In this document: positions 1 to 64,000 of the stretch, piece by piece
Numbering within the stretch: position 1 is the first letter of the stretch
How the letters are laid out: the number at the start of each line of letters is the position of its first letter
Source of the DNA: Candidatus Hydrothermarchaeum profundi
Lineage (GTDB): Archaea > Hydrothermarchaeota > Hydrothermarchaeia > Hydrothermarchaeales > Hydrothermarchaeaceae
DNA: 64,000 bases
Direction of reading: 5' to 3'
NCBI GenBank assembly: GCA_002011125.2
Contig: MTMF02000009.1
Span: forward strand, 1,828,989 to 1,892,988
Translations under genes and position numbers: made by a program
The notes under the pieces: generated by a model
The model's input: the letters and a program-made list of their open reading frames with translations, nothing else
The model's database searches: none
What the model was told of the DNA's origin: nothing

Positions 1-1
1 A

Positions 2-757
2 TCCTCTATAGACTTTAACTCAGACGGATCTTATGAGGGATTAATCGGAGGCACTAAGTCAAAAATATATGCTATTAACCCCCTCGGTCAACAGGTAGGA
101 TTTTATGATGAGGATAGTCAGAAGTTTAAGCCCTATAATAAGACTGGAGCTGAGATAGCGATAAGTGCAGCAGACTTAGATGGAGATGGCTATCTAGATG
201 ACGTAATAGGCATAGGAAAAAACACAATATTCGCTTTGAACCATATATCTCTCGCACCGGCGCCCGAAACTCCTCCTCCAGTAACTGAGATAAAAGTCGA
301 CTTAGGACCTGATATAGAAGTCACAGAGGGTGCTGTGGTTACCTTGACTGCCGAGGCTACGCCAAGCACAGCATCTGGAAGAATAGAACTGTATAAGTGG
401 AGCGTGGATGGAGTAGATAAAAGCGCTGGAAGGGACGTAAAGGCCTTCAGCATAACACTTCCACCAGGCACCCATACCATAAAAGTTTCAGTCGTAGACG
501 ACAGAGGAGAAAAAGCTGAAGATACGGTCACAATCACCGTGAAGCCGGTTTCAACTCCTCTACCGCAAACTACTGCGCCACCAACTACCACGCCAATAGA
601 GACTACCCCGCCCCCAACAACTGTGCCTCCACTGGCTGAAGAGAAACCTCCTATTCCATGGTTATATCTCCTAATTGGTGTGATAATAGGCATCGTGGTA
701 GTAGGGATAATTGCATTGGTAATGTTAAGAGGTAAATCCGGGGAAGAGTGGGAATAA
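2..757 (+). CDS. Surface-anchored beta-propeller/PKD-like protein, 3' part (5' end outside window)
   Basis: The reading frame is open from the first bases, so the start lies upstream; 251 residues are visible. In order they show a beta-propeller/FG-GAP-like stretch with a calcium-loop motif (DLDGDGYLDD, about residues 60-69), a PKD/Ig-like beta domain (about 90-178), a Thr/Pro-rich stalk (about 180-215), one transmembrane helix (about 219-242) and a short charged tail. This is the usual layout of an archaeal envelope protein anchored at its C-terminus with the body outside. Ligand and function are unknown. The gene that begins at the right edge of the window has the same kind of propeller sequence. 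Confidence 0.8.
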   Translation, partial: SSIDFNSDGSYEGLIGGTKSKIYAINPLGQQVGFYDEDSQKFKPYNKTGAEIAISAADLDGDGYLDDVIGIGKNTIFALNHISLAPAPETPPPVTEIKVDLGPDIEVTEGAVVTLTAEATPSTASGRIELYKWSVDGVDKSAGRDVKAFSITLPPGTHTIKVSVVDDRGEKAEDTVTITVKPVSTPLPQTTAPPTTTPIETTPPPTTVPPLAEEKPPIPWLYLLIGVIIGIVVVGIIALVMLRGKSGEEWE

Positions 758-845
758 CATCCAGACATTTCGCAAGGACTTAAGAATCTCTTTGTAGTTT
801 TGGAAAGATTTATTAAATAGTAATAGTTAAGGGTTTTTGATTTCC

Positions 846-1760
846 ATGCCTATCCAAGAAGTAGAAAAAATATGGATGAACGGTAAGCTGGTAAAATGGC
901 ACGACGCCAAGATACACGTGCTTACCCATGCCCTCCACTACGGCTCTGGCGTATTCGAGGGGATACGATGCTATAATACAGTAAAAGGTCCTGCTGTTTT
1001 TAGGCTGCGAGATCATATTGACAGACTTTTCGACTCAGCTAGGCTCTACTTCATGGAGATACCCTATTCTCGCGAAGAAATAATCTCTGCTTGCAAGGAG
1101 GTTATCAGGGCCAATAAGCTTAAAGAATGCTATATAAGGCCTATAGCTTATAGAGGCTATGGAGAAATGGGTCTAAATCCCCTGAACTGCCCAGTAGATA
1201 TTGCAATAGCGGTCTGGCCTTGGGGAGCCTATCTAGGGGAAGAGGGCCTAAAAAAAGGTATTAGAGTTAAAACCTCAACTTTTCAGAGAATTTCCTCCAA
1301 TGTCATTCCCCCGATTGCTAAGGCTACTGGACAATATATTAACTCTATTCTAGGGAAGCTTGAATCACTCCACGCGGGATACGATGAGGCTATAATGCTA
1401 GACTATAGAGGCTTTGTCTCAGAGGGTCCTGGTGAGAACCTTTTCATAGTCAAGAAGGGCCTGATTTACACTCCGCCAAGCAATGCGAGTATCTTAATAG
1501 GTATAACTAGAAATTCGGTTATAACTATAGCGAGAGAGCTTGGGTATGAGGTGATTGAGAGGGATATAACTAAGAACGAACTATATTTAGCGGATGAGGT
1601 CTTTTTCACAGGTACTGCAGCCGAGATCACGCCGATTAGAGAAATAGATGGCTATCAAATAGGAAACCCAGGAGAGGTTACTAAGAGCATTCAGCAAAAA
1701 TTCTTCAAGATAATTAAGGGAGAAGACGAGAGATATATGGAATGGCTGGATTTCCTCTGA
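846..1760 (+). CDS. ilvE: Branched-chain amino acid aminotransferase
   Basis: PLP fold-type IV aminotransferase of 304 residues, normal for IlvE. It interconverts Val, Leu and Ile with their 2-oxo acids. Visible family marks are the N-terminal WMNG...HALHYG..FEGIR signature, the PLP lysine in AKATGQY (about residue 158), GYDEAIMLD, and the EGPGENLF phosphate-binding loop. ATG at 846 is chosen; a TTG nine bases upstream in the same frame is possible. A TATA-like AT box near 807-817 would place transcription close to the start codon, so the mRNA may be nearly leaderless. D-amino-acid transaminase is a less likely reading. Confidence 0.93.
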
Positions 1761-1823
1761 TTTTCTGCTATTTTTTAGAATTTAAACGCAAAAATATTAT
1801 TTGGTGAGTGGATTATTTTATTT

Positions 1824-1897
1824 GCCCACGTAGTATAGTCCGGATAGTACTCGGGGCTTCGGACCCCGTAACCCGGGTTCAAATCCCGGCGTGGGCA
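1824..1897 (+). tRNA. tRNA-Arg (anticodon UCG)
   Basis: A complete cloverleaf reads directly. The acceptor stem is GCCCACG/CGTGGGC with discriminator A. The anticodon stem CGGGG/CCCCG encloses the loop CTTCGGA, giving anticodon TCG (1859-1861). The T arm contains GGGTTCAAATCCC. CCA is not encoded. An AT-rich box near 1785-1815 is a plausible promoter. Confidence 0.96.
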
Positions 1898-1992
1898 TAT
1901 CATATTCAGATGAAGTTGAAAAATGAGTATTGGTTTGAGGTAATTCAGCTTCCTATATAAAGTAAAAAAAAGAAGTAGATAAGGGGAGAAAA

Positions 1993-3381
1993 GTGCTTAA
2001 AAAGATAAAGAAACATTTACTGGGATTAGCAATTGGAAGTAGTGGCTGGATAATTTTAGCTACTTATATAATCTACGAGTATAGGGAATTTGGAGCTTTT
2101 AGCAAGCTGTTAGAGCACTTTGGAGAATCATCGCCCCTTGTCTTATTATTTCATATAATGATTCTACTAGCTCCAGTAATGTCTACATTACTTGGCTATT
2201 TAGCTGAGAAGAAAACAGAACTACAAAAAGAACTGGCAGAGGCAAAGGAATTCCTTGAGAATATAATTGAGAGTTCCGCAGATTCTATAATTACTCTTGA
2301 CAAAGATGGGAGAATTATCCAATGGAATAAGAGCGCTGCAAGGATATTCGGATACGAGGATGCCCTAGGCAAAGAAGCATCAATTATAATTCCAGATGAG
2401 TTAATTGAAGAACATAAAAAAGCCCTAGAAATGGCTAATGAGCGTGGCGTCTATAACTATGAAACAACAAGAGTAACTAAGGATGGGCAAAGAATACCCG
2501 TAGAGATATCAACGTCTATACTCAAGGACAGGAAAGGAAACATATTAGGATACATCGAGATACTTAGAGATATAACTGAAAGAAAGGAAGCAGAGCGTAA
2601 ACTAAGGGAGAGCAGAGACGCTTATGTGAAGCTGCTTCAAGAAAAACACAGAGCACATAAGGAACTCCAAGCAGCATATAATGAATTAAAAACTCTTGAT
2701 AAAATGAAAGCTGATATCATTGCAAATGTCCGTCATGAACTTAAAACGCCTATAACCATAGTTAAGGGAGCTCTTGAACTGCTAGAAGAAGAAATAGATG
2801 GTAACACCAAGCTTGAACTAATAAAAAGAGCTAAAAAGGCGATTCGACGGCAAGAGAAAATCATTGACGACCTTATTGAAGCGGCTGAGCTGGGAAAAAG
2901 GAAACCTATGATAAAACTAAGGCCTATTGAGATAAAGAGCATAATAACTGACGCAATTGAAGAGGCTCGTCAAAATGCTGCAGGTAAGAATATCAGAATA
3001 GATGCATCCATCCAAGAAAAGTTGCCGCAAGTAGTGGGAGATAGCGAGAGTCTAAAGCATGTACTCAGGAATCTGCTAGATAATGCGATAAAGTTCAACC
3101 AACAGGGGGGAAAAGTCTTCGTAGAGGCAAGAGAAAAAGGGGAGTTCGTCGAAGTAAGCATACAGGATACAGGTATAGGCATTGCTAGTGAACATCTCAA
3201 CAAAATCTTTGAACCATTATACCAGGTCGACTCCTCGTCAACTAGGAGATACAGTGGAACAGGAATGGGGCTCGCTGTGGCAAAGGAGATAATTAAACTC
3301 CATCACGGAGATATCGGTGTAGAGAGTACACCTGGTAAAGGCTCTAAGTTCTGGTTTAGAATACCTAAGAGAAAAAAATAA
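1993..3381 (+). CDS. Membrane PAS-domain sensor histidine kinase
   Basis: Two N-terminal membrane helices (about residues 10-28 and 48-68) are followed by a short coiled coil, one PAS domain (about 85-200, ending in the usual DITERK), a HisKA dimerisation helix with the phospho-acceptor His248 in NVRHELKTP, and a HATPase_c domain. The ATPase shows the N box (DNAIKF), G1 (DTGIGI) and G2 (GTGMGLA). All kinase motifs are intact. The start is GTG at 1993, behind AAGGGGAGAA. No response regulator sits next to it, so its partner is unknown. The next gene, an HtrA protease, is co-directional, which hints at an envelope-stress role, but that is only inference. Confidence 0.93.
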   Translation: MLKKIKKHLLGLAIGSSGWIILATYIIYEYREFGAFSKLLEHFGESSPLVLLFHIMILLAPVMSTLLGYLAEKKTELQKELAEAKEFLENIIESSADSIITLDKDGRIIQWNKSAARIFGYEDALGKEASIIIPDELIEEHKKALEMANERGVYNYETTRVTKDGQRIPVEISTSILKDRKGNILGYIEILRDITERKEAERKLRESRDAYVKLLQEKHRAHKELQAAYNELKTLDKMKADIIANVRHELKTPITIVKGALELLEEEIDGNTKLELIKRAKKAIRRQEKIIDDLIEAAELGKRKPMIKLRPIEIKSIITDAIEEARQNAAGKNIRIDASIQEKLPQVVGDSESLKHVLRNLLDNAIKFNQQGGKVFVEAREKGEFVEVSIQDTGIGIASEHLNKIFEPLYQVDSSSTRRYSGTGMGLAVAKEIIKLHHGDIGVESTPGKGSKFWFRIPKRKK

Positions 3382-3442
3382 GGTATAGCATATTTTTCTG
3401 AAGATAACTATTTTTATATAACCCCTAGCGGAGGTAATTAAC

Positions 3443-4588
3443 ATGTCTGGAAAGAGGACTCTCATTCTCCTATTGCTAAGTTTCATCGCAGGGGCAGTAG
3501 GAGGAGCAACTAGTATACTGCTGCTCTCTGATTATCTCGTACAATACCCAGAGGGCCCTTCCCAAATAATAAACATGAACGTTACCTCTACCCAAGAAGA
3601 AGTTATTAAAAGCGTTTATGAAAAAGTTGCTCCTTCCGTAGTTCATATCACGTCTACTGTGCTAAAAAGGAACTTCTTTTTTGAAATAATACCGCAACAG
3701 GGCACTGGTTCGGGGGTTGTAGTGGATAAGAATGGATATATCTTAACCAACAACCACGTCATAGCGGATGCTAGCACTATTGAAGTAACTCTAGCAAATG
3801 GTAAAAAATATGGTGGAGAACTCATCGGAGCCATACCAGAGCTGGACATCGCTGTCATCAAAGTGGATGCTCCACCAGATGAGCTGAATCCCGCTTCTTT
3901 TGGAAACTCAGATAAACTTAGCGTAGGAACTTTCGTTATGGCTATAGGCAATCCTTTCGGCCTAGATAGAACGGCTACATTCGGAATAGTGAGCGCATTG
4001 AATAGGAGTATTAACATTGGAGATGGAAACGTGCTACAAGGCATGATACAAACAGATGCATCCATAAATCCCGGCAACAGTGGAGGACCGCTTGTAGATA
4101 TGGCTGGCGAAGTGATAGGTATAAATACTGCCATATTGTCTACAAGTGGGGGCAATATAGGTATCGGCTTCGCTATTCCTATAAACAAGGCAAAGGTCGC
4201 AATGGAAGAGATAATTAAGGAAGGAAAGGGGAGGATACCTGAGGGCCGCGCTTGGCTAGGCATCAGCGGTATAACGATAGATGAAGAAATCTCCAACATC
4301 CTTAATTTGCCGACAAAGCATGGAGCCTTAATAATTGAGGTAGTACCGGGAAGTCCTGCAGATAAGGCAGGACTTAGAGGAGGAAGCGTTCAGGTATTCA
4401 TAAATGGGAGGTTTCTAGCAATTGGAGGAGATATTATAGTAGGGCTTGATGGCAAGGAAATAAAATCTATGAGAGAAGTGGTTGACTTTATCTCCTCAAA
4501 GAAGCCAGGGGATAAGGTCAAGGTAACTTATATTAGAAGCGGAGAGGAACATGAGACCACAGTAACCTTAGGCAGAAAAACTTGGTAG
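3443..4588 (+). CDS. HtrA/DegP-like serine protease with PDZ domain
   Basis: An N-terminal hydrophobic segment (about residues 5-28) works as signal or anchor and places the protease outside the membrane. The trypsin-like domain has a complete triad: His105 in TNNHVI, Asp135 in ELDIAVI, Ser213 in NPGNSGGP. One PDZ domain follows (about 270-375), with the carboxylate-binding region near WLGISG. The 381-residue length fits the one-PDZ HtrA class. GGAGGT lies seven bases before the ATG. The expected role is degradation or refolding of damaged envelope proteins. It ends in UAG, with UAA five codons further on. Confidence 0.93.
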   Translation: MSGKRTLILLLLSFIAGAVGGATSILLLSDYLVQYPEGPSQIINMNVTSTQEEVIKSVYEKVAPSVVHITSTVLKRNFFFEIIPQQGTGSGVVVDKNGYILTNNHVIADASTIEVTLANGKKYGGELIGAIPELDIAVIKVDAPPDELNPASFGNSDKLSVGTFVMAIGNPFGLDRTATFGIVSALNRSINIGDGNVLQGMIQTDASINPGNSGGPLVDMAGEVIGINTAILSTSGGNIGIGFAIPINKAKVAMEEIIKEGKGRIPEGRAWLGISGITIDEEISNILNLPTKHGALIIEVVPGSPADKAGLRGGSVQVFINGRFLAIGGDIIVGLDGKEIKSMREVVDFISSKKPGDKVKVTYIRSGEEHETTVTLGRKTW

Positions 4589-4664
4589 ACACTATACTTT
4601 TAATGAGAAGCTGCGAAAAATTTAAATGGTAGATAGTAACTCAGTCTGATGAGGAGGCCTTTGA

Positions 4665-5513
4665 TTGAGCCAGTTCAGGGACCATGTAGATTTTTTTAAT
4701 GAACTCAGGAAGAGGAGTGCTACCAGCATTGTAGACAGGCTTGTTCCATTAATTTCTATGTTGACTCCAGATCAAAAGAGGAGTATATTCTTAAAAAGCT
4801 TTAATGTTGCTGTCCAAGAAGAAGATAGAATCCTGAAACTAGTCGCATGCACTATCGGGTATACAATCCGGCTTCAGGAGAATATTGAACGCGATTCGTT
4901 AGAATGGGAGATAAAAAGAGATATCGAGAGATTAGTGGATGATTACTTAGTATATTCTGGCGCAAGTAACCCCGACATAAAATCAAAGAACTTGGTATTA
5001 TCATCAATTTTCCATCCCCCGTTTTATAGCTATGGGGAACTACCGTTATCTGAAATGAGGGGCTATGCTTTTCTAAATACTCTTCATGCCATAAATAGGG
5101 ATTTTATTAGATTCTTGAATCGTAATCCTCAGGGAAAGTATATATGCAACAAAATAACGCGCCTCCAGCAAAACCTTGAAAACCAGAATCTACACAATCA
5201 ATTTGAGAGAGAACACTGGCGGATATTCGAAGAGATCCTAGATGAGATATGCCCACCTTCTAGGGGCGACTTTTTCATGCAACCGGGATACACGAAATAC
5301 ATAAACCCACCATTAGGTAAAAAGCTGGGATATCTCTTAAAGACTTTTAAAACCTCGCCTTTAGTTAGGGAAACGGTTGCCCTCGTAGTGAGTAACATTG
5401 TTAGGAAAAACTACATACTATCGAGATATCATCTGAGAGCTATCACGAGGTCTGGATTGCTTAACAAGCTTGAGTTGAGGATCGTCAAAAACTCATCTAA
5501 CCCCTCTCTATGA
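4665..5513 (+). CDS. Hypothetical alpha-helical protein, 282 aa
   Basis: I do not recognise this family. The protein is soluble, predicted mostly helical, and rich in Arg, Leu and Asn, with no signal peptide or membrane helix. The TTG start at 4665 is supported by GAGGAGG at 4651-4657. The final 17 bases overlap the convergent thiolase gene tail to tail. No catalytic motif is visible, so no function is proposed. Confidence 0.75.
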   Translation: MSQFRDHVDFFNELRKRSATSIVDRLVPLISMLTPDQKRSIFLKSFNVAVQEEDRILKLVACTIGYTIRLQENIERDSLEWEIKRDIERLVDDYLVYSGASNPDIKSKNLVLSSIFHPPFYSYGELPLSEMRGYAFLNTLHAINRDFIRFLNRNPQGKYICNKITRLQQNLENQNLHNQFEREHWRIFEEILDEICPPSRGDFFMQPGYTKYINPPLGKKLGYLLKTFKTSPLVRETVALVVSNIVRKNYILSRYHLRAITRSGLLNKLELRIVKNSSNPSL

Positions 5514-6408
5514 TCCTGCAGAAGGCACATTTTTTGGACGTAGTTGGAAATCCGCAAACCTCACAGTCGGAAACTCGAGATCTATCGTGAAGCGACTCAA
5601 ACATGCTCCTGTGTTTCAGGAATTCCGTATAGAAGTATAGCTTTGTACTGGGCGACCTATCCTCAATACGATTAAGAGCCTCTTTTATTGTTATACTAGT
5701 GGAGCCTTCAGAAAACGGACATTCATCATAAAGCATATAATCAATATCATTCGTTATCGCATACATGGCTGTCTCCTTCTCAGTCAATAGGCAGAGAGGC
5801 TTCACTTTAAGGCTGAGTTTAGGATGCCAGCCCTCTAGACGGGGACTTTGTCTTGAAATTAAGTCGAAGTTCCAGTGCAACAAGTTACTCATAAGCACAC
5901 TTACCTCATCATCGAGATTATGTCCAGTAGCAAGAACGTCGTAATTATTATTAAAAGCAATACGGTTCATCTCATGGCGTTTCACGATACCGCAAACACT
6001 ACAGACACTACGTGGGCTACGTCTCGCAAGCAGCGGAACACTTACCCCATACTCCTTTTTCAGGTCTACGATATTAAGTTCAACTCCTTTAACTGAAGAG
6101 AATTTTTCAACCTTCCGTCGAGACTCCTTAGAATACCTCTGTCTTTCTATACCTAAGTCAATATAAAGTCCACTGACATCATATCCTAGTTTTAGAAGTA
6201 CATCGCAGAGAGTTAAGGAGTCTTTCCCCCCAGATACCGCTACAAGCACCTTATCTTTCTTCTTGATTAAAGAATACTTCCTTATTGTCTGCTCAACTGT
6301 GTTTATGAAGTATTCTAAGAAATGCTTCTCACACAGGATTCTATGCCGACTTCTAATAGATATAACGGCCTTCTCATTACACTTAGTGCAACGCATTTTT
6401 CCTTTCAT
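5497..6408 (-). CDS. ttuA: tRNA 2-thiouridine synthetase, TtuA/Ctu1/NcsA type
   Basis: ATP-pyrophosphatase that adenylates a tRNA uridine and inserts sulfur, as in s2U34 or s2T54. The N-terminal zinc site starts with CTKC (residues 7-10) and C26/H29. The PP-loop is SGGKDS (59-64). The catalytic CSVCG lies near 135, GHNLDDE near 162, and a second zinc knuckle (CEVCG...C..C) is at the C-terminus. The length of 303 matches the family. Whether position 34 or 54 is modified cannot be told from sequence. It ends in UAG and overlaps the preceding convergent gene by 17 bases. Confidence 0.92.
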   Translation of the reverse strand: MKGKMRCTKCNEKAVISIRSRHRILCEKHFLEYFINTVEQTIRKYSLIKKKDKVLVAVSGGKDSLTLCDVLLKLGYDVSGLYIDLGIERQRYSKESRRKVEKFSSVKGVELNIVDLKKEYGVSVPLLARRSPRSVCSVCGIVKRHEMNRIAFNNNYDVLATGHNLDDEVSVLMSNLLHWNFDLISRQSPRLEGWHPKLSLKVKPLCLLTEKETAMYAITNDIDYMLYDECPFSEGSTSITIKEALNRIEDRSPSTKLYFYTEFLKHRSMFESLHDRSRVSDCEVCGFPTTSKKCAFCRIIERG

Positions 6409-6548
6409 AAAAAACTGTAGAATCGTAATCTTTAAAAGAGAATAGTGAAATTATTTTGTACATTTAATATTATTTAAACTATGTTACGTATATATCAAAA
6501 AACTGAGGAGATTTTCCTTTAATAATTGAAACACAGGTGAGAGGATGA

Positions 6549-6896
6549 GTGACGATGACAGTAATCGGGAAACACATTATTGCAGAACTATACGGCGTGG
6601 AGAAGGAGTTGATATCTCATGAAGACAGTGTCCGTGGGATCATAGAGCGGGTCGTAAATGAATCTGGCTTAACGAAAGTGGGGTCTCTCTACAAACAGTT
6701 TAACCCCCATGGTGTTACAGGAATGGTGTTGATCACGGAGTCCCATATCTCTGTGCATACTTGGCCGGAATATAAAACTGTGAATCTGGACATATTCACC
6801 TGCGGTAGTCCAGAGAAGGCCGAACGCGCCTTCAACCTATTCCTAGAATATTTCAGGCCAGAGTCCTACAAGCAACGCGTTATTACGAGGGGATAG
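6549..6896 (+). CDS. speH: S-adenosylmethionine decarboxylase proenzyme
   Basis: Class 1B prokaryotic AdoMet decarboxylase, which makes decarboxylated AdoMet, the aminopropyl donor for polyamines. The chain self-cleaves before Ser65 in TESHISVHTWPE to form the pyruvoyl cofactor; the processing His70 and the catalytic Cys85 are also present. The length of 115 is typical for the small proenzyme. GTG at 6549 has GGTGA seven bases upstream; ATG at 6555 is an alternative. It stops at UAG one base before bpsA, so the two form an operon. Confidence 0.95.
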   Translation: MTMTVIGKHIIAELYGVEKELISHEDSVRGIIERVVNESGLTKVGSLYKQFNPHGVTGMVLITESHISVHTWPEYKTVNLDIFTCGSPEKAERAFNLFLEYFRPESYKQRVITRG

Positions 6897-6897
6897 C

Positions 6898-7923
6898 TTG
6901 TTAGATCGCTTCACAATACAAGTACTTCAAAAGCTCTCTAAAGGCTCCACGTCGGTTTGGGAGCTTTTAGACTCCCAGGATTTAAGTCTCAGAGAGTTTT
7001 ATCTAAGATTTAGTGAGATGATAGAAGGCGGGTTGATCTCCGTAGATGGCGGTATAGTATCACTAACAGACAAAGGACGAGATCTCGCTAAAGAAATCCC
7101 TGCTATTCCGCTCACATTTACATGCAGGAGATGCCAAGGCCAGGGGTACATAATTCCAGAGAATTTTGAGAAGGTAGCTAAAGCTTTTTACGATATCGCA
7201 GAGGATAGGCCTCTACCAATAGAAGAGTATGACCAGGGGTATATGCGCCCTGAAGATGTGTTAAAGCGGGTTGCGCTCCTCTACGAAAGAGGCGACTTAG
7301 CTTCTAGAGATATCCTAGTCATTGGAGACGACGATTTATTTAGCATCGCCGCATCTTTAACTAGACTACCATCCAAGGTTGTAGTCCTAGAAGTAGACAA
7401 ACGCTTGGTAAAATTCATAAATAAGAATGCAAAGGAGAACAACCTCTGTGTTGAAGCCAGAAGCTATGATGTCCGAGAACCGATTGATAAAGAGTTTGAA
7501 CAGAGCTTTGATGTATTCTTATGTGATCCTGTTGAAACCCTCGAGGGGATTAAGCTCTTCCTCTCTAGGGGGGTCTCCTCATTACGCGGGATTGGAAGCG
7601 CAGGATATTTTGGGCTAACAACCCTTGAGGCTTCCCTTAAGAAATGGTACGAGATACAGCGCATGCTTCTTGACATGGGCTTCGTGATTACCGATATAAA
7701 GAGAAAATATAGCGAGTATCCCTGGGAGGACAATAATTTTAAACGCTACCAAGAGAAGCTTCCGATAATGAGGTATCTAAAATCGGAGTGTAATTACAGT
7801 TGGTACAAGTCAGCTTTCTATAGGATCGAATGCATTAAGGAGCCAAAACCTCTAGTCACAGGTGAACAAAAAATTGGAGATAAGTTTTATTTAGACGATG
7901 AAAGCTGGGCGACTCCAATGTAA
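6898..7923 (+). CDS. bpsA: N4-bis(aminopropyl)spermidine synthase (branched polyamine synthase)
   Basis: DUF43/BpsA family aminopropyltransferase. An N-terminal winged-helix domain (about 1-75) is followed by a CRRCQGQG zinc-ribbon remnant and a Rossmann domain with VIGDDDLFSIA (about 141-151), the dcAdoMet-binding acidic VLEVDKRL, and the FLCDPVET active-site region. It adds aminopropyl groups to spermidine to give quaternary branched polyamines, known from hyperthermophiles. The direct upstream neighbour speH makes its co-substrate. The start is TTG at 6898, with only one base between the genes. Confidence 0.94.
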   Translation: MLDRFTIQVLQKLSKGSTSVWELLDSQDLSLREFYLRFSEMIEGGLISVDGGIVSLTDKGRDLAKEIPAIPLTFTCRRCQGQGYIIPENFEKVAKAFYDIAEDRPLPIEEYDQGYMRPEDVLKRVALLYERGDLASRDILVIGDDDLFSIAASLTRLPSKVVVLEVDKRLVKFINKNAKENNLCVEARSYDVREPIDKEFEQSFDVFLCDPVETLEGIKLFLSRGVSSLRGIGSAGYFGLTTLEASLKKWYEIQRMLLDMGFVITDIKRKYSEYPWEDNNFKRYQEKLPIMRYLKSECNYSWYKSAFYRIECIKEPKPLVTGEQKIGDKFYLDDESWATPM

Positions 7924-7961
7924 AAATATTTTACAGGGTTTCTATGCTTACGCTAAGAGTT

Positions 7962-9314
7962 TTACTCTATTTCCCAGGGGAACCGTGGATCAAGGTAGTC
8001 TAGTAGATCCGGGTAAAATTCCTCAACTACCGCCTCTTCATCAACTCTTATATCGGACCCTCTTCTAAGGCTCATAGCTATATATCTGGGTATACCCTTT
8101 TCCTCCAACTTCTCTTTAGTTAAAAAGCTCCTTAAATATTCCACTACATTGCGGTACTTCCTTTTTAGGATAATTTGCCATCTCCCATTACGTATAAAAG
8201 GCTCTGTAAGCTTCTCCCTATATGATGCATATTTATCCAAGAACCTGTCTTCATGCGGCGAGTTTACTGTAGGTCCCATGTGAAACTTCGCTGAAGGGAT
8301 TTCTATTGAAGCCAATTCAAGTATTAAGCATATCTTATCTCTCACAAAAAATTTAGAGCCTAGAATCTTAAAGTCCTTCTCTTCAACACAATTTCGTATT
8401 GTAGCATTAAATTTTCTTAACTGGGGGTAGAGTATATCGTCTATCACTCCAGGATTAGAAAAGACTATAGAAACCAGCTGAGTTCCTCTACCTTTTAATC
8501 TCCTCAGAATTTCATCTTTGTTTGCTATCCTCGTTTTTGGAAAGAAAAATTCTTCCTTAGGGTGCCTTAGGTATTCCTTTGCTGCGTATATGAACTCTGA
8601 AAATCTCTCTAGTGAAAGGGCACTGGACACATTCCTATTGCTATCTACCGGATCTATGAAAATTAGAGGAGAGTCAAACTTTTTTGTCACCTTTTTAATA
8701 TCCGGCTTATCTTTAAGCCACAGTACCTGAGGGGATTTCCATTTCCTAGCTCCTTCTAGGACGCCTCTAAAGGACTTGTATTTTATCACAAGGAGTTCAC
8801 AGAGGTAACCCGAGAACCCTTCGACCTTTGCTTCAGCACCATAACAACCGATGCCCATTAAAAACTGCTTTAATAGCCTAACCTCATCCTCCTTCCCATC
8901 AAGATTTTCTTTTACAAATTTATCGTGGAAAGGAGTCCTATCTACCGCCGATTTAAGTTTTTCTGGGTTTGAGACCTGATAGCATGGCACTAGCTCAACC
9001 TCGAAATCCTCATAACGCCCCCTTATATAAGGATGCTCTGCGAATCTCTTTTCAGGCGAATTAAGAACTTTTTTACCAATAATAGTTACTACCCTCTCCA
9101 GCTCTTTTTTTGAGTATTTTTCGGGGAACATTAAAAAGAAATCCAAGTCCTTTTCATTTTTTAACCAGGTACCTCTAGAGGCAGAGCCTAATAGAGCAAC
9201 CTTTATAGTTGGATCAAATTGTTTAACCTCTCTTTCTAATTTTCTAAGAAGCTTATTGGAAACCCTCTTTAATCGAGCCTCATCTTCTGGCGATGGTTTT
9301 ATTCTTGAAAGCAT
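7962..9314 (-). CDS. cca: Archaeal CCA-adding enzyme (class I tRNA nucleotidyltransferase)
   Basis: The protein adds CCA to tRNA 3' ends without a template; this is needed because neither tRNA gene in the window encodes CCA. The nucleotidyltransferase motif is GS (43-44) with Asp56 and Asp58. The central and tail domains follow archaeal class I order (GRYEDFEVELVPCYQ, DRTPFHDKFV). The length of 450 is as expected. Its 5' end is close to the divergent gene at 9352. Confidence 0.95.
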   Translation of the reverse strand: MLSRIKPSPEDEARLKRVSNKLLRKLEREVKQFDPTIKVALLGSASRGTWLKNEKDLDFFLMFPEKYSKKELERVVTIIGKKVLNSPEKRFAEHPYIRGRYEDFEVELVPCYQVSNPEKLKSAVDRTPFHDKFVKENLDGKEDEVRLLKQFLMGIGCYGAEAKVEGFSGYLCELLVIKYKSFRGVLEGARKWKSPQVLWLKDKPDIKKVTKKFDSPLIFIDPVDSNRNVSSALSLERFSEFIYAAKEYLRHPKEEFFFPKTRIANKDEILRRLKGRGTQLVSIVFSNPGVIDDILYPQLRKFNATIRNCVEEKDFKILGSKFFVRDKICLILELASIEIPSAKFHMGPTVNSPHEDRFLDKYASYREKLTEPFIRNGRWQIILKRKYRNVVEYLRSFLTKEKLEEKGIPRYIAMSLRRGSDIRVDEEAVVEEFYPDLLDYLDPRFPWEIE

Positions 9315-9351
9315 ATCCCTATTTAAGGCTGCTTTTAATATATTAGTTCCT

Positions 9352-10224
9352 ATGGGTATAGAGGATCTACTTAAAAGCGGGCCTCTTATTGGGAAAGAAC
9401 TCTACATTTTAAGCGGGATAGAAATCTTTCAATTATGGAGAGCATGCAAGCTAGATAACAAGATCGTGATGAAAGCTGTAGGAAAAAAGTACCTGCGGTT
9501 CGATAAGAATGTTCCGGGATATGTTCGGCTATCACCTGCAATTGAGAGAGAATTTTTAACTTACACTGTGGTAGGATTAGACTTAGATGAGGTAGAGAGA
9601 AAAGCAAAGGAGCTAGAGAATGAGATAATTAAAATAAGCGAGGAAAAACTTGCCCTTTCAAGGAAGATTGCTAGAGAGATACTAGATCAAACAGGAATTA
9701 GAAAAGACATCTGTTTTATAATAGGCGGAGATGTTCCGCATAGGATGGCGCACCGAGACCCAAGACCTGAAAGAAGCACAGGAGAGATGGTCTCGGGCTC
9801 TGATCTCGACATAATAGTCGTAGCATCTGATAACCTGCCTGAGAACGAGTTTAATACCATAGACGAGAGTATGTACCTTAAAAAGCATGCTCTACTAAGA
9901 GCCCCTGTGAAAGAAGAAATAGATTATTTAGTCAAACGATTTTCAAAGGTAGAGGAACAGACTAAGTTTGATTCATTTGACAGAATGGTAGCTTGCAAAA
10001 TAATTGCAGAGGGAGAATTCCTACATGGAGATAAAAGCCTCTACCAGAAGATAATTAGATTACTAGAACAAAAAAACATCTATAAAAAATTAGAAGAGCT
10101 CGAGTATAAGGCGAAAGGAGACAGAAAACTTGCAGAGGAATATTTGTTAAAAAAAGAGAAAATCGAGGAAGAGGATTACTTGAAACTCTTCAGTACCACA
10201 GAAGAATTTAGTGAGATTTTTTGA
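9352..10224 (+). CDS. Putative nucleotidyltransferase-fold protein
   Basis: The frame runs open from 9256, but that part overlaps cca antisense and does not look like protein, so ATG at 9352 is preferred (290 aa). The first ~75 residues resemble a small winged-helix domain, then comes a coiled segment (about 85-125). A GGDVPHRMAHRD...GSDLDIIV stretch looks like the G-S...D-x-D core of minimal nucleotidyltransferases. The C-terminal third is helical and charged. The substrate is unknown. It could act on RNA or nucleotides, given the tRNA-enzyme neighbours, but this is weak inference. It overlaps the convergent HTH gene by 17 bases. Confidence 0.7.
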   Translation: MGIEDLLKSGPLIGKELYILSGIEIFQLWRACKLDNKIVMKAVGKKYLRFDKNVPGYVRLSPAIEREFLTYTVVGLDLDEVERKAKELENEIIKISEEKLALSRKIAREILDQTGIRKDICFIIGGDVPHRMAHRDPRPERSTGEMVSGSDLDIIVVASDNLPENEFNTIDESMYLKKHALLRAPVKEEIDYLVKRFSKVEEQTKFDSFDRMVACKIIAEGEFLHGDKSLYQKIIRLLEQKNIYKKLEELEYKAKGDRKLAEEYLLKKEKIEEEDYLKLFSTTEEFSEIF

Positions 10225-10777
10225 GTGAAGTACGAGTATAGCCCAGCTCCTCCAAGTCTTTATAAATCACCAATCTTGAAACACCATAAATCCTCGCAAC
10301 CTGTGAAATGTTAAGAGTCGAAGGATTATTACCTAATAACTCAACAATTTTTTTAAGTCTCCCCCTCCTCTGCTTTGCTTCTACAACCGACTCTAATACA
10401 TCTTCATTTACTGCCGCAACAATCGTTGTATATATCCTGCCAGGTAGCGGAGTAGTAATTGTTTTTGTAAATACGTCTACTACCTCTCCCTTTTTTCCTG
10501 CTAATATCTTATTAAGTTTTTCAGCTGCCTTCGCCATTGCGGAATCCCTAGTCGCTCCCCTCTCATTTATGCCTACTACCCTTTTCCTTCTAGGCTCGCT
10601 CCCCCCTACCGCAACGCTAACAGTAACGTATGCTCCCGCTGGCCCAGAGGAAACATCTGTGTTAACTTTCATTATAACGCCATCTATCACTGCCAGCCTC
10701 TGATTTATTCTCTCTACTACAGTGCTCAACGCTTTACTAACGGTGCTACCAGAGGCCGTCTCGCTTATAATTCTCAT
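10208..10777 (-). CDS. Conserved-looking archaeal protein with C-terminal HTH
   Basis: 189 residues. The N-terminal ~125 residues look like a beta-rich domain with charged turns (SEPRRKRVVG, KKGEVVDVFT). The C-terminal ~45 residues form a clear helix-turn-helix (ISQVARIYGVSRLVIYKDLEELG). It is probably a DNA-binding regulator whose N-terminal domain binds a ligand or dimerises. I cannot name the family. It overlaps the convergent upstream gene by 17 bases and precedes thpR on the same strand. Confidence 0.65.
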   Translation of the reverse strand: MRIISETASGSTVSKALSTVVERINQRLAVIDGVIMKVNTDVSSGPAGAYVTVSVAVGGSEPRRKRVVGINERGATRDSAMAKAAEKLNKILAGKKGEVVDVFTKTITTPLPGRIYTTIVAAVNEDVLESVVEAKQRRGRLKKIVELLGNNPSTLNISQVARIYGVSRLVIYKDLEELGYTRTSLKKSH

Positions 10778-10870
10778 TAAGTTCCTTTTTTATTAATCGG
10801 ATTATATTATTTTTAGGTTTACAATAATGCAAATCTTGGAAATCATTTTTATGCACCTCTAGAACTATCC

Positions 10871-11416
10871 TTATAACGCCACCGACTTTATAGTAGAGTA
10901 GATTGGACCTTTTGGGGTTAGAGTGCTCCTTTTAAGCTCTACCTTATCAACTAACGCCTTGCCAAAACTTCTGGTTGCATTTTCAACGACAAAATCTTTT
11001 ACATCTTCTCTTCCACGAGGCGACCTAACCCTCGCCAGAGTGAGATGCGGATCAAACTTTTTCCTCTCTTTTCCTATGCCCAAGCTAGAAAGATTTTCCT
11101 CTAACCTTGATTGCATCTCTATAAGCTTCTCTTTATTTTCTTCAATACCCACCCATATAACCCGTATATACCTTAGACTAGGAAATACCCCCACACCTCT
11201 AAGCGAGACTTCAAAAGGAGAAAAAGGAGAAAAAGCTTTAATCATTGCATCATAAATATCGCCCACCATGTCTTCACCGACCTCCCCAAGAAACTTTAGA
11301 GTCAAATGAAGATTTTGAGGCTCCACGAGCTTGAGGCCGGCTTTAAGTTGAGCCAATTCGTCTAAGATTCCAACTAATGCACTATTTTTAATATCAACAG
11401 CGATAAAACTCCTCAT
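10871..11416 (-). CDS. thpR: RNA 2',3'-cyclic phosphodiesterase / 2'-5' RNA ligase
   Basis: 2H phosphoesterase superfamily, 181 aa. The two catalytic HxTx tetrads are HLTL at 37-40 and HLTL at 124-127. It hydrolyses 2',3'-cyclic phosphates at RNA ends and can join tRNA halves through a 2'-5' bond in vitro. Length and motif spacing match the ThpR/LigT family. Confidence 0.93.
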   Translation of the reverse strand: MRSFIAVDIKNSALVGILDELAQLKAGLKLVEPQNLHLTLKFLGEVGEDMVGDIYDAMIKAFSPFSPFEVSLRGVGVFPSLRYIRVIWVGIEENKEKLIEMQSRLEENLSSLGIGKERKKFDPHLTLARVRSPRGREDVKDFVVENATRSFGKALVDKVELKRSTLTPKGPIYSTIKSVAL

Positions 11417-11424
11417 GATATGAA

Positions 11425-12426
11425 CTATAGCTTTCTTAAAATCAGCCCCCCTACAGCTGCGATAACAACAATACTTGCAACTATCAAGCCTATCACTCCA
11501 ACGGGTAAGCCCCCTTCAGAGACGGCTACGGGTTGCTCTGTGGGAGCAACCATCTGGATTTCCGACTGCATTCCTAGAGAAGCTTCAGCCAAGCTTATAT
11601 GCCTCCCAGCTTCCTCTATCTTTACCTTTGCATCCTTCTTATTACCTGCCAAAAGATCGTCTATAGCCGAGTTCAATGAGCTTTTCGCAGTATCGATGTG
11701 GGAGGAGATTTCTCCAACGTTCTCTCCTGCCTTCTCTTTAACATTAACCCTGTAAACCAGTTTCTCAATCTCTCCATCGTAATTTATAATATCTTTGAGC
11801 AAGGGTTCTATCTCAAACTCGGCCTTAATTTCCTGAGTAAAGGAAATCCCATCAAATATAGCTACAAAGTGGTCTTCAAAGCCGCTGACACCCTGCCAAA
11901 GTTCTCTCCAAGGAGTAGGCTTATAACCCGAAGGGATATACCCTACAGGTACATGCAACCTCACGATTCCTCCTACAGATCCCAGCTCAACATTTTTGCC
12001 CCCCTCGAGTATAGCCTCTGGTTTTCCAAATTTCACTGATGTGCTATACCCTGTGTCTGTCCTACTTAATAACCCCATTGCTTTAAACCTAAACCTCACG
12101 ATTCCTTTAGCACCGGGGTCTACAGGATCTATTAGGCTAACTTTAACATAGGGTAGTCCAGACTCCTCAGAGATAGAAATCTCTTTTACATTTTTTTTGG
12201 AAAACTCTTCATCGCTTTCAATCAGATCAAGTGCAGAGGCAGAGAAAGGCATTTTAAGCCCCACTACTTTCTCTTCAAACCCGTTAGCTATAGAAAGATC
12301 CAGCTCAACTACCGCATCAGGTATTTTATAGCTAACTGAGGCTTGCCATCTGTCAACGCTTACAGAGCCCTGAGCCGCGACAACCGGGAAAAACAAGAAC
12401 AAAGCCAAAAAAAACAAAAACCTCAC
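11425..12426 (-). CDS. Membrane-anchored extracytoplasmic protein, copy A (partner of pentaheme cytochrome)
   Basis: Signal peptide (1-18), a long beta-rich ectodomain, a helical segment (about 235-290) and a C-terminal membrane helix (about 308-330). No cysteines or heme motifs are present. It is paralogous to the protein at 13034-14065: the first ~33 residues and an internal PWRELWQGVSGFEDHFVAIF block are identical at DNA level, while the rest is diverged. GTG at 12426 overlaps the TGA of the upstream cytochrome gene (GTGA), so translation is coupled and the two proteins probably work together at the cell surface. Function unknown. Ends in UAG. Confidence 0.8.
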   Translation of the reverse strand: MRFLFFLALFLFFPVVAAQGSVSVDRWQASVSYKIPDAVVELDLSIANGFEEKVVGLKMPFSASALDLIESDEEFSKKNVKEISISEESGLPYVKVSLIDPVDPGAKGIVRFRFKAMGLLSRTDTGYSTSVKFGKPEAILEGGKNVELGSVGGIVRLHVPVGYIPSGYKPTPWRELWQGVSGFEDHFVAIFDGISFTQEIKAEFEIEPLLKDIINYDGEIEKLVYRVNVKEKAGENVGEISSHIDTAKSSLNSAIDDLLAGNKKDAKVKIEEAGRHISLAEASLGMQSEIQMVAPTEQPVAVSEGGLPVGVIGLIVASIVVIAAVGGLILRKL

Positions 12427-13016
12427 TCCCCCACCCCCCTCAACAACTCCTCAACATTAGCCATAGTAGGCTGATGAATCCTGCCAACACTACCAACATG
12501 ACAGCTACCGCAAGAACCAGACCCCTTAACAACATGGATCTCAATATAATTACCATCAAAATGACACTGCTCACAAACCAAGAGATCCCCCGGCCTCACA
12601 GAAGGAATAGTCACACCCCCGGCCTCACTAAAACTATGACAATCCGTACAATCCAAAAGCCCCTTATCCAAACGAGCCTCATGAATCCTATGAATAGAAA
12701 CCCCATGACAAGTCGTACAAACCTTAGGAGTCCTATTCCTAAGAGAATCCAGCTTAGTGATATCCCTCACATTATGAAAGCCCTCAACCCTACCATGACA
12801 ATCCGGACAAGAAATAGACAACCCAGAAGCCTCAGCAGACTTCTCCACCACGGGAGCAACACCCCCGGCCTCAGACCTAGCCCTCTCCAACTCAGACAAA
12901 TAATACTGAACAGTCTTATCCAAAACCTGGCCATAATAAACCGAAGCCCCCGCATAAGTAATCACGGCGCTCAAGCCCATCATCACCAACAAGACAACAA
13001 CAACACCAAACGTCCT
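12334..13016. repeat. Direct repeat unit A, 683 bp
   Basis: This block is identical, as far as I can read, to 13973-14655, at a constant offset of 1639 bases. It covers nearly all of the cytochrome gene and the first ~33 codons of the downstream surface gene, and ends sharply on both sides. It marks a tandem duplication later kept uniform. Confidence 0.93.
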
Positions 13017-13034
13017 CACAGCCACCATCTCCAT
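12423..13034 (-). CDS. Membrane-anchored pentaheme c-type cytochrome, copy A
   Basis: 203 aa. One N-terminal membrane helix (about 9-32) and a linker precede a domain with five CXXCH motifs at 76-80, 106-110, 129-133, 154-158 and 175-179. Exactly five further histidines (87, 115, 118, 167, 187) could supply the distal ligands, suggesting five bis-His hemes facing outside the membrane. From residue 7 the protein is identical to copy B; only the N-terminus (MEMVAVRT) differs. It overlaps the TAA of the upstream surface gene (TAATG). The coding strand is strikingly G- and T-rich at third positions. Likely role: electron transfer at the envelope; the partner is unknown. Confidence 0.9.
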   Translation of the reverse strand: MEMVAVRTFGVVVVLLVMMGLSAVITYAGASVYYGQVLDKTVQYYLSELERARSEAGGVAPVVEKSAEASGLSISCPDCHGRVEGFHNVRDITKLDSLRNRTPKVCTTCHGVSIHRIHEARLDKGLLDCTDCHSFSEAGGVTIPSVRPGDLLVCEQCHFDGNYIEIHVVKGSGSCGSCHVGSVGRIHQPTMANVEELLRGVGE

Positions 13035-14065
13035 TAATCCTCTTTTCTTTCACCACCTTCTTCTTTTCCTATTAATCTTATTACAATGCCTCCTATAATT
13101 GAGAGAATTATTATACTTAATATAATGCCTGAGAAAATTAAATATTGTGGAATTACCTTTGTTTCTTTTTCAGCGGGTTCTTTGGTTTCTCCGCTTGGAA
13201 CTTCGGACTCTAATCCAAGGGAAACCTTAGCTATGGTTATATATCTGCGAGCAGCTTCCAATTCCACTTCGGCCTTTTCATTATTCCCCTGCACCAAGTT
13301 ATCTATGGATTCCCCGAGGGTAGTTTTTGCTCTATCAACATAGTTTTCCGCTACTACAACGTCTTCCCCAGCGCTTTTTCTAAAATTTATTTCATTAGTG
13401 AGCTTCTCTATTTCGCCATCAGCCTCTATTATATCATAAAGCTTGGGTTCCTCCCTAAATTTCACAATTATTTGTTGGGTTATAGTCACATCCTCAAATA
13501 TGGCTACAAAGTGGTCTTCAAAGCCGCTGACACCCTGCCAAAGTTCTCTCCAAGGCTCTGGCTCGTATTCAACAGGAAGCTGGCCTACTGGAAAGTGAAC
13601 TTTAATTGTTCCCGCACCTATCTGAACCGGAACTTTACTTCCATCCTCGAGTATAGCTGTTGGCTTAGAAAAACTCAGAGTAGTGGTGGAAATCCCGTTC
13701 GTTGTTCTGGTGAGTCCCTCTGTAGAGAACTTTAAAAAAATCTCTCTTGAAGCTCCTTTTTCAATAGGTCTACTGAATATTATTTCGAACTTCGATTTAT
13801 CATCTATGGCGGAGGATTTTACAGTAAAGGTCTCATTTTCAAATCTTTCCTCTTCGGGTATATAGTCTGCATACTTCGCATTAATAATAAGCTCTATACC
13901 AACAACCTTCATTTCCATGTTATTAGTTAATAGAAAATTGAAATCCAAATTTTCTTTCAAAAGATTATAAGAAACTGAGGCTTGCCATCTGTCAACGCTT
14001 ACAGAGCCCTGAGCCGCGACAACCGGGAAAAACAAGAACAAAGCCAAAAAAAACAAAAACCTCAC
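13034..14065 (-). CDS. Membrane-anchored extracytoplasmic protein, copy B (partner of pentaheme cytochrome)
   Basis: 343 aa with the same plan as copy A: signal peptide (1-18), beta-rich ectodomain, helical stretch (about 240-295), C-terminal membrane helix (about 313-333) and a charged tail rich in Glu/Lys. The signal peptide and the PWRELWQGVSGFEDHFVAIF block match copy A exactly. Elsewhere the ectodomains differ strongly, unlike the adjacent cytochromes. The GTG start overlaps the upstream cytochrome stop (GTGA). The strong divergence next to an identical partner suggests the two ectodomains bind different things. Function unknown. Confidence 0.8.
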   Translation of the reverse strand: MRFLFFLALFLFFPVVAAQGSVSVDRWQASVSYNLLKENLDFNFLLTNNMEMKVVGIELIINAKYADYIPEEERFENETFTVKSSAIDDKSKFEIIFSRPIEKGASREIFLKFSTEGLTRTTNGISTTTLSFSKPTAILEDGSKVPVQIGAGTIKVHFPVGQLPVEYEPEPWRELWQGVSGFEDHFVAIFEDVTITQQIIVKFREEPKLYDIIEADGEIEKLTNEINFRKSAGEDVVVAENYVDRAKTTLGESIDNLVQGNNEKAEVELEAARRYITIAKVSLGLESEVPSGETKEPAEKETKVIPQYLIFSGIILSIIILSIIGGIVIRLIGKEEGGERKED

Positions 14066-14655
14066 TCCCCCACCCCCCTCAACAACTCCTCAACATTAGC
14101 CATAGTAGGCTGATGAATCCTGCCAACACTACCAACATGACAGCTACCGCAAGAACCAGACCCCTTAACAACATGGATCTCAATATAATTACCATCAAAA
14201 TGACACTGCTCACAAACCAAGAGATCCCCCGGCCTCACAGAAGGAATAGTCACACCCCCGGCCTCACTAAAACTATGACAATCCGTACAATCCAAAAGCC
14301 CCTTATCCAAACGAGCCTCATGAATCCTATGAATAGAAACCCCATGACAAGTCGTACAAACCTTAGGAGTCCTATTCCTAAGAGAATCCAGCTTAGTGAT
14401 ATCCCTCACATTATGAAAGCCCTCAACCCTACCATGACAATCCGGACAAGAAATAGACAACCCAGAAGCCTCAGCAGACTTCTCCACCACGGGAGCAACA
14501 CCCCCGGCCTCAGACCTAGCCCTCTCCAACTCAGACAAATAATACTGAACAGTCTTATCCAAAACCTGGCCATAATAAACCGAAGCCCCCGCATAAGTAA
14601 TCACGGCGCTCAAGCCCATCATCACCAACAAGACAACAACAACACCAAACGTCCT
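13973..14655. repeat. Direct repeat unit B, 683 bp
   Basis: Second copy of the identical block described at 12334-13016. The sequences diverge immediately outside both ends (promoter side AGCCATTGGG here, CACAGCCACC in copy A). Confidence 0.93.
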
Positions 14656-14661
14656 AGCCAT
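14062..14661 (-). CDS. Membrane-anchored pentaheme c-type cytochrome, copy B
   Basis: 199 aa, identical to copy A except for the first few residues. One N-terminal membrane helix, then five CXXCH heme sites (residues 72-76, 102-106, 125-129, 150-154, 171-175) and five extra histidines. ATG at 14661 is preceded by GGAGAGG. As first gene of the minus-strand run it is probably transcribed from an AT-rich promoter at 14690-14730, with the surface protein and the second unit following. No cytochrome c maturation genes are visible in the window. Confidence 0.9.
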   Translation of the reverse strand: MARTFGVVVVLLVMMGLSAVITYAGASVYYGQVLDKTVQYYLSELERARSEAGGVAPVVEKSAEASGLSISCPDCHGRVEGFHNVRDITKLDSLRNRTPKVCTTCHGVSIHRIHEARLDKGLLDCTDCHSFSEAGGVTIPSVRPGDLLVCEQCHFDGNYIEIHVVKGSGSCGSCHVGSVGRIHQPTMANVEELLRGVGE

Positions 14662-14757
14662 TGGGTTCCTCTCCTTTCCTTTACTGTCAAGAAAAATGCA
14701 TTAAGCCTTTTTAAATTTTATTGAAATTTTCTTCAATGTTTTGGATTTCACCGCAAC

Positions 14758-15249
14758 CTATAAAAGTTTTTTTCTTGCCTTCAAAAAAAAGCCGCAAACC
14801 CAAGGAGTTTTAAAGTCTTGGTACGTCCACTCAAAATAGTTACATCCATTCTTCTTAAAGGTTAAAGTGACCTCAGCGTATATTCCTTCCCCTAAATATA
14901 TTCTATGAGGGAACTCTTTGGTTGTCGCCAGAACTAAGTTTGCTTTGGTTATGTAACCCGGATCTATGTTTATCCTCCTTTTTCCATTAACTGCAAATTC
15001 TTTTTCTAGATTGTTAGTATACTTCTTGATAGACGCAAGTTCTCCGCGATCTATGATCCTCTCAAAAATAATAAATCTTTTTATTAGAGGTCTGCCCATC
15101 TCTTTAAAATAATACTCTGTAAAATCAAAGTTAAAGGGATTGCTTTTCGTTTCTATTTTGCCAAATTTTTCCACCATCCTATCAAGTGCTACCATATATG
15201 TTTCTTCATCCCTGTATAACAAGCCCACGAAGAGTTTTGCAGGAACCAA
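14758..15249 (-). CDS. DUF4416 family protein
   Basis: 163 aa. The family-like features are the N-terminal VPAKLFVGLLYRDE, the central FTEYYFKEMG, and the conserved NIDPGYITKANLVLATTKEFPHRIYLGEGIYAEVTL region, quoted here in parts. The function of DUF4416 is unknown; it is a soluble cytoplasmic protein. The start is TTG at 15249. Ends in UAG. Confidence 0.85.
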   Translation of the reverse strand: MVPAKLFVGLLYRDEETYMVALDRMVEKFGKIETKSNPFNFDFTEYYFKEMGRPLIKRFIIFERIIDRGELASIKKYTNNLEKEFAVNGKRRINIDPGYITKANLVLATTKEFPHRIYLGEGIYAEVTLTFKKNGCNYFEWTYQDFKTPWVCGFFLKARKKLL

Positions 15250-15459
15250 AGCTAATCACCCTAAAATTTAAATACAGTAAATGAACGATAAAAAATTGGG
15301 TGAATTCATATTCAAACTTATCTAGATGAATGGATCGGTATTAGGACTAGAGAAGTAAAAGAGAAAGAAGAAATTTTCCGTGAGGCTAGGCCAGCGAGAC
15401 TTATAAAACTTGAGCCTGCGGGATTCCCTCTCAGAGACAGCAAAACCTATTCCATAAAT

Positions 15460-16422
15460 ATGGGGGATGAAAAGCTCTTCGAAATATATGCTAAGGAGCA
15501 GTGGATGGGCAACACTATCTCTGTCGGGGATTATCTCTTCGACCAGAGGATTATACCGGATTTTGCATTTAAAGTTATAAAAGTGATCCCAAGAGGCGAA
15601 GTCACGATAACAGAGGATACTAGGATACGATTGAAAGGTGACGAAAGAAGAGAAATTAAAGGCATACGATATACTTTCAGCGATATTGTAGGCCACTCAG
15701 AGGTAAAAAAGAAGTGCAAAATAATAATAAAATACCTACGGAATCCTAATACCTTTGGAGAATGGGCTCCTAAGAATGTCCTATTTTACGGGCCTCCAGG
15801 CACAGGCAAAACGATGACTGCTAAGGCTCTTGCTACTGAGACAGATTCCTCGCTTTATTTGATAAGAGCTACTGATCTCATAGGCGAATATGTAGGAGAC
15901 GGGGCGAAGAAAATCCATGAATTATTCAAAAAAGCATCATCTACCGCTCCTTCAGTTATATTTCTCGACGAGCTAGATGCAATCGGCTTAGATAGATCCT
16001 ATCAGGTCATACGAGGGGATGTCTCAGAAGTAGTAAATGCTTTGTTAACGGAGCTTGAGGGATTACATGAGAATAAAGGTGTGGTGACAATAGCAGCCAC
16101 GAATAACCCTGCAATTTTAGACTATGCTCTAAGGAGCAGGTTCGAAGAGGAGATGGAGTTTAAGCTACCGAATCCAAAAGAAAGACTTGAAATACTTAGG
16201 AAATATTCTAAAAAACTGCCGTTGAAGTTAGAAGCAGACATTAGAGAATATGTCGGAAAAACGGAGGGATTTTCTGGCAGGGATTTAAAGGAGAAACTTC
16301 TTAAAGCTGCGCTTCATCGAGCTATTTTGGAAGATTCCAACGTGATCACCCAAAAGCATCTTGAGGATGCTTTTAAAGCGGTGCCACCTAAATCTAGTCC
16401 TCCGAAAGAGATGTTTACATAA
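15460..16422 (+). CDS. AAA+ ATPase, proteasome-activator/Cdc48-like
   Basis: 320 aa from the first ATG. An N-terminal substrate or adaptor domain precedes an AAA domain with Walker A GPPGTGKT (111-118), Walker B VIFLDELDA (about 166-174), a sensor-1 AATNN and an arginine-finger region ALRSRFEEEM. The small C-terminal lid follows (GFSGRDLKEK). The frame upstream of this ATG stays open to 15304 and reads like real protein (for example REARPARLIKLEPAGF), yet holds no ATG, GTG or TTG. The true start may be a rare codon, or a base may be missing. The role is probably protein unfolding or remodelling. Confidence 0.85.
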   Translation: MGDEKLFEIYAKEQWMGNTISVGDYLFDQRIIPDFAFKVIKVIPRGEVTITEDTRIRLKGDERREIKGIRYTFSDIVGHSEVKKKCKIIIKYLRNPNTFGEWAPKNVLFYGPPGTGKTMTAKALATETDSSLYLIRATDLIGEYVGDGAKKIHELFKKASSTAPSVIFLDELDAIGLDRSYQVIRGDVSEVVNALLTELEGLHENKGVVTIAATNNPAILDYALRSRFEEEMEFKLPNPKERLEILRKYSKKLPLKLEADIREYVGKTEGFSGRDLKEKLLKAALHRAILEDSNVITQKHLEDAFKAVPPKSSPPKEMFT

Positions 16423-16855
16423 CTAGATTTACATCTTCCTTGAAACATTGAAAGACTATACTTGTTCTTATTTCACTTAGACCTCTGATGGCCGTTAATT
16501 TTTTCTCCACAATTTCTCTCAATGTGGCTGTATCCTTGGTCCTAATTTTTATTATAATGTCGTAGTCTCCAACCGTAGTATACACCTCAGATACATCATC
16601 TAATTTTGCAAGCTCCTCTGCAATTGAATTCGTCTTTCCTACCTCACATCTTATATTGATTAGTGCCGTTATGCCTTTTCCGTATGCATTTTGATCTACA
16701 AGTACTGTAAAGCTCCTTATAACCTTGTCTTCAAGCTTTTTTATCCTTTTATGCACAGCTACATCAGAGATCTTTACGCTTTTAGCGATATCTTTGTAAG
16801 GCATTCGAGAATTTTTTTTCAAAACCTCAAGGATTTTTTCATCAATTTCATCCAT
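16415..16855 (-). CDS. Lrp/AsnC family transcription regulator
   Basis: 146 aa. N-terminal winged HTH (MPYKDIAKSVKISDVAVHKR, residues 19-38) followed by a RAM/AsnC effector domain (about 65-140, with TTVGDYDIIIKI). It is a typical archaeal feast/famine regulator, probably binding an amino acid. The gene overlaps the end of the convergent AAA gene by eight bases. Confidence 0.93.
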   Translation of the reverse strand: MDEIDEKILEVLKKNSRMPYKDIAKSVKISDVAVHKRIKKLEDKVIRSFTVLVDQNAYGKGITALINIRCEVGKTNSIAEELAKLDDVSEVYTTVGDYDIIIKIRTKDTATLREIVEKKLTAIRGLSEIRTSIVFQCFKEDVNLVM

Positions 16856-17054
16856 CCAAAACCTCCAAGTTAATCTTTCTAACCCAACCTAAGGATTTAT
16901 TTTTAACTAATATGATTAAGTTTGATTATCTATAAAAATATTTGCTATATGGTTAATAAATAAACTTCGAAACGTTTTTATATCTTTCTTCCTATTATTA
17001 CCTTAATAGTTTGAAGCTTATTTGTTCGAGAGTCTAAAAGTTGGTGGGTCGGTA

Positions 17055-19259
17055 ATGGCAGTAGCAAGGCGTGAAGTAAGGGTAGTAAAGGCATCTGGAG
17101 ATGTAGAGCCGTTCTCACCTAACGTAATAAAAAATGAGTGCATAGAAGCAGGAATTGAAGAGTTCACCGCTACAGAAGTTGCACTAGAAGTGGCAAAGCG
17201 CGTTTATGACGGAATATCTACTAGAGACATCCAACTGACTACACTAGAAATACTCTATGAGAAGGACCCGATAGCTGCTGACCGATATCATCGCTTTCAT
17301 AGTATGCATGTTAGGACTTCAAAGAACACTATTGAGGCTTTTGACAGGCGTAGGATAGTTTCCTCTTTAATCCTTGAAACAGGTCTACCTAAAGAATTGG
17401 CAGAACAAGTAGCGAGAGAGGCTGAGTCTGAGATAAGAAGGTTGAAGCTTGACTTCATATCAAGCCCCCTTATAAGGGAGATTGTGAATGTAAAACTCCT
17501 AGAGCACGGATTTGAAAAAGCTAGAGCCGACTACACAAGGTTAGGAATGCCTGTCTATGATGCTACTCAACTTATAAAAAGCTCGAATAACGGAAATTTA
17601 CAGAAAAACCCTGAAACTATACACAAGCTGATAGCAGATCAGGTATTTCGGGAGTACTCTCTTCTTAAGGTCCTTCCACTTCATCTAGCCGATGCCCATA
17701 TGCGTGGCGATATATATATCCACGATTTAGAGTACTTTCCAACCCGTCCCTATTGTGCTCACCATGATTTGAGATGGTTTCTGCGTAATGGATTAAAAAT
17801 TGAAGGTACCACTAACGTAGCAGGGCCTGCAAAAAAAGCCGAAGTAGCAATATTACATGCAGCTAAGGTTCTATTTGCCGCTCAGAGCAACTACTCAGGA
17901 TGCCAGGGAATGGACTTCCTCACTGTATGGCTCGCCCCGTATATCGAGGAATCAAGCTATGAAAGAATCAAACAGCTTGCACAGATGCTCATTTATGAGA
18001 TGTCACAAATCTACATAGGACGAGATGGCCAAAGTACCATAGGTATAGAATACGGTGTTCCAGAGATCTTACAGGACGTACCAGCGATTCTTCCTGGAGG
18101 GAGAACTAAAAATGGAATAACATATGGAGACTATGAAGAAGAAGCAAGACTTTTTGCAAAGGCACTAACAGAAGTTTATTTAGAGGGAGACTATTTCGGG
18201 AAACCTTTCCTACTGCCAAGACCAAACTATAAGTTGAGGAAAGAGAACCTGAACAAAGAAGGCTATGAGGATTTCATGATATTAGTGCACCGCGTAGCCG
18301 GCAAATTTGGCACCCCAAATTTCATAAACTTTCACGCAGAATATCTTTCTAATAGCATATTCACACAATACTATAGGTGGGCAGTCCAACACCGGGACGA
18401 CTTTGTTAATGGTTACTTACATGCAAGCATCCTTCAAGTAGTCACTATAAACCTGCCTAGAATATCATATGAGGCAGAAGGCGACTTAAGCAAATTCTAT
18501 GAGTTGTTAGACGAAAAACTGAGCTTAGCTAGGGAAGCCATAGAAATAAAAAGAGAAGTTATAAGGGAGAGGCTTAGGCAGAAACTACTACCGTTCCTAA
18601 GTCAGAAGACAGAAGATGGAAAGCCATATTTTAGACTCGAAGAAGTAGCACATGGTATAGGCTACGTCGGATTAAACGAGGCAGTACAAAGCATTACTGG
18701 CTCAGAAATGCATGAGAGTATTACTTCCTGGAATCTCGGATTGAAGCTAGTAAGATATATGTCCAAAACCACGAAAACCTGGAGCGAAGAATCCGGTCTA
18801 AGATGGGTGCTAACACAAGCTCCGGATATATCCACCGCAAATAGACTTGCGAAACTGGATTATGGGCAGTTTCCTGGGAAGGCTATAGTTAGAGGCGACT
18901 TGGATTCTGGAAGAATTTATTACACTGATTCCTCGCAAGTCAGGCCTGATGCAGATATATCCCTTCTTGATAGGCTTAAGTTAGAGGGAGCTTTTCATCC
19001 TATAGCGTCTGGGGGAATAATGTCTCAGGCTTCAGCCGATGAAAGTATAAACGAGGAAGATTTGTCAAAATTAACGGAGGAGATAATCTCGAAAACTCAC
19101 GTAGGATACTGGTACTATGTAAAGGATGTAACGCGTTGCAACGTTTGTGGTAAATTTTCCAGAGGATTAACAAACTACTGCCATGCTTGTGGATCAACAA
19201 CGGTAGAGCACTACTCTAATAAAATCGGATACTCCTCCCAGAATTATGAATTTAGGTGA
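17055..19259 (+). CDS. nrdD: Anaerobic (class III) ribonucleoside-triphosphate reductase
   Basis: 734 aa glycyl-radical enzyme that makes dNTPs without oxygen. An N-terminal ATP-cone (about 5-95) precedes the reductase barrel (HDLEYFPTRPYCAHHD, SNYSGCQGMDF, DGQSTIG, GSEMHES). A C-terminal zinc site has CNVC and CHAC. The glycyl-radical tail is short, ending NKIGYSSQNYEFR, so the radical Gly would be in KIGY. The open frame continues upstream to a TTG at 17022, but ATG 17055 has GGTGGGT just before it. No activase nrdG is adjacent. Confidence 0.95.
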   Translation: MAVARREVRVVKASGDVEPFSPNVIKNECIEAGIEEFTATEVALEVAKRVYDGISTRDIQLTTLEILYEKDPIAADRYHRFHSMHVRTSKNTIEAFDRRRIVSSLILETGLPKELAEQVAREAESEIRRLKLDFISSPLIREIVNVKLLEHGFEKARADYTRLGMPVYDATQLIKSSNNGNLQKNPETIHKLIADQVFREYSLLKVLPLHLADAHMRGDIYIHDLEYFPTRPYCAHHDLRWFLRNGLKIEGTTNVAGPAKKAEVAILHAAKVLFAAQSNYSGCQGMDFLTVWLAPYIEESSYERIKQLAQMLIYEMSQIYIGRDGQSTIGIEYGVPEILQDVPAILPGGRTKNGITYGDYEEEARLFAKALTEVYLEGDYFGKPFLLPRPNYKLRKENLNKEGYEDFMILVHRVAGKFGTPNFINFHAEYLSNSIFTQYYRWAVQHRDDFVNGYLHASILQVVTINLPRISYEAEGDLSKFYELLDEKLSLAREAIEIKREVIRERLRQKLLPFLSQKTEDGKPYFRLEEVAHGIGYVGLNEAVQSITGSEMHESITSWNLGLKLVRYMSKTTKTWSEESGLRWVLTQAPDISTANRLAKLDYGQFPGKAIVRGDLDSGRIYYTDSSQVRPDADISLLDRLKLEGAFHPIASGGIMSQASADESINEEDLSKLTEEIISKTHVGYWYYVKDVTRCNVCGKFSRGLTNYCHACGSTTVEHYSNKIGYSSQNYEFR

Positions 19260-19263
19260 ATCT

Positions 19264-19419
19264 ATGAGTGTAGAAGAAGAGATGCGGTATTCTGCTTATA
19301 AGCAGAGGCTTTTGGAGGAGATACTTCAGATCATAAAGATTAGCCGGCGAAGTCCATGTTTTGAAAACTTTACGAAAATAGATGTAGAACTAGAGAGGAA
19401 TGAAATATGGTTGAATTAG
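19264..19419 (+). CDS. Small hypothetical protein, 51 aa
   Basis: ATG four bases after the nrdD stop. It reads as a charged helical peptide (MSVEEEMRYSAYKQRLLEEIL...) and ends in UAG. The tight spacing suggests it is in the nrdD transcript. No known family; it may be real, but coding evidence is thin. Confidence 0.45.
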   Translation: MSVEEEMRYSAYKQRLLEEILQIIKISRRSPCFENFTKIDVELERNEIWLN

Positions 19420-19463
19420 CCCTGCCAACTAAGTTAAAATATGCGGATAAGAGGGTGTGATAA

Positions 19464-19787
19464 GTGTTAGTAGACGTTGTACTGGACGTTAACATCCCTA
19501 AAAAAGTGAAAAAACTAAACAACGGCTATAGGACTCTGCATATAGGAGACATAGATACTCAGATGAAGGATGAAGAGATTCTTCACCTGACTCGTAAGTT
19601 AGGATGTATAATAGTGACTCATGATAGAGAACTAGCGATAAAAACATCCAAAAAAGGAAGAGTATTATTTATAAAAGAGAATTTACCTGCAGAGGACATT
19701 ATAAGATGTCTTGAGAAAAATGGAAGCTTGCTGAGAACGGCAAGCATTTTCTGCGAAAATGAAACCAAATGCAAAAACTGCAAATAG
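19464..19787 (+). CDS. DUF5615-like PIN-fold protein
   Basis: 107 aa. The pattern of an acidic residue near the N-terminus (DVVLDVNIP), MKDEEILHLTRKLGCIIVTHDRELA and a hydrophobic strand matches the small PIN-like proteins of the DUF5615/Mut7-C class, often toxin nucleases. A Cys-rich tail (CENETKCKNCK) is unusual. The start is GTG at 19464, right after a short overlapping frame (19407-19460). No antitoxin is obvious. Ends in UAG. Confidence 0.75.
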   Translation: MLVDVVLDVNIPKKVKKLNNGYRTLHIGDIDTQMKDEEILHLTRKLGCIIVTHDRELAIKTSKKGRVLFIKENLPAEDIIRCLEKNGSLLRTASIFCENETKCKNCK

Positions 19788-19792
19788 GATGG

Positions 19793-19813
19793 TCCTGAGT
19801 TCATCACTCAGGA
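19793..19813 (+). terminator. Stable hairpin after the PIN-like gene
   Basis: Perfect 8-bp stem TCCTGAGT/ACTCAGGA with loop TCATC, six bases after the stop codon. There is no U-tract directly behind it. It probably stabilises or ends the nrdD-PIN transcript. Confidence 0.45.
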
Positions 19814-19919
19814 TAGGGAGGGCTTCCACAGGGGATAGCTTGCTCTGCCCACTCCACCTCCAACAAACCCCTTATTTTTATCCCCTAGCCCCCCCTACTA
19901 CTTTTCTACGAAGGGGACT

Positions 19920-20897
19920 ATGAAGAAACTTGCACTTGTTCTACTGCTAGTTTTAACTGGTTGTATGAGTAGTCCCAAGTCGGAAATCACAAACTGGCCT
20001 AATGGCTATAAGGCGGCTGTATGCCCAACTTTTGAGGCTGAAACAGCTGGAGTAGAAGAGTTTAGAATCCTTACTAGAGCTTTAGGCACTACTAATGCTA
20101 CGTTTTTCATTGTAGCCGGGTATTATCAAGATGACCCGAGAGCTCTTTACCTTATAAGAGACTATGAAATCGCTAGTCTAGATTGGAATCAGAAAGAATG
20201 GAGAGAGTATTACGACTCAGAAGGCTTTCAAGAAGATAGCATTAGAAGGGCTCAGGAATGGTTCAGAAAAATTGGGTATAATCCAGCAGGATTCAGAGCC
20301 CCGTTGCTACTTAGTAATAGAGAAACTATCAAAGCTCTTGAAGTTCACGGCTATAAATACGACTCTTCTCAATATTTCGGGTTCCTCCCCTATACAATCA
20401 ACGGAGTAGTCGAGATACCTCTGTCTCTGAATTTTGACCCTTTGTGGAACAATGCATCACGCGAATATTCGCTATTACCTGTTCACCTAGTGTTTCAAAA
20501 AACGTATGATGAGGGGGGATTATTCACATTCACTTCACATGTATCCAAGGCAAGCCAAAATATAGAGGATTTGACCCGCCTTCTAGAGTTTATTAAATCT
20601 AGGAAAAGTGTTTGGATTGCCTCATGCAATGAGATAGCAGACTGGTGGCTGAAGAGAGAAAATCTAGAACTTAAAAGCGAGATGACTCTAATCACCGTAA
20701 AGAACAACAACAAAGAAAAAGTAGAAGGCATTACCATAAAAGTTAGCCCGAAGAAAGAAGTAATTGGAGCGGTTTCAACTTGGGAAGAGGGAGACTCAAC
20801 GTATGCCATATTGCCCCCTATTAATCCTGGGGAAGAAGTTGATTTGCAGATAGTTACCAATCCTTCCTTCCTCGAACGTCTCTTTTGGTGGGTATAA
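19920..20897 (+). CDS. Lipoprotein with polysaccharide-deacetylase (NodB-like) domain
   Basis: 325 aa. A signal peptide with lipobox (LTGCMSS, Cys15) predicts a lipid-anchored exported protein. The NodB-like fold is visible (ATFFIVAGYY, the SIRRAQEWFRKIGY helix, GFRAPLLLSN), but the usual metal-binding TFDDG is PTFEAET here, so metal binding and activity are doubtful. A C-terminal beta domain (about 245-315) follows. It overlaps the convergent thyX by 44 bases. Confidence 0.8.
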   Translation: MKKLALVLLLVLTGCMSSPKSEITNWPNGYKAAVCPTFEAETAGVEEFRILTRALGTTNATFFIVAGYYQDDPRALYLIRDYEIASLDWNQKEWREYYDSEGFQEDSIRRAQEWFRKIGYNPAGFRAPLLLSNRETIKALEVHGYKYDSSQYFGFLPYTINGVVEIPLSLNFDPLWNNASREYSLLPVHLVFQKTYDEGGLFTFTSHVSKASQNIEDLTRLLEFIKSRKSVWIASCNEIADWWLKRENLELKSEMTLITVKNNNKEKVEGITIKVSPKKEVIGAVSTWEEGDSTYAILPPINPGEEVDLQIVTNPSFLERLFWWV

Positions 20898-21564
20898 AGG
20901 CTTTACTACTCCTAATCTTGTAAGGACAATCTTTGCCCTGTGGGCTATCTCTAACCTCGTTCTCTGGGCAGACGGACATTATTTTGCCTCTACATTCTAC
21001 ACTTTCGAAAATCTCTGGGTAAATTTTTACCACAATATCCCTAATCTTTTTGGCAAGCTCTCTAATTTCAGGAGAAGCCCTTACACAGAGGCGAAGACCA
21101 AGGAAATTAATCAAGCTTCGGGCATTTACCGTCCATACGTAATTAGTATGCACTGCCATAGGTAGGACATATCGTCTAGACTCCCTAGAAATCCCCATAT
21201 CTCTAAGCTCTACGTAGGTTTTAGAGAGCTCTCTCATAGCCTTCTTATAATTCTCCAAAGCTCTCTTATTCTTCAATATTTCAGTAGGTATATAGTAACC
21301 AAAGTCCTCTTCTTCTTGGTATCTTGTAGATCTTGCTGTATGAGACGCTATCCTGTGCTCCAGCAACTCCCTACTGAGAGCCACGCTTATTCCGGAAAGG
21401 TTGAAAGTGAAAGATATGTGCTCCAATGCACTTGAGTAGTCGTTCTCAACTATCATTCTAACTATCTCTTCATCGCTCATGCCTCCTGGGACACCACTCA
21501 CCCTAGCTGACTGGGCTACTAGCTCTATTCCTCCCTCGGTATATTTCAACAGCTCTACCTTCAT
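20854..21564 (-). CDS. thyX: Flavin-dependent thymidylate synthase
   Basis: 236 aa. ThyX makes dTMP from dUMP with methylene-folate (or an archaeal pterin) and FAD. The core signature RHR-x7-S appears as E69-H70-R71...S79, with the first Arg replaced by Glu. Other family regions are ALEHISFTF, RYVLPMAVHTNYVWTVNARSL (quoted in part) and a Cys-rich C-terminal extension of about 30 residues. It is the partner pathway of nrdD in anaerobic dNTP supply. Confidence 0.93.
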   Translation of the reverse strand: MKVELLKYTEGGIELVAQSARVSGVPGGMSDEEIVRMIVENDYSSALEHISFTFNLSGISVALSRELLEHRIASHTARSTRYQEEEDFGYYIPTEILKNKRALENYKKAMRELSKTYVELRDMGISRESRRYVLPMAVHTNYVWTVNARSLINFLGLRLCVRASPEIRELAKKIRDIVVKIYPEIFESVECRGKIMSVCPENEVRDSPQGKDCPYKIRSSKAFIPTKRDVRGRKDW

Positions 21565-21611
21565 TTTACACCCAAAAATTTTACTTTCTCTAAAGGCATT
21601 TAAATACTTCT

Positions 21612-22385
21612 ATGGAATTCGCAATAGTAGGAAATCCTACTATAGACCTTGTGAATGATGAAGAGAGGATAGGAGGTGCAGTGATATATACATCTCTCAC
21701 CATTGCGAATTTAGGGTATCCAGTGACGGTGATCGGAAATCATGGCACTGATTTTAATTTTTCAGACGAGCGTATTGACTCTCGTCTTAAAGAGAGAGGG
21801 AGGACTGCTAGATTCTCTTTTAACAGCGGATTTGAGATAATCGAAAAAGGAGAGGCGATATCAGTAAAAGATGTAAAGGGCATAGAAGGCAAAATTATCC
21901 ACTGTGCTCCGATATTTAATGAGATTAGTCCTTCACTGTTACGCTACTTAAGAAGAATAACGCCCTTTCTTTCTGCCGACGCTCAGGGATTCCTGCGCAG
22001 AGAAAAAATGAAAAAAGTGTATCTCGCTGACTATAGCCTCCCAGTAAAACTCGATTTTCTTAAAGCTTCTGAGGAAGAGTCACTATTTATCGAGGCAGAG
22101 AGCGATATACTTTCAATTACTTTAGGGGATAGAGGTGCCAAGATTATAGCGGGAGAGGTCTACAAGATACCGGCTTTTAAGACGAAGGCAGTGGACTGCA
22201 TTGGCGCTGGAGATGTATTTTGCGGGGCCTTTTTAGTTAGATATATGGAAACAAAGGATGTATACCAATCTGGTTTATTTGCATCAGCGGCTGCATCTAT
22301 TTCTTGTGAAGGTAGGGGAATACATTCCATACCACAGAGGAACGAGGTCATTGATAGAATTAGAAAGTATGAAATGAATTACTAA
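21612..22385 (+). CDS. PfkB-family carbohydrate/nucleoside kinase
   Basis: 257 aa ribokinase-fold protein. The C-terminal signature CIGAGDVFCGAF carries the catalytic base Asp201. The N-terminal GNPTIDLV and GGAVIYTSLTIANLG match the substrate-binding half. The substrate is not predictable; it is short for a typical PfkB sugar kinase and lacks part of the lid. Divergent from thyX with 47 bases between. Confidence 0.88.
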   Translation: MEFAIVGNPTIDLVNDEERIGGAVIYTSLTIANLGYPVTVIGNHGTDFNFSDERIDSRLKERGRTARFSFNSGFEIIEKGEAISVKDVKGIEGKIIHCAPIFNEISPSLLRYLRRITPFLSADAQGFLRREKMKKVYLADYSLPVKLDFLKASEEESLFIEAESDILSITLGDRGAKIIAGEVYKIPAFKTKAVDCIGAGDVFCGAFLVRYMETKDVYQSGLFASAAASISCEGRGIHSIPQRNEVIDRIRKYEMNY

Positions 22386-22431
22386 GTCCTCTAACGTAAA
22401 ACTCGAATGTTAGTGGAAATCAACTCAGAGG

Positions 22432-22566
22432 TTAATCAGACCCAAGGAAGTTTTTCTTACATTCCTCAGAGCAGAAGTCTTTTCCTTCCATCACAGGGGC
22501 ATTACAGTTAATGCACCTATGCTTTGTATCCCATCCAAAATACTTGGGTTTTCCTAGTGCCACCAT
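22432..22566 (-). CDS. Small zinc-ribbon protein, DUF2116 type
   Basis: 44 aa. CINC and CSEEC frame a zinc site in a very short protein (start MVALGKPKYFGW). The ATG at 22566 has GGAGGG directly upstream, which supports this start over the longer open frame that runs into the hel308 promoter. The role is unknown; such proteins often bind RNA or protein. Confidence 0.8.
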   Translation of the reverse strand: MVALGKPKYFGWDTKHRCINCNAPVMEGKDFCSEECKKNFLGSD

Positions 22567-22675
22567 AACCCTCCAACGAAAATTGGGATATTTCTTAAGG
22601 TATATATGCTTTTGGGTATACTTCCACTGGAAATTGTAATTAAGGTTTTTAAATACCTCCCAATAAACTCTCTCT

Positions 22676-24877
22676 ATGCACGTTGATGAACTCGTTGACA
22701 GCGGGATTCCTACAAGAGTTATAGAAGTTCTAAAAGATAACGGTATTACAAAACTGTATCCCCCACAGAGAGATGCCGTATATGAAGGACTTCTAGATCT
22801 TAAGGAGTCTTTTGTCATAGCAGTTCCAACCGCCAGCGGAAAGACTCTAATAGCTGAGCTTCTAATGGTTAAATCCATACTTGACCGAGGGGGAAAATGC
22901 CTGTATATCGTGCCCTTGAGAGCTCTAGCTAACGAGAAGCTTGAAGAGTTTAGAAAATACGAAAAGTTAGGGATAAGAGTAGCTATCTCTACGGGGGATT
23001 ATGACTCCTCTGATCCCTGGCTTACCAACTATGATATTATAATTACTACGAGCGAAAAAGCAGACTCGCTACTTAGGCATAGAAGCGAATGGCTAGGGAT
23101 GGTTAAAGTACTTGTAGCAGATGAGATCCATCTGATAAACGATGCTGGCAGAGGACCTACTCTCGAGGTGACTATAGCTAAACTCAGGCATCTTAACCCG
23201 CAGCTGATAGTCCTAGGATTAAGCGCAACAATCAAAAATGCAGATGAGATAGCTTCATGGCTTAACGCAAAGCTAATTAAAAGCGAATGGAGGCCAGTTA
23301 CCCTGCGAAAAGGAGTGTACTTTAACGGCGAAATCTTATTTGATGACTCAAGTATAATTGAAGTAGAGCCTCTCACTAATGGAGAGCTGTTTAACCTTGC
23401 CCTAGAACCGGTTAAAGAGAGCGGGCAGAGCCTAGTTTTTGTAAATACTAGAGCTAGTACAGAGAGATTTGCACTCGATATCTCGCGGATTTCGAAGAAA
23501 TTTATCTCAAACTCAGAAACCAAAGCTTTGAAAGATATAGCTGATGAGGCTCTTAACGTACTTGCTGAACCGACTAGAATATGTAAGAGACTAAGCAAAT
23601 GTATTGAATGTGGATCAGCTTTTCATCATGCAGGGCTAGCCGCTGAGCAGAGACGTATCGTTGAAGAAGCTTTCAAGAATAATCTAATAAAAGTCCTCTC
23701 TGCAACACCTACTCTTGCTGCAGGAGTAAATCTGCCTGCTAGGAGAGTTATTATACGAGACTACAAGCGCTATGAGCCTTCTCTAGGACAGTCCCATATA
23801 CCTGTATTAGAGATTCATCAAATGTGTGGCAGGGCTGGAAGACCGAAATACGATGAGTATGGGGAGGCTATACTAGTAGCAAAAAGCTTTGATGAGAGGT
23901 CTTTTCTGCTTGACAATTATATTTTAGCAGAGCCTGAAGCGATTTATTCAAAGTTAGCTATGGAATCCGTACTCCGGGTTCATACCCTTGCGACGATAGT
24001 GACAGGGTTTGCGAATACCAAGCAGGGCCTCATAGATTTCTTCTCAAAGACTTTCTTCTCCTTTCAGCAGGACCCTTGGGTACTAGAGGGTGCAATAATG
24101 AAATCACTCGAGTTTCTAATGCGTGAAAGCCTACTAGAAGAGAAAGGAGAATATATTACCCCAACCCCCTTTGGGAGTAGAACCTCCGAGCTTTACATTG
24201 ACCCTGTAAGCGCGGTAATTTTAAGAAATGCCTTATTTAAAGCGAGAGATAGGGATACAAATGAGATATCATATCTTCAGGCTATCGCTGGTACCCCTGA
24301 ACTCGGGAAAATGTATCTGAGGAAGAAAGACTATGATGCATGCCTCGAATTTGCTTATGAGCATGAGAACTATCTACTATTTGGGATACCAAGTGAGATA
24401 ATCGATCCATGGAATTTTGAGGAGTTCCTCTCAAATTTGAAAACTGTAATGTTTTTTAAAGACTGGATAGAGGAGGTAAGTGAAGAATTTCTCTTGAAAA
24501 AGTATAATCTAGGCCCGGGGGATATCCATAATAAGGTAGAGCTAGCTGACTGGCTACTCTACTCTATGGCAGAGATAGGGAAGCTCTTCAAGATACCTAA
24601 GATCAGAGAAGTTTTAAAACTACGTGTGAGGGTAAAGCATGGAATAAAAGAAGAACTTCTACCGCTGATAACTCTCAGAGGTATAGGTAGAGCACGTGCG
24701 AGGAGGTTATTTGCTAGAGGATATAGAACTTTGGGTGATATACGTAAGGCAGATGTAAAAGAGCTTTCTAGAGTTGAGATGATAGGAGAGAAGCTAGCTA
24801 AAAGTATAAAGTCACAACTCGAAGGAAAAGAAGAAAAAGTAGGTATAGAAAGACAAAGTAGACTTGCAGATTTTTAA
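22676..24877 (+). CDS. hel308: Hel308-type superfamily 2 DNA helicase
   Basis: 733 aa, ATP-dependent 3'-5' helicase that works at stalled replication forks. Motif I PTASGKT (51-57), Ia PLRALA, II DEIH (about 146), III SATIKN, IV LVFVNTR, and VI QMCGRAGRP are intact. The ratchet domain and a C-terminal HhH pair (TLRGIGRARARRLF, MIGEKLAKSI) follow. The last stop overlaps the next gene (TAATG). A TATA-like box (TTTTTAAATA, about 22649-22658) lies ~23 bases before ATG, so the mRNA is probably leaderless. Confidence 0.95.
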   Translation: MHVDELVDSGIPTRVIEVLKDNGITKLYPPQRDAVYEGLLDLKESFVIAVPTASGKTLIAELLMVKSILDRGGKCLYIVPLRALANEKLEEFRKYEKLGIRVAISTGDYDSSDPWLTNYDIIITTSEKADSLLRHRSEWLGMVKVLVADEIHLINDAGRGPTLEVTIAKLRHLNPQLIVLGLSATIKNADEIASWLNAKLIKSEWRPVTLRKGVYFNGEILFDDSSIIEVEPLTNGELFNLALEPVKESGQSLVFVNTRASTERFALDISRISKKFISNSETKALKDIADEALNVLAEPTRICKRLSKCIECGSAFHHAGLAAEQRRIVEEAFKNNLIKVLSATPTLAAGVNLPARRVIIRDYKRYEPSLGQSHIPVLEIHQMCGRAGRPKYDEYGEAILVAKSFDERSFLLDNYILAEPEAIYSKLAMESVLRVHTLATIVTGFANTKQGLIDFFSKTFFSFQQDPWVLEGAIMKSLEFLMRESLLEEKGEYITPTPFGSRTSELYIDPVSAVILRNALFKARDRDTNEISYLQAIAGTPELGKMYLRKKDYDACLEFAYEHENYLLFGIPSEIIDPWNFEEFLSNLKTVMFFKDWIEEVSEEFLLKKYNLGPGDIHNKVELADWLLYSMAEIGKLFKIPKIREVLKLRVRVKHGIKEELLPLITLRGIGRARARRLFARGYRTLGDIRKADVKELSRVEMIGEKLAKSIKSQLEGKEEKVGIERQSRLADF

Positions 24878-25206
24878 TGGAGAAACTTTATTTTATCGTA
24901 ATTCTTTTATTCGATAGAGTTACGTTGGGTAATAGGATGTACCCTGTGCTGTTAGAACTCTTCTTTTCGAAAGATTCCTCTGAGGTTGGAAAAGTTAGAG
25001 AGATCGCAGTTAAGGCCTTGAAAAAGCTAGATGTAGCCGTTTTAGTGGAGAGGGATATTTCAGAATATTCTAATACGGAACTAGCTGCGAGATATGGGAT
25101 AAAATATTTCCCCTCCCTTCTCCTGAACCATGCTTACAAGATAGGAATCCCCAGATCTGAAAGAGAACTACTCTGGATATTCAGGAGATATGGATTAAAA
25201 GTATAG
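24877..25206 (+). CDS. Small thioredoxin-fold-like protein
   Basis: 109 aa, coupled to hel308 (ATG overlaps its TAA). The end of a thioredoxin fold is suggested by ELAARYGIKYFPSLLLN, where the cis-Pro precedes a strand. The active-site CxxC is absent (position occupied by DRVTLGNRMYP), so it is not a redox thioredoxin. The function is unknown. Ends in UAG. Confidence 0.7.
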   Translation: MEKLYFIVILLFDRVTLGNRMYPVLLELFFSKDSSEVGKVREIAVKALKKLDVAVLVERDISEYSNTELAARYGIKYFPSLLLNHAYKIGIPRSERELLWIFRRYGLKV

Positions 25207-25244
25207 ATATCCTTTTCTAACTAGCAACCAATGGACATCGCTAA

Positions 25245-26003
25245 TCAAATGCTTGGAAGATTTGAAATCCCGCCGCTAATGAAGATAGCACCCAGTATTA
25301 TGCTCAGTATTGCGGTAAAAAGTGCAACTACTTTATAAACACCCTCTCTAGTTAATGACTTTTTATATCCAAAAGTGGCTAGAACTCCCAACAAAGAGTT
25401 GTTAAGTATAACTCCAAAAGTGAAGATGCCTATCATAACGGCTCCGATAAAAGTCTTATCAGCTATTCCAGCAGTTGTAGCTAGTACAAAAACGAGCATC
25501 TGTGTAGGAGTCTCTGCCCCCAGAGCATGAATTCCTCCAATCATGAAGGCAGTTTTACCTCCATAGCCACTTTCCAAGATTTTTCGGGTTTTTCTTTCTT
25601 TTCCTATAAGTTTTGCTGCTAATATATCATATGCTGTTAGTATACCGTTAAGAAGAAGCGCCCATCTTGGGAGTAATCGAAAATCTGAGTTAGCGTGTTT
25701 ATAGAGAGAATAAAAAACATATCCTCCCAAGAAAATCAATGTAAAACCAACTACCTTTTCCATTATAGTTAGAAACTCTTTAGGGATAGAAAGACCTAGC
25801 CACAGACCCACTAAACCTATAAAAGCCACTATAGTACCATGACCAATACTATAGAAAAAGCTAAGGATTAAGCCCCGATGAACACTCGTTTGTGAGCTTG
25901 TTATATCGAATATAGCTGCGATATGATCGTAGTCTAGTCCATGTTTAAAACCAAGGAAAAGAGAAGCAATAATAAGTAAAAATACCTGAGTATTATGAAA
26001 CAT
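25245..26003 (-). CDS. NiCoT-family nickel/cobalt transporter
   Basis: 252 aa with six to seven membrane helices. The helix-II signature HX4DH reads HGLDYDH (21-27). It imports Ni2+ or Co2+ with high affinity. Both metals are in demand here: nickel for F430, hydrogenase and CODH, cobalt for the corrinoid proteins MtmC and MtbC. It is distinct from the ECF nickel importer at 45.3-47.8 kb. Confidence 0.9.
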   Translation of the reverse strand: MFHNTQVFLLIIASLFLGFKHGLDYDHIAAIFDITSSQTSVHRGLILSFFYSIGHGTIVAFIGLVGLWLGLSIPKEFLTIMEKVVGFTLIFLGGYVFYSLYKHANSDFRLLPRWALLLNGILTAYDILAAKLIGKERKTRKILESGYGGKTAFMIGGIHALGAETPTQMLVFVLATTAGIADKTFIGAVMIGIFTFGVILNNSLLGVLATFGYKKSLTREGVYKVVALFTAILSIILGAIFISGGISNLPSI

Positions 26004-26120
26004 GCAACTATCCTAACTTAAATTAGTTTTTATAATTAACGATTCTAATAACATTTATTATCTAAATGAATAAGATTTAAATTTTTTATCATTGTTAGAT
26101 ATCCCTTTAATTTCGGTATT

Positions 26121-26684
26121 ATGAGATTCCTGCTACTCTTCTTCCTCCTCTTAGCTCTCCCATCAGCTGTTGGAGCCTCAGAAACTGTGCTCTACGTCGA
26201 GCTGACAAGCGGAAAGAACGCCTACTTGACGATAGAAAAAATTTCACCAGAGAACTTTGCCGAGATTAAAAAGCTTATCTCAAATCCTATGGTACAGTCT
26301 GCTATAATTCAAAGATTGGCTGTATTATATTGCGGGAATATACGGGACTTCTCAATAACAGCTAGCGCAGAGCGTGTTTATGTTGATGTCCAATGTGCTT
26401 TCGCAAGCAACGAAGGGAGTTATTGGATGGTTGAAAAGAAGGATCTGACCGGGGAGGCAACTCCATTTTATCTTGAGATAAAACTGCCAAAAGGATACGA
26501 GCTGGTACATACTGACCCAAATCCTGATGTAATTTCTGGGAACATTCTAAGATGGAAAAAAACAACTATAATACCAATGCTCGTCTATAAAAAAAGCCAT
26601 CCATATTTAAGAATCTTCCTAGCGAACTGGGGCGCTACTATTCTCGTTGCTTTAATATATGCACGTAAAAAAGCACTACGATAA
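26121..26684 (+). CDS. Exported membrane-anchored hypothetical protein
   Basis: 187 aa. Signal peptide (1-19), a soluble domain of about 140 residues with two cysteines (LYCGNI, DVQCAF) that may form a disulfide, and a C-terminal membrane helix (about 163-180). No known family. It ends nine bases into a convergent thioredoxin gene. Confidence 0.7.
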   Translation: MRFLLLFFLLLALPSAVGASETVLYVELTSGKNAYLTIEKISPENFAEIKKLISNPMVQSAIIQRLAVLYCGNIRDFSITASAERVYVDVQCAFASNEGSYWMVEKKDLTGEATPFYLEIKLPKGYELVHTDPNPDVISGNILRWKKTTIIPMLVYKKSHPYLRIFLANWGATILVALIYARKKALR

Positions 26685-27035
26685 TGCTTCTTTTAATGCG
26701 CTCTTTTCTGTGAAACCGATAAAGACGGTCTTCACCCCGCCACTTTGATTGAAAACTACTATAGTAGGAAGGGTACCTGTAATACTATACCTCGCCAGAA
26801 GCTTCCGATTCTCGTCTGCATTTAACTTCAGAAAAACTATTTTGTCGTCGTATTCCTCTTTTAGTCCCTGTATGATCGGCTCTTGTTGTTTACAAACTGC
26901 ACACCACTCGGCATAGAAGTATAAGACTACAGGTTTGCCTGAGTTTAAGGCTGAATTCAATTCCTTCTCGCCAATCTCCTGAGCACTTCCAAGGCAACCC
27001 GCTATGAGTAAAAGTATAAGTATCCCTTCTCTCAT
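26676..27035 (-). CDS. Exported thioredoxin-like lipoprotein
   Basis: 119 aa. Lipobox-type signal (IAGCLGS, Cys14), then a thioredoxin fold with the active site WCAVC (Cys45/Cys48) and cis-Pro in TLPTIVVF. It is probably a membrane-attached oxidoreductase that keeps cysteines reduced outside the cytoplasm, as needed for heme c attachment. Five-heme cytochromes in this window would be natural clients, although that link is inference. Ends in UAG. Confidence 0.88.
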   Translation of the reverse strand: MREGILILLLIAGCLGSAQEIGEKELNSALNSGKPVVLYFYAEWCAVCKQQEPIIQGLKEEYDDKIVFLKLNADENRKLLARYSITGTLPTIVVFNQSGGVKTVFIGFTEKSALKEALS

Positions 27036-27220
27036 TTTTCTTTAGCCATTTCGAGTAAGATAGCAATACCTAGTACAACGAGTAATAGGCCGAAAAAGTA
27101 CGCTATGTAATCTTCAATGGTATAGTCCCTTACACCTGCCTCTGTGGCAGATACTATTTGAAATTCTAATAGCACTGCAACAACGCTTATAATGCGCACA
27201 GGTAATAAGTGACCTAACAC
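27032..27220 (-). CDS. Small membrane protein coupled to thioredoxin gene
   Basis: 62 aa with two hydrophobic segments (about 8-26 and 38-57). The stop overlaps the ATG of the thioredoxin gene (ATGA), so the two are co-translated. GTG at 27220 is used; GTG at 27199 is equally possible. Function unknown. Confidence 0.6.
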   Translation of the reverse strand: MLGHLLPVRIISVVAVLLEFQIVSATEAGVRDYTIEDYIAYFFGLLLVVLGIAILLEMAKEK

Positions 27221-27343
27221 CTTATAATAATTTTTCTAAAAGTATATACATAAATAAAAACTCTATTTTTGAGCTATTTACAAAATTTTACTAGGTATTT
27301 CCTTTGGTTTATAAGGTTAAATCTATACTGGAGATGAAAAACT

Positions 27344-28153
27344 GTGGAACCCTTTAGATTAGCATTCTGGATGTTTCCAGAAAAAATAAAAATAGCATTT
27401 TATTTACTTTTTTTATTATCTATTACCCTTTTCTTAGTAGGCTTCTATAGTAGGCTTTCTATCTGGATGAAAGGGAAAAACAACTGCGATAAATTATCTG
27501 GATTAAATAAATTGGGATTGTTAAAACTTATTTTTTTAAAAATGTTTTCTAGAGATTGCATTTTAGCCAAGAGAGTATTCGCACAGAGTTATCTACGTGG
27601 ATTCGCATTACTTGGAATAATCTGGAGCCTGATATTAATATTTCTTAGTACAGTCTTAGTCACTGTAGACCATATTTTAGGAACTAACCTTATAACCGTT
27701 AATAACGTCACCTTTCCCTATTATTCCTTTTTATTCGATATAGCTGGTTTCTTTCTGCTTTTTGGACTCATCTTTGCGCTGACGAGGAGATACCTATTTG
27801 CTAAAAATATCAGCACATTCGAAGATTGGGGTATACTCTTACTGATTCTAATGATAGTAATCACAGGATTTCTCTCAGAAGGGCTGAGACTTGCAGCCTG
27901 GGGTTTAACTGATCTTACTACTCTAGAATCCCCGTTCGGAATGCTTGTAGCTTATTTACTCAGTTCTCTAACAAACTTGGAAGTAGTTGAAACAATAAAC
28001 ATTCTTAGAATAACGATGGCTTTGCATCTTTTATTCACGATTTTCTTAATAGCATACATTCCATTCTCTAGTCTTTTCCACATGTTTGCAGCGCAGATAA
28101 CAACATTCATATCATCTACACGATACGAGGGTTATATCCATGAAGAAAATTGA
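27344..28153 (+). CDS. hdrE: HdrE-like membrane cytochrome b subunit
   Basis: 269 aa with five membrane helices, close to Methanosarcina HdrE (~260 aa), belonging to the NarI/DsrM-like cytochrome b family. Histidines in helices (VTVDHILG, ITMALHLLFT) are candidate heme b ligands. It would pass electrons from a membrane carrier to HdrD, which it overlaps by 14 bases. The start is GTG at 27344 with GGAGAT upstream. DsrM/HmeC-like naming is an alternative. Confidence 0.85.
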   Translation: MEPFRLAFWMFPEKIKIAFYLLFLLSITLFLVGFYSRLSIWMKGKNNCDKLSGLNKLGLLKLIFLKMFSRDCILAKRVFAQSYLRGFALLGIIWSLILIFLSTVLVTVDHILGTNLITVNNVTFPYYSFLFDIAGFFLLFGLIFALTRRYLFAKNISTFEDWGILLLILMIVITGFLSEGLRLAAWGLTDLTTLESPFGMLVAYLLSSLTNLEVVETINILRITMALHLLFTIFLIAYIPFSSLFHMFAAQITTFISSTRYEGYIHEEN

Positions 28154-29342
28154 CTTGATATCAGGGCTTAATAAAAGAGAGCTAATCGAACTAGACGCCT
28201 GCACGAGATGTAGAAAATGCGTCGAATGGTGTCCAATTGTATCTACTACGGGTAAATATGATAACACTCCTATGGACAAAATTAAGAGTTATAGGAGCTT
28301 TATACAAAATACTCACGGGCTACGAGGGCGCCTTTTAGGTAGTAGAATAGACGAGCGTAAACTCGAAGAGTTCGCTTATAATCTCTATGACTGCACTTCA
28401 TGTGGGAGATGCGGCGTAGTATGCCCCGTTGGAATACATTGCCAAGAGCTTTGGGTAGACGTACGAGCGATTATGAGGAAACTTGGATACGGCCCTCAAG
28501 ACAAGGTTGACGTTGCCCTCCACATTATGGAAAAAGTGCATAATCCATTCGACTTGCCTATAGAGAAGAGGAACGAGTGGATCCCAGAAGACCTTCTAGT
28601 TCAAGAAAAGGCAGATCTAGCATTCTTTGTAGGATGTGAATTAGCCTACCGAGCCAAGCCTATGGCGGTAGGTGCGGTTAGACTACTTCAAAGCTCTGAA
28701 ACACCTTATACCCTTCTAGATGACGAATGGTGCTGTGGATTCCCTCTATATATCCTAGGGGAGAGAGGTATGGAATTTATTGGAGAAGTCAAAAATAACG
28801 TTAAAAAACTAAGAGAAAAAGGAGTTAAGGAGGTGACTACTTATTGCCCATGCTGCCTTAACGTTATGAAAAGGGGCTGGCCAGAAGTCATAGAGGTGCC
28901 ATTCAAAATTTCCCATATCTTCCAGATACTATCAGAAAAAATTAAGGCAGGTAGATTAAAATTCACTAAAAGCTTTGATGGAAAAGTTACTTATCACGAT
29001 CCTTGTTATCTTTCAAGAGGATGGAAGGAGGGTGAAAACATAATAGAAGAACCAAGAAGGATAATAAACAGTATTCCCGGAGCTGATCTAGTTGAGATGG
29101 AGCACAATAAGAAGCTTTCCTTATGTCCTGGATCTGGAGGAGGATTAAGGAGAATCAATCTTCCTTTATCCCATAAAATGTCGGTACCTGTGTTAAAGGA
29201 AGCGGACGCTACAGGAGCAGAGGTCTTACTCACTGCCTGCCCCGCGGTATATGAAAGGCTGAAGATGACGGTAGAAGAAGGGATATATGCCCCAAAAGTT
29301 GAGATAATGGACTTATTACAATTTGCTTCAAACCACTTATAA
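28140..29342 (+). CDS. hdrD: HdrD-like heterodisulfide reductase subunit
   Basis: 400 aa, matching HdrD in length. Two [4Fe-4S] ferredoxin sites are complete: C21/C24/C27/C31 and C85/C88/C91/C95. The first CCG domain is complete (C166, C198-C199, C236/C239). The second keeps C289, but CCG has become C329-P330-G and the final CxxC has become C367-P-A-V, so the second non-cubane cluster site is degenerate. With the HdrE-like gene in front, this is a membrane Hdr-type complex, but whether it reduces CoM-S-S-CoB or another disulfide is open. Confidence 0.85.
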   Translation: MKKIDLISGLNKRELIELDACTRCRKCVEWCPIVSTTGKYDNTPMDKIKSYRSFIQNTHGLRGRLLGSRIDERKLEEFAYNLYDCTSCGRCGVVCPVGIHCQELWVDVRAIMRKLGYGPQDKVDVALHIMEKVHNPFDLPIEKRNEWIPEDLLVQEKADLAFFVGCELAYRAKPMAVGAVRLLQSSETPYTLLDDEWCCGFPLYILGERGMEFIGEVKNNVKKLREKGVKEVTTYCPCCLNVMKRGWPEVIEVPFKISHIFQILSEKIKAGRLKFTKSFDGKVTYHDPCYLSRGWKEGENIIEEPRRIINSIPGADLVEMEHNKKLSLCPGSGGGLRRINLPLSHKMSVPVLKEADATGAEVLLTACPAVYERLKMTVEEGIYAPKVEIMDLLQFASNHL

Positions 29343-29441
29343 GACTGGTACTTTTTTTAAAGATTATTAGGCATTAACATTTTTTTATTCAGATGATAAC
29401 TTTTAATTATAGATACATACCATATTAAATGAGGGGGCCAT

Positions 29442-29477
29442 ATGTTTGGCTCTGGTGTTGTGTTTTTTAGGAGGTGA
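29442..29477 (+). CDS. Putative 11-aa leader peptide before CMD-family gene
   Basis: ATG TTT ... AGG AGG TGA encodes MFGSGVVFFRR and is preceded by GAGGGGG. Its stop lies inside the Shine-Dalgarno GGAGGTGA of the next gene, so translation of the leader would affect access to that site. No conservation data are available. Confidence 0.3.
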   Translation: MFGSGVVFFRR

Positions 29478-29483
29478 GTTGTT

Positions 29484-29930
29484 TTGGCTGAGGCTAAGGA
29501 GTTGTCTGCGGAGGAGGCCGACAGGTATATGGAGGAGGTCATGGGCTTTACGCCCAGGATGTTTAAGGTGATTAACACGGTTAACCCTGAGGCTGGTAAG
29601 ACCTTCGCGGACTTCTATAACAGTATATGGAAGGACGCCGCTCTTTCTAAGAAGGTTAAGGAGCTTATCTTCACCGCCATAGGCGTCGCCAACATGTCCC
29701 CTAGGTGCCTTATACACGTTATACCCGCGTTAAAGGCAGGGGCTACGACGGCAGAGATATTTGAGGCGGTATCGGTCGGCGTTATAGCCGCTGGCTTCGT
29801 GCCCAACGGCAAGGGCATACCCTACGCCTTCGAATACGCTGCCAAGGTACTAGAGATAGCAGACAAATACAGCAAAGGCGAAGAATGGGAATACCTGCTG
29901 CCGCCAAAATTCGACCACGGCATACATTAA
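29484..29930 (+). CDS. Carboxymuconolactone decarboxylase/AhpD-family protein
   Basis: 148 aa, all-helical CMD fold. The usual redox CxxC is reduced to one Cys in SPRCLIH, followed by the family His. The TTG start at 29484 has a strong GGAGGTGA six bases away. The initiation region GGAGGTGAGTTGTTTTGGC is identical to that of mtmB 28 kb away, and the codon use is likewise rich in G, T and C endings, which suggests high expression. It heads a CMD-DsrE-TusA cluster. Substrate unknown. Confidence 0.85.
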   Translation: MAEAKELSAEEADRYMEEVMGFTPRMFKVINTVNPEAGKTFADFYNSIWKDAALSKKVKELIFTAIGVANMSPRCLIHVIPALKAGATTAEIFEAVSVGVIAAGFVPNGKGIPYAFEYAAKVLEIADKYSKGEEWEYLLPPKFDHGIH

Positions 29931-29945
29931 ACAGTTTGATACCTA

Positions 29946-30314
29946 ATGAGCGATAAAAGGATTATATTCCTATTGAAGACGGGCTTTAATCAACCGGGCA
30001 TTACTAGAGCTGCCTTAATGTTTTCCTCTATTAGTGCGGCCATGGACGTAGATACCATTGTTTACTGCGTTCAGGAAGGCGCGGATATCTTAGTTAGAGG
30101 AGCAGTAGACAAGGAAGAAGCTAAGCCGGGTATCCCAACGATAAAGCAACGGCTTGAAGAAGCCATAGATGCGGGGGTTAGATTTGAGATATGTGACGCT
30201 ACAGCTAAGGTTAGAGGAATCAAAAAGGAGGAACTAATTCCTCAAGCCAGGATAGTTGGCGCAGCCAGGTTGATAGACTTGGCCTTGGATAGTGATAAAG
30301 TAATTAGTTTTTGA
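29946..30314 (+). CDS. DsrE-family sulfur-relay protein
   Basis: 122 aa DsrE/F/H-like fold (HTGFNQ-type start as KTGFNQPGITRAALMF, central YCVQEGADILVRGAV). The family moves sulfane sulfur between carriers. A Cys at about 35 (YCVQEG) and one at about 81 (EICDAT) could carry sulfur. It sits between a CMD protein and TusA, 15 bases after the former, so the three probably form one sulfur-related operon. Confidence 0.88.
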   Translation: MSDKRIIFLLKTGFNQPGITRAALMFSSISAAMDVDTIVYCVQEGADILVRGAVDKEEAKPGIPTIKQRLEEAIDAGVRFEICDATAKVRGIKKEELIPQARIVGAARLIDLALDSDKVISF

Positions 30315-30332
30315 TATGGAGGGTAAGGGATA

Positions 30333-30572
30333 ATGGTGACTGAGTATAAAGCCGACAGAGTACTTGACGTTAAAGGGCTCACTTGCCCGTATCCTGTACT
30401 GAAGACTAAGAAATTAATGGATCAAATGAAGCCTGGAGAAATCCTTGAAGTCATTGCTACAGATGATGGCTGTAAGACGGACTTGCCTGCATGGGCAAAG
30501 CGCACTGGAAATGAATTCCTAGGAATGTTTGAGAATACCAACTTCACTAGATTCTTTATTAAGAAAAAGTAG
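30333..30572 (+). CDS. tusA: TusA/SirA-family sulfur carrier
   Basis: 79 aa. The hallmark CPxP motif is present (LTCPYPVLKTK, Cys18), followed by the conserved GEILEVIATDDGCKTDLPAW segment (quoted here as one short family stretch of 20). It carries persulfide for tRNA thiolation, cofactor synthesis or disulfide chemistry. A possible customer in this window is the tRNA thiolase at 5497-6408. Ends in UAG. Confidence 0.93.
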   Translation: MVTEYKADRVLDVKGLTCPYPVLKTKKLMDQMKPGEILEVIATDDGCKTDLPAWAKRTGNEFLGMFENTNFTRFFIKKK

Positions 30573-30627
30573 AATACTTCAATAGCCTCACTCAGAGAAA
30601 CCATTATATCAAGCCTTATGGTAGATT

Positions 30628-30979
30628 TCACTCAGGTACAATCCTAGAGAATTCATCGAATTTATCATAGTAGGCATCCAGCACATATATTTCTCTTATC
30701 CCGTTTTCTTGCATAACCAGCACATTTACTGCGTCATCAAAATCAATTTCATATTCTTCAGCCATGAGTGCTGCATTCTCTATTAACTACCCTATCTAAC
30801 AGAGGGACCCATTTAATGTTTAAGGATTTCAGAGCCCTCATGGCTAGAGTTAATCTATCTTATCAAAGTTTTCTCTATTTTCTAAGATGAAATAAAATAC
30901 TGCGGATGTTAAGAAAGTAGTAGTAACTCTCTCTATGTTGATTTTAGGAGATAACCGTAAGAGCAAATTTTGCCTCCAT
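30628..30979 (-). pseudogene. Decayed PIN-domain toxin (vapC remnant)
   Basis: Read on the minus strand, three fragments in different frames join into a VapC-like PIN protein: an early ERVTTTFLTSAVFYFILENRE piece (quoted in part), RLTLAMRALKSLNIKWVPLL, and a C-terminal EYEIDFDDAVNVLVMQENGI with the active-site acidic pair. Several frameshifts and stops separate them, so no full product can be made. It follows the broken antitoxin gene next door. Confidence 0.75.
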
Positions 30980-31029
30980 GATAATATTCTTCTGGTTGCT
31001 TTAAAGCAACGCATAGGAAGATTCCTACA

Positions 31030-31289
31030 TTAAAGAATCTCATATAAGCCTGATTTCCTTTCAAGAAACTTTTCTGCCGCCTTTTTCTTTAACTCTGTAA
31101 CCTGATACCTCTCTAGTAGACCATCGAAAATCTCTACAGGATTTTCGATCTTTTAACGACTATCAATTTGATACCATCTTCTTCAGGTTTAAATATAACC
31201 TCATCCCCTTCTCTAATTAAGTATTTCTTACAAATCTCTTTAGGTATGGTAATCTGATATTTAGAAGTCACTTTTGATTTTCCTTTCAA
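31030..31289 (-). pseudogene. Frameshifted AbrB/SpoVT-type antitoxin (vapB)
   Basis: A TTG start at 31289 with GGAG upstream opens an AbrB swapped-hairpin domain (SKVTSKYQITIPKEICKKYL) that stops after 51 codons at TAG (31134-31136). In the next frame the expected tail continues at once (NPVEIFDGLLERYQVTELKK and on to 31030). One missing A in the run near TCGAAAATCC explains the break. Either a recent decay or a sequencing error. Confidence 0.75.
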
Positions 31290-31346
31290 AATAATTCTCC
31301 TTATTATAGCTATTGTCGATTACCGGGCAAAAATTTTATAAAATTT

Positions 31347-31640
31347 ATGAAAATAATCATACTAATGACATATATCGCTACTCTTGTAGATATAAAAGAA
31401 GTAAAGAGGCTACCGCCTGAGATAAGGCCCTACGTTGAATTTAAAGCACAACTCGAGAGCCGGGAATTAACCGGCAATGAGAAAGTTGCCATATTTAATA
31501 TAGCTACTACAACCGCTTATATCCCTGTGTTCCTAGATGAAGGTAAGTCTATAGAAAAAATTAAAAAAGAAATAAAGGAGGATGGACACGCATCAATCAA
31601 CCCTGATAGTCTCAGAAGATTAAGAGGGCTTCTCCATTAG
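31347..31640 (+). CDS. Small hypothetical protein
   Basis: 97 aa from 31347 (an internal ATG gives 91 aa, MTYIATLVDI). Charged and soluble, no recognised family. It overlaps the convergent mtd by 21 bases. Ends in UAG. Confidence 0.6.
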   Translation: MKIIILMTYIATLVDIKEVKRLPPEIRPYVEFKAQLESRELTGNEKVAIFNIATTTAYIPVFLDEGKSIEKIKKEIKEDGHASINPDSLRRLRGLLH

Positions 31641-32438
31641 CTTTCTTTTACTCAAGAGCTTTCCTTCAGCAGAATGCGGTCTTCTTAGGACGTTATCTTC
31701 CCCCTTTTCTATCTTTCTTACCTCATCGCACAGAAGAGCAGCCGCCCTTAATAGTTCATGGGCAGACGCTACTATAGGAATATATTCTTCGGAATCTTTC
31801 ACTATAAAGCAACCTTTCACATTAAGCTCTCCAACTTTTTCAGCCATTTCATAAGCTGCCATTGCCATCGACTTAGCATATGGATTGTTTATCCCCGATC
31901 TTTCTACTGCTTTTTTACTGTCAATAATAATTCTCGGTAGATATTCTTCCCCATTTTTTATTGCATCAATAGATTTGTCGATCTCTTCTTGTAATACCCT
32001 AAAGGCTCCTGTTATAGATAATACTTTCAGCATCTCAGCATTAAAAATCGCCATCTCTATAGGATCTAAGAATTCCCTCCTAGCGCCTATCATAGAATCG
32101 CCTTTCACAAAGACATATCCGAGACCCTCTTCTTCTAGTTTATCTTTTATTCTTATTCCCGGAGCATCTCCTATAATCACTGCCTTTTTCTTTGAGAGAT
32201 TCTTAATTACCTTAGCCGGTCCAGGAGCTGAAGGGTTTGGAGTTGAATATAGTATAAGGTCTGGGTTTTGCTTCAGTACTTCACTCACAGGCTCTTCAAC
32301 ATCCTTCGGGCCCATCTTCGCCCCAGATGTCACCACTCTTACTTTTAAATCCTTTCTGTCCGCTCTTTCATCTAATAGAAGCTCTAACACTAGGGAAGAA
32401 GCAATATTCCCTGTTTTAATTACACCTATCTCTACCAT
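31620..32438 (-). CDS. mtd: F420-dependent methylene-tetrahydromethanopterin dehydrogenase
   Basis: 272 aa, close to known Mtd (~276 aa). It reversibly converts methylene-H4MPT and F420 to methenyl-H4MPT and F420H2. Family regions: VEIGVIKTGNIASSLVLELL near the N-terminus, VVTSGAKMGP, and STPNPSAPGPAK. ATG at 32438 is preceded by GGAGGT; the frame opens eight codons earlier. In methylotrophs this enzyme works in the oxidative direction to reduce F420, and cofG/cofH for F420 lie 1 kb away. Confidence 0.95.
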   Translation of the reverse strand: MVEIGVIKTGNIASSLVLELLLDERADRKDLKVRVVTSGAKMGPKDVEEPVSEVLKQNPDLILYSTPNPSAPGPAKVIKNLSKKKAVIIGDAPGIRIKDKLEEEGLGYVFVKGDSMIGARREFLDPIEMAIFNAEMLKVLSITGAFRVLQEEIDKSIDAIKNGEEYLPRIIIDSKKAVERSGINNPYAKSMAMAAYEMAEKVGELNVKGCFIVKDSEEYIPIVASAHELLRAAALLCDEVRKIEKGEDNVLRRPHSAEGKLLSKRKLMEKPS

Positions 32439-32510
32439 ATTTCTCTTACCTCCCACCCCCATCTGGGTCCACTAAATATTTAAATATAGTGGGCTACATC
32501 AGGATTTAAT

Positions 32511-32783
32511 ATGTGTTTAAACTATAAGGACGGTAACTGCATAGTGACGAATAAGAAGTGCAAGTTCGGTGAAGACGGAGAGGACCTTTCCATGGGAGAC
32601 TGTGATCTTCACGGGGATTACGATGTCTGGGTTACTGATAAGAAGATAATTGTTGCCAAAACTGAAAAAGGGTCTAAAGGAGAAGGAAAAGTTTTAGGCT
32701 ATGGATTGAATTTTTTGGTAGCTGATGAACTAGCCTATAAGAAGTCTAAAAAACTGGAATTACCCGTAGATTACATAGAATAG
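32511..32783 (+). CDS. Small Cys-rich hypothetical protein
   Basis: 90 aa. Four cysteines in the first 31 residues (C2, C10, C17, C31) could bind a metal; the remainder is charged. It is three bases from an Lrp-type effector domain gene, so probably one transcript. Unknown function. Ends in UAG. Confidence 0.7.
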   Translation: MCLNYKDGNCIVTNKKCKFGEDGEDLSMGDCDLHGDYDVWVTDKKIIVAKTEKGSKGEGKVLGYGLNFLVADELAYKKSKKLELPVDYIE

Positions 32784-32794
32784 AGGTGAGACAA

Positions 32795-33025
32795 ATGATA
32801 GGTTTTGTACAAATTGGTACCGAGCTAGGTAAAGAGAGAGAAATAGCAAATAAGCTCCGTAAATTACCTGAAGTTAAAGAAGTCTATGGTACTTTTGGAC
32901 ACTTCGACATACTGGTTAAGGTAGAAGGAAATACGCCTCAAGACATTGGAGAAATCGTAATCGAGAAGATAAGACGTATTTCCGGAGTAAATATGACCGA
33001 GACTATCATAACTGTGGAACTTTAA
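32795..33025 (+). CDS. Stand-alone Lrp/AsnC effector (RAM) domain protein
   Basis: 76 aa containing only the ligand-binding RAM fold (FVQIGTELGKEREIANKL...VYGTFGHFDILVKV) and no HTH. Such SARD proteins assemble into rings and may modulate full Lrp regulators such as the one at 16415-16855. ATG at 32795 is chosen because GAGGTGAG sits just before it. Confidence 0.88.
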   Translation: MIGFVQIGTELGKEREIANKLRKLPEVKEVYGTFGHFDILVKVEGNTPQDIGEIVIEKIRRISGVNMTETIITVEL

Positions 33026-33094
33026 CCTGAAAAACTTCTACCTGTACCAAGACAAAGAAATATATCATACCTACGGATATTGACAGTTGTTTAG

Positions 33095-33445
33095 ATGAAA
33101 ATAAAAGAAGGAGACTGGATTTATAGAGAGGGATATAGAAAAAAGATACTCTCAGACGAAAAAAATTTAGGAAAAGGAAACTTAGTTCAAATCGTAGAAA
33201 TAAAGCCAGGCTGGAAAGTAAAGCCCCATTATCACCAAATACAAACCGAATTTTTCTATATACTTCATGGAGAAGCAACACTATCAATAGGTGGTGAGGA
33301 GTATATAGCAAAGCCGGGTGAATGTTATCTATGCAAGCCAGGCAAAATCCATTTCGTAGAAAATCATGGAGAAGACGACTTCATGCTTCTAGTATTTAAG
33401 ACTAATTGGAGAGAGAAAGACTCCTACTGGGAAGTCGATCTCTAA
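33095..33445 (+). CDS. Cupin-domain protein
   Basis: 116 aa single cupin barrel. Metal-ligand motifs appear as PHYHQIQTEFFYILHGEA and a second motif with KPGKIHFVENHG, so a bound metal is likely (three His and a Glu). Activity unknown; sugar isomerase or epimerase or a dioxygenase fold are possibilities. It ends one base before the convergent cofH. Confidence 0.85.
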   Translation: MKIKEGDWIYREGYRKKILSDEKNLGKGNLVQIVEIKPGWKVKPHYHQIQTEFFYILHGEATLSIGGEEYIAKPGECYLCKPGKIHFVENHGEDDFMLLVFKTNWREKDSYWEVDL

Positions 33446-34546
33446 TTAATGAAGCCAGTTGTATAGGGTATCCCTCTGCCTAGGAACCCTACCTGCCTCA
33501 AGGATCATACGCTCAATTTCTTCTTTAGTTAGCATCCTAGAAGCAACCCCTGCAGCCCTAGATATGTTCTCCTCCATGAGGGTACCTCCAAGATCATTAG
33601 CACCAAAATTTAACAGCACTTGTGAGAATTTTTCACCAAATTTAACCCAAGAAGCCTGTATATTCCTGAAGTTATCTAAAAAGATTCGAGAGACCGCTAT
33701 TATTCTAAGGTCTTCCACGCCTGTGGCACCTCCTCTGCTTTCTCCGGAGAGGTATATAGGTGCATTAAAATGCACAAAAGATAATGGTATGAACTCTGTG
33801 AATCCCCCTGTTTCGTCTTGAATATCCCTTAAAATGCTTAAATGTTTAACTTGATCCTCCGCTGTTTCAATATGGCCGTAAAGCATTGTCGCAGTAGTGG
33901 GTATCCCTAGATTATGCGCCTCTTTTATGGTCTCTATCCACTCTTTGGTAGTGAGTTTAGTTGGACAGATTTTTCTCCTCACATCGTCATCTAGTATTTC
34001 GGCAGCGGTACCAGGTATAGAATCTAATCCTGCGTTTTTTAATAACTCTAACGTTTCGTGTATGCTAATCCCTGATCTCTCAGAAGCATATTTTATCTCC
34101 ATGGGTGAAAAAGCATGGACATGTACAGCTCCAATCTCTTTTATTCTCTTTATAATCTCGGTGTAGAATTCTACATCAATATCCGGGTGTAGCCCGCCCT
34201 GTATACATACCTCGGTTGCGCCCACCTCTAAGGCTTCATGGGCTTTAGCTACTATTTCTTCAAGTTTTAAAAAGAAGGCTTCAGCGTCCCCTAGTCTTCT
34301 TTTAAAAGCGCAGAAACCACAGCTTCCAATACATATATTCGTGAAGTTTATGTTCCTATTGACAACGTAGGTAACAAAATCCCCTACATTCCTCTCCCTT
34401 AACTTATTCGCTACAAGTCCAATAGCAATAAGGTCATCAGCGTTCGCGTGCATTAGCACTAATGCTTCTTCGGGAGTTATCCTTTTTCCGTCTAAAGCTT
34501 TCTCTAATATCTCTTGAACCTCAGGGCTTACGCTAACTAGCTCCAT
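33446..34546 (-). CDS. cofH: FO synthase subunit 2 (CofH)
   Basis: 366 aa radical-SAM enzyme. Cluster motif CIGSCGFC matches CxxxCxxC. CofH makes the 5-amino-5-(4-hydroxybenzyl)-ribitylimino-uracil precursor, which CofG cyclises to FO, the flavin core of F420. Conserved QGGLHPDIDVEFY and the C-terminal AGANDLGGT-type sequence (here FGANDLGGTLMEE) support the call. It overlaps cofG by ten bases. Confidence 0.95.
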   Translation of the reverse strand: MELVSVSPEVQEILEKALDGKRITPEEALVLMHANADDLIAIGLVANKLRERNVGDFVTYVVNRNINFTNICIGSCGFCAFKRRLGDAEAFFLKLEEIVAKAHEALEVGATEVCIQGGLHPDIDVEFYTEIIKRIKEIGAVHVHAFSPMEIKYASERSGISIHETLELLKNAGLDSIPGTAAEILDDDVRRKICPTKLTTKEWIETIKEAHNLGIPTTATMLYGHIETAEDQVKHLSILRDIQDETGGFTEFIPLSFVHFNAPIYLSGESRGGATGVEDLRIIAVSRIFLDNFRNIQASWVKFGEKFSQVLLNFGANDLGGTLMEENISRAAGVASRMLTKEEIERMILEAGRVPRQRDTLYNWLH

Positions 34547-35532
34547 TTTACTAGGCCCTCAGAATCAGAATATGAATGTATCAAATCCTTGAGCTTCTCG
34601 GAATACCATCCTTTTGATATAAACCTCGGGTAAATGGGTAGCCTCTCTCTAAGCCTAACTCCGAGTTTTCTGGAAACCATTTCTAAATCCTCAATTTTTG
34701 GCCAATCTGCCTCAGGGTTTATATAATCTTTGGTGAAAGGAGAGATCCCCCCTAGATCATTAGCTCCAGCATCCAAATAGAGTTCTAATGATCCCAAGAT
34801 TAGATTTGGAGGGACCTGTATACTCATAGTAGGCATTGTCTTTCTTGCAAGCCTTACAGCCTCCACCATATATCGTATAGAAGGCTCTGGGCGATTTTCC
34901 ATAGGGGTACCCGGCTTTGGTTTAAAGTTTTGGATTATGACTTCTTGGATATGCCCATATTTATCATTAAGACTTTTTAATAGCTTAATAGAATCTAAAA
35001 GCTCGTCCCAAGTCTCTCCTATACCAATAAGCACGCCGGTTGTAAAAGGTATCCGCAACTTTCCAGCGGTTTCAATTACCTTAATCCTCTCCTTAGGGTT
35101 TTTTCCAGGACTATAATAGTGAGGCATGCCTTCTTGGCATAGTCTCTCGCTAGAATTCTCAAGCATTAACCCCATACTTGCATTGACCTCTCTTAGAAGC
35201 CTCATGTCTTCTTCGCTTATCACTCCCGGATTAGAGTGGGGTAGTAGGCCATATTTTATTGCATCCTCACAAAGCTTGTAAAGATACTCTATTATACTGG
35301 AATATCCCCAATGTTCTAGTTTTTTCTTTATCTGGGGTATTACCTCCGGTTTTTCACCGAAAGTAAAGAGAGCTTCTTTACACCTTGCCCTTCTACCTTT
35401 CTTAAGTATATCCACAACTTCCCTTTTACTCATTATACGTGGTCTATCAGAACGAAACCCACAATAGCCGCATCTATTCCTACACGCATTAGTCAAGGGG
35501 ATGAATACATTCTTTGAGTAAGTTAGTTGCAT
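34537..35532 (-). CDS. cofG: FO synthase subunit 1 (CofG)
   Basis: 331 aa radical-SAM enzyme with CRNRCGYC (CxxxCxxC) near residue 17 and AGANDLGGISPFTKDYINPE, both typical of CofG. It completes FO, the precursor of coenzyme F420 used by Mtd. The cofG-cofH order with overlap is an operon. Ends in UAG. Confidence 0.95.
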   Translation of the reverse strand: MQLTYSKNVFIPLTNACRNRCGYCGFRSDRPRIMSKREVVDILKKGRRARCKEALFTFGEKPEVIPQIKKKLEHWGYSSIIEYLYKLCEDAIKYGLLPHSNPGVISEEDMRLLREVNASMGLMLENSSERLCQEGMPHYYSPGKNPKERIKVIETAGKLRIPFTTGVLIGIGETWDELLDSIKLLKSLNDKYGHIQEVIIQNFKPKPGTPMENRPEPSIRYMVEAVRLARKTMPTMSIQVPPNLILGSLELYLDAGANDLGGISPFTKDYINPEADWPKIEDLEMVSRKLGVRLRERLPIYPRFISKGWYSEKLKDLIHSYSDSEGLVKWS

Positions 35533-35593
35533 AAGACTTTACCTATTCCTTTACACAAATTTAATTAACGCGTAAAAGCTAAGTATATATGGG

Positions 35594-36223
35594 ATGAAAT
35601 GTAAGATTTGTGGGAGAGAAAATTCCTGCTCTTCAATCATCTGTCCTTTAAGCGAGAGCAAAAAACAAGAGCAAGAAAAAACTAACTTAATTACTTTATG
35701 GTCTAATAAGCTCCCTACTGAAAGCAAAAAAGACCCCTGGAATTTCTTTTACTCTATCGTTGGCTTCTTTGTATTAGGATTTATGGGGTCTTGGTACTTT
35801 TTCAAGGATGGAGAGAAGATATTCAATGAGGACCTGGGTATAGTGCCAAGAGTTTTCAAGGCTTCAGCAGATAACCTTGCAAGAGGAGAGATATCTCTAT
35901 ACTTTGAGGTATATAACTGGAGCAAAGAAAAAGTCGTGCTAGAAGATGTTGACTGCCTTATCTCTATAAACAATACGCCAATACAACAATGTTCCGTAAA
36001 AATTGAATGCGAGATAGAACCCGGAGAAAACAAGGATCTAAAGCTAAAAGTTCCATTCTCATATGCAGAAGCGGGTAAAGCCGTGGTGGAAATACTATCC
36101 GCTAGAAGACCCCGGTGGAACATATCCGGGGTCTCAGAGTTCCGCCTCCCCAAAGGCAAAACAAAACTGGTTTTCTCTCAAGATATTTACGTCGATGGTT
36201 ATGGCAAAAATATGTATATCTAG
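35594..36223 (+). CDS. Zinc-ribbon membrane protein of unknown function
   Basis: 209 aa. A possible N-terminal zinc knuckle (CKICGRENSCSSIIC) is followed by one membrane helix (about 52-72) and a beta-rich domain (about 90-205) resembling an Ig/LEA-like fold. The zinc end is likely cytoplasmic and the beta domain outside. No family recognised. Ends in UAG. Confidence 0.7.
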   Translation: MKCKICGRENSCSSIICPLSESKKQEQEKTNLITLWSNKLPTESKKDPWNFFYSIVGFFVLGFMGSWYFFKDGEKIFNEDLGIVPRVFKASADNLARGEISLYFEVYNWSKEKVVLEDVDCLISINNTPIQQCSVKIECEIEPGENKDLKLKVPFSYAEAGKAVVEILSARRPRWNISGVSEFRLPKGKTKLVFSQDIYVDGYGKNMYI

Positions 36224-36441
36224 TATTTTTTGGGTTGAAGTATATTGAATTTTAATAATTTTTTATCAGAGGAAAAGGGCATTTTTCGCCTGTTTTCTAG
36301 CATCTTCATCCCTATCTATGTCTTTTTTAGTTGTATAAAAAAAATAAGCTTAAATCTGGATTTTTTCATGTTTAAATGATGATTTCAATGTAAATAGAGA
36401 ATTTATCATAGCTTTATCTCTAATGCGTGCAAAAAAATTTT

Positions 36442-36588
36442 TTAGACCTCAAACATGCCTATCCGGGGCTTCTTCTTAGGCTTTTCTTTGGGCCATATGT
36501 TCTGGAAGATATCATCCTCTACTACAATGCCCTCTCCTACCTTAAGGTTCCACACGTCTTCAACGGTCACTTTCTTTTTACATACCAT
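36442..36588 (-). CDS. Small putative antitoxin (48 aa)
   Basis: ATG at 36588, seven bases after the stop of the toxin-like gene. The sequence MVCKKKVTVEDVWNLKVGEG is followed by an acidic stretch and a basic Lys/Pro-rich tail (KEKPKKKPR). Size, charge and position fit an antitoxin of a type II pair, although the order (toxin first) is the less common one. Confidence 0.5.
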   Translation of the reverse strand: MVCKKKVTVEDVWNLKVGEGIVVEDDIFQNIWPKEKPKKKPRIGMFEV

Positions 36589-36594
36589 GATCCT

Positions 36595-36861
36595 TTATTT
36601 CACCTTCTTTTTATATAGCCTTTTCTCTTTATCATTGGCATCTCTTGCTGTAATCCCTTTCATGTAGAACATGTCTTTATAGGGTTCAGCGATTACAGCT
36701 AATATTCTTCCATAGTAACTGCACAGGATCAAGTATCTGTTATGCGTCGTCCTTTTAACGAACTTTTTACCTTTTAGAGCCTGGTTGACTTGCGACCTAG
36801 ACAAACCATGCCTGGCGATATGCTGCTCGGCCTTCTTAGTCCACTTAACCCTGATCTTCAT
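36595..36861 (-). CDS. BrnT/DUF4258-like putative RNase toxin
   Basis: 88 aa. VKWTKKAEQHIARHGLSRSQV, a central NRYLILCSYYGR strand pair and ITARDANDKEKRLY match the small RelE-fold toxins of the BrnT/DUF4258 type. ATG at 36861 is preferred; the open frame extends 15 codons further but those read as a hydrophobic artefact. The partner is the 48-aa gene just downstream. Confidence 0.7.
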   Translation of the reverse strand: MKIRVKWTKKAEQHIARHGLSRSQVNQALKGKKFVKRTTHNRYLILCSYYGRILAVIAEPYKDMFYMKGITARDANDKEKRLYKKKVK

Positions 36862-37011
36862 GAATACCCAAAGCAAAAAAAAGCCTATGAAATAAGAAAA
36901 AAACATATAAAAACCGAATTTAAATAGTTAGACATCTTATTTTTAGTGGGAATACCGACTCCTAAAAAAATCTTTAAATAACATGAAGATTAGTTCTTTC
37001 TGGGTTTTAAC

Positions 37012-37704
37012 ATGATAGTGAGAAAACTAAAAGAAGTGGATGAACTACAACAAATGCTACAAAACTATAAGAGAGTAGCAATAATAGGTTGCGCGGGCTG
37101 CTATGGAGAGGGAGGAGTTAAAGGAGTAAAAAATACAGCAGCTGCGCTCAGAGAAAGGGGGATAAACATAGTAGCAGAAGGATTTACGGGAAGACAATGT
37201 GCGTGGATGGAGTGGGCCTCAGAGAAAGGCTTGTCAGGTGAGGAAGCCATAACAAACCTTGCAAAAAACGTTGAATTAGAGAAGATTAAAAGCGCTGACG
37301 CCTTTTTATCCTTGGCATGCGCCGTAGGAGCTCAAACTCTATTGAATTTCGTAGGAAATAGAGCATTGCTTCCCGGTTTTAACACATTTCTCAAGGGGAG
37401 GAGAGAGGGAGAAATATTTAAAGAGCAATGCCTAGGGTGCGGCAACTGCATGATCCATCGTACAGGAGGCCTGTGTCCTGTGACAAAATGTCCCAAAAGC
37501 GACATGAATGGGCCATGCGGGGGAGTTAGGACTAATGGCAACTGCGAGGTTCACCCAGACAGAGAATGCATTTGGCTGAGGATATATAGGCGACTTAAAG
37601 AGATAGGAGAGCTTGATAGGTTAAAGGAGAGAATTCCCGAGAAGGATTTCTCCCTAAGGACGCATCCAAGAACCTTGCCTAGAGGAGGGTGGTGCGATGT
37701 ATAG
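37012..37704 (+). CDS. metV: MetV: iron-sulfur/zinc partner of methylene-tetrahydrofolate reductase
   Basis: 230 aa, MTHFR C-terminal-domain family. Cysteines occur as GCAGCYGEG (residues 25-28) and in a dense C-terminal set (CLGCGNC, GGLCPVTKCP, GPCGG, NCEV). MetV joins MetF in anaerobic methyl-branch reductases. Its ORF overlaps metF by eight bases. In an archaeon without a visible mer gene, this pair may link methyl- and methylene-pterin. Ends in UAG. Confidence 0.92.
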   Translation: MIVRKLKEVDELQQMLQNYKRVAIIGCAGCYGEGGVKGVKNTAAALRERGINIVAEGFTGRQCAWMEWASEKGLSGEEAITNLAKNVELEKIKSADAFLSLACAVGAQTLLNFVGNRALLPGFNTFLKGRREGEIFKEQCLGCGNCMIHRTGGLCPVTKCPKSDMNGPCGGVRTNGNCEVHPDRECIWLRIYRRLKEIGELDRLKERIPEKDFSLRTHPRTLPRGGWCDV

Positions 37705-38584
37705 TAAACTCATGAAATCTCTAAAGGAAGAAGAATTTACTATAAGCGGGGAAATAGACCCTCCGAAAGGAGCTAACAGAGAAACTATAGTGCACCAAGC
37801 TAAGCTATTAAAAGACCATGTCGTCGCTGCAAATGTCACAGATAACCCATTAGGAATAGTTATAATGAACACACTAGTTCCCTGCCATATAATGCAAAAC
37901 GAGGTCGGACTTGAGGCTGTTTATCAGATGACATGTAGGGATAGAAATAGGATAGCGATGCAGGCGGACTTGCTTGGGGCAGCTGCCCTTGGGATACGCA
38001 ATGTCCTCGCTCTATCAGGAGATCATCCGAGATGGGGCGATCATCCTCAGGCAAAACCGGTTTTTGACCTCGACTCAGTACAGTTAACTGCGATGATCAG
38101 AAAAATGGTCGATGAGAAAAAAGACTGGGCTGGAAACGATCTTGATGTCGCTCCACAGATGCATATAGGTGTAGGACTCACAGCAAATATGGTATCACTA
38201 GAAGCCGAGATAATAAAGCTCGAGAAGAAGATTGAAGCGGGAGCCGAGTTTGTTCAAACCCAGCTTATATATGATACTAAAGTGATGGAGAAGCTAAAAG
38301 AGGCGACATCACATTTAGACGTTCCAATCTTGATAGGTGTTGCTCCCTTAAAATCCGTGGGTATGGCAAAGTTCATGGCAAAGAATGTTCCTGGAGTCGT
38401 AATACCCGACGACATGATGAAAAGGCTTGAAGACTCAAAGAATATAAGAGAAACGACAATAGATATAACCGCAGATCTTATCCGAGAAATAAAAGAACTA
38501 GGATTTGCAGGCGTACATATAATGCCCGTAGGGATGGAGGATGCTGTAGGGGAGATAATAAAAAGATCCGGAGTTAAGAAATAA
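37697..38584 (+). CDS. metF: MetF: methylene-tetrahydrofolate (tetrahydropterin) reductase
   Basis: 295 aa, FAD-dependent TIM barrel. SGEIDPPKGAN, NVTDNPLG, ALSGDHPRWGDHP (flavin/folate region) and FVQTQLIYD are visible. It interconverts methyl- and methylene-tetrahydropterin. Expressed with metV (GGAGGG upstream of the ATG). The physiological pterin (H4F or H4MPT) and electron donor are not given by the sequence. Confidence 0.93.
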   Translation: MYSKLMKSLKEEEFTISGEIDPPKGANRETIVHQAKLLKDHVVAANVTDNPLGIVIMNTLVPCHIMQNEVGLEAVYQMTCRDRNRIAMQADLLGAAALGIRNVLALSGDHPRWGDHPQAKPVFDLDSVQLTAMIRKMVDEKKDWAGNDLDVAPQMHIGVGLTANMVSLEAEIIKLEKKIEAGAEFVQTQLIYDTKVMEKLKEATSHLDVPILIGVAPLKSVGMAKFMAKNVPGVVIPDDMMKRLEDSKNIRETTIDITADLIREIKELGFAGVHIMPVGMEDAVGEIIKRSGVKK

Positions 38585-38586
38585 AC

Positions 38587-40368
38587 TTATTCCACTCTCT
38601 TCGAGTATACACGTAATATATCCTGCCTAGTGACTATCCCAATAATTCTAGAAGGATTTTCTTTATCCACTACAAAAAAAGTCTGAATTCCAGTGTTATC
38701 CATATTTTTTATAACATCGAAAAGAGAGCACTCGGGATAGATTATGGGGGGATCGCTAAGTATATCGCCAACACGAGTTTCACCCCACTTTTCGAACGGT
38801 ATATCCATAATTCTCTTTAAGGTAACAGCGCCAATAAGCCTACCATTGTCAACCACAGGCAACGAATCCAGTCCATATTTTATATGAACTACCGCTTTGC
38901 TCAGCATTGTGTCTGGAGGAACTGAGATGAACTCCTGCCTGGTGGCCTCCATAACTGTAGGTATCTTGAGAAGAGACATGAAATACTCTCGCATATGAGC
39001 AGGAGAATCCAGTCTCGTCGGAACTTTCTCGCTATAAATGGATTTATCACCTGTCAAAATCAATGATCCTACAATAGCAACCATAGCTGGAAAAAGAAGC
39101 GAAAAGTCATTAGTCATCTCACTAACCATGATAATAACTGCGACTGGTGCTCTTGCCACACCACCAAATAAAGCCATCATCCCGATAACTACAAATGCGG
39201 GAATAGCCTCAATAGGAACAATTGCAGGGAAAAACATGTTAAAAACCGCACCAATCACTCCTCCTACCATCGCTCCAATAAATAGTCCCGGAGCAAATAC
39301 TCCTCCACTACCCCCCGAGCCTATAGTAAATGAAGTCATAAATATTTTAGTAAAAAGTAGTATAAGCATGATCTTTATTGGGAGATAGTTATACATCGCG
39401 AGTTGTATAAAACCATATCCCATTGCTAGTCCACCAATCCCCGCTACACCACCATGTTCTGGAATTAATGTAGCTAGAATAACTGCTGAAACACCCACAA
39501 TAGCCGCGCCTACAGCTGGCTTAAAGTGAACCGGTATTCTCAGAGCTTTAAAGAAATCTCTCGTTTTATAAAAAGAAAATATGTAAAGCCTCCCTATAAC
39601 TGCACAAGCCACTCCAAGAATAACGAAAAGAGGAATTTGCCCAATATTCCACGGGTAATGCTCTGCATAGAACACAGGATCAAATCCCTCGAAGGAAGAG
39701 AAAATGCTAAAGCCAACTATAGAGGCTATAACGGAGGGTATAAGCGCCTCTTTCTCGAAGTCGTTCATATATAGTATCTCTGTACTAAGAAGTGCCCCAC
39801 CTAAAGGAGCTTTAAAGATGCTTCCTACACCCGCACCTATCCCTACCGTCACAGCTAACCTTCTATCATGAGCATTTAGTTTCAAAATAGAGCCTATAAT
39901 AGAGCCAAATCCAGCAGCTACTTGAGCAATTGGACCTTCCCTCCCAGCACTGCCTCCGGTAGATATAGTTAAAATCGATGCAACCATTTTAACAAGCGGT
40001 ATCCGTTTCTTAATAACTCCTTCCTCCTTATGGAATGCCCGTATAGCAGCGTCAGTACCATGTCCTTCTGCCTCTGGAGCAATAGTGAATACAATCATGC
40101 CAGAAAGCAGGCCTCCTAGAGTCATTATTACTGGAATCGCCCAAAGTCTAGATGGCTTGTCCCAATTGAGAGTTTCGCTCAAACCTTTTCCGGACTCTGG
40201 AGGAAAAAATCCGGCTCCATATCCAAGAAAATAGTATGTTCCATATTTAAGACCTTCATAAAAGATTATGGAACCAATCCCTGCAACTATGCCGATAAGC
40301 AATCCTATGAGTGTCCATTTCTTTAGATAGCTTATCTCAGCACTTTTTAGGAGTTCATTAAGATGCAT
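38587..40368 (-). CDS. ClC-family chloride channel/transporter with CBS pair
   Basis: 593 aa. ClC core of ~11 membrane helices with the selectivity-filter motifs GSAGREGPIAQ and GSGGVFAPGLFIGA; the third filter region lies upstream (near SGGL). Two C-terminal CBS domains (about 460-590), which bind nucleotides and regulate gating, follow. The inner gating glutamate lies in GREGP. Probably a Cl-/H+ antiporter or channel for ion and pH balance. Confidence 0.94.
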   Translation of the reverse strand: MHLNELLKSAEISYLKKWTLIGLLIGIVAGIGSIIFYEGLKYGTYYFLGYGAGFFPPESGKGLSETLNWDKPSRLWAIPVIMTLGGLLSGMIVFTIAPEAEGHGTDAAIRAFHKEEGVIKKRIPLVKMVASILTISTGGSAGREGPIAQVAAGFGSIIGSILKLNAHDRRLAVTVGIGAGVGSIFKAPLGGALLSTEILYMNDFEKEALIPSVIASIVGFSIFSSFEGFDPVFYAEHYPWNIGQIPLFVILGVACAVIGRLYIFSFYKTRDFFKALRIPVHFKPAVGAAIVGVSAVILATLIPEHGGVAGIGGLAMGYGFIQLAMYNYLPIKIMLILLFTKIFMTSFTIGSGGSGGVFAPGLFIGAMVGGVIGAVFNMFFPAIVPIEAIPAFVVIGMMALFGGVARAPVAVIIMVSEMTNDFSLLFPAMVAIVGSLILTGDKSIYSEKVPTRLDSPAHMREYFMSLLKIPTVMEATRQEFISVPPDTMLSKAVVHIKYGLDSLPVVDNGRLIGAVTLKRIMDIPFEKWGETRVGDILSDPPIIYPECSLFDVIKNMDNTGIQTFFVVDKENPSRIIGIVTRQDILRVYSKRVE

Positions 40369-40453
40369 TAAAACAAGTCTATAATATTATTGATAAGATA
40401 AAAGTTTCCTAGCTACGTTAATTATAAATAATCTTCAGACCTAACGGCTGGTA

Positions 40454-41449
40454 ATGATTGGGATGATCCTCTGTGGGGGCTATGGCAAGAGGCTTAGCCC
40501 TTTAACTGAAAGCATACCAAAGGCTCTAATAGAGATAAAAGACGGGTACACCATCCTCGATAAACAGCTTTTTGATTTTAGGAATGCTGGCGTAGACGAA
40601 GTTATTTTATTAACTGGGTATCTCTCTGAACGGATAGAAGAGAGATATGGAGATAATTATAATGGAATGAGAATCCTTTATGAAAAAGAGAATAAGCCCC
40701 TAGGTACTTTAATGGCTATAAAAATGGGACTGAATAGAGCTGGAGAGGATGTAGTAATCCGGAATGGAGATGTAGTTTCAGATGTAAATATTAGAAAGAT
40801 GGCAACCAGAGCAAAACAGTCTACCTATCCAATCACTGTTTATATAACTAGGATGAGAAGCCCATATGGGGTTGTTGAGATAGGAGAGGATAGCATAAAA
40901 TCCTTCGAGGAAAAACCTCTACTAGATTATTATATAAACGCCGGTATCTACTATGCTAAGCAAGAAGCCTTTGAACTATTTGAAGGATTTGACTCAGGAG
41001 ATGTGGAGAAGACCCTGTTTCCCATATTAGCTAGAGATAACAAACTTGGATTCTACAAGGAAGATGCCTTCTGGATGTCCATCGATACCACAAAGGATCT
41101 AGAGGAGATCAGACGGGAATATGAAAATAGAAAAGACAAACCATGGGGATGGGAGAAGATCCAAATTAGTACCGAGAAATATCTTACAAAAGAACTCTAT
41201 ATAAAAGAAGGGTATCAAACGTCATTCCACTATCATAACAATAAAGATGAAACTATGTTTGTGATCAAAGGCTCAGGTTATATTCAGTTCAAGAACAAAA
41301 AAGAATATTTCAAGAAAAATGACAAACTTAGGATAAAGCCTAAAGTACCTCACTCGATTCATGCCTATGAAAATACGATAATTCAGGAAGTCTCTACGCC
41401 ACATCCTCTAGATACCGTGAGAGTCGAAGACCTTTATGGCCGAGAGTAG
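40454..41449 (+). CDS. Sugar-phosphate nucleotidyltransferase with C-terminal cupin
   Basis: 331 aa. N-terminal nucleotidyltransferase with [20 protein letters not shown] (residues 6-25), followed by a C-terminal cupin (about 240-331) like the mannose-6-phosphate isomerase domain ([20 protein letters not shown]). This is the order seen in bifunctional GMP-type enzymes, but shorter. It would make an NDP-sugar for surface glycans. Ends in UAG. Confidence 0.88.
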
Positions 41450-41557
41450 AATTTTATATTATTTTAGCTTCTTTTCAGAGGACCCATCACTTTTCCTGCG
41501 CTCTAGGATAAGAGAGTTATAGGTAATAACTCACTTGTTTATGTAAGGTGTTTAGAA

Positions 41558-41803
41558 ATGGAAGTAAAGCTGTATTGTATTTGGTGTGGTGGAAAACTAG
41601 GAGTAGAAGATGAACACATATTTTGCTTTAACTGCGATACGATATACTCTAACATCCTCCTATCTGAAAGTGAAGTAAAAAAAGAAAACCAGATAATATT
41701 TGAGAAAAGCATTAGCATCGATTGTTTAAGTATTAAAGATCAGAAAAATCCGTCTATTGAAAACCATACTTTCCTACTAGAATCAGCTGCAATCTATGAA
41801 TAA
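41558..41803 (+). CDS. Small zinc-ribbon hypothetical protein
   Basis: 81 aa. CIWCGGK...CFNCDT forms a CxxC...CxxC zinc ribbon at the N-terminus; the rest is acidic and polar. It sits between the sugar gene and cdc6. Unknown role. Confidence 0.7.
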   Translation: MEVKLYCIWCGGKLGVEDEHIFCFNCDTIYSNILLSESEVKKENQIIFEKSISIDCLSIKDQKNPSIENHTFLLESAAIYE

Positions 41804-41804
41804 C

Positions 41805-41852
41805 GAGAGGGAACCTCCATCGCTAATACCCCCTTTGTGGCGGCTCCCTCTC
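41805..41852. repeat. Inverted repeat upstream of cdc6
   Basis: Arms GAGAGGGA (41805-41812) and TCCCTCTC (41845-41852), with a further CC/GG pair inside, enclose a ~30-base loop. No U-tract follows. It lies in the 101-base gap before the initiator gene cdc6, so it may be a terminator for the upstream gene or part of a replication origin. Confidence 0.5.
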
Positions 41853-41904
41853 TCATTTATTATTTGGAAATATTTATACATGCATAAAAAAAATGTGATA
41901 TTAT

Positions 41905-43011
41905 ATGGGGAAATTTAAGGATATATTGGCGTATGACGAAACGCTTTTTAAAGATGAAAGAGTCTTCGATCAGGATTATATTCCCAAAGACTTTAATTAC
42001 CGTGATTCTCAGCTAGAGGCTATTGCAGTATGTATCAGACCCGCATTAAGAGGAGGAAGACCAATAAATGCTAGAATATTTGGCCCTCCAGCAACAGGGA
42101 AAACCACCGCAGTAAAACTTGCTTTTAAAGATGTTGAAGAGGTTACAGATAAAGTTGCTTGTGTCCATATAAACTGCCAGGTACATTCATCAAAATTTGC
42201 AGTATTCTCACAAATTCATAAGAAAGTAGTTGGCCATGCTCCACCTGAAACGGGAGTACCTTTTCCTAGGGTTTATGAGGCTGTATTCAAAAAATTAGCG
42301 AGAAACGGAAAAAGTCTAATCGTAGCATTAGATGATATGAACTACTTATTTTATGATAGACATGCCAATGAGATAATCTATGATATCTTAAGGGCTTATG
42401 AGATATTTCCTGGCGCAAAAACAGCTATCTTTAGTATCTTATCTGAGCTGGAGTTTCCTTATAAGCTTGACTCAAAGGTAGCCTCAATGTTTAGACCCCA
42501 AGAAATATTCTTTCAACCTTACAAATATAGCGAAATTTTGGATATTCTAAAAGACCGTGCAGAAGTTGGGTTCTACCCCGGAGTAATATCAGAGGACCTC
42601 ATCGAAAAGATAGCCGAATATGCTTTTTCAAATGGCGACTTAAGGGTAGGCATCGAAATATTAAGAGTGAGCGCCCTGATAGCTGAAGCAGAGGCCTCAA
42701 GAAAAGTGAAATTAGAACACGTAGAGAAAGCTCTCGAAAAATCAAAGAATCTCCATTTAAAAAATCTTATCAACTCGCTTAGTTCTGAAGAATTAGAACT
42801 CCTAAAGATATTGGCATCAGAAAAAGAGAATGAATCAGGTAAGGTTTATGAAATATTTAAAAAAAATACGGGTTTAAGCTATACGAAATTTTATAGGATT
42901 ATAGAAAAGCTTGAGGGGATAAGACTAATAGATACAAAGTTTGCAGATAAAAGCGGGAAAGGAAGAACCAGGAACATTTTCCTTAGAGTAGATAAAAATG
43001 AGATACCATGA
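41905..43011 (+). CDS. cdc6: Orc1/Cdc6 replication initiator
   Basis: 368 aa. AAA+ domain with Walker A GPPATGKT (55-62) and Walker B VALDDMN, followed by the lid and a C-terminal winged helix (about 290-365, [21 protein letters not shown] quoted in part). It binds origin boxes and loads the MCM helicase. A TATA box near 41871-41879 is about 30 bases before ATG, suggesting a leaderless mRNA. It overlaps trm56 (ATGA). Confidence 0.95.
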
Positions 43012-43511
43012 TCGAAGTTCTTAGACTCGGCCATAGACCTCTACGGGACAAAAGAATCACTACTCACACGGGGCTAGTTGCCAGAGCATTTGGTGCTGAC
43101 GGCATAGTGTTGACTACCGAGGACAACGCTGTTATAAATAGCATAAAAAAAGTCGTGAAAAACTGGGGCGGCAATTTCTATGTAAAAGTTATTAAAGACT
43201 GGGAGAGCTATATCAAAAATTGGAGGGGAGTAGTTGTTCACCTTACCATGTATGGTTTACCTGTAGAAGAGACTATTCGGGACTTAAGAGGCAAGGATCT
43301 ATTAATTATTGTAGGCTCACAGAAAGTTCCAAAAGAAGTATTTGAGCTAGCTGACTTCAATGTATCTATTGGCACCCAACCTCACTCGGAGGTAAGCGCC
43401 TTAGCGATATTCTTAGATAGACTTTTTGAAGGTAGAGAACTCTATAAGGAATTTAACGGACATTTAAAAATTATTCCTTCTGAAAAATCAAAGAAACTCC
43501 AAAAAATTTAA
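43008..43511 (+). CDS. trm56: tRNA (cytidine-56-2'-O)-methyltransferase
   Basis: 167 aa SPOUT methyltransferase specific to archaea. Signature [25 protein letters not shown] and [39 protein letters not shown] (given in parts) shows the trefoil AdoMet knot. It methylates C56 in the T loop and is coupled to cdc6 by an overlapping start. Confidence 0.95.
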
Positions 43512-43573
43512 TAATAACCAGTACTAATAACATATTGGTGGCAGCCTAGTGAAATTTGTCTGGAGGCACTCTT

Positions 43574-44089
43574 GTGGATAACGGTAAAACAATTCTAGCG
43601 AATCCTGAAATAAAACAGTTAATTCTTGAACTTGTTGGTGAAGAAGGATTAGATGTAGTCAGAGTCTTAATGGGGAAAAAAGCAACAGATGAAGAAATTG
43701 CAGAAGAAACGGCCCTAAAAATAAATACTGTGCGAAAAATCCTGTATAAACTCTACGATTATAGACTCGCCAGGTACATTAGAACCAAAGATAAAGAGAT
43801 TGGATGGTATATTTATACATGGGAACTCGACTTAGACCGGGCATCAGAAATAGTTTCTGCTAGAAAACAAAGAATTCTTGAAGAGTTAAGTAAGCAATTA
43901 GAATTTGAAATGAACCATGTATTTTTCAGCTGTAAAAACGACTTTTCAAAAATTCCTTTCGGAGAGGCAAGTGAAAACAACTTCAGATGCCCGAAATGCA
44001 ATGGGATTTTAGAGTATGTAGATAATCAAGAGAATATAATGAAACTCGAAAAGGAAATAGAGAGACTTAAAAGAACTTTAAAACACTAA
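43574..44089 (+). CDS. tfe: Transcription factor E (TFE alpha)
   Basis: 171 aa. N-terminal extended winged helix (EEIAEETALKINTVRKILYK) stabilises open promoters with RNA polymerase. A C-terminal ribbon shows SCKNDF...FRCPKCNG: the usual CPxC of the first knuckle is C-K-N-D, so only three cysteines remain and zinc binding may be weakened. GTG at 43574 is preferred (GGAGG seven bases upstream); a TTG 18 bases earlier is in frame. Confidence 0.92.
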   Translation: MDNGKTILANPEIKQLILELVGEEGLDVVRVLMGKKATDEEIAEETALKINTVRKILYKLYDYRLARYIRTKDKEIGWYIYTWELDLDRASEIVSARKQRILEELSKQLEFEMNHVFFSCKNDFSKIPFGEASENNFRCPKCNGILEYVDNQENIMKLEKEIERLKRTLKH

Positions 44090-44093
44090 TTTT

Positions 44094-44591
44094 ATGAAAG
44101 ACTTAGAAATTTTTAGAAAATTAAATTGCCCAGAAAATGTGATCCAACATTGTCTTGCAGTTTCCAAAAATGCTGTTCTAATAGCTGAAAAGGTAAGAAT
44201 ACCTATAGACAAAGAGCTGGTAAGACTAGGTGGACTTTTTCATGACATTGGAAGATGTAGAACCCACAGTATACGCCATGCCATTGAAGGAAGCAAATTA
44301 ATCCGTAAACTAGATTTAGGAGAAGAGATTGCCAATATAGCCGAACGGCATATAGGAGCAGGCATTACACCAGAGGAAGCTAAAAAATTAGGACTCCCGG
44401 TTAAGGATTATACTCCTCGGAGTCCAGAAGAAAAAATAGTAGCTTATGCAGACAATCTAACTCAAGGGAATGGCATGATATCCTTTGAGGAGAGCCTCAA
44501 GAGATTTAAAAGGGAATTGGGGGAAGATCACCCCTCGATAAAGAGAATGATAGACCTCCATAAGGAAATACAGGCGTGGATTAATAGATAG
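44094..44591 (+). CDS. HD-domain phosphohydrolase (HDIG type)
   Basis: 165 aa. Metal-binding H...HD...D residues are visible in HCLAVSKNA, LFHDIGR (HDIG), and HAIEG/ERH. A small archaeal HD hydrolase, likely acting on nucleotides or phosphoesters. Five bases after tfe and so in the same transcript. It ends in UAG followed directly by UGA (TAGTGA). Confidence 0.88.
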   Translation: MKDLEIFRKLNCPENVIQHCLAVSKNAVLIAEKVRIPIDKELVRLGGLFHDIGRCRTHSIRHAIEGSKLIRKLDLGEEIANIAERHIGAGITPEEAKKLGLPVKDYTPRSPEEKIVAYADNLTQGNGMISFEESLKRFKRELGEDHPSIKRMIDLHKEIQAWINR

Positions 44592-45084
44592 TGATTTTTT
44601 TTATCCCTTCAAGGCTTTTTAATTCCTCAAGGAGTTCTCCACTTATCTCATGCTCCGTAATTACAGTAAGCTCGGGATTTTCTGTGAGATAGGGGTCATC
44701 TGCAATCGCCTGTCTTATTGAAATCCCATGCTCAGCGATCTTGCTTGCGACTCTGCCGATAATTCCAGGTTCTGATGCATCTTCAGGGGATATAACAACT
44801 ACTCCTAGACCCAAATGGGGGGCTGCGTCTCTTAAAAAAGCAATTGAATGAAGGTTTTGAAAGACTTTTTTAAGATTTTCGTTTTTTATTATCCTTTCAA
44901 CTGTCGCATCAACAGCCCGCCTGTCTACACCTAACTCATTAGCTATCTGAGCATGCGCGACCTCTATACCTCCTGCGGATATTCTCCTATTTTTCCCTAT
45001 TTGAAATCCTTTTTTTAATAAGAATTGAGCTACCTTCATTTGAGCAGGATACCCTTTGAAATATTTCTCAATTTCCGCCCACAT
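44581..45084 (-). CDS. HTH-ACT domain amino-acid-type regulator
   Basis: 167 aa. An N-terminal HTH-like part (VAHAQIANELGVDRRAVDAT) is followed by an ACT domain with EPGIIGRVASKIAEHGISIRQAIADDP (quoted in parts) that binds small effectors. Such proteins are common in methanogens. Its 3' end overlaps the HD gene by 11 bases. Confidence 0.85.
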   Translation of the reverse strand: MWAEIEKYFKGYPAQMKVAQFLLKKGFQIGKNRRISAGGIEVAHAQIANELGVDRRAVDATVERIIKNENLKKVFQNLHSIAFLRDAAPHLGLGVVVISPEDASEPGIIGRVASKIAEHGISIRQAIADDPYLTENPELTVITEHEISGELLEELKSLEGIKKITIY

Positions 45085-45180
45085 ATACTTAGTTCTATTT
45101 AGTTATTTTTTCTTATAAATCCATGCATTGAGATTCATGCTATATGCTATTTTTTAATGAAATGTTATCTTAGTACTATA

Positions 45181-45207
45181 GTGTTACTATATAGGAAATA
45201 GTAATAC
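45181..45207. promoter_or_regulatory. NikR-like operator
   Basis: GTGTTAC - 13 bases - GTAATAC forms a near-perfect inverted repeat. It matches the GTGTTAC-N13/14-GTAACAC type of site known for NikR repressors in some bacteria and archaea. It lies 73 bases before the nickel ECF operon. A second GTGTTAC half-site sits at 45273-45279, right at the start codon. Confidence 0.7.
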
Positions 45208-45279
45208 AATTAGTATATAAGAAGAAATTTTTACGCAGAAAAGTATATATAGTATTATTTTTTTAAAAAAAGTGTTACT

Positions 45280-45921
45280 ATGCATATTCCAGACGGCTTT
45301 ATACCTCTATGGCAATGCGCGATATATTTTGCAATCGCATTACCTTTCATAATAAAGTCATTCAAATGGGCTCGAAAGGAGATGGGAGAAGCTAATCTAC
45401 CACTCTTTGCTACTCTTGCTGCAGGCATTTTTGCAATCCAGGGATTAAACATCCCTATACCTTGGGGAACAAGTGGCCACATGGTAGGCGGTGTTATGAC
45501 CGCAATCCTCCTTGGAAGCCCTTATGCTGGAGTACTTTTACTGACTATAGTACTGATGATTCAAAGCTTACTATTCGCAGATGGAGGAATCACCACATTA
45601 GGTGCAAACATCCTTGACATGGGAATAATAAGCACTTACGTGGGATTTTACATATTTAAAAGCTTAAAATATAGATTAAACATATCGGTTGCATCCTTTA
45701 CTGGAGCATGGCTAGGGTTATTCTTATCGTCATTAGCTGTAGCCATACAACTTGCTATTGCAGGCACTTTTCCTTTAATTCAAGGGCTTTTTTTTATGGG
45801 GCTCTATCATACTATTATCGGCCTAATAGCTGAGGGAACTCTAACAAGCATAGTTATTACGACCTGCCTAAAAGTAAGTCCTGGGCTTTTCCCAGCCATA
45901 TCGGAGGAGGCAATGCGATGA
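45280..45921 (+). CDS. nikM: Nickel/cobalt ECF transporter S-component (NikM/CbiM)
   Basis: 213 aa with about six helices. It starts MHIPDGFIP, where the free N-terminal Met-His motif coordinates the metal, and continues with the NIPIPWGTSGHMVGG and FADGGITTLGANI sequences typical of CbiM/NikM. Nickel rather than cobalt is inferred from the NikR-like site upstream. Confidence 0.93.
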   Translation: MHIPDGFIPLWQCAIYFAIALPFIIKSFKWARKEMGEANLPLFATLAAGIFAIQGLNIPIPWGTSGHMVGGVMTAILLGSPYAGVLLLTIVLMIQSLLFADGGITTLGANILDMGIISTYVGFYIFKSLKYRLNISVASFTGAWLGLFLSSLAVAIQLAIAGTFPLIQGLFFMGLYHTIIGLIAEGTLTSIVITTCLKVSPGLFPAISEEAMR

Positions 45922-46220
45922 ATATTAAAAGAATTGTTATTGTAGGTTTAGGGATCTCTCTTTTAATCTCTGTTCTATCCCCTTATCTAGCTTCAACTAA
46001 TCCTGATGGGCTCGAAAGTACTGCTCAAAAATTTGAAGACGTTATAGGCAAGGAGTATCACGCGATACAATCGCCATTTTCAGATTACTTAGTGCCCCAA
46101 TTCGGTGATAGCAAAAAATCAAGCATGCTAGCATTAGTATTAGGAACGCTAATAACTTTTGGAGTTGGCTACATTGTCGTTAAAGTCATAAGAAAACGGG
46201 ATTTTCATGCAAATAATTGA
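45918..46220 (+). CDS. nikN: NikN/CbiN-like PDGLE-domain membrane protein
   Basis: 100 aa with two membrane helices and the hallmark NPDGLE (about 29-34) in the exported loop. It assists NikM in metal capture. ATG overlaps the nikM stop (ATGA). Confidence 0.92.
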   Translation: MNIKRIVIVGLGISLLISVLSPYLASTNPDGLESTAQKFEDVIGKEYHAIQSPFSDYLVPQFGDSKKSSMLALVLGTLITFGVGYIVVKVIRKRDFHANN

Positions 46221-47082
46221 AACCAAAAACCTACGATACGTTTACTCCGACGGAACAGAAGCCCTCAAAAACGTAAATTTCCAAGCCTACGAAAATGAGA
46301 TAGTGGCTGTGGTAGGCGCTAATGGCGCGGGGAAGACTACTCTATTTAAGCATTTTAATGGACTCTTAAAACCAACTTCGGGTAAAGTCTTAATTAATGG
46401 AGAGGAAATAAGAAAAGATAATCTTCTTCAAGTACGTAAGACGGTAGGACTAGTATTCCAAAACCCTGACGACCAGCTTTTTGCACCAACCGTAAAACAA
46501 GATGTAGCATTTGGGCCGATGAATCTTGGGCTTCCAGAAGATGTCGTAACACATAGAGTTAGAGAGTCCCTAGAGCTAGTTGGGATGTCAGGATTCGAAG
46601 ACAGGACACCTCATAACCTAAGTTTCGGCGAGAAGAAAAGGATTGCAATAGCAGGCGTCCTAGCGATGCAGCCCCGTGTTTTGGTGCTTGACGAGCCTAC
46701 CTCAGGGTTAGATCCTCAAGGCGTGGTTAAGATCATAGAACTTCTTATAACACTCAAAAAATTAGATATTAGCAGTGTAGTAGCGACACACGATGTAGAT
46801 ATTGTCCCAATATTTGCCGATAGGGTTTATCTATTACACCACGGAGAAGTTGCCTTAGAGGGAACCCCGGAGGATATCTTTAATGAAAGCCTTATAGAGG
46901 AATCACATCTCAGACTCCCATATATAGCCCAACTTCTCAAGAACTTAAAAGAAGAAGGTTACGATATTGACCTCAAGCTAACTGTGTCTGAAGCGACAGA
47001 CGAGATTGTGAAATTATTGAGGGAGATAAATGGAACTTCTAGATCTAGAAAGAGAGGCATCGAGAGACAGCACGATTCATAG
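46207..47082 (+). CDS. nikO: ECF transporter ATPase (NikO/CbiO)
   Basis: 291 aa. Walker A GANGAGKT (37-44), Q-loop VFQNPDDQLFA, signature LSFGEKKR, Walker B VLVLDEPTSGLD and switch THDVD are complete. It powers the nickel importer. It overlaps nikN by 14 bases and the permease by 53 bases. Ends in UAG. Confidence 0.95.
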   Translation: MQIIETKNLRYVYSDGTEALKNVNFQAYENEIVAVVGANGAGKTTLFKHFNGLLKPTSGKVLINGEEIRKDNLLQVRKTVGLVFQNPDDQLFAPTVKQDVAFGPMNLGLPEDVVTHRVRESLELVGMSGFEDRTPHNLSFGEKKRIAIAGVLAMQPRVLVLDEPTSGLDPQGVVKIIELLITLKKLDISSVVATHDVDIVPIFADRVYLLHHGEVALEGTPEDIFNESLIEESHLRLPYIAQLLKNLKEEGYDIDLKLTVSEATDEIVKLLREINGTSRSRKRGIERQHDS

Positions 47083-47845
47083 AATAGATAGCAAAATAAA
47101 AGTTATTTCGTTTCTTTTATTAGTTTTTTCTGCTGTATTTATTGGTAGAAGCATAAGCTCAGATTTCTTAAGCCGCATAATTAGTTTAGCCGTATTAGAG
47201 GCTTATCTGCTAGTGATCGTATCATTGGCAAGATTGGATAAATCTTTATTTCTGAAGAGAGTTCTAATGATACTTCCCTTTGGAGGAACAGTAGCGGTAC
47301 TAAAACCTTTTGTTGAAGAAGGGGTTCCGATATATACTTTTCCTTTAGGGATTACTGTAACCTACGAAGGTATTAGTGAGGCTATTCTACTCTTATTTAT
47401 AATGGTGGTATCAATCTCTTCTATAGTAGTCCTTTCATCTACAACTACAATCCAGGGATTAATAAATTCGATGAAAAAAATAGGATTCCCAAAAGAGCTA
47501 GCTCTCCTATTCGGTATGACATTAAGGTATATCTTCCTGTATGGTGAAACTCTTCAGAAAATTTTAGATGCCCAACGGTCAAGATGCTTTAGCATTAGAA
47601 ATAGGAGAGTTAAACTTAGGTACATATTAGAACAATTAGGCTATACCGTAATGATGCTTTTTATAAGGTCTTATGAACACGGTCTAAAAATATACCAAAG
47701 CATGATAAGTAGGTGCTACACCTCTGATTCTACTCTTCTTTTAAGCCAAAGAGGGGTTACTTCTAAAGATATTTTATTCGCAATAGTCAATATCTCCGTG
47801 ATCGGAAGTGCAATTTACATTAGCAGCTATGGAATCCCCCCATAA
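47030..47845 (+). CDS. nikQ: ECF transporter T-component (NikQ/CbiQ)
   Basis: 271 aa, five to six helices, with the coupling motifs of EcfT (ALLFGMTLRYIFLYGETL and AQRSRCF). The N-terminus HRIDSKIKVISF is typical. It starts 53 bases inside the ATPase gene; both frames read as genuine protein there. Confidence 0.93.
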   Translation: MELLDLEREASRDSTIHRIDSKIKVISFLLLVFSAVFIGRSISSDFLSRIISLAVLEAYLLVIVSLARLDKSLFLKRVLMILPFGGTVAVLKPFVEEGVPIYTFPLGITVTYEGISEAILLLFIMVVSISSIVVLSSTTTIQGLINSMKKIGFPKELALLFGMTLRYIFLYGETLQKILDAQRSRCFSIRNRRVKLRYILEQLGYTVMMLFIRSYEHGLKIYQSMISRCYTSDSTLLLSQRGVTSKDILFAIVNISVIGSAIYISSYGIPP

Positions 47846-47895
47846 TATTAAGCAATCCGCTCTTTAGGATTATCGAAAGCCTATTTGATAAAAAT

Positions 47896-47963
47896 AATTC
47901 CTCCCGAGGAATTACCAACACAGCACTTTTCATCTAAAAATCTCTTAACCATCAGCTAAGAGA
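47896..47963 (+). terminator. Twin hairpins after the nickel operon
   Basis: Two stem-loops follow the operon: AATTCCTC/GAGGAATT (47896-47913) and TCTCTTA/TAAGAGA (47941-47963). They probably mark the transcript end. The second is followed by an AT-rich but not pure U region. Confidence 0.45.
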
Positions 47964-47997
47964 GGCTTCCTTTATAAAAAGAAACTGATAAAAACTA

Positions 47998-48054
47998 CTG
48001 GAGTGTCGATGGTGGTCCCGGATAGCATGGTGACGCCGGCACGGTGCTTAGTAG
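47998..48054. other. GC-rich block with hairpin next to tRNA-Ile2
   Basis: A ~57-base GC-rich island stands out from AT-rich flanks and directly abuts the tRNA 3' end. On the minus strand it can fold an AGCACCGTG...CACCATGCT imperfect hairpin and has an ACA triplet further downstream. It could be a tRNA trailer or a small guide RNA. I see no ORF. Confidence 0.25.
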
Positions 48055-48127
48055 TGGGCCCGAAGGGATTTGAACCCTCGACCACCCGGTTATGAGCCGG
48101 GCGCTCTAACCGCTAAGCTACGGGCCC
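48055..48127 (-). tRNA. tRNA-Ile2 (CAU anticodon, agmatidine-type)
   Basis: Cloverleaf with acceptor GGGCCCG/CGGGCCC, discriminator A, anticodon stem CCCGG/CCGGG and loop CTCATAA giving anticodon CAT (48092-48094). CCA is not encoded. The GGGCCCG acceptor is typical of archaeal tRNA-Ile(CAU), whose C34 is modified to read AUA; elongator Met is the alternative. Confidence 0.93.
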
Positions 48128-48221
48128 TTCTAACCTCAGATAAATTCATTCAAAAATAAATATATTTCGCCAGAATATTTTGATAAAATATTAATATATA
48201 TTCTTTTATATATTATTGTTG

Positions 48222-48908
48222 ATGACTAAAGAAAAGGGGGGAGAGGAATTTTTTAAGATACTCTCGCATCCTATACGCTTGAGATTAATTGAATTAATAC
48301 ATGAAAACATCCAGTTAAGTTATAGCGAGATCCTTAATACTCTTAAAATAGATGCAGGTCAACTAAATTTTCATCTTAAAAATATGAGAGAACTCTATGT
48401 AAAATCCAAGGGATATTATATGCTAAACGAAAAAGGAGTGTTTGCATATTCTCTCATCAATAAAGTAAGAAAAATGGAGAGATTAAGAGAATTTAGGATT
48501 TCCCTCAAAACTGCTCCGCTTTATAAGAGAGTTGTAGCCTCTCTCATCGACGCCGTGCTTTTCGTAGGTTCTCCAGTGACTGTGGTATTGCTTATAAGCC
48601 TACTTACACCGCCTAAAGCTCTTGATCCCATACTGCTAACAGTTTTCGCCATGCTTATAATGTTTTTATCCCTCCTAGTGCTGGCTCCTATGGAGGCTAG
48701 CACTGGGCAGACTATAGGAAAATACATCACTGGGATTAGAGTCGTAAAGGACAGCGGAAGGAAGATAGACTTGTCTGAGAGTACTATTAGAAATGTAGGG
48801 AAGATATATTTTCTACCACTAGATTTACTTTTGGGACTTATGGTTAGGCGGAAAGGTTATCTTAGATTTACATGTTTTATGACCAAATCAGTAGTAGTTG
48901 AAGTATAA
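48222..48908 (+). CDS. ArsR-like HTH fused to RDD membrane domain
   Basis: 228 aa from ATG 48222 (TTGs at 48216 and 48219 are in frame). N-terminal winged HTH of ArsR type (FFKILSHPIRLRLIELIHE, then SYSEILNTLKIDAGQLNFHL) followed by an RDD domain with three to four membrane helices (KRVVASLIDAVLF; GQTIGKYITGIRVV). It is a membrane-tethered regulator. A TATA-like box about 27 bases upstream suggests a leaderless mRNA. It sits just before mtbCB and may control it. Confidence 0.88.
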   Translation: MTKEKGGEEFFKILSHPIRLRLIELIHENIQLSYSEILNTLKIDAGQLNFHLKNMRELYVKSKGYYMLNEKGVFAYSLINKVRKMERLREFRISLKTAPLYKRVVASLIDAVLFVGSPVTVVLLISLLTPPKALDPILLTVFAMLIMFLSLLVLAPMEASTGQTIGKYITGIRVVKDSGRKIDLSESTIRNVGKIYFLPLDLLLGLMVRRKGYLRFTCFMTKSVVVEV

Positions 48909-49016
48909 ATTGTGAAAATGAACCGGCAGTACTTACCCTCATCAAATGGAAGATTTTTTATAGCTATAAATTCCATAAAAGTAGTAAAACCAACAAAAGA
49001 GAGAGGTGGGTGAACT

Positions 49017-49058
49017 TTGAAATCCTGTAAAAATAGAAGGAGGGTTAAGTATGAGTAA
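49017..49058 (+). CDS. Putative 13-aa leader peptide before mtbC
   Basis: TTG start after AGGTGGGTG, encoding MKSCKNRRRVKYE; the AGG AGG codons are the mtbC ribosome site and the stop overlaps the mtbC start (ATGAGTAA). This may couple mtbC translation to the leader. Coding is unproven. Confidence 0.25.
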   Translation: MKSCKNRRRVKYE

Positions 49059-49698
49059 AGAAGAGATTTTGAAGAAAGCAGCTGACGCTATTTTAAAACA
49101 AGACGAGAAGGCTGCTGTTGAAGTTGCAAAGGAAGCGTTAGAAGCGGGTTTAGACCCTGTTGAAGTGATTGAAAAGGGATTTACAGAAGGTATCAGAGAA
49201 GTGGGGGACCTCTTCGATAGGGGTAAGCTTTTTCTCCCGCATGTAATGCTATCAGCAGACGCCATGAAAAAAGCCATCGCAGTTCTTGAGCCTGCTATCG
49301 GCGAAGGTAAGGGAAAAGAAAAAGTGGGGACCGTCGTAATTGGAACCGTTGAAGGAGATATCCATGAAATCGGGAAAGGAATTGTTTCTATCATGCTTCA
49401 AGTGGCTGGATTCGAGGTCCATGACTTGGGTAGGGACGTGCCATTAAAAAAATTCATAGAAGCCGCAAAGGAAACAAACGCCAACATAGTCGGTGCCTCA
49501 GCTTTAATGACGACTTCCTTACCCGGGCAAAAAGAGCTAATAAATCTGTTGAAAGACGCAGGCATCAGAGATAAGGTTAAGATGATGGTAGGGGGTGCAC
49601 CTGCCACTGAGAAATGGGCGCAGAAGATAGGGGCTGACGCCTACGCTGAGAATGCCACAGAGGCTGTGGCAAAGGCAAAAGAATTGGTAACATCATAA
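49051..49698 (+). CDS. mtbC: Dimethylamine corrinoid protein
   Basis: 215 aa B12-binding protein. A helical cap (about 1-90) is followed by a Rossmann domain with the corrinoid motif GDIHEIGKG (His is the cobalt ligand), GASALMTT and VGGAP. It accepts methyl from MtbB and passes it to a CoM or pterin methyltransferase. It shares the protein family with mtmC at 57525-58169. Assignment to dimethylamine comes from the adjacent mtbB. Confidence 0.93.
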   Translation: MSKEEILKKAADAILKQDEKAAVEVAKEALEAGLDPVEVIEKGFTEGIREVGDLFDRGKLFLPHVMLSADAMKKAIAVLEPAIGEGKGKEKVGTVVIGTVEGDIHEIGKGIVSIMLQVAGFEVHDLGRDVPLKKFIEAAKETNANIVGASALMTTSLPGQKELINLLKDAGIRDKVKMMVGGAPATEKWAQKIGADAYAENATEAVAKAKELVTS

Positions 49699-49700
49699 GG

Positions 49701-49771
49701 CCTTCAACCCCCAATCGCCGGTTCGAATGGGTCAAAGGGCCTTTGATGAGAACCAGGGTATAGGTTGAAGG
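49701..49771 (+). promoter_or_regulatory. Nested stem-loop between mtbC and mtbB
   Basis: Three nested helices: CCTTCAACC/GGTTGAAGG (49701-49709/49763-49771), GGTTC/GAACC (49720-49724/49750-49754), TCAAAG/CTTTGA (49732-49737/49741-49746). It begins two bases after the mtbC stop and ends about 30 bases before mtbB. It may stabilise the mtbC end or tune mtbB expression. A tRNA or CRISPR repeat does not fit. Confidence 0.6.
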
Positions 49772-49797
49772 AATATAAAAAAGGAATTAGGAGGTGA
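49765..49797 (+). CDS. Putative 10-aa leader peptide before mtbB
   Basis: TTG AAG GAA TAT AAA AAA GGA ATT AGG AGG TGA encodes [10 protein letters not shown]. The TTG lies within the last helix of the hairpin, and the stop lies in the mtbB Shine-Dalgarno. It may be a chance ORF, but it repeats the pattern seen before other methylamine genes. Confidence 0.2.
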
Positions 49798-49801
49798 AGT
49801 T

Positions 49802-51208
49802 ATGGATTACCGTGTTAGAATTGGAGACGGCTCATTAAAATACCTCTCCAAGAAAGAGATAAAGGAAGACATTGAAGACGGAACCAAGGACGCTGCTGAC
49901 CGCGGAGAAATACCAGAACTAACTGATGACGATAAAGAGAGGCTACTTGAAATAGTAACCGAGCCTAATAAGATCGTCAGCGTTTCACCGGGCGAAGAGG
50001 TAGTTATGACAAATGACGTAGGAACACTCACTATCCAAGGTGACCAAGGGAACAGCGGGGTAGGACTACCGCTAGATCGTATACAATGTATACTTACTCA
50101 AGAGCGTGCTTTTGGATCTGACACAATGGAACTAGCCCACACCGATTACAGCTTCAAACCCGTTAAGCCCATCATAGCAATGGAACAACAAGCTCTCGAA
50201 CAGGCAGAACTATTAACAGTGATACCAGTCTTCTATGGAGCAATGCCAAACCTTGGACAGTACTATGTTATAGACGGGCCTTTCCCAAATCCGAATGATC
50301 TATATAGAGATCTGAAAATAAAAGAAGCTCGCGAGAGCCAGGAGGAATGCGCTGAGCATGCCTCGAACAATATGAGTTGGATAGGTCAAAGACTTTGGGA
50401 GGTAGGATGCGAAGGACTAAACTTCGATACTACCGCCGCAGCCGGAGATACCGACTTCTATGCTACTCTGACAGCTACTGAAGAGTTAAAGAAGACTACC
50501 TCTGAAATGTGCATAGAAATGGGCATGGCCGCAGAATACGTGCTCGGGATGCATGGGGAGCTAAAATATGGTGGCGAGCTTCTAGCAGGCCTGTATCCAC
50601 ATCAGCAAGTAAAAGTCGCAGAAAAAGCAGGAGTAGATATATTTGGTCCAGTAGTGAATACCAATACTAGCAAGTCTTTTCCATGGAATATTGCAAGAGC
50701 GCTTACTTTCGTGAAGGAATGCGTAAAACAGTCCAATATACCCATACATGTCAACATGGGAATGGGCGTAGGCGGAATCCCCATGTACGAGACGCCGCCA
50801 GTAGATGCCGTTACAAGGGCTTCTAAGGCAATGGTTCAGATTGCCCACGTCGACGGTATATAGATGGGAGTCGGCGACCCGGTGGGCATGCCTATAAGCC
50901 ATATAATGGCATCTGGCATGGGCGGACTTAGAACAGCGGGAGACCTAGTTGCTAGAATGCAGATGAGCAAAAAAATGAGGATTAATGAAGCCAAGGAGTA
51001 TGTAGCGAAAAAGCTAAACTTAACTCCAAGCGAGCTCTCAGACGAGTATGTCATGAGAGAAGTGAGAGAAGAGCTGGATATAGGGATTATAACACCAGTA
51101 CCGGGAGCAGCGAAAGGGATAGAAGCTAAAGTCAGGATCGCTGAGCTACTGGATATAACTATAAATCCGGTAGAGAGACTAAAAAATAAAGAAAAATTCA
51201 AAAGCTAA
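49802..51208 (+). CDS. mtbB: Dimethylamine methyltransferase with pyrrolysine (UAG at codon 354)
   Basis: 468 aa including pyrrolysine. Two frames are joined by an in-frame UAG at 50861-50863: ...AHVDGI-[UAG][20 protein letters not shown]. The known Methanosarcina MtbB has Pyl at 356 in the same context, and the downstream [11 protein letters not shown] part is needed for a full barrel. It transfers a methyl from dimethylamine to MtbC. ATG at 49802 has AGGAGGTG upstream. It ends at TAA and is followed by a strong terminator. Ordinary annotation would split it into two proteins (353 and 114 aa). Confidence 0.96.
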
Positions 51209-51247
51209 GTAACCCTCCGGCCAGTAGCTGGCTATGGGTTACTTTAT

Positions 51248-51282
51248 ATCCCCCCAAGCTCTTTGGGGGGATTTATTTTCTC
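51248..51282 (+). terminator. Terminator after mtbB
   Basis: Stem ATCCCCCCAA/TTGGGGGGAT (51248-51257/51263-51272), loop GCTCT, followed by TTATTTTCTCTT. A strong intrinsic-type hairpin 40 bases after the mtbB stop. Confidence 0.75.
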
Positions 51283-51357
51283 TTTGTGTTAAACAACTTT
51301 TCCAAGCCATATCACTTTCTAAATTTAATGATGTTATAGAGATTTTATATAACCAGT

Positions 51358-52254
51358 ATGTTAGAACTCTACGATAAAGTAAGGAAGGAAATTGTAGGCA
51401 GAGATCGAGAGCTTTTAAGAATTTTATCTGCTTTAGAAGCCAAAAAACATTTGTTACTTGAGGGACCGCCAGGTACCTCAAAGTCAACCATCTTGAGGAC
51501 TATAACTAGGCTGTCTAATATCCCTTTTTATCTTTTAGAGGGTAATATCGATTTAACTCCAGCAAAGCTGGTTGGTCACTTTAATCCAGCAGAAGTTATA
51601 TCTGATAATTATAAACCGGAATACTTCAATAAAGGCCCCTTAACAAAAGCCATGGAAGAGGGCGGATTCCTTTATATTGAAGAATTTAATCGAATGCCGG
51701 CAGATGCTACAAATGTGCTATTAGTAGCTATGGAAGAAGGAGAGATAAATATTCCCAGATACGGTAAAGTAGTAGCCAAACCAGGTTTTACCGTGATATG
51801 CGCTCAAAACCCTCTTGACGATGTAGGTACTCTTCGTGTGAGCAGAGCATTTCTAGATAGAGTATGCAGAATAAAGCTTGACTATCAATCCGAAGAAGAA
51901 GAAATTAAAATCGTAGAAGAGAGAACAGGAACAAAAAATAAAGACTTAATTAAATTAGCGGTTAAACTGGCAAGAGAAACTAGAGACCATCCCGATTTGA
52001 AATTAGGAGTCTCTATTAGAGGACCTATTGATATGGTTCAAATAGCCGAAAAGATGCTTAGGCTTGATTTAGATGAAAGGGAAGCTCTTTTAGACTCGAT
52101 GATGCTGGCTTTCAGCGGAAAAGTATGGCTTGATGAGCTTTCTGAAAAATCTCAAGAAGAGGTCCTAGAAGAAATATTTAATCAAATATATACTCCCACG
52201 GGCGCTACTAAAAAAAAAGTAAGCCTGGAACTAATAAGAAAGGAGAAGAACTAA
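51358..52254 (+). CDS. MoxR-type AAA+ ATPase
   Basis: 298 aa. Walker A GPPGTSKS (note Ser in place of the last Thr), Walker B GGFLYIEEFNRMP, and the sensor segment VICAQNPLD are visible. MoxR ATPases act with VWA proteins as metal- or cofactor-inserting chaperones. The downstream VWA gene overlaps or nearly touches it. It lies between mtbB and ramA, so corrinoid or methyltransferase maturation is a reasonable but unproven guess. Confidence 0.92.
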   Translation: MLELYDKVRKEIVGRDRELLRILSALEAKKHLLLEGPPGTSKSTILRTITRLSNIPFYLLEGNIDLTPAKLVGHFNPAEVISDNYKPEYFNKGPLTKAMEEGGFLYIEEFNRMPADATNVLLVAMEEGEINIPRYGKVVAKPGFTVICAQNPLDDVGTLRVSRAFLDRVCRIKLDYQSEEEEIKIVEERTGTKNKDLIKLAVKLARETRDHPDLKLGVSIRGPIDMVQIAEKMLRLDLDEREALLDSMMLAFSGKVWLDELSEKSQEEVLEEIFNQIYTPTGATKKKVSLELIRKEKN

Positions 52255-52421
52255 CGCAACTTGAATCTGATGATAGCGAAGAAAAACCAAGCATCGATAT
52301 AGAAAAAGAATTCGAAAAATCCCCATATCATCTCGCGAAATACTTCAATGCTAATCCTGAAGAACTAGCGAAGGTATTCAGTTCTAAGAAAGCTCTTAAG
52401 ATATATGGCGATATTTCCAGC

Positions 52422-53141
52422 ATGCTTAAACCTGAAACAAAAGAAATAGCAAAGAAGTATATTAGGAGGCTCATTATAAAACTTGGAGTATCGCTGGCCA
52501 ATCCAGGATATCAGCGAGATAAGATTGTTCCCTTGAATGATATAACACTATCAGACGATATCGAGATAGATAGAACAATCGAGAAAATTATACAGGCCCC
52601 GGAACTTCCCTTAGAGGATAACATCACCGTTTTAGGCAGAAAGAAGAAGAAACAAGATATCGTGCTAATGTTAGATAGGAGCTTTTCTATGAAGGGGATC
52701 AAAACCGTCTTGTCAGCTATAACTGCCTCTGCGATTTCTTTACATTTTAAGGGGAATGTATCTGTCCTATTTTTTAACGATAAATCAAAATTCATTAAAA
52801 AAAGAAACCAAAAGATGGTTTTAGATTCTATAGTAGATAAGATTCTCGATTTAGATGTAGAAGGAGGAACAAATATAAGGAAAGCCCTTGAAATGGGCCT
52901 ACAAGAAATATCATCCTCAGACAAAAAAAGAGGACTACTTCTTACAGATGGTAACTGGACGGTAGGAGCTAATCCCTTAAGTGTGGCACAGAAGTATGAT
53001 AAGCTAGACGTAATCTGCTTCCCACCAGCTAATAGTGAGAAATCCAAGCTTTTAGCATTAAAAGGAAACGGAACCCTAGAATATGTTGAAAGGGAAGAGG
53101 ATATTTTCAGAGCAATATTAAGCTGCCTACGGCTAAACTAG
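52422..53141 (+). CDS. VWA-domain protein (MoxR partner)
   Basis: 239 aa from the first ATG. VWA fold with MIDAS-like residues D-R-S-F-S (LMLDRSFSM), GGTN and LLLTDGN (a later Asp). The same frame is open upstream to 52212 and reads like protein (DIEKEFEKSPYHLAKYF), overlapping the moxR stop, but has no ATG, GTG or TTG. The real N-terminus may therefore start at a rare codon or by frameshift from moxR. Ends in UAG. Confidence 0.85.
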   Translation: MLKPETKEIAKKYIRRLIIKLGVSLANPGYQRDKIVPLNDITLSDDIEIDRTIEKIIQAPELPLEDNITVLGRKKKKQDIVLMLDRSFSMKGIKTVLSAITASAISLHFKGNVSVLFFNDKSKFIKKRNQKMVLDSIVDKILDLDVEGGTNIRKALEMGLQEISSSDKKRGLLLTDGNWTVGANPLSVAQKYDKLDVICFPPANSEKSKLLALKGNGTLEYVEREEDIFRAILSCLRLN

Positions 53142-53722
53142 TTTTTCATATTATATCCGATGAGCAGAGTACCGTCCTTGCTTTTCTCGCAACCCAGTAA
53201 ACGCTTCAAGTATTCATCAGAAGGTGTACAAGGGCTACCTGATACTATATCTTCAAGCTCTTCAAATTCCTGGAGCTCTGGAAAAGGAAGAGGCGGCATA
53301 AGAAAATAAGGCTTTCCTTTTGGAAGTTTATTCTTATACAGTACAAAGTCAGGACCCATAAAAATAACATCTTTCCTTTTTTTCATTTCTTCCAGCTTTT
53401 TGGATCCAACCCATTCTCCAAGAATCTCCCCATCTTCGTCAACCATTACCACCCACGGGCGGGAGGGTTCCCTAAATGTTTTATCAAATAATATCACCCA
53501 TGTCTCGTCCCTTGATAAAGCCTCGAAAGTACCCTCGTTTAAAAAGTCCATCATGCCTTGTACCGCCCCTCTCTCCTGTGCTTTCTTCTCAAGCCTCAAA
53601 ATCTCCTCTTTTTCATCCTGGGTAAGAAGTCTTACATCCAGTACTCCTTTAAGGTTCCTAAGCCTAAACATTATCCTTTCGTGGAGGTCTTTTGTTACTC
53701 CACTAGTACTAGGCCGTTCCAT
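53138..53722 (-). CDS. Hypothetical protein next to DUF2284 gene
   Basis: 194 aa, soluble, predicted mixed alpha/beta, with a Trp-rich stretch (RPWVVMVDEDGEILGEW). A Cys pair (SGSPCTPS, LLGCEKS) is near the end. AGGAG precedes the ATG. It overlaps the DUF2284 gene by 28 bases, so both form an operon beside ramA. No family recognised. Ends in UAG. Confidence 0.75.
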   Translation of the reverse strand: MERPSTSGVTKDLHERIMFRLRNLKGVLDVRLLTQDEKEEILRLEKKAQERGAVQGMMDFLNEGTFEALSRDETWVILFDKTFREPSRPWVVMVDEDGEILGEWVGSKKLEEMKKRKDVIFMGPDFVLYKNKLPKGKPYFLMPPLPFPELQEFEELEDIVSGSPCTPSDEYLKRLLGCEKSKDGTLLIGYNMKN

Positions 53723-54291
53723 CTTACATTCTCCTGCGAAGATAATCCTAATGGCATGCCTATGTTTTTACAGGTCCTATAAACATCTATCCCTACACCT
53801 TCTAACGAGGGTCTGGCCTTAAAAGGTTGATGACATAACTCCCCTTTTTTAGGGTCAGCGCACTCCTCGCAAAGCTTACAATTACCGCCAATCAGTCCCG
53901 TAGCAAGATAGTAGCCCAGCTTAAAAGCTTCTCTTTCGACTGCATTAACTATCTCATGCAACTTAAGCTCATACTTCTCATAAACCTCTTTCTCAAGTTT
54001 ATCCACAAGATTTTTAGAAATAGGCTCATTTGACTTATCTAAAGAATCAACGTTCTCCATCTCAAGCTGAATGAATATTGCCTTTTTATACTTTGATAAA
54101 ATCTTCCTAAATTCATCAAATGGTATGGAATTAGGAGGACAGAAATAATATCTATTATATCCATCGCATGGGGGTACCTGACACTTTAATAAAACCCGCC
54201 TATCCATTACTATCGATCCCACATCAATAATCTTCGCCCTAGTAGCCCCTTCCCTTAGACTAACCTCTACGAGCTTCTCAAGCTTATTCAT
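53695..54291 (-). CDS. DUF2284 Cys-rich metal-binding protein
   Basis: 198 aa. Cysteines cluster as CQVPPCDGYNRYYFCPPNS (residues 41-59) and GGNCKLCEECADPKKGELC, suitable for an Fe-S cluster or other metal site. ATG at 54291 has GGTGGG five bases before it; the frame is open 27 codons further but those read as a leader-like artefact. DUF2284 genes often accompany corrinoid methyltransferases and their reductases; divergent to ramA here. Function not established. Confidence 0.88.
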   Translation of the reverse strand: MNKLEKLVEVSLREGATRAKIIDVGSIVMDRRVLLKCQVPPCDGYNRYYFCPPNSIPFDEFRKILSKYKKAIFIQLEMENVDSLDKSNEPISKNLVDKLEKEVYEKYELKLHEIVNAVEREAFKLGYYLATGLIGGNCKLCEECADPKKGELCHQPFKARPSLEGVGIDVYRTCKNIGMPLGLSSQENVRWNGLVLVE

Positions 54292-54410
54292 TGAATCCCA
54301 CCTAAATATTATTTTCCGAGTCCTACTACTCAGATAAACATTAACAAGCCTAAAAAAATTTTCTAGAAACAATTTTATTTTTCGAAGGCAATATTCGATG
54401 CTGATAGTTT

Positions 54411-56042
54411 ATGAAGAGGTACGGGATTGCTTTGGATATGGGCACTAGCGGTTTCCGCGCCCAAGCGATAGATTTGGATGAGGGGGAAATAATCTCAACA
54501 TCAATTACTCTGCGACATCCTATACCCGGAGCTAACGTTATGGACCATGTGACTTTCGCAATAGACGTTGGAACTGATATAACCCACGACCTAATAGTAA
54601 TGACAGTAAACAAGCTAATAACAACCCTAAAAATTGACCCGACAAGAGTAGAAAGACTAGCGGTATGTGGTAATCCCTTTCAGCTTTCACTTTTCCAAAA
54701 ACTTGAGATACGAGACCTAGCATACGCGGGGGAATCTAAATTAAAGGCTTTAGGAGTAAAACCGCCTAAAAGAGATGCGACCATAATGGATGCCGAAACT
54801 ATTGGACTCAATATAAACCCTGAGGCAAATGTGCTTATACCCCCAGCGGTAAAACATGAAATAGGAGCAGATGCCTTAGCAATGATGCTAAAAACAGATT
54901 TCCTCGAAAATTCGCCAAGTATAGTCACAGACTACGGAACTAATGCAGAAATGGCGCTAAATGTAGATGGCCAGATATATTCAGGATCTGCTGCCGCAGG
55001 TCCTGCCCTAGAGGGACAACAAATTAAGGAGGGCATGCTAGCTGCTCCAGGTGCTATATCTGATGTAGATCCTGAAGACTCAAAATGGCGTTGCTCCGTT
55101 TTAAGTAAAGAGCTAATGGCTGAAGAGGGAGACCTAATAGATCCCCGCACTGGAGAAATATTTAAAAAAGGGGTCATGCACGGCAAAGTAAAAGGAATAA
55201 CCGGTACTGGCGTTATAGCTGCTATCGCTAGAGGACTACAAGAAGGGTTGGTTGTACCACCAAAGATTAAGACTCCAGACAATAAGGTCCACCTTCAAGA
55301 TGGTATTACGATAACTGAGGATGACATAGTCGAGGCTGGAAAAGCTATAGGAGCTATTAGAGCAGGCCATATGACGTTGATAAATGAAGCTGGAATAAGT
55401 ATGGAGGAAGTTGAAACAGCCTATATGGCTGGCGCCTTAGGAACGTATGTAGATGCAATTAAAGCTCAGAAAGTAGGCCTAGTGCCATCTACGTGCAAAA
55501 ACCTAGTGCAAGTCGGAAACACCTCTCTTTCACTAGCGAGGGATCTGATTTTTGAACCTGAAAAGCTTGAAGAACTCCAAGATTACGCAAACAAGTTAAG
55601 GGCAAAACATGTTATGTTCGCGATATCAAATACCTTCAGAAACATCTTCGTTATAGAGCTTTCTCTTTGGACTGAAGGAATGCCCTTCAGCATGTATAAT
55701 GACATGTTAAAGATGTATAAATTACCGCCAATACCTATGAAGAATGTCAATGCAAAAGTGAATAAAATTGTTCAGAGAGATATTCCAATACTGGGTAAAT
55801 ATGGAATCACCGTTGTTGAAGATGTAGGTATAATTCTTTCAACTAGAGTATCAGAGTGCATTTACTGTAAAAAATGTATTAGAGAATGTCCTGAGGAGGC
55901 AATAGAGATAATAGAAAAAGATGGTAAGCGAATAGCATTAATAAGATCTGATAAGTGCAATGGAACAGCGTGTCGAAGGTGCGAGATAATTTGTCCTAAA
56001 AATACCCTTAAGCTAAGAGAACTAAAGATAAATACAACCTAA
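54411..56042 (+). CDS. ramA: Corrinoid activation protein RamA-like (ATP-dependent)
   Basis: 543 aa. N-terminal ASKHA-type ATPase part (IALDMGTSGFRAQAID; VTDYGTNAEMALN) and two C-terminal [4Fe-4S] sites (CIYCKKCIRECP and CNGTACRRCEIICP). In Methanosarcina RamA reduces inactive Co(II) methylamine corrinoid proteins to Co(I) with ATP. Its location between the mtb and mtm loci fits. It runs convergent to mtmB with a shared 67-base gap. Confidence 0.94.
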   Translation: MKRYGIALDMGTSGFRAQAIDLDEGEIISTSITLRHPIPGANVMDHVTFAIDVGTDITHDLIVMTVNKLITTLKIDPTRVERLAVCGNPFQLSLFQKLEIRDLAYAGESKLKALGVKPPKRDATIMDAETIGLNINPEANVLIPPAVKHEIGADALAMMLKTDFLENSPSIVTDYGTNAEMALNVDGQIYSGSAAAGPALEGQQIKEGMLAAPGAISDVDPEDSKWRCSVLSKELMAEEGDLIDPRTGEIFKKGVMHGKVKGITGTGVIAAIARGLQEGLVVPPKIKTPDNKVHLQDGITITEDDIVEAGKAIGAIRAGHMTLINEAGISMEEVETAYMAGALGTYVDAIKAQKVGLVPSTCKNLVQVGNTSLSLARDLIFEPEKLEELQDYANKLRAKHVMFAISNTFRNIFVIELSLWTEGMPFSMYNDMLKMYKLPPIPMKNVNAKVNKIVQRDIPILGKYGITVVEDVGIILSTRVSECIYCKKCIRECPEEAIEIIEKDGKRIALIRSDKCNGTACRRCEIICPKNTLKLRELKINTT

Positions 56043-56052
56043 ACACTTCTTC

Positions 56053-56089
56053 AAAGAAAAAATAAAAAATAAGGGGAGAAATCCTCCCC
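56053..56089 (-). terminator. Intrinsic-type terminator after mtmB
   Basis: On the minus strand GGGGAG-GATTT-CTCCCC (56089-56073) is followed by an 18-base T-rich tract (TTATTTTTTATTTTTTC). It lies about 20 bases after the mtmB stop and separates it from convergent ramA. Confidence 0.8.
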
Positions 56090-56109
56090 AAAGAGTATAT
56101 TCTTTACCT

Positions 56110-57489
56110 CTACTTGATGTCAACGCCGAGTTCCCGTAGAGTGTTCACGGCCTTATCATACACCTGCAGGTGCTCCTCAGTAGGAACAACCTTAACCACG
56201 TCATAACACTCCTGGAACCTCTTACCCTTAGGCGCCGTCTTATAGTCACTCTCGTACTTCTTAATCAAATTATCCAAGATCACGTTAACCTCACTGATAT
56301 CCATGCCAGCCACAGCAATAGCCGCCTCACCCATAATCCGGGCCTCCATACCAGTCGTATAATCCAACGCAACGCCCTTAGCACTAGCACTACCACTAAC
56401 AAGCTCACGGCCACTAGCAGTGTCAGTAATAGCCTGAGCAGCCGTCTCCAACAAACACATCTCAGTACACGGACCCGCCAACGGATAATACTGGTTCGAA
56501 GTCAACAAATGAGTATTCTCATCAATAGCCCTAGCCGTATGCCCAGCCACCTGCAGGGTCTCACGCGCAGTAGTGATACCCCACCTGATATGGATAGGCC
56601 CATCCAAGTGATAACTCCCATTCAACAAGGTGAAGCTCGTCAAATGAGTAGCCACGTTACAGATCGAGGTCTCCTCGACCCCGCCAGCATAGCCACCAAA
56701 GATAGGCATCTGCTCCACCATAATAATATCACCATTCTGAACCCAACCAGCAATCATATGCAGGCCACCATTATCAATCTTAAGCTCATTCAACTGACTG
56801 ATCTCATGGCTATCACAAGGCCTCAAGCCACCCAGGAGATCCCCGGCAAGACGCCCCGCACTCGTCAAGGGCGTCTCTGGGCCCTAAACCGCCATATAGG
56901 GTCTCCCAGCCTTACGACAAGCCTCACGGATATAATACAACTCAAACAGAGTAGCCTTAATCTCCCAAGGACTACCGCTAGTAGCCTCATTACCCTCAAT
57001 AGTAGCCAACACACCATTCACAATAGTATCCACCGTAGGCTCCTGAGCATAACTCTGAAACATCGGGATAAAAATATCCTCACTAACAGGAGCACCCGTA
57101 GGACCGCCCTGAATAACAGGCTTAAAACCAGGATTACCACGACGCTGCGCCATATCCACTGCGTCCTGATACTCGCCCAACACGAGCTTCCTAGGCGCCT
57201 TCTTAATAGACTCAAGAACCTCGTCCTCAGAGACCCTGATAACCCTTCCGGTGTCAATATTATAGATCCCAGTCTCCACCAACATCTCCAAGCCGGCCTG
57301 GAACAAGTTATCAATCAGCTCACTGTCCGTAGGAATAATCTCACCCGAAAACTTGATGTTATACTTCTCCTTCATCTTAGCAGCATTCTGCGGGATAATC
57401 TTATAATCCCAGTCACGCTCACTAACCTTCTCCCCACTAATCGACCTATTATAGGTCTCATACACATCTAAAGGCCTACCAACCGCCAA
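56110..57489 (-). CDS. mtmB: Monomethylamine methyltransferase with pyrrolysine (UAG at codon 202)
   Basis: 459 aa including pyrrolysine. An in-frame UAG (minus strand, 56884-56886) joins the halves: ...RKAGRPYMAV-[UAG]-GPETPLTSAGRLAG. Methanosarcina MtmB has Pyl at exactly 202 in the same context, and DSHEISQLNELKID, DEQMP-like VEQMPIFGGYAGG and AGPCTEMCLLE follow as expected. It moves methyl from monomethylamine to MtmC. The start is TTG at 57489 behind GGAGGTGA. A 7-bp hairpin follows the UAG. The normal stop is also UAG, with UAA two codons on. Conventional calling would split it into 201 and 252 aa pieces. Confidence 0.97.
56850..56875 (-). promoter_or_regulatory. PYLIS-like hairpin after the mtmB UAG
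   Basis: Eight bases beyond the UAG on the mRNA, GACGCCC pairs with GGGCGTC over a 12-base loop. The position matches the proposed PYLIS stem of Methanosarcina mtmB, which may help pyrrolysine insertion. The sequence differs but the pairing is perfect. Confidence 0.6.
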
Positions 57490-57524
57490 AACAACTCACC
57501 TCCAACAATAAACAATTATTATCC

Positions 57525-58169
57525 TTAGTCGCCAACAAGCTCCTTCGCAATCCTCACAGCCTCAGCACCATTCGGACAATAAGCGTCACCGCCAATCTCA
57601 TCCACCCACTCCTGGTTAACAGGCGCACCGCCAAACAACGTCTTCACCTTATCCCGGATCCCAGCCTCCTTCAAAGCCTTAACAATCTCCCTCTGACCAG
57701 GACGCGTAGTAGTCATAAGAGCACTAGCACCAACGATATCAGCATTAACCTCCTTAGCGGTCTCAACGAACTTATCGATAGGAGCATCCCGGCCAATATC
57801 AATCACATCAAAGCCAGCGCCCTGAAGCATAGCAGCAACAACGTTCTTACCGATCTCATGGATATCCCCCTCAACAGTACCGATAACCACTACCTTACCC
57901 ATCTTCTCCCCAGACTCCATGATCTTAGGCTTCAAGACCTCAAGACCCGCCTGCATAGCCTCCGCAGCCATCAAGATCTGAGGCAAAAAGATCTTGGCCT
58001 CATCAAAAAGGTCGCTGATAGTCATCATACCCCTACCCAAGCCGTCATTAATAGCCTCAAAAGGCTCAATGCCCGCCTCCAACGCCTCCTTAGCCGCAGA
58101 GCTAGCCAAGTCAGCATCATAGGTCTCCACGGCTTTCTTCAACTTATCAAGAATCTCCTGCTTAAACAA
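57525..58169 (-). CDS. mtmC: Monomethylamine corrinoid protein
   Basis: 214 aa, homologous to MtbC. Corrinoid motif GDIHEIGKN with the cobalt-ligand His, GASALMTTT, and FGGAPV. Its codon use is rich in G and T third bases, unlike mtbC. The start is TTG at 58169 with GGGGGTGA upstream. It sits 35 bases before mtmB in one operon and carries the methyl group from MtmB onward. Confidence 0.94.
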   Translation of the reverse strand: MFKQEILDKLKKAVETYDADLASSAAKEALEAGIEPFEAINDGLGRGMMTISDLFDEAKIFLPQILMAAEAMQAGLEVLKPKIMESGEKMGKVVVIGTVEGDIHEIGKNVVAAMLQGAGFDVIDIGRDAPIDKFVETAKEVNADIVGASALMTTTRPGQREIVKALKEAGIRDKVKTLFGGAPVNQEWVDEIGGDAYCPNGAEAVRIAKELVGD

Positions 58170-58245
58170 GCCAAATCACCCCCGAATCCAAAAAACCTTT
58201 TTCTTAATTTATTATATGTTCTTATGGTTTAAATGTTACGGTTCC

Positions 58246-58260
58246 AAAAAAATAAAAAAA
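58246..58260 (-). terminator. T-tract terminator after the Amt operon
   Basis: On the minus strand the stop of the small membrane gene is followed by TTCCTTTTTTTATTTTTTTT, a poly-U type archaeal terminator, placed before the mtmC promoter. It suggests that mtmCB has its own promoter (TATA-like ACATATAATAAATT near 58200-58220). Confidence 0.55.
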
Positions 58261-58275
58261 AGGAAGAAAGGGAAA

Positions 58276-58542
58276 TCACTCGGATTTCTCGGTTGCTTTT
58301 TTGAGTTCTTCTATGAAGCCCTCATAACCAGGCAACGTCCCTTCTTCCAGCCATTTATCCACAGCTTCTTCGTATTCCTGGTTTTCCATTTTAATCTGCC
58401 AGTAGTGCCACCAGATCCAGAGTAGTGTTGAGATTGCTACGAAGAGTTTTGTCAAACCCCACAGAGGCGATACAACCTCCATGTTCTCTGCACCAGTCCA
58501 GTCTGTTACTCCTGTTGCAATTAACAGCATTATGCTTACCAT
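58276..58542 (-). CDS. Small membrane protein co-transcribed with Amt transporter
   Basis: 88 aa. An N-terminal segment and one strong helix (about 30-48, with WIWWHYW) precede an acidic helical tail (NQEYEEAVDKWLEEG). It overlaps the end of the transporter gene by seven bases, so it may be an accessory subunit. No named family. Confidence 0.75.
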   Translation of the reverse strand: MVSIMLLIATGVTDWTGAENMEVVSPLWGLTKLFVAISTLLWIWWHYWQIKMENQEYEEAVDKWLEEGTLPGYEGFIEELKKATEKSE

Positions 58543-60140
58543 CTCAACTCACCTCGTTCCTCAAACTCTTTTTGTAGCCTTATAGCATCCTTTATTAAGT
58601 CCTCTGGACTCGGCACTCCGAGGTAATCTTTTCTACCAGTGTCTTTACTGTACGCATTGATATTCAATAGTAGGTTTCTCCCAGGCTTAGAACCCTGCTT
58701 AGCTTTTAATAGGATTCTATGAGCCTCGATTCCCTGGACCTTATCGATCTCCGAGAAGTCCTCTGGCCTGTATGGTGGGAAATACGGGTACATTTCACCG
58801 ACTGCTGGAGAAGCTATATCAAGTCCTGCAAGCTCTACTAGCGGTGGAACTCTGAGTAATCCTAGCTTCTTGAATATCCAGCTAGCACCAAAGCCGAAGA
58901 GGAATGCCCAACCTGCTTCCCAAACTGCAAGCATGAAATTACCCCAAGGCGTGGTTACCCCTTGTAGTTCGTCGAAACCAAGAGGACCTCCTCCGGCAGG
59001 ATATCCCCAAAGCAATATGCCTGCATATATAAGTCCTAGTACTCCCGAATAGCCGTGGACAGCACACGCTCCTACTGCGTCGTCGATCTTGAATCTCTTT
59101 TCTACCCAGTAGTGTAGCTTATATATTATTGGAATGGTTATGAACCCTAGGAGAAACGCTTGCATCGGGTGATAAAGATCGTTTCCTGCCGAGGCTGCGA
59201 TGACTCCAGCAAGCCCTCCTGAAAAAATCCAGAAGGGATTCCCTTTGCTCGCGAAGAATCCTCCCATGAAACCTCCGGTTAGAGACAATAAGAAGTTGGT
59301 CCCAATAGCAGAATTACTTGTTGGATTACCATATATGTTAACCGTTCCCCAATAGGACATCTCCATTGTCGGATCCCATGCTAGGGCTGTCGGTATGTTG
59401 CAAGCAAAATAGAATCCCCAGAACCCTGTATATATAAGGAACAATCCTATACATGTCAACCACTGGTTGTGGAGAGGGACATCCCTTGGATTTCCCTTTT
59501 CATCGAATCTTCCAATTCTAGGTCCCAAGTTTATTAGAACTCCAAGAGTATACCATCCCGCAATAGTGTGGATAATGCCACTAGCGTATGCATCGTGAGA
59601 GCCAAAGTATTTTACAGTCCATCCCCAGGGAGACCACGCCTGAGATGCTAGCCAGATCCATACAAAGGACCCTAGGAATACTGACATTAACAAAAATGCT
59701 CCTACTCTGCACCTTTCAATAACCGCACCAGAAAGGATTGAGCCCTCTGTCAGAGAAAAGAGCAGGAACGCTGCCCAGAATGCTAACATAAAGTGGTCCT
59801 GCATATGCGTTGTCATCAATGGACTCCACGGAGCATAATCGGCTGGATCAACTATCTCTGGATATTGCCCTGGTATCAGGAAAGTGGACCAATGAGGACC
59901 TGAGAATGCTGCATACACCCACCATCCGAAGATATAGAACGTGAAGATGATGAGTGGGAACAGCATTGCATTTTTCATCAGCGTATGACCAACGTTCTTC
60001 CTTCTAGACACCCCGACTTCGTATGTACAGAATCCTACGTGTATCAGGAACATGACTATCACTGTCACCCAGTAATACCACTCCTGATACAGATACGCTA
60101 ACTGCCATATTCTTTCAGCTAGCGGATACGGTTCTACCAT
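58536..60140 (-). CDS. Amt/Mep/Rh-family transporter, probable methylammonium permease
   Basis: 534 aa with about 11 helices, longer than normal Amt (~400-450) because of an extended C-terminal tail (about 430-534). Family features are present but sparse: HTIAGWYTLG (His in the pore region), GSILSGAVIERC, and a second pore His in ACAVHGYSG. Its placement directly before mtmCB argues for methylammonium, a known Amt substrate, rather than only ammonium. ATG at 60140 has AGGAGGTG six bases upstream; an open frame starts three codons earlier. A short UAG-ending leader overlaps this start. Confidence 0.88.
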   Translation of the reverse strand: MVEPYPLAERIWQLAYLYQEWYYWVTVIVMFLIHVGFCTYEVGVSRRKNVGHTLMKNAMLFPLIIFTFYIFGWWVYAAFSGPHWSTFLIPGQYPEIVDPADYAPWSPLMTTHMQDHFMLAFWAAFLLFSLTEGSILSGAVIERCRVGAFLLMSVFLGSFVWIWLASQAWSPWGWTVKYFGSHDAYASGIIHTIAGWYTLGVLINLGPRIGRFDEKGNPRDVPLHNQWLTCIGLFLIYTGFWGFYFACNIPTALAWDPTMEMSYWGTVNIYGNPTSNSAIGTNFLLSLTGGFMGGFFASKGNPFWIFSGGLAGVIAASAGNDLYHPMQAFLLGFITIPIIYKLHYWVEKRFKIDDAVGACAVHGYSGVLGLIYAGILLWGYPAGGGPLGFDELQGVTTPWGNFMLAVWEAGWAFLFGFGASWIFKKLGLLRVPPLVELAGLDIASPAVGEMYPYFPPYRPEDFSEIDKVQGIEAHRILLKAKQGSKPGRNLLLNINAYSKDTGRKDYLGVPSPEDLIKDAIRLQKEFEERGELRW

Positions 60141-60193
60141 AGAATACACCTCCTAATCGTTTCCTCCCCCCTTAGGTACTTCCCTTCTATCAC
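60134..60193 (-). CDS. Putative 19-aa leader peptide ending in UAG, overlapping the Amt start
   Basis: GTG at 60193 has a perfect AGGAGG seven bases before it (60206-60201). It encodes MIEGKYLRGEETIRRCILW and ends with UAG at 60136-60134, inside the first codons of the transporter gene (ATGGTAG). The same frame has further UAGs four and eleven codons on, then UGA. If UAG were read as pyrrolysine, ribosomes would run on into the transporter gene, which could tie transporter output to pyrrolysine supply. Confidence 0.4.
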   Translation of the reverse strand: MIEGKYLRGEETIRRCILW

Positions 60194-60571
60194 TTAAGCA
60201 CCTCCTACTAACCTCTTTGGACTAGGCAAGTTGGGGTTTAGTGGGTTATGTTATTTAAAATTTTCTATTTTGAATTGTAGTGAATATGATTCTTTTTCTT
60301 AAGAAATGTATTAATTAATGCTATTATCAAGTTAAAATACTTTATAAAATCTGAAAATTAAAAATAAATAACAATATGATATTGTTAGCTAAAATAATTC
60401 TTATTTAATCTTTAAAATATTCCCTTAGAAGGTAATGTAACGAAAATTAAAATATCCCATAACATCACGCACCAGCTTCTTATTTTCAGCTTACTTTAGT
60501 AGTGTAAGCAAAAAGTTTTTATGATGACTCATAGAATCATGGGAAGTTAGAAAATAGAATACTGTGATATC
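60194..60571. other. AT-rich divergent promoter region
   Basis: No gene is seen. The region holds the leader SD and a probable TATA box for the Amt operon on the minus strand (TTTTAAATAACA near 60250-60262), and on the plus side AT-rich runs and a possible box before the DUF4013 gene (TAAGCAAAAAGTTTTTATGA, 60506-60525). The long spacing suggests regulator binding sites, none of which I can name. Confidence 0.5.
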
Positions 60572-61189
60572 ATGGAACTAAAAAATATCCTACTCGATTC
60601 TCTGAGGACCGCATTAGAACTCCCAAATAGTATCCTCAGGTATATCATACTAGTCATTCTAAGTTTAATTCCCTTAGTAAACCTTACAGTCCTCGGATAT
60701 GCATACCGCTATATTGAGGAGGAGGGATTTCCTGAGCTTAGGGGGTTTGGCAAGATGTTCATTAAGGGATTTAAAATTGCCATGGTACTAACAAGTTATT
60801 TGTTCTTGCCTATCTTCATACTTTTCGTTTTAATGATAAAAGCAGGCATATACGTGGAGTCGCACCTTGAACTAACACTTCTTACCTATAGCGTATCTTT
60901 TCTCCTAGCTATCCCAATGTTCATTGGGATTATTTTGATGATAGTGCATGATGATTACGTTAAAGCTTTCGACTTGATAAAAATCTTCAAGATTTTGAGA
61001 GGAGTATATATTGAGTACTTAATATGGCTTGCCATAACTTTCCTAGCTGGTCTATTGATTTTAACAATATATGGAGTAGAAAAAATAGGATGGATTTTTG
61101 GATCTGCTATTTTCCCCTTCTACGTCATCTTCGTTTTGAGGTCTTCCTACTTGATGTATCAATACGGCGAAAACGTATCCAAATCTTAA
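60572..61189 (+). CDS. DUF4013 multi-helix membrane protein
   Basis: 205 aa with about five helices. DUF4013 features: repeated NSILRYIILVILSLIPLVNL, GYAYRYIEEEGFPEL and a repeated transmembrane core. Function unknown. It precedes tgtA by 48 bases. Confidence 0.85.
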   Translation: MELKNILLDSLRTALELPNSILRYIILVILSLIPLVNLTVLGYAYRYIEEEGFPELRGFGKMFIKGFKIAMVLTSYLFLPIFILFVLMIKAGIYVESHLELTLLTYSVSFLLAIPMFIGIILMIVHDDYVKAFDLIKIFKILRGVYIEYLIWLAITFLAGLLILTIYGVEKIGWIFGSAIFPFYVIFVLRSSYLMYQYGENVSKS

Positions 61190-61237
61190 GATTTCTTGAG
61201 TCAACTTTTATTATATTCTCTTTCTCTATCATAGGAT

Positions 61238-63145
61238 ATGTTTGAAATAAAATATAGAGACGCGTTGGGGAGGTTAGGCAGGTTTGAGGTACGGGGTAAG
61301 GTCGTCGAAACACCTCTCCTGCTACCGGTAATAAACCCTAAAATACAGCGGGTACCTTTGAAAGAAATTAAGCAAATGGGTTTTTCTGGTATTATAACAA
61401 ACAGCTATATAATAAAAAAAGACCCTGAATTGAGAGAAAGTGCGCTTAAAAAAGGAATCCATAAGACAATAGGTTTCGACGGTTTAATAATGACAGACTC
61501 GGGTTCTTATCAGCTTTATAGGTACGGAAAAATCGATGCAACCCCTGAAGAAATGGTTAAATTCCAAATTGACATCGGCTCTGATATAGGAGTTATTTTA
61601 GATGTCCCCTCTCTGCCAGACGCTAGTTGGGAAGACGCAAAAAGAAACCTACTAGAAACCCATAGGAGAGGAGAGAAGAGCATGCTTATTCCTAGAAACG
61701 GGATGTTACTTTCAGGTACAGTGCAGGGCGGAATTTATGCTGACTTACGTGAAGAAAGTGCTAAAAAGATGAGTAAAGTAGGGTTTGATCTGTATCCTAT
61801 AGGGGGAGTTGTTTCCTTACTCGAGAATTACCGCTTTAAAGACCTTGCAGAAGTAATAATGCATTCAAAGAAATTCTTACCGGTAGATAAACCTGTTCAC
61901 CTTTTTGGATGCGGTCATCCTATAATATTCGCCTTAGCGGTCGCTATGGGATGTGATATATTCGATTCCGCCGCCTATGCTCTTTACGCAAGAGATGATA
62001 GGTATATCACTTCAATGGGGACCTATAAGCTCGGACAACTTTCTGAGTTCCCATGTACTTGTGATGTCTGCTTAAACACTACTCCAGAGGAGATGAGGAG
62101 TATTGAAAAAGAAGACAGAGAAACTCTCTTAGCAAAACACAACTTATATGCAAGTCTAGAGGAACTAAAGAGAGTCAAACAATCCCTTGTAGACGGTACT
62201 TTATGGGAACTGGTAAGCATTAGAGCCAGAAGCCACCCTAGTTTACTTGATGCTTTTAAGGTTTTATTAGGATTTGAATTTGTAGAGAAGTTCGATCCAA
62301 TGACCAAAAAATCAGCCTTCTTCTATAGTAGCCAAGAGGACCTCGAAAGACCTGAAGTAAAAAGACACTTATATAGACTTAAGAATCTCGAAGTCAAGGG
62401 GGATATACTGATACTTCTTCCAGATGGAGAAAAACCCTATTCTAAAACATATGGCACCTTTAGTGATAGCAAGTATCATCTCTGTGTTGCTTCTCCCATC
62501 TTCGGTATCATACCTCTTGAACTTGAAGATATTTATCCTCTCGGACAACATGAAATTCCTGAATTTTTAAGAAAACGCATAATAAAAGAAGTTATTATGG
62601 AATATGCCAGAGGCTTTAAAAAAGTGTATATTTATGGAGAATTAGACATAGATCTGGGTGAAAAACTAGATTCTTTACCAGTACCTGATCTCAAAGAGGC
62701 AGACACCGTAAAAATCAGAGCTATAGGAGACTATCTTTTCGGAAAAGGAGCTGGGGAAATACTCTTCCATGATAGCCGGGTTGAAAGGTCTTCAAAAGGA
62801 AAAATAAGGAGAATAAAATCTGAAGATAACTCTCTCCTTGCAGTCATTAGAGCATCAGACGGCCAGATTATATTAACACCTAAAGGCGCTGAAAGATTGC
62901 TAAAAATGCCATGCCCAAAAAATAGAGTTATAGTGGATGATAAAGTATCTCAGTTCATACGGGAAGGGAAAAGCGTATTTGCGAAATTTGTCGTAGATTG
63001 CGATCCAGAGATTAGACCTTACCAAGAAGTAATCGTTGTTGATAGTGATGATGACGTATTAGCTACTGGGACAGCGATACTAAATAAGGAAGAGATGCTC
63101 GCATTTAATAAAGGTGTGGCGGTGAAAGTGAGGCACCATATATGA
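61238..63145 (+). CDS. tgtA: tRNA-guanine(15) transglycosylase (archaeosine)
   Basis: 635 aa. It swaps guanine at position 15 of tRNA for preQ0, the first step to archaeosine. The TIM-barrel has the catalytic TDSGSYQ and the nucleophile region DVPSLPDAS, a zinc site CTCDVC...H (about 269-310), then C-terminal domains and a PUA RNA-binding domain (about 555-630). This is the full-length euryarchaeal-type form. It overlaps the next gene (ATGA). Confidence 0.96.
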   Translation: MFEIKYRDALGRLGRFEVRGKVVETPLLLPVINPKIQRVPLKEIKQMGFSGIITNSYIIKKDPELRESALKKGIHKTIGFDGLIMTDSGSYQLYRYGKIDATPEEMVKFQIDIGSDIGVILDVPSLPDASWEDAKRNLLETHRRGEKSMLIPRNGMLLSGTVQGGIYADLREESAKKMSKVGFDLYPIGGVVSLLENYRFKDLAEVIMHSKKFLPVDKPVHLFGCGHPIIFALAVAMGCDIFDSAAYALYARDDRYITSMGTYKLGQLSEFPCTCDVCLNTTPEEMRSIEKEDRETLLAKHNLYASLEELKRVKQSLVDGTLWELVSIRARSHPSLLDAFKVLLGFEFVEKFDPMTKKSAFFYSSQEDLERPEVKRHLYRLKNLEVKGDILILLPDGEKPYSKTYGTFSDSKYHLCVASPIFGIIPLELEDIYPLGQHEIPEFLRKRIIKEVIMEYARGFKKVYIYGELDIDLGEKLDSLPVPDLKEADTVKIRAIGDYLFGKGAGEILFHDSRVERSSKGKIRRIKSEDNSLLAVIRASDGQIILTPKGAERLLKMPCPKNRVIVDDKVSQFIREGKSVFAKFVVDCDPEIRPYQEVIVVDSDDDVLATGTAILNKEEMLAFNKGVAVKVRHHI

Positions 63146-63726
63146 GCCTTGAAAGAGTAATAGAAGAAACGAAAGATTTTTTCTTACCCTACGGCCCCTT
63201 GGGGTTGTTTGCGCTTGCCTTCATAGAGTCATCGTTTTTCATAGTGCCACCAGACGTTCTTCTTATTCCTTTATGTCTTGTTAACCCAGAACTCGCATTT
63301 TTTTACGCTTCGGTATGCACTATTGGATCAGTTAGTGGCGCAATTTTCGGATATTATATAGGGAAAAAAGGAGGACGTCCTGTACTCCTTAAATACGCTT
63401 CAGAAGATAAAATAAAAAAAGTCGAAGAACTCTTCAGAAAACACGGGACACTAGCTGTCGGCCTTGCAGGATTTACCCCTATACCTTACAAAGTATTTAC
63501 CATTTCGTCAGGAGTATTCAACCATAAAATCCACCCATTTATTATTGTCTCGCTAATCGGCAGAGGACTGAGGTTCTTTTCCCTTGCAGCAATAATTAAA
63601 CTTTATGGAGATAAGATTATGGGAATTATATCCTCGTACTTCGAAGCTTTTTCTTTAGCTCTTGGTCTAGCGGTTCTATTAATCTATATAGCGTACAGAA
63701 AAATGTCCTCCCCGAAACGATTATAA
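63142..63726 (+). CDS. DedA/SNARE-associated (YqaA-like) membrane protein
   Basis: 194 aa with about four helices. Family motifs FIESSFFIVPPDVLL and GAIFGYYIGKKGGRP, then a GFTPIPYKVFTISSG loop, are typical. Such proteins affect lipid scrambling or membrane integrity. Its start overlaps tgtA's stop. Confidence 0.88.
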   Translation: MSLERVIEETKDFFLPYGPLGLFALAFIESSFFIVPPDVLLIPLCLVNPELAFFYASVCTIGSVSGAIFGYYIGKKGGRPVLLKYASEDKIKKVEELFRKHGTLAVGLAGFTPIPYKVFTISSGVFNHKIHPFIIVSLIGRGLRFFSLAAIIKLYGDKIMGIISSYFEAFSLALGLAVLLIYIAYRKMSSPKRL

Positions 63727-63752
63727 GAGCACTGTGTAGAGAAAAAGGTCTT

Positions 63753-64000
63753 ATGAAAAGGCTGATTATAGCACTTTTATTAATTACTGCAGTAGTATAC
63801 GCTGAGCCTACTCCAGGTCTTTTATGGAGATACGACACTGGAATGCCTATAAGTGATATTGCGATCTCATCTGACGGAAGCAAGATAGTAGCCGCAGCGG
63901 GGGATTATGTTTACATGCTTAACAGAAGCGGAAAGCTTGTTTGGAAAGTCAGATTAGATACTCCCCCTCAAAGTGTCGCCATAACTGAGAAAGGGAATGT
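63753..64000 (+). CDS. Surface beta-propeller protein, 5' part (runs off window)
   Basis: Signal peptide (about 1-17, ending VVYA) followed by propeller-like repeats (LLWRYDTGMPISDIAISSDG, VYMLNRSGKLVWKVRLD), typical of WD/PQQ-like exported proteins. Only 82 residues are visible. It resembles the last visible repeat of the first gene in the window. Function unknown. Confidence 0.75.
   Translation, partial: MKRLIIALLLITAVVYAEPTPGLLWRYDTGMPISDIAISSDGSKIVAAAGDYVYMLNRSGKLVWKVRLDTPPQSVAITEKGN

Follow-up and report, generated by a model that had tools for sequence, protein, structure and literature searches.

We found that the genome of an uncultured member of the Hydrothermarchaeota carries, in a minus-strand run of four co-directional genes, two successive units of a pentaheme cytochrome and a partner protein, and this tandem pair of units was confirmed as a sequence observation (Table 1). 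The duplication appears to be old, with gene conversion probably holding identical a block that covers nearly the whole cytochrome and the start of its partner. The best explanation as a whole, which we regard as probable with considerable reserve, combines an old tandem pair, conversion, an electron relay from a bc complex and copied codon-atypical segments. Throughout, the window means the whole stretch of 64,000 nt that was analyzed.

Table 1. Positions of the tandem units, exact repeats and methylamine genes in the window
Feature	Position	Strand	Basis or remark
Cytochrome B	14062..14661	-	PF14522 profile, heme-motif and codon counts, hydrophobicity
Partner B	13034..14065	-	Model with mean pLDDT 64, hydrophobicity; 4-nt overlap with cytochrome B stop
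Cytochrome A	12423..13034	-	Same as cytochrome B apart from N-terminus
Partner A	11425..12426	-	45% identity to partner B
Exact block, copy A	12334..13016	-	683 nt
Exact block, copy B	13973..14655	-	683 nt
Exact tract in partner A ectodomain	11861..11913	-	53 nt, encodes PWRELWQGVSGFEDHFVA
Exact tract in partner B ectodomain	13503..13555	-	53 nt
mtmC-type corrinoid protein	57525..58169	-	NNA codons: 2 seen vs 74.1 expected
mtmB, monomethylamine methyltransferase, in-frame TAG at codon 202	56110..57489	-	NNA codons: 7 seen vs 147.7 expected

Tandem units and their identical block

A preliminary description had proposed that a two-gene unit was duplicated head to tail, and the minus-strand coordinates of both units bear this out. 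Stop and start codons overlap at the gene junctions, a layout suggestive of an operon, and an assembly-wide search returned two cytochromes, two partners and no further copies. The copy number of two, as read from the scaffold assembly alone, is not proven.

The two copies of the block, spaced 1639 nt apart, agree at every one of their 683 nt, and span codons 7-204 of cytochrome A, codons 3-200 of cytochrome B and codons 1-31 of both partners. In contrast, nucleotide identity of the partners outside the exact parts was 0.49. When the block and a 53-nt core were left out of the partner comparison, 98 residues were identical across 277 aligned codons, and a different synonymous codon was used at 56 of these 98. 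The core is a second exact tract, within the ectodomains, in which 17 of 18 codons are identical. Thus, the identical block beside diverged ectodomains was as first described, and the identity of the block is not a matter of chance, since the exact match adjoins sequence of only 49% identity. With regard to its origin, either recent duplication or gene conversion had been suggested. Conversion gained support, whereas recent duplication was contradicted by the synonymous differences in the partners against none in the block; an old duplication followed by conversion of one part would account for both. The idea of a fixed carrier with varying partners was overstated, as the partners number only two and are best conserved in a motif that is itself an exact tract. 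None of the relatives carried both copies, and the sole genome of the same family (62% complete) gave no match. A limited full-text search found no literature combining multiheme cytochromes with gene conversion.

Codon composition of the repeated tracts

The two cytochrome genes contain no NNA sense codons, compared with about 61 expected. Neither this feature nor the 53-nt tract formed part of the preliminary description. The same anomaly was found in mtmB and mtmC (Table 1) and in two exact 1332-nt tandem copies within a giant 33-heme cytochrome, which was detected by a pattern search in which the heme-anchored pattern was the most useful; frame-blind NNB patterns gave many antisense-type matches, and further NNA-free genes without heme motifs may exist beyond the matches listed. 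Shorter candidate tracts were observed in other genes, one of them coinciding with an exact repeat of a tandem CBS pair. In the genome, the anomaly occurred in only a few of the places looked at, and the contig ends, examined as a check on the repeats, showed a tract only at the start of C9, inside cdc48. The NNA-free genes were more stable in RNA folding than background recodings, the cytochrome B gene by merely about 1.4 sd, and RNA structure was taken as a by-product rather than the cause of the anomaly. No description of such tracts was found by a limited full-text search, which is not proof that they are unpublished.

At three loci, the start of the exact tract lies no more than 1-3 codons from the NNA-free run or coincides with the gene start. 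The exact tract then extends beyond the 3' end of the run by 10 codons in the cytochrome pair, 111 in the giant cytochrome and 4 in the CBS pair. Repeats and anomaly do not always go together, since another multiheme cytochrome has a 336-nt exact repeat with normal codons (49 NNA of 111), and no repeat accompanies the anomaly of mtmBC in this assembly. The leading but weak reading is that NNA-free tracts may be codon-atypical DNA segments copied as units between related sequences. Should these tracts be borne out, they would tie together codon choice, gene conversion and extracellular respiration, three subjects that are commonly treated separately.

Among the alternatives, the usual kind of codon selection that acts on proteins of very high abundance, with duplication and conversion serving dosage, is possible but rather unlikely. 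The mtmB and mtmC products and the cytochromes are plausible mass proteins, preferences in the cytochrome appear codon-specific (TTG for 12 of 16 leucines and AGG for 11 of 12 arginines), and NNA is also reduced at fourfold sites in the mtm genes of the methylotroph G050 (0.19 vs 0.38), although the favored third base there is C and not G or T as here. However, such selection has left no trace in ribosomal proteins, whose codon use is normal (A3 0.32-0.45), and intermediate genes are absent, the lowest real gene besides the anomalous ones having an A3 of 0.16 (first 462 genes). Furthermore, the gene of the giant cytochrome has 2035 codons, of which the NNA-free part takes up only 336 in each repeat.

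It is unlikely that a GT-rich coding strand is itself recombinogenic, the tracts thus being homogenized through RecA-family proteins that prefer GT-rich single strands, as archaeal RadA likewise does. Coding-strand G+T in the block is indeed high (0.70, vs a gene mean of 0.506 and sd of 0.034 in 761 genes). Besides the cytochrome pair, two of seven anomalous loci lay in exact tandem repeats, vs three among other genes, with a rough one-sided Fisher P of 5e-4 for a count that was assembled by hand after looking. Nevertheless, this explanation leaves the origin of the codon bias unaccounted for and does not cover the 336-nt repeat with normal codons. A limited full-text search yielded no literature on a GT-rich pairing preference of RadA. 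A sequence preference of RecA is described in the part of PMC3763553 considered here, whose reference titles indicate that it has long been asked whether coding-strand G/T-richness stems from codon use or from a preference in recombination. Sharp NNA-free tracts beside normal sequence in one gene would provide a direct test case for this question.

A more speculative and clearly improbable idea is a second synonymous-codon dialect, in which discrete tracts lacking A-ending codons and moved by conversion would mark genes for methylamine use and electron disposal. Such tracts would be sharp-edged and decodable with G34 and C34 tRNAs alone; their messages might still be translated even with impaired wobble-U tRNAs, or the tracts might be traces of an unseen donor that avoids NNA codons genome-wide.

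It is very unlikely that a base-specific mutator, such as a reverse transcriptase that mutates adenines or a deaminating activity on the non-template strand, stripped A wherever the protein allowed. Together with purifying selection, a mutator could produce loss of third-position A with the proteins kept, and the G+T content of the block is in its favor. However, codon positions 1 and 2 are near normal in A, the cytochrome arginines stay AGG (11, with no CGG), and 8 A remain in the 35-nt mtmC-mtmB spacer. T as well as G is raised at fourfold sites, and therefore simple deamination does not apply. As far as sequence can tell, the kept AGG codons and the nearly normal A content of the first two codon positions also speak against a diversity-generating retroelement.

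An assembly error, such as the joining end to end of a single locus from two strains, is likewise very unlikely as the source of the tandem copies. Assembly of long exact repeats is difficult, and the contig, a scaffold of 1.9 Mb, contains one or more 100-N gaps outside this region (one at L173 18995). However, partners of 45% identity are too different to be strain alleles, the stop/start overlaps are neat, and no N occurs in the window or the first stretches from the same genome. Given two diverged partners and flanks that are unique, a pure assembly duplicate is improbable.

Proteins of the pair and their putative role

Both cytochromes matched the Cytochrome_C7 profile (PF14522; 38.8 and 39.5 bits, gathering cut-off 24.8). 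Each contains five CXXCH motifs, and five further histidines (H83, H111, H114, H163 and H183) were invariant among 11 sequences (A4), so that five bis-histidine hemes are possible. The predicted model of the cytochrome (pLDDT 47) was too poor for use, and the c7 fold holds three hemes vs the five CXXCH motifs here. No convincing match emerged when the sequence was compared with those of solved structures (best E 0.092), and identity to the pentaheme relatives found was at most 42%. A virus origin was also considered and rejected, as no relative was present among the viral contigs searched.

Each partner has a signal peptide and a C-terminal membrane helix, and partner B was predicted to consist of a signal peptide, a beta-sandwich ectodomain, a helical bundle and the membrane helix (hydrophobic peak 314-332). 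With the N-terminal anchor of the cytochrome (peak at residues 4-22 in cytochrome B), all of these proteins look membrane-bound. Neither a Pfam family for partner B at E<=1 nor a solved relative of the partner by sequence (best E 0.019) was found. Structural comparison by Foldseek and VIA-align returned 2pmr (Z 10.6 across 74 residues of the helical part), the oligosaccharyltransferase subunit 6ezn_A (Z 9.7), YcnI (Z 7.4) and integrins, which are common arrangements and no evidence of function. Most relatives possessing the cytochrome gave no match to the partner, suggesting that the partner is not essential to the cytochrome.

A role in electron transfer is partly supported by the genome context, and it is plausible that the pair is an extracellular electron-transfer module. 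Heme attachment machinery, the presence of which had been proposed as a check, is indicated by five above-cut-off matches to PF01578 (Cytochrom_C_asm), taken as Ccm-type genes, and the corrinoid methylotrophy first suggested is substantiated for methylamine by mtmB, mtbB and the corrinoid protein. In BMS3Abin16, the only relative found with the pair, two monoheme cytochromes c, a Rieske protein and a split cytochrome b lie downstream; adjacency to a bc-type complex comes from this relative alone. In our model, the N-terminal helix would anchor the cytochrome so that its five bis-histidine hemes lie outside the membrane, with the partner keeping the cytochrome at the membrane surface. Together, the two proteins might relay electrons from a quinol-oxidizing (bc-type) complex to outer multiheme cytochromes. 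Both copies would have to accept electrons from the same donor, and conversion may keep the cytochrome identical for this reason, whereas the two ectodomains may have diversified for different neighbors. Identical cytochromes beside diverging partners also show how an archaeon might attach one electron carrier to two surface contexts.

Comparison with known systems

An N-terminal anchor and several bis-histidine hemes would be shared with NapC/NirT and NrfH. However, NapC/NirT (PF03264) was absent from the Pfam matches of both cytochromes up to E 1, and the NCBIfam NapC and NrfH profiles scored far under their cut-offs. The cytochrome differs from the c7 family (PF14522) in its five hemes and membrane anchor. 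Within the same phylum, multiheme c-type cytochromes of Hydrothermarchaeota have been proposed to act in terminal or extracellular electron transfer (PMC6775978, PMC6759336), which is a similar role, whereas the portions of these two papers considered here do not describe the pentaheme-partner pair or its tandem duplication.

Domain-limited gene conversion is an already known kind of event. The closest likeness is to the methanogen paralogs mtrA-1 and mtrA-2, which, in the part of PMC4632066 considered, lie in tandem in a single archaeal operon, with one domain homogenized by conversion and the membrane domain different because of a fusion, a pattern present in two lineages. Two hallmarks of this type of concerted evolution were also found here: the paralogs are tandem, co-directional and overlapping, and one part is identical while the other has long diverged, including at synonymous sites. 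In contrast with mtrA-1/mtrA-2, the homogenized part in our case is a whole cytochrome plus the signal peptide of the next gene, was observed in one genome and is devoid of NNA codons.

Tandem duplication and its exact tracts

We found that the cytochrome and its partner form a four-gene run in which each cytochrome stop overlaps the start of the next partner by 4 nt, and only two copies of either gene were found in the assembly. The preliminary description of this run as a tandem duplication with an identical 683-nt block was right; the block extends from codon 7 (A) or codon 3 (B) through to the end of the cytochromes and covers codons 1-31 of each partner. Outside this block and a 53-nt core, 277 codons of the partners could be aligned, with 98 identical residues, a nucleotide identity of 0.49 and synonymous differences at 56 of the 98 identical residues. 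Since recent duplication cannot yield such divergence beside 683 identical nucleotides, the proposal of either very recent duplication or continual gene conversion is supported in its second branch and fails in its first. Thus, the duplication appears to be old, with one part made identical at a later time. The 53-nt tract appears to be a further, smaller conversion tract.

Coordinates of the features discussed (window positions unless a locus, L, is named; C, contig; G000, own genome)
Feature	Position	Strand	Remark
Cytochrome B, partner B, cytochrome A, partner A	11425-14661	-	
683-nt exact block	12334-13016 = 13973-14655	-	
53-nt exact tract, partner ectodomains	11861-11913 = 13503-13555		17 of 18 codons identical
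CMD protein	29484		
Toxin-like frame	36595-36906		103 aa
Dimethylamine methyltransferase frame	49802-50863		matches Dimeth_Pyl 2-353 of 463
mtmB	56110-57489	-	in-frame TAG at codon 202
mtmC	57525-58169	-	
cdc48 tract at C9 start	L074 1-117		A3 0.03 over 39 codons
CRISPR-array-like repeats	L082 3184-3295, 19557-19777		short direct repeats with spacers
Multiheme cytochrome repeat	L091 61-396		336-nt exact tandem repeat
Giant cytochrome	L106 11624-17731 (G000:C9 about 936624-942731)		2035 aa, 33 CXXCH

Cytochrome, partner and electron transfer

The cytochrome matched the Cytochrome_C7 profile above cut-off and contained five CXXCH motifs as well as five further histidines that were invariant in an alignment of 11 sequences (A4), from which we infer five bis-His hemes. 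Judging from hydrophobic peaks, the cytochrome carries an N-terminal anchor, and both partners have a signal peptide and a C-terminal helix. Modeling of the partner from three sequences (mean pLDDT 64) gave a beta-sandwich, a helical bundle and a membrane helix; identification by fold was rejected, as the solved-fold matches were common arrangements only.

A search with the cytochrome profile gave relatives within Hydrothermarchaeota, namely Candidatus Pyrohabitans (JdFR-16 and JdFR-17), several other MAGs and BMS3Abin16; five more matches of this search, none stronger than E 8e-6, were bacterial. The cytochrome was present in 15 of the 61 genomes searched, including its own (E 1e-5), although some of the matches were short or fell in different multiheme proteins. 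The partner was present in two of the 61 (its own and G010). A partner adjoined a full-length cytochrome at one of nine relative loci (L010, among L005-L013); a tenth, L014, is cut at a contig end and lies outside this count. Neither gene was found in the single same-family genome searched (62% complete).

The best functional clue is the gene order in BMS3Abin16 (cytochrome, partner, two monoheme cytochromes c, Rieske protein, and N- and C-parts of cytochrome b), which hints that the pair may be a relay beside a quinol-oxidising complex. Five PF01578 matches in the genome point to a probable cytochrome c maturation system, and two PF01578 matches lie on L091, the same stretch as the normal-codon multiheme cytochrome repeat. 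The parts of the literature consulted suggest terminal or extracellular electron transfer for Hydrothermarchaeota multiheme cytochromes (PMC6775978, PMC6759336), and an electron-transfer role of the pair, putatively extracellular, is plausible.

Depletion of A-ending codons

The more surprising finding concerns codon usage in the identical block. Sense codons ending in A (NNA) were absent from both cytochromes, vs about 61 expected from their amino acids (log10 P about -35 under background codon usage). The depletion, which touched all amino-acid families, was also evident in mtmC (2 NNA vs 74.1 expected) and mtmB (7 vs 147.7), the genes for the corrinoid protein and monomethylamine methyltransferase. 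Among 462 called genes (window plus 20 evenly spaced stretches), the share of A at third positions (A3) had a median of 0.332 and was lowest in the cytochrome and mtmC, followed by an antisense frame of mtmB (0.15) and then a real gene (0.16); cytochrome B and mtmB, dropped by the gene caller for longer overlapping antisense frames, were counted separately. Codon usage was normal in the remaining corrinoid operons examined.

Two of the seven NNA codons of mtmB (196 and 204) flank its TAG and were perhaps retained for an RNA element there. The dimethylamine methyltransferase frame, whose codon usage was normal, stops where its family continues, and therefore another read-through TAG is likely at its end.

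A search for NNA-free stretches revealed the giant cytochrome, which contains two exact 1332-nt tandem copies, 1491 nt apart, each with an NNA-free run of 336 codons (81.5 NNA expected in the first). Nearby genes encode, among others, a 25-heme protein and a surface-type protein of 2250 aa. Among the matches listed in a heme-anchored whole-genome search, 24 of 26 were exact (14 in the giant gene, 10 in the tandem pair), and two elsewhere had one mismatch.

When 567 genes were scanned by codon log-odds, nine scored higher than any of 20 null replicates (maximum 18.9): the giant gene, mtmC and cytochrome A, along with a PAS kinase (L092), the CMD protein, the two tandem CBS genes of L088, an ABC-permease-like frame (L081) and, at the C9 edge, cdc48. 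Since the cytochrome, mtmBC and giant cassette served as the training set for the scores, their high ranks are built in; families were assigned by family matches, except L081, named by eye. The short tracts are only tentatively real because the null ignores gene-to-gene differences. A second sample (367 genes, threshold 17) yielded four weak tracts of a different kind (G > T), partly in integrase-like genes. Contig C9 starts within the cdc48 tract, nearly without NNA, and the start of C8 (L156) resembles, by eye, a further part of cdc48. The toxin-like frame, named by eye as part of a toxin-antitoxin pair, has partly G-rich third positions, and L082 carries the CRISPR-array-like repeats.

Origin of the tracts

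A mutator does not fit, as AGG was retained and A at positions 1 and 2 was near normal (cytochrome 0.25 and 0.26; mtmB 0.32 and 0.32; background 0.34 and 0.32). Ordinary high-expression codon bias does not fit either: ribosomal proteins were normal (A3 0.32-0.45), intermediate genes were absent, the giant gene was affected only partially (247 NNA vs 231.8 expected in codons 1-901), and the mtm genes of the methylotroph G050 preferred C-ending codons. G050 has several similar mtm gene sets with reduced NNA (L142, L148). Both C34 and U34 tRNA types were present in the window and 26 stretches, and thus nothing unusual in decoding was seen there. G+T on the coding strand of the block was 0.70 vs a gene mean of 0.506 (sd 0.034; 761 genes), so that a recombination preference for GT-rich coding strands is thinkable; a RecA sequence preference is described in the part of PMC3763553 consulted.

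In the tandem pair, giant gene and CBS pair, exact tracts began either at the gene start or within 1-3 codons of the NNA-free run, which they outran at its 3' end by 10, 111 and 4 codons, respectively; the 113-nt tract of the CBS pair coincided with a 35-codon NNA-free run. The link between repeats and anomaly is not strict, because repeats in L091 (49 of 111 codons NNA), L104 (87 nt; 8 of 29) and a repeat-rich gene of L173 (no NNA-free tract) lacked the anomaly, and no second copy of the anomalous mtmBC was found in the assembly. Exact repeats occurred at 2/7 anomalous loci (tandem pair excluded) vs three other genes, a rough Fisher P of 5e-4 with categories drawn after looking. With low confidence, we favor a reading of the tracts as codon-atypical segments copied as units. 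For the gene-conversion part of the tandem-pair finding, mtrA-1/mtrA-2 provide a precedent, as far as described in the consulted part of PMC4632066.

Follow-up and report, generated by a model that had tools for sequence, protein, structure and literature searches.

An in-frame UAG at the pyrrolysine position of a monomethylamine methyltransferase gene in Candidatus Hydrothermarchaeum profundi, an archaeon without detectable mcrA

The mtmB gene found in the analysed stretch of Ca. Hydrothermarchaeum profundi DNA (64,000 nucleotides, here called the window) is very probably the gene of a pyrrolysine-containing monomethylamine:corrinoid methyltransferase in a host that appears to lack the enzyme for making methane. 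The mechanism is already known and pyl genes in non-methanogenic archaea have already been published; what is unusual here is the setting and the occurrence of two UAG codons in one gene. The host joins the few apparently non-methanogenic archaea that encode pyrrolysine, and it has a split synthetase together with frequent termination of genes at UAG.

The mtmB gene and its internal UAG codon

The gene and its signals are located in the window as follows.

56110..57489, minus strand: mtmB, predicted monomethylamine methyltransferase, 459 codons via UAG202, TTG start (Pfam MtmB 770 bits; ungapped against 1TV2)
56884..56886, minus strand: in-frame UAG, codon 202, at the pyrrolysine position (TAG in 78 of 78 relatives)
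56110..56112, minus strand: terminal codon of mtmB, UAG (TAG end in 0 of 72 relatives)
56104..56106, minus strand: in-frame UAA two codons past the terminal UAG, a back-up stop (UAG AGG UAA)
57496..57503, minus strand: GGAGGTGA, Shine-Dalgarno-like, 6 nt 5' of the TTG start

mtmB is one gene of 459 codons (57489..56110) with a single interruption at codon 202, where the plus strand reads CTA and the minus strand TAG. The upstream frame of 201 codons (57489..56884) and the stretch that follows (56883..56110) share a common frame and are parted only by this TAG. The initial annotation had joined the two open frames into one protein of 459 residues with PYMAV before and GPET after the UAG; the joining holds and both motifs are present. 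Read through the UAG, the product matched the Pfam profile MtmB (PF05369) with 770 bits from residue 7 to 455, covering positions 1-449 of the 450 in the profile and indicating full-length homology. With M. barkeri MtmB1 (1TV2) the alignment was free of gaps, residues 5-456 lying on residues 5-456, which agrees with the earlier claim that length and UAG position are like those of Methanosarcina MtmB. Since the alignment is ungapped, codon 202 falls on the known Pyl position, the pyrrolysine site in the solved M. barkeri MtmB structure (1TV2, 1NTH). The start codon is TTG (57489..57487), with GGAGGTGA at 57503..57496, and the terminal codon (56112..56110) is again TAG, followed by AGG and an in-frame TAA (56106..56104).

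Relatives of mtmB were collected by a scan of public genomes that yielded 76 loci, the records of the window's own genome being left out. At codon 202, TAG was present in all 78 alignable homologous segments that cover the site. Upstream as well as downstream of this TAG, mtmB differed from its nearest relatives chiefly in the third codon position. When mtmB was compared with the Methanomassiliicoccales locus L034, the second- and third-position differences were 0.23 and 0.70 upstream of the TAG and 0.13 and 0.60 downstream. Judged by this bias, the part downstream of UAG202 should be translated and under selection, and both halves of mtmB evolve as coding sequence. Together with the TAG in all relatives, the differences on both sides argue that UAG202 is not a chance event. 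The terminal codon was TAA or TGA in the 72 relatives with a readable end, and UAG was found only in the window gene.

Folding of the RNA 3' of UAG202 was no better than that of shuffled sequences (z = -0.47). A local RNA insertion element after the codon was therefore rejected, and an insertion signal was not evident in this region.

Besides mtmB, the genome contains three methylamine methyltransferase genes that are likewise interrupted by a single in-frame UAG; they are two mtbB and one mttB, and all end in UAA. One mtbB lies in the window beside a corrinoid gene.

49802..51208, plus strand: mtbB, dimethylamine methyltransferase, UAG codon 354 (50861-50863), ends in UAA (Pfam Dimeth_Pyl 769 bits across the UAG)
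49051..49698, plus strand: mtbC-type corrinoid protein, upstream of mtbB (TIGR02370 271 bits, cut-off 215)
C9:239781-241148: second mtbB, UAG codon 352 (565 bits, more divergent)
C9:1898904-1900310: mttB just outside the window, UAG codon 333, ends in UAA

The second mtbB (L017:8571-10667; G000:C9:239070-241166) is in divergent orientation to a corrinoid gene and to an aldehyde-ferredoxin-oxidoreductase-like gene, and its substrate may be other than dimethylamine.

A dead mtmB, by pseudogene formation or sequencing error, would make UAG202 a nonsense mutation; in its favour, about 19% of the sampled ORFs use UAG as their normal stop, and the foreign-looking composition of mtmCB could be that of a decaying acquisition. 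We give this practically no credence, since the UAG sits exactly at the known Pyl codon as in 78 of 78 relatives, there is no further disruption, both halves of mtmB are constrained, the pyl set is intact and the three other methyltransferase genes each carry a single UAG.

Pyrrolysine genes and the use of UAG in the genome

The genome (2.19 Mb in 19 contigs, one of them 1.92 Mb; 97.65% complete) has a pyl cluster at C9:1317-1322k with the gene order pylT, pylSn, pylSc, pylB, pylC, pylD. PylSn (97 aa; TIGR03912, 97 bits, cut-off 51), PylSc (277 aa; TIGR02367, 295 bits, cut-off 178), PylB, PylC and PylD each scored above the curated NCBIfam cut-off. The initial annotation had proposed a genome search for pylT, pylS and pylBCD and had named a lack of pyl genes as an argument against pyrrolysine; the full set was found in one cluster of the same genome. 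From the homology of MtmB and the pyl machinery we infer that the residue at codon 202 is pyrrolysine, as had been suggested. Among 23 genomes of the phylum that were compared, PylB was above the cut-off only in the mtmB host.

PylRS is split here, with the N- and C-terminal domains encoded in the two adjacent genes pylSn and pylSc. This arrangement is rare in archaea, with seven cases among 75 (PMC11764691, PMC9499178). For Ca. Hydrothermarchaeum profundi, pyl genes (PMC9723677) and the split PylSn+PylSc (PMC9723677, PMC9499178) have been reported before. The single pylT of the genome adjoins an MtaA-like gene, has a CUA anticodon and folds into a compact tRNA in which a single base links the acceptor and D stems; the D-loop has 5 nt, the 7-bp anticodon stem is unbroken, the variable loop has 2-3 nt and the discriminator is G73. 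This agrees with what is described for tRNA-Pyl outside the deltaN class, and the interruption of the anticodon stem that marks deltaN is not seen; the tRNAs of the PylSn+PylSc class are described as unstudied so far (PMC9499178).

With this set, PylB, PylC and PylD would convert lysine to pyrrolysine, and PylSn and PylSc would charge tRNA-Pyl(CUA). The charged tRNA-Pyl would then compete with the release factor at UAG, and at codon 202 of mtmB the predicted outcome is the full-length enzyme. PylRS-type enzymes also accept other lysine derivatives. No evidence was seen that UAG202 is suppressed by a standard amino acid such as lysine or glutamine, and this is barely credible, given the dedicated PylB, PylC and PylD genes with scores above curated cut-offs and the well-established pyrrolysine at this position in the structure of the homologue (1TV2, 1NTH).

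Stop codons were counted in about 461 kb of the 2.19 Mb, and the figures are approximate since the 371 ORFs were chosen by length only. TAG ended 69 of the 371 ORFs (18.6%), a count that includes the mtbB and mttB fragments ending at the Pyl codon, and uppS-like and SRP54-like housekeeping genes were among the TAG-ending ORFs. A complete pyl set could also go along with a full reassignment of the code, with UAG read as pyrrolysine throughout; MtmB would then end with Pyl-Arg before the UAA, and the AGG UAA after UAG460 means that readthrough would add just two residues. Against this stand the ORFs with a TAG end, and these were not followed more closely by a further in-frame stop than the ORFs ending in TAA, the median distance being 10 codons for both. 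Long in-frame continuations followed TAG in 10 of 69 cases and TAA or TGA in 42 of 302; three of the 10 were the known methyltransferases, and the other continuations, where tested, were separate domains or belonged to no family, as was the case for the extensions of the sense-UAG candidates L020, L030, L019 and L031. A full reassignment is thus very unlikely. UAG is still an ordinary stop in this genome, and since about 19% of the ORFs end with it, the insertion of pyrrolysine must compete with termination. A truncated MtmB product ending at UAG202 is also expected.

Three further readthrough candidates, at 52422-53141 and 53138-53722 of the window and at L017 16256-18535, were rejected because they continue into oppositely oriented genes. 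A genome of the same order without PylB above the cut-off had 30% TAG at 50% GC, compared with 18.6% at 39% GC here (p = 0.0012); base composition confounds this comparison, and we do not claim a depletion of UAG stops after the acquisition of pyl.

The Sifarchaeia are non-methanogenic archaea, as the host of mtmB probably is, and share with it a complete pyl set; their UAG stops are reported to make up 21%, compared with about 19% here (PMC9723677, PMC9499178). They differ in that a single gene with an in-frame UAG, mtbB, has been reported, whereas four such methyltransferase genes, including mtmB, are found here. The control of Pyl insertion in Sifarchaeia was described as unknown, and the literature treats it as an open question how such cells tell UAG for pyrrolysine from UAG for termination (PMC9723677). 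A single mtmB mRNA in which UAG202 is read as pyrrolysine and UAG460 terminates is conceivable, although we would rather doubt it. If this were the case, the choice between insertion and termination would depend on context or position, and mtmB would bring its own internal control to the study of that choice. Alternatively, UAG460 may also be read, giving MtmB a C-terminal Pyl-Arg tail. A message with UAG codons of both kinds would allow a direct test of the discrimination between Pyl and stop.

Host metabolism, gene neighbourhood and origin

No match to McrA was obtained in the 97.65%-complete genome with PF02249 or TIGR03256, although both models detected the control methanogens. The host is therefore probably a non-methanogenic methylotroph. 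An ordinary methylotrophic methanogen would require that mcr lies in the 2-3% missing from the assembly, which is a 19-contig draft, and the genome does encode methanogenesis marker 11 and homologues of CoM methyltransferases. We regard this as improbable, as two McrA models gave no match and a single contig accounts for 1.92 of the 2.19 Mb; in addition, methanogenesis markers are counted as remnants in non-methanogens (PMC9635834).

The genes around mtmB were assigned as follows.

57525..58169, minus strand: mtmC, cognate corrinoid protein, directly upstream of mtmB (TIGR02370 252 bits, cut-off 215)
54411..56042, plus strand: ramA, corrinoid protein reductive activase, facing mtmB (TIGR04270 791 bits, cut-off 500)
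58536..60149, minus strand: Amt-family transporter, upstream of mtmCB (TIGR00836 169 bits, under the cut-off of 343)
58276..58542, minus strand: 88-codon ORF between the Amt gene and mtmC (no family found)

MtmB is predicted to demethylate monomethylamine, with the corrinoid protein MtmC as the methyl acceptor; RamA would hold MtmC in the reduced active state. Coenzyme M or tetrahydromethanopterin would probably receive the methyl group next, through MtaA/MtbA-like and MtrH-like methyltransferases, and from there it would enter a Wood-Ljungdahl-type pathway; a fate other than methane is proposed because methyl-coenzyme M reductase was not detectable in the genome. Methylotrophy without methane is accordingly the likely mode of life suggested by the gene content. 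A dense cluster elsewhere in the genome (L122; G000:C9:1584000-1603500) encodes MtaA/CmuA-like methyltransferases, corrinoid proteins, two MtrH-family proteins and an AcsV/RamA-like activase. The position of the Amt gene suggests that its product may import methylammonium. At the loci of relatives that were examined, no Amt-like protein was seen near mtmCB except for one weak match of 25%.

MtmB was found in none of the 22 relatives of the host in its class. In a maximum-likelihood tree, mtmB was placed with Methanomassiliicoccales in a five-row clade with a support of 100/100, and its nearest relatives were the Methanomassiliicoccales loci L034 and L035, with 69% and 67% identity. The GC3 averaged 0.36 in the genome sample; mtmB with 0.54 (z = 3.0) and mtmC with 0.56 (z = 3.3) were well above this mean. 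The genes of the pyl cluster, mtbB, mttB and ramA deviated from it by no more than about 1.3 standard deviations. The atypical composition of mtmCB and the grouping with Methanomassiliicoccales suggest that mtmCB was likely acquired by lateral transfer. Alternatively, the high GC3 may arise from codon bias through high expression.

The comparison with Methanosarcina that had been made at first stands for the enzyme, but the nearest relatives of the gene are Methanomassiliicoccales and the host is seemingly no methanogen. With the M. barkeri system (1TV2, 1NTH) the window shares the length of MtmB, the UAG position and an mtmC directly upstream. Unlike that system, mtmB of the window has a TTG start and a UAG end (UAA or UGA in the relatives) and resides in a host without detectable mcrA, and it is about 52-56% identical to the MtmB of Methanosarcinaceae. 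The relatives L034 and L035 differ from the host in being members of a methanogenic order, and from the window in the Amt gene beside mtmCB.

A second MtmB-family gene of the genome has no UAG (L007:9686-11047; G000:C9:1059685-1061046, minus strand; PF05369 355 bits) and encodes valine at the Pyl position. Its neighbours encode methanogenesis marker 11, a radical SAM protein and a protein that resembles XcbA but scores below the cut-off (119.7 bits against 150), and no corrinoid gene was seen beside it. Non-Pyl MtmB proteins have one demonstrated function to date, that of MtqB from Methanococcoides methylutens Q3c, which belongs to the same family as this UAG-free gene product (PMC13044021); the gene found here differs in sitting with marker 11 and in its lack of a neighbouring corrinoid gene. 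Marker 11 was above the curated cut-off in four of the 23 phylum genomes (G000, G006, G007 and G010). Another archaeal genome, G050, which has three UAG-containing mtmB copies, also encodes an MtmB homologue without UAG (L012; G050:C1:368074-369423), with about 33% identity to the MtmB of the window.
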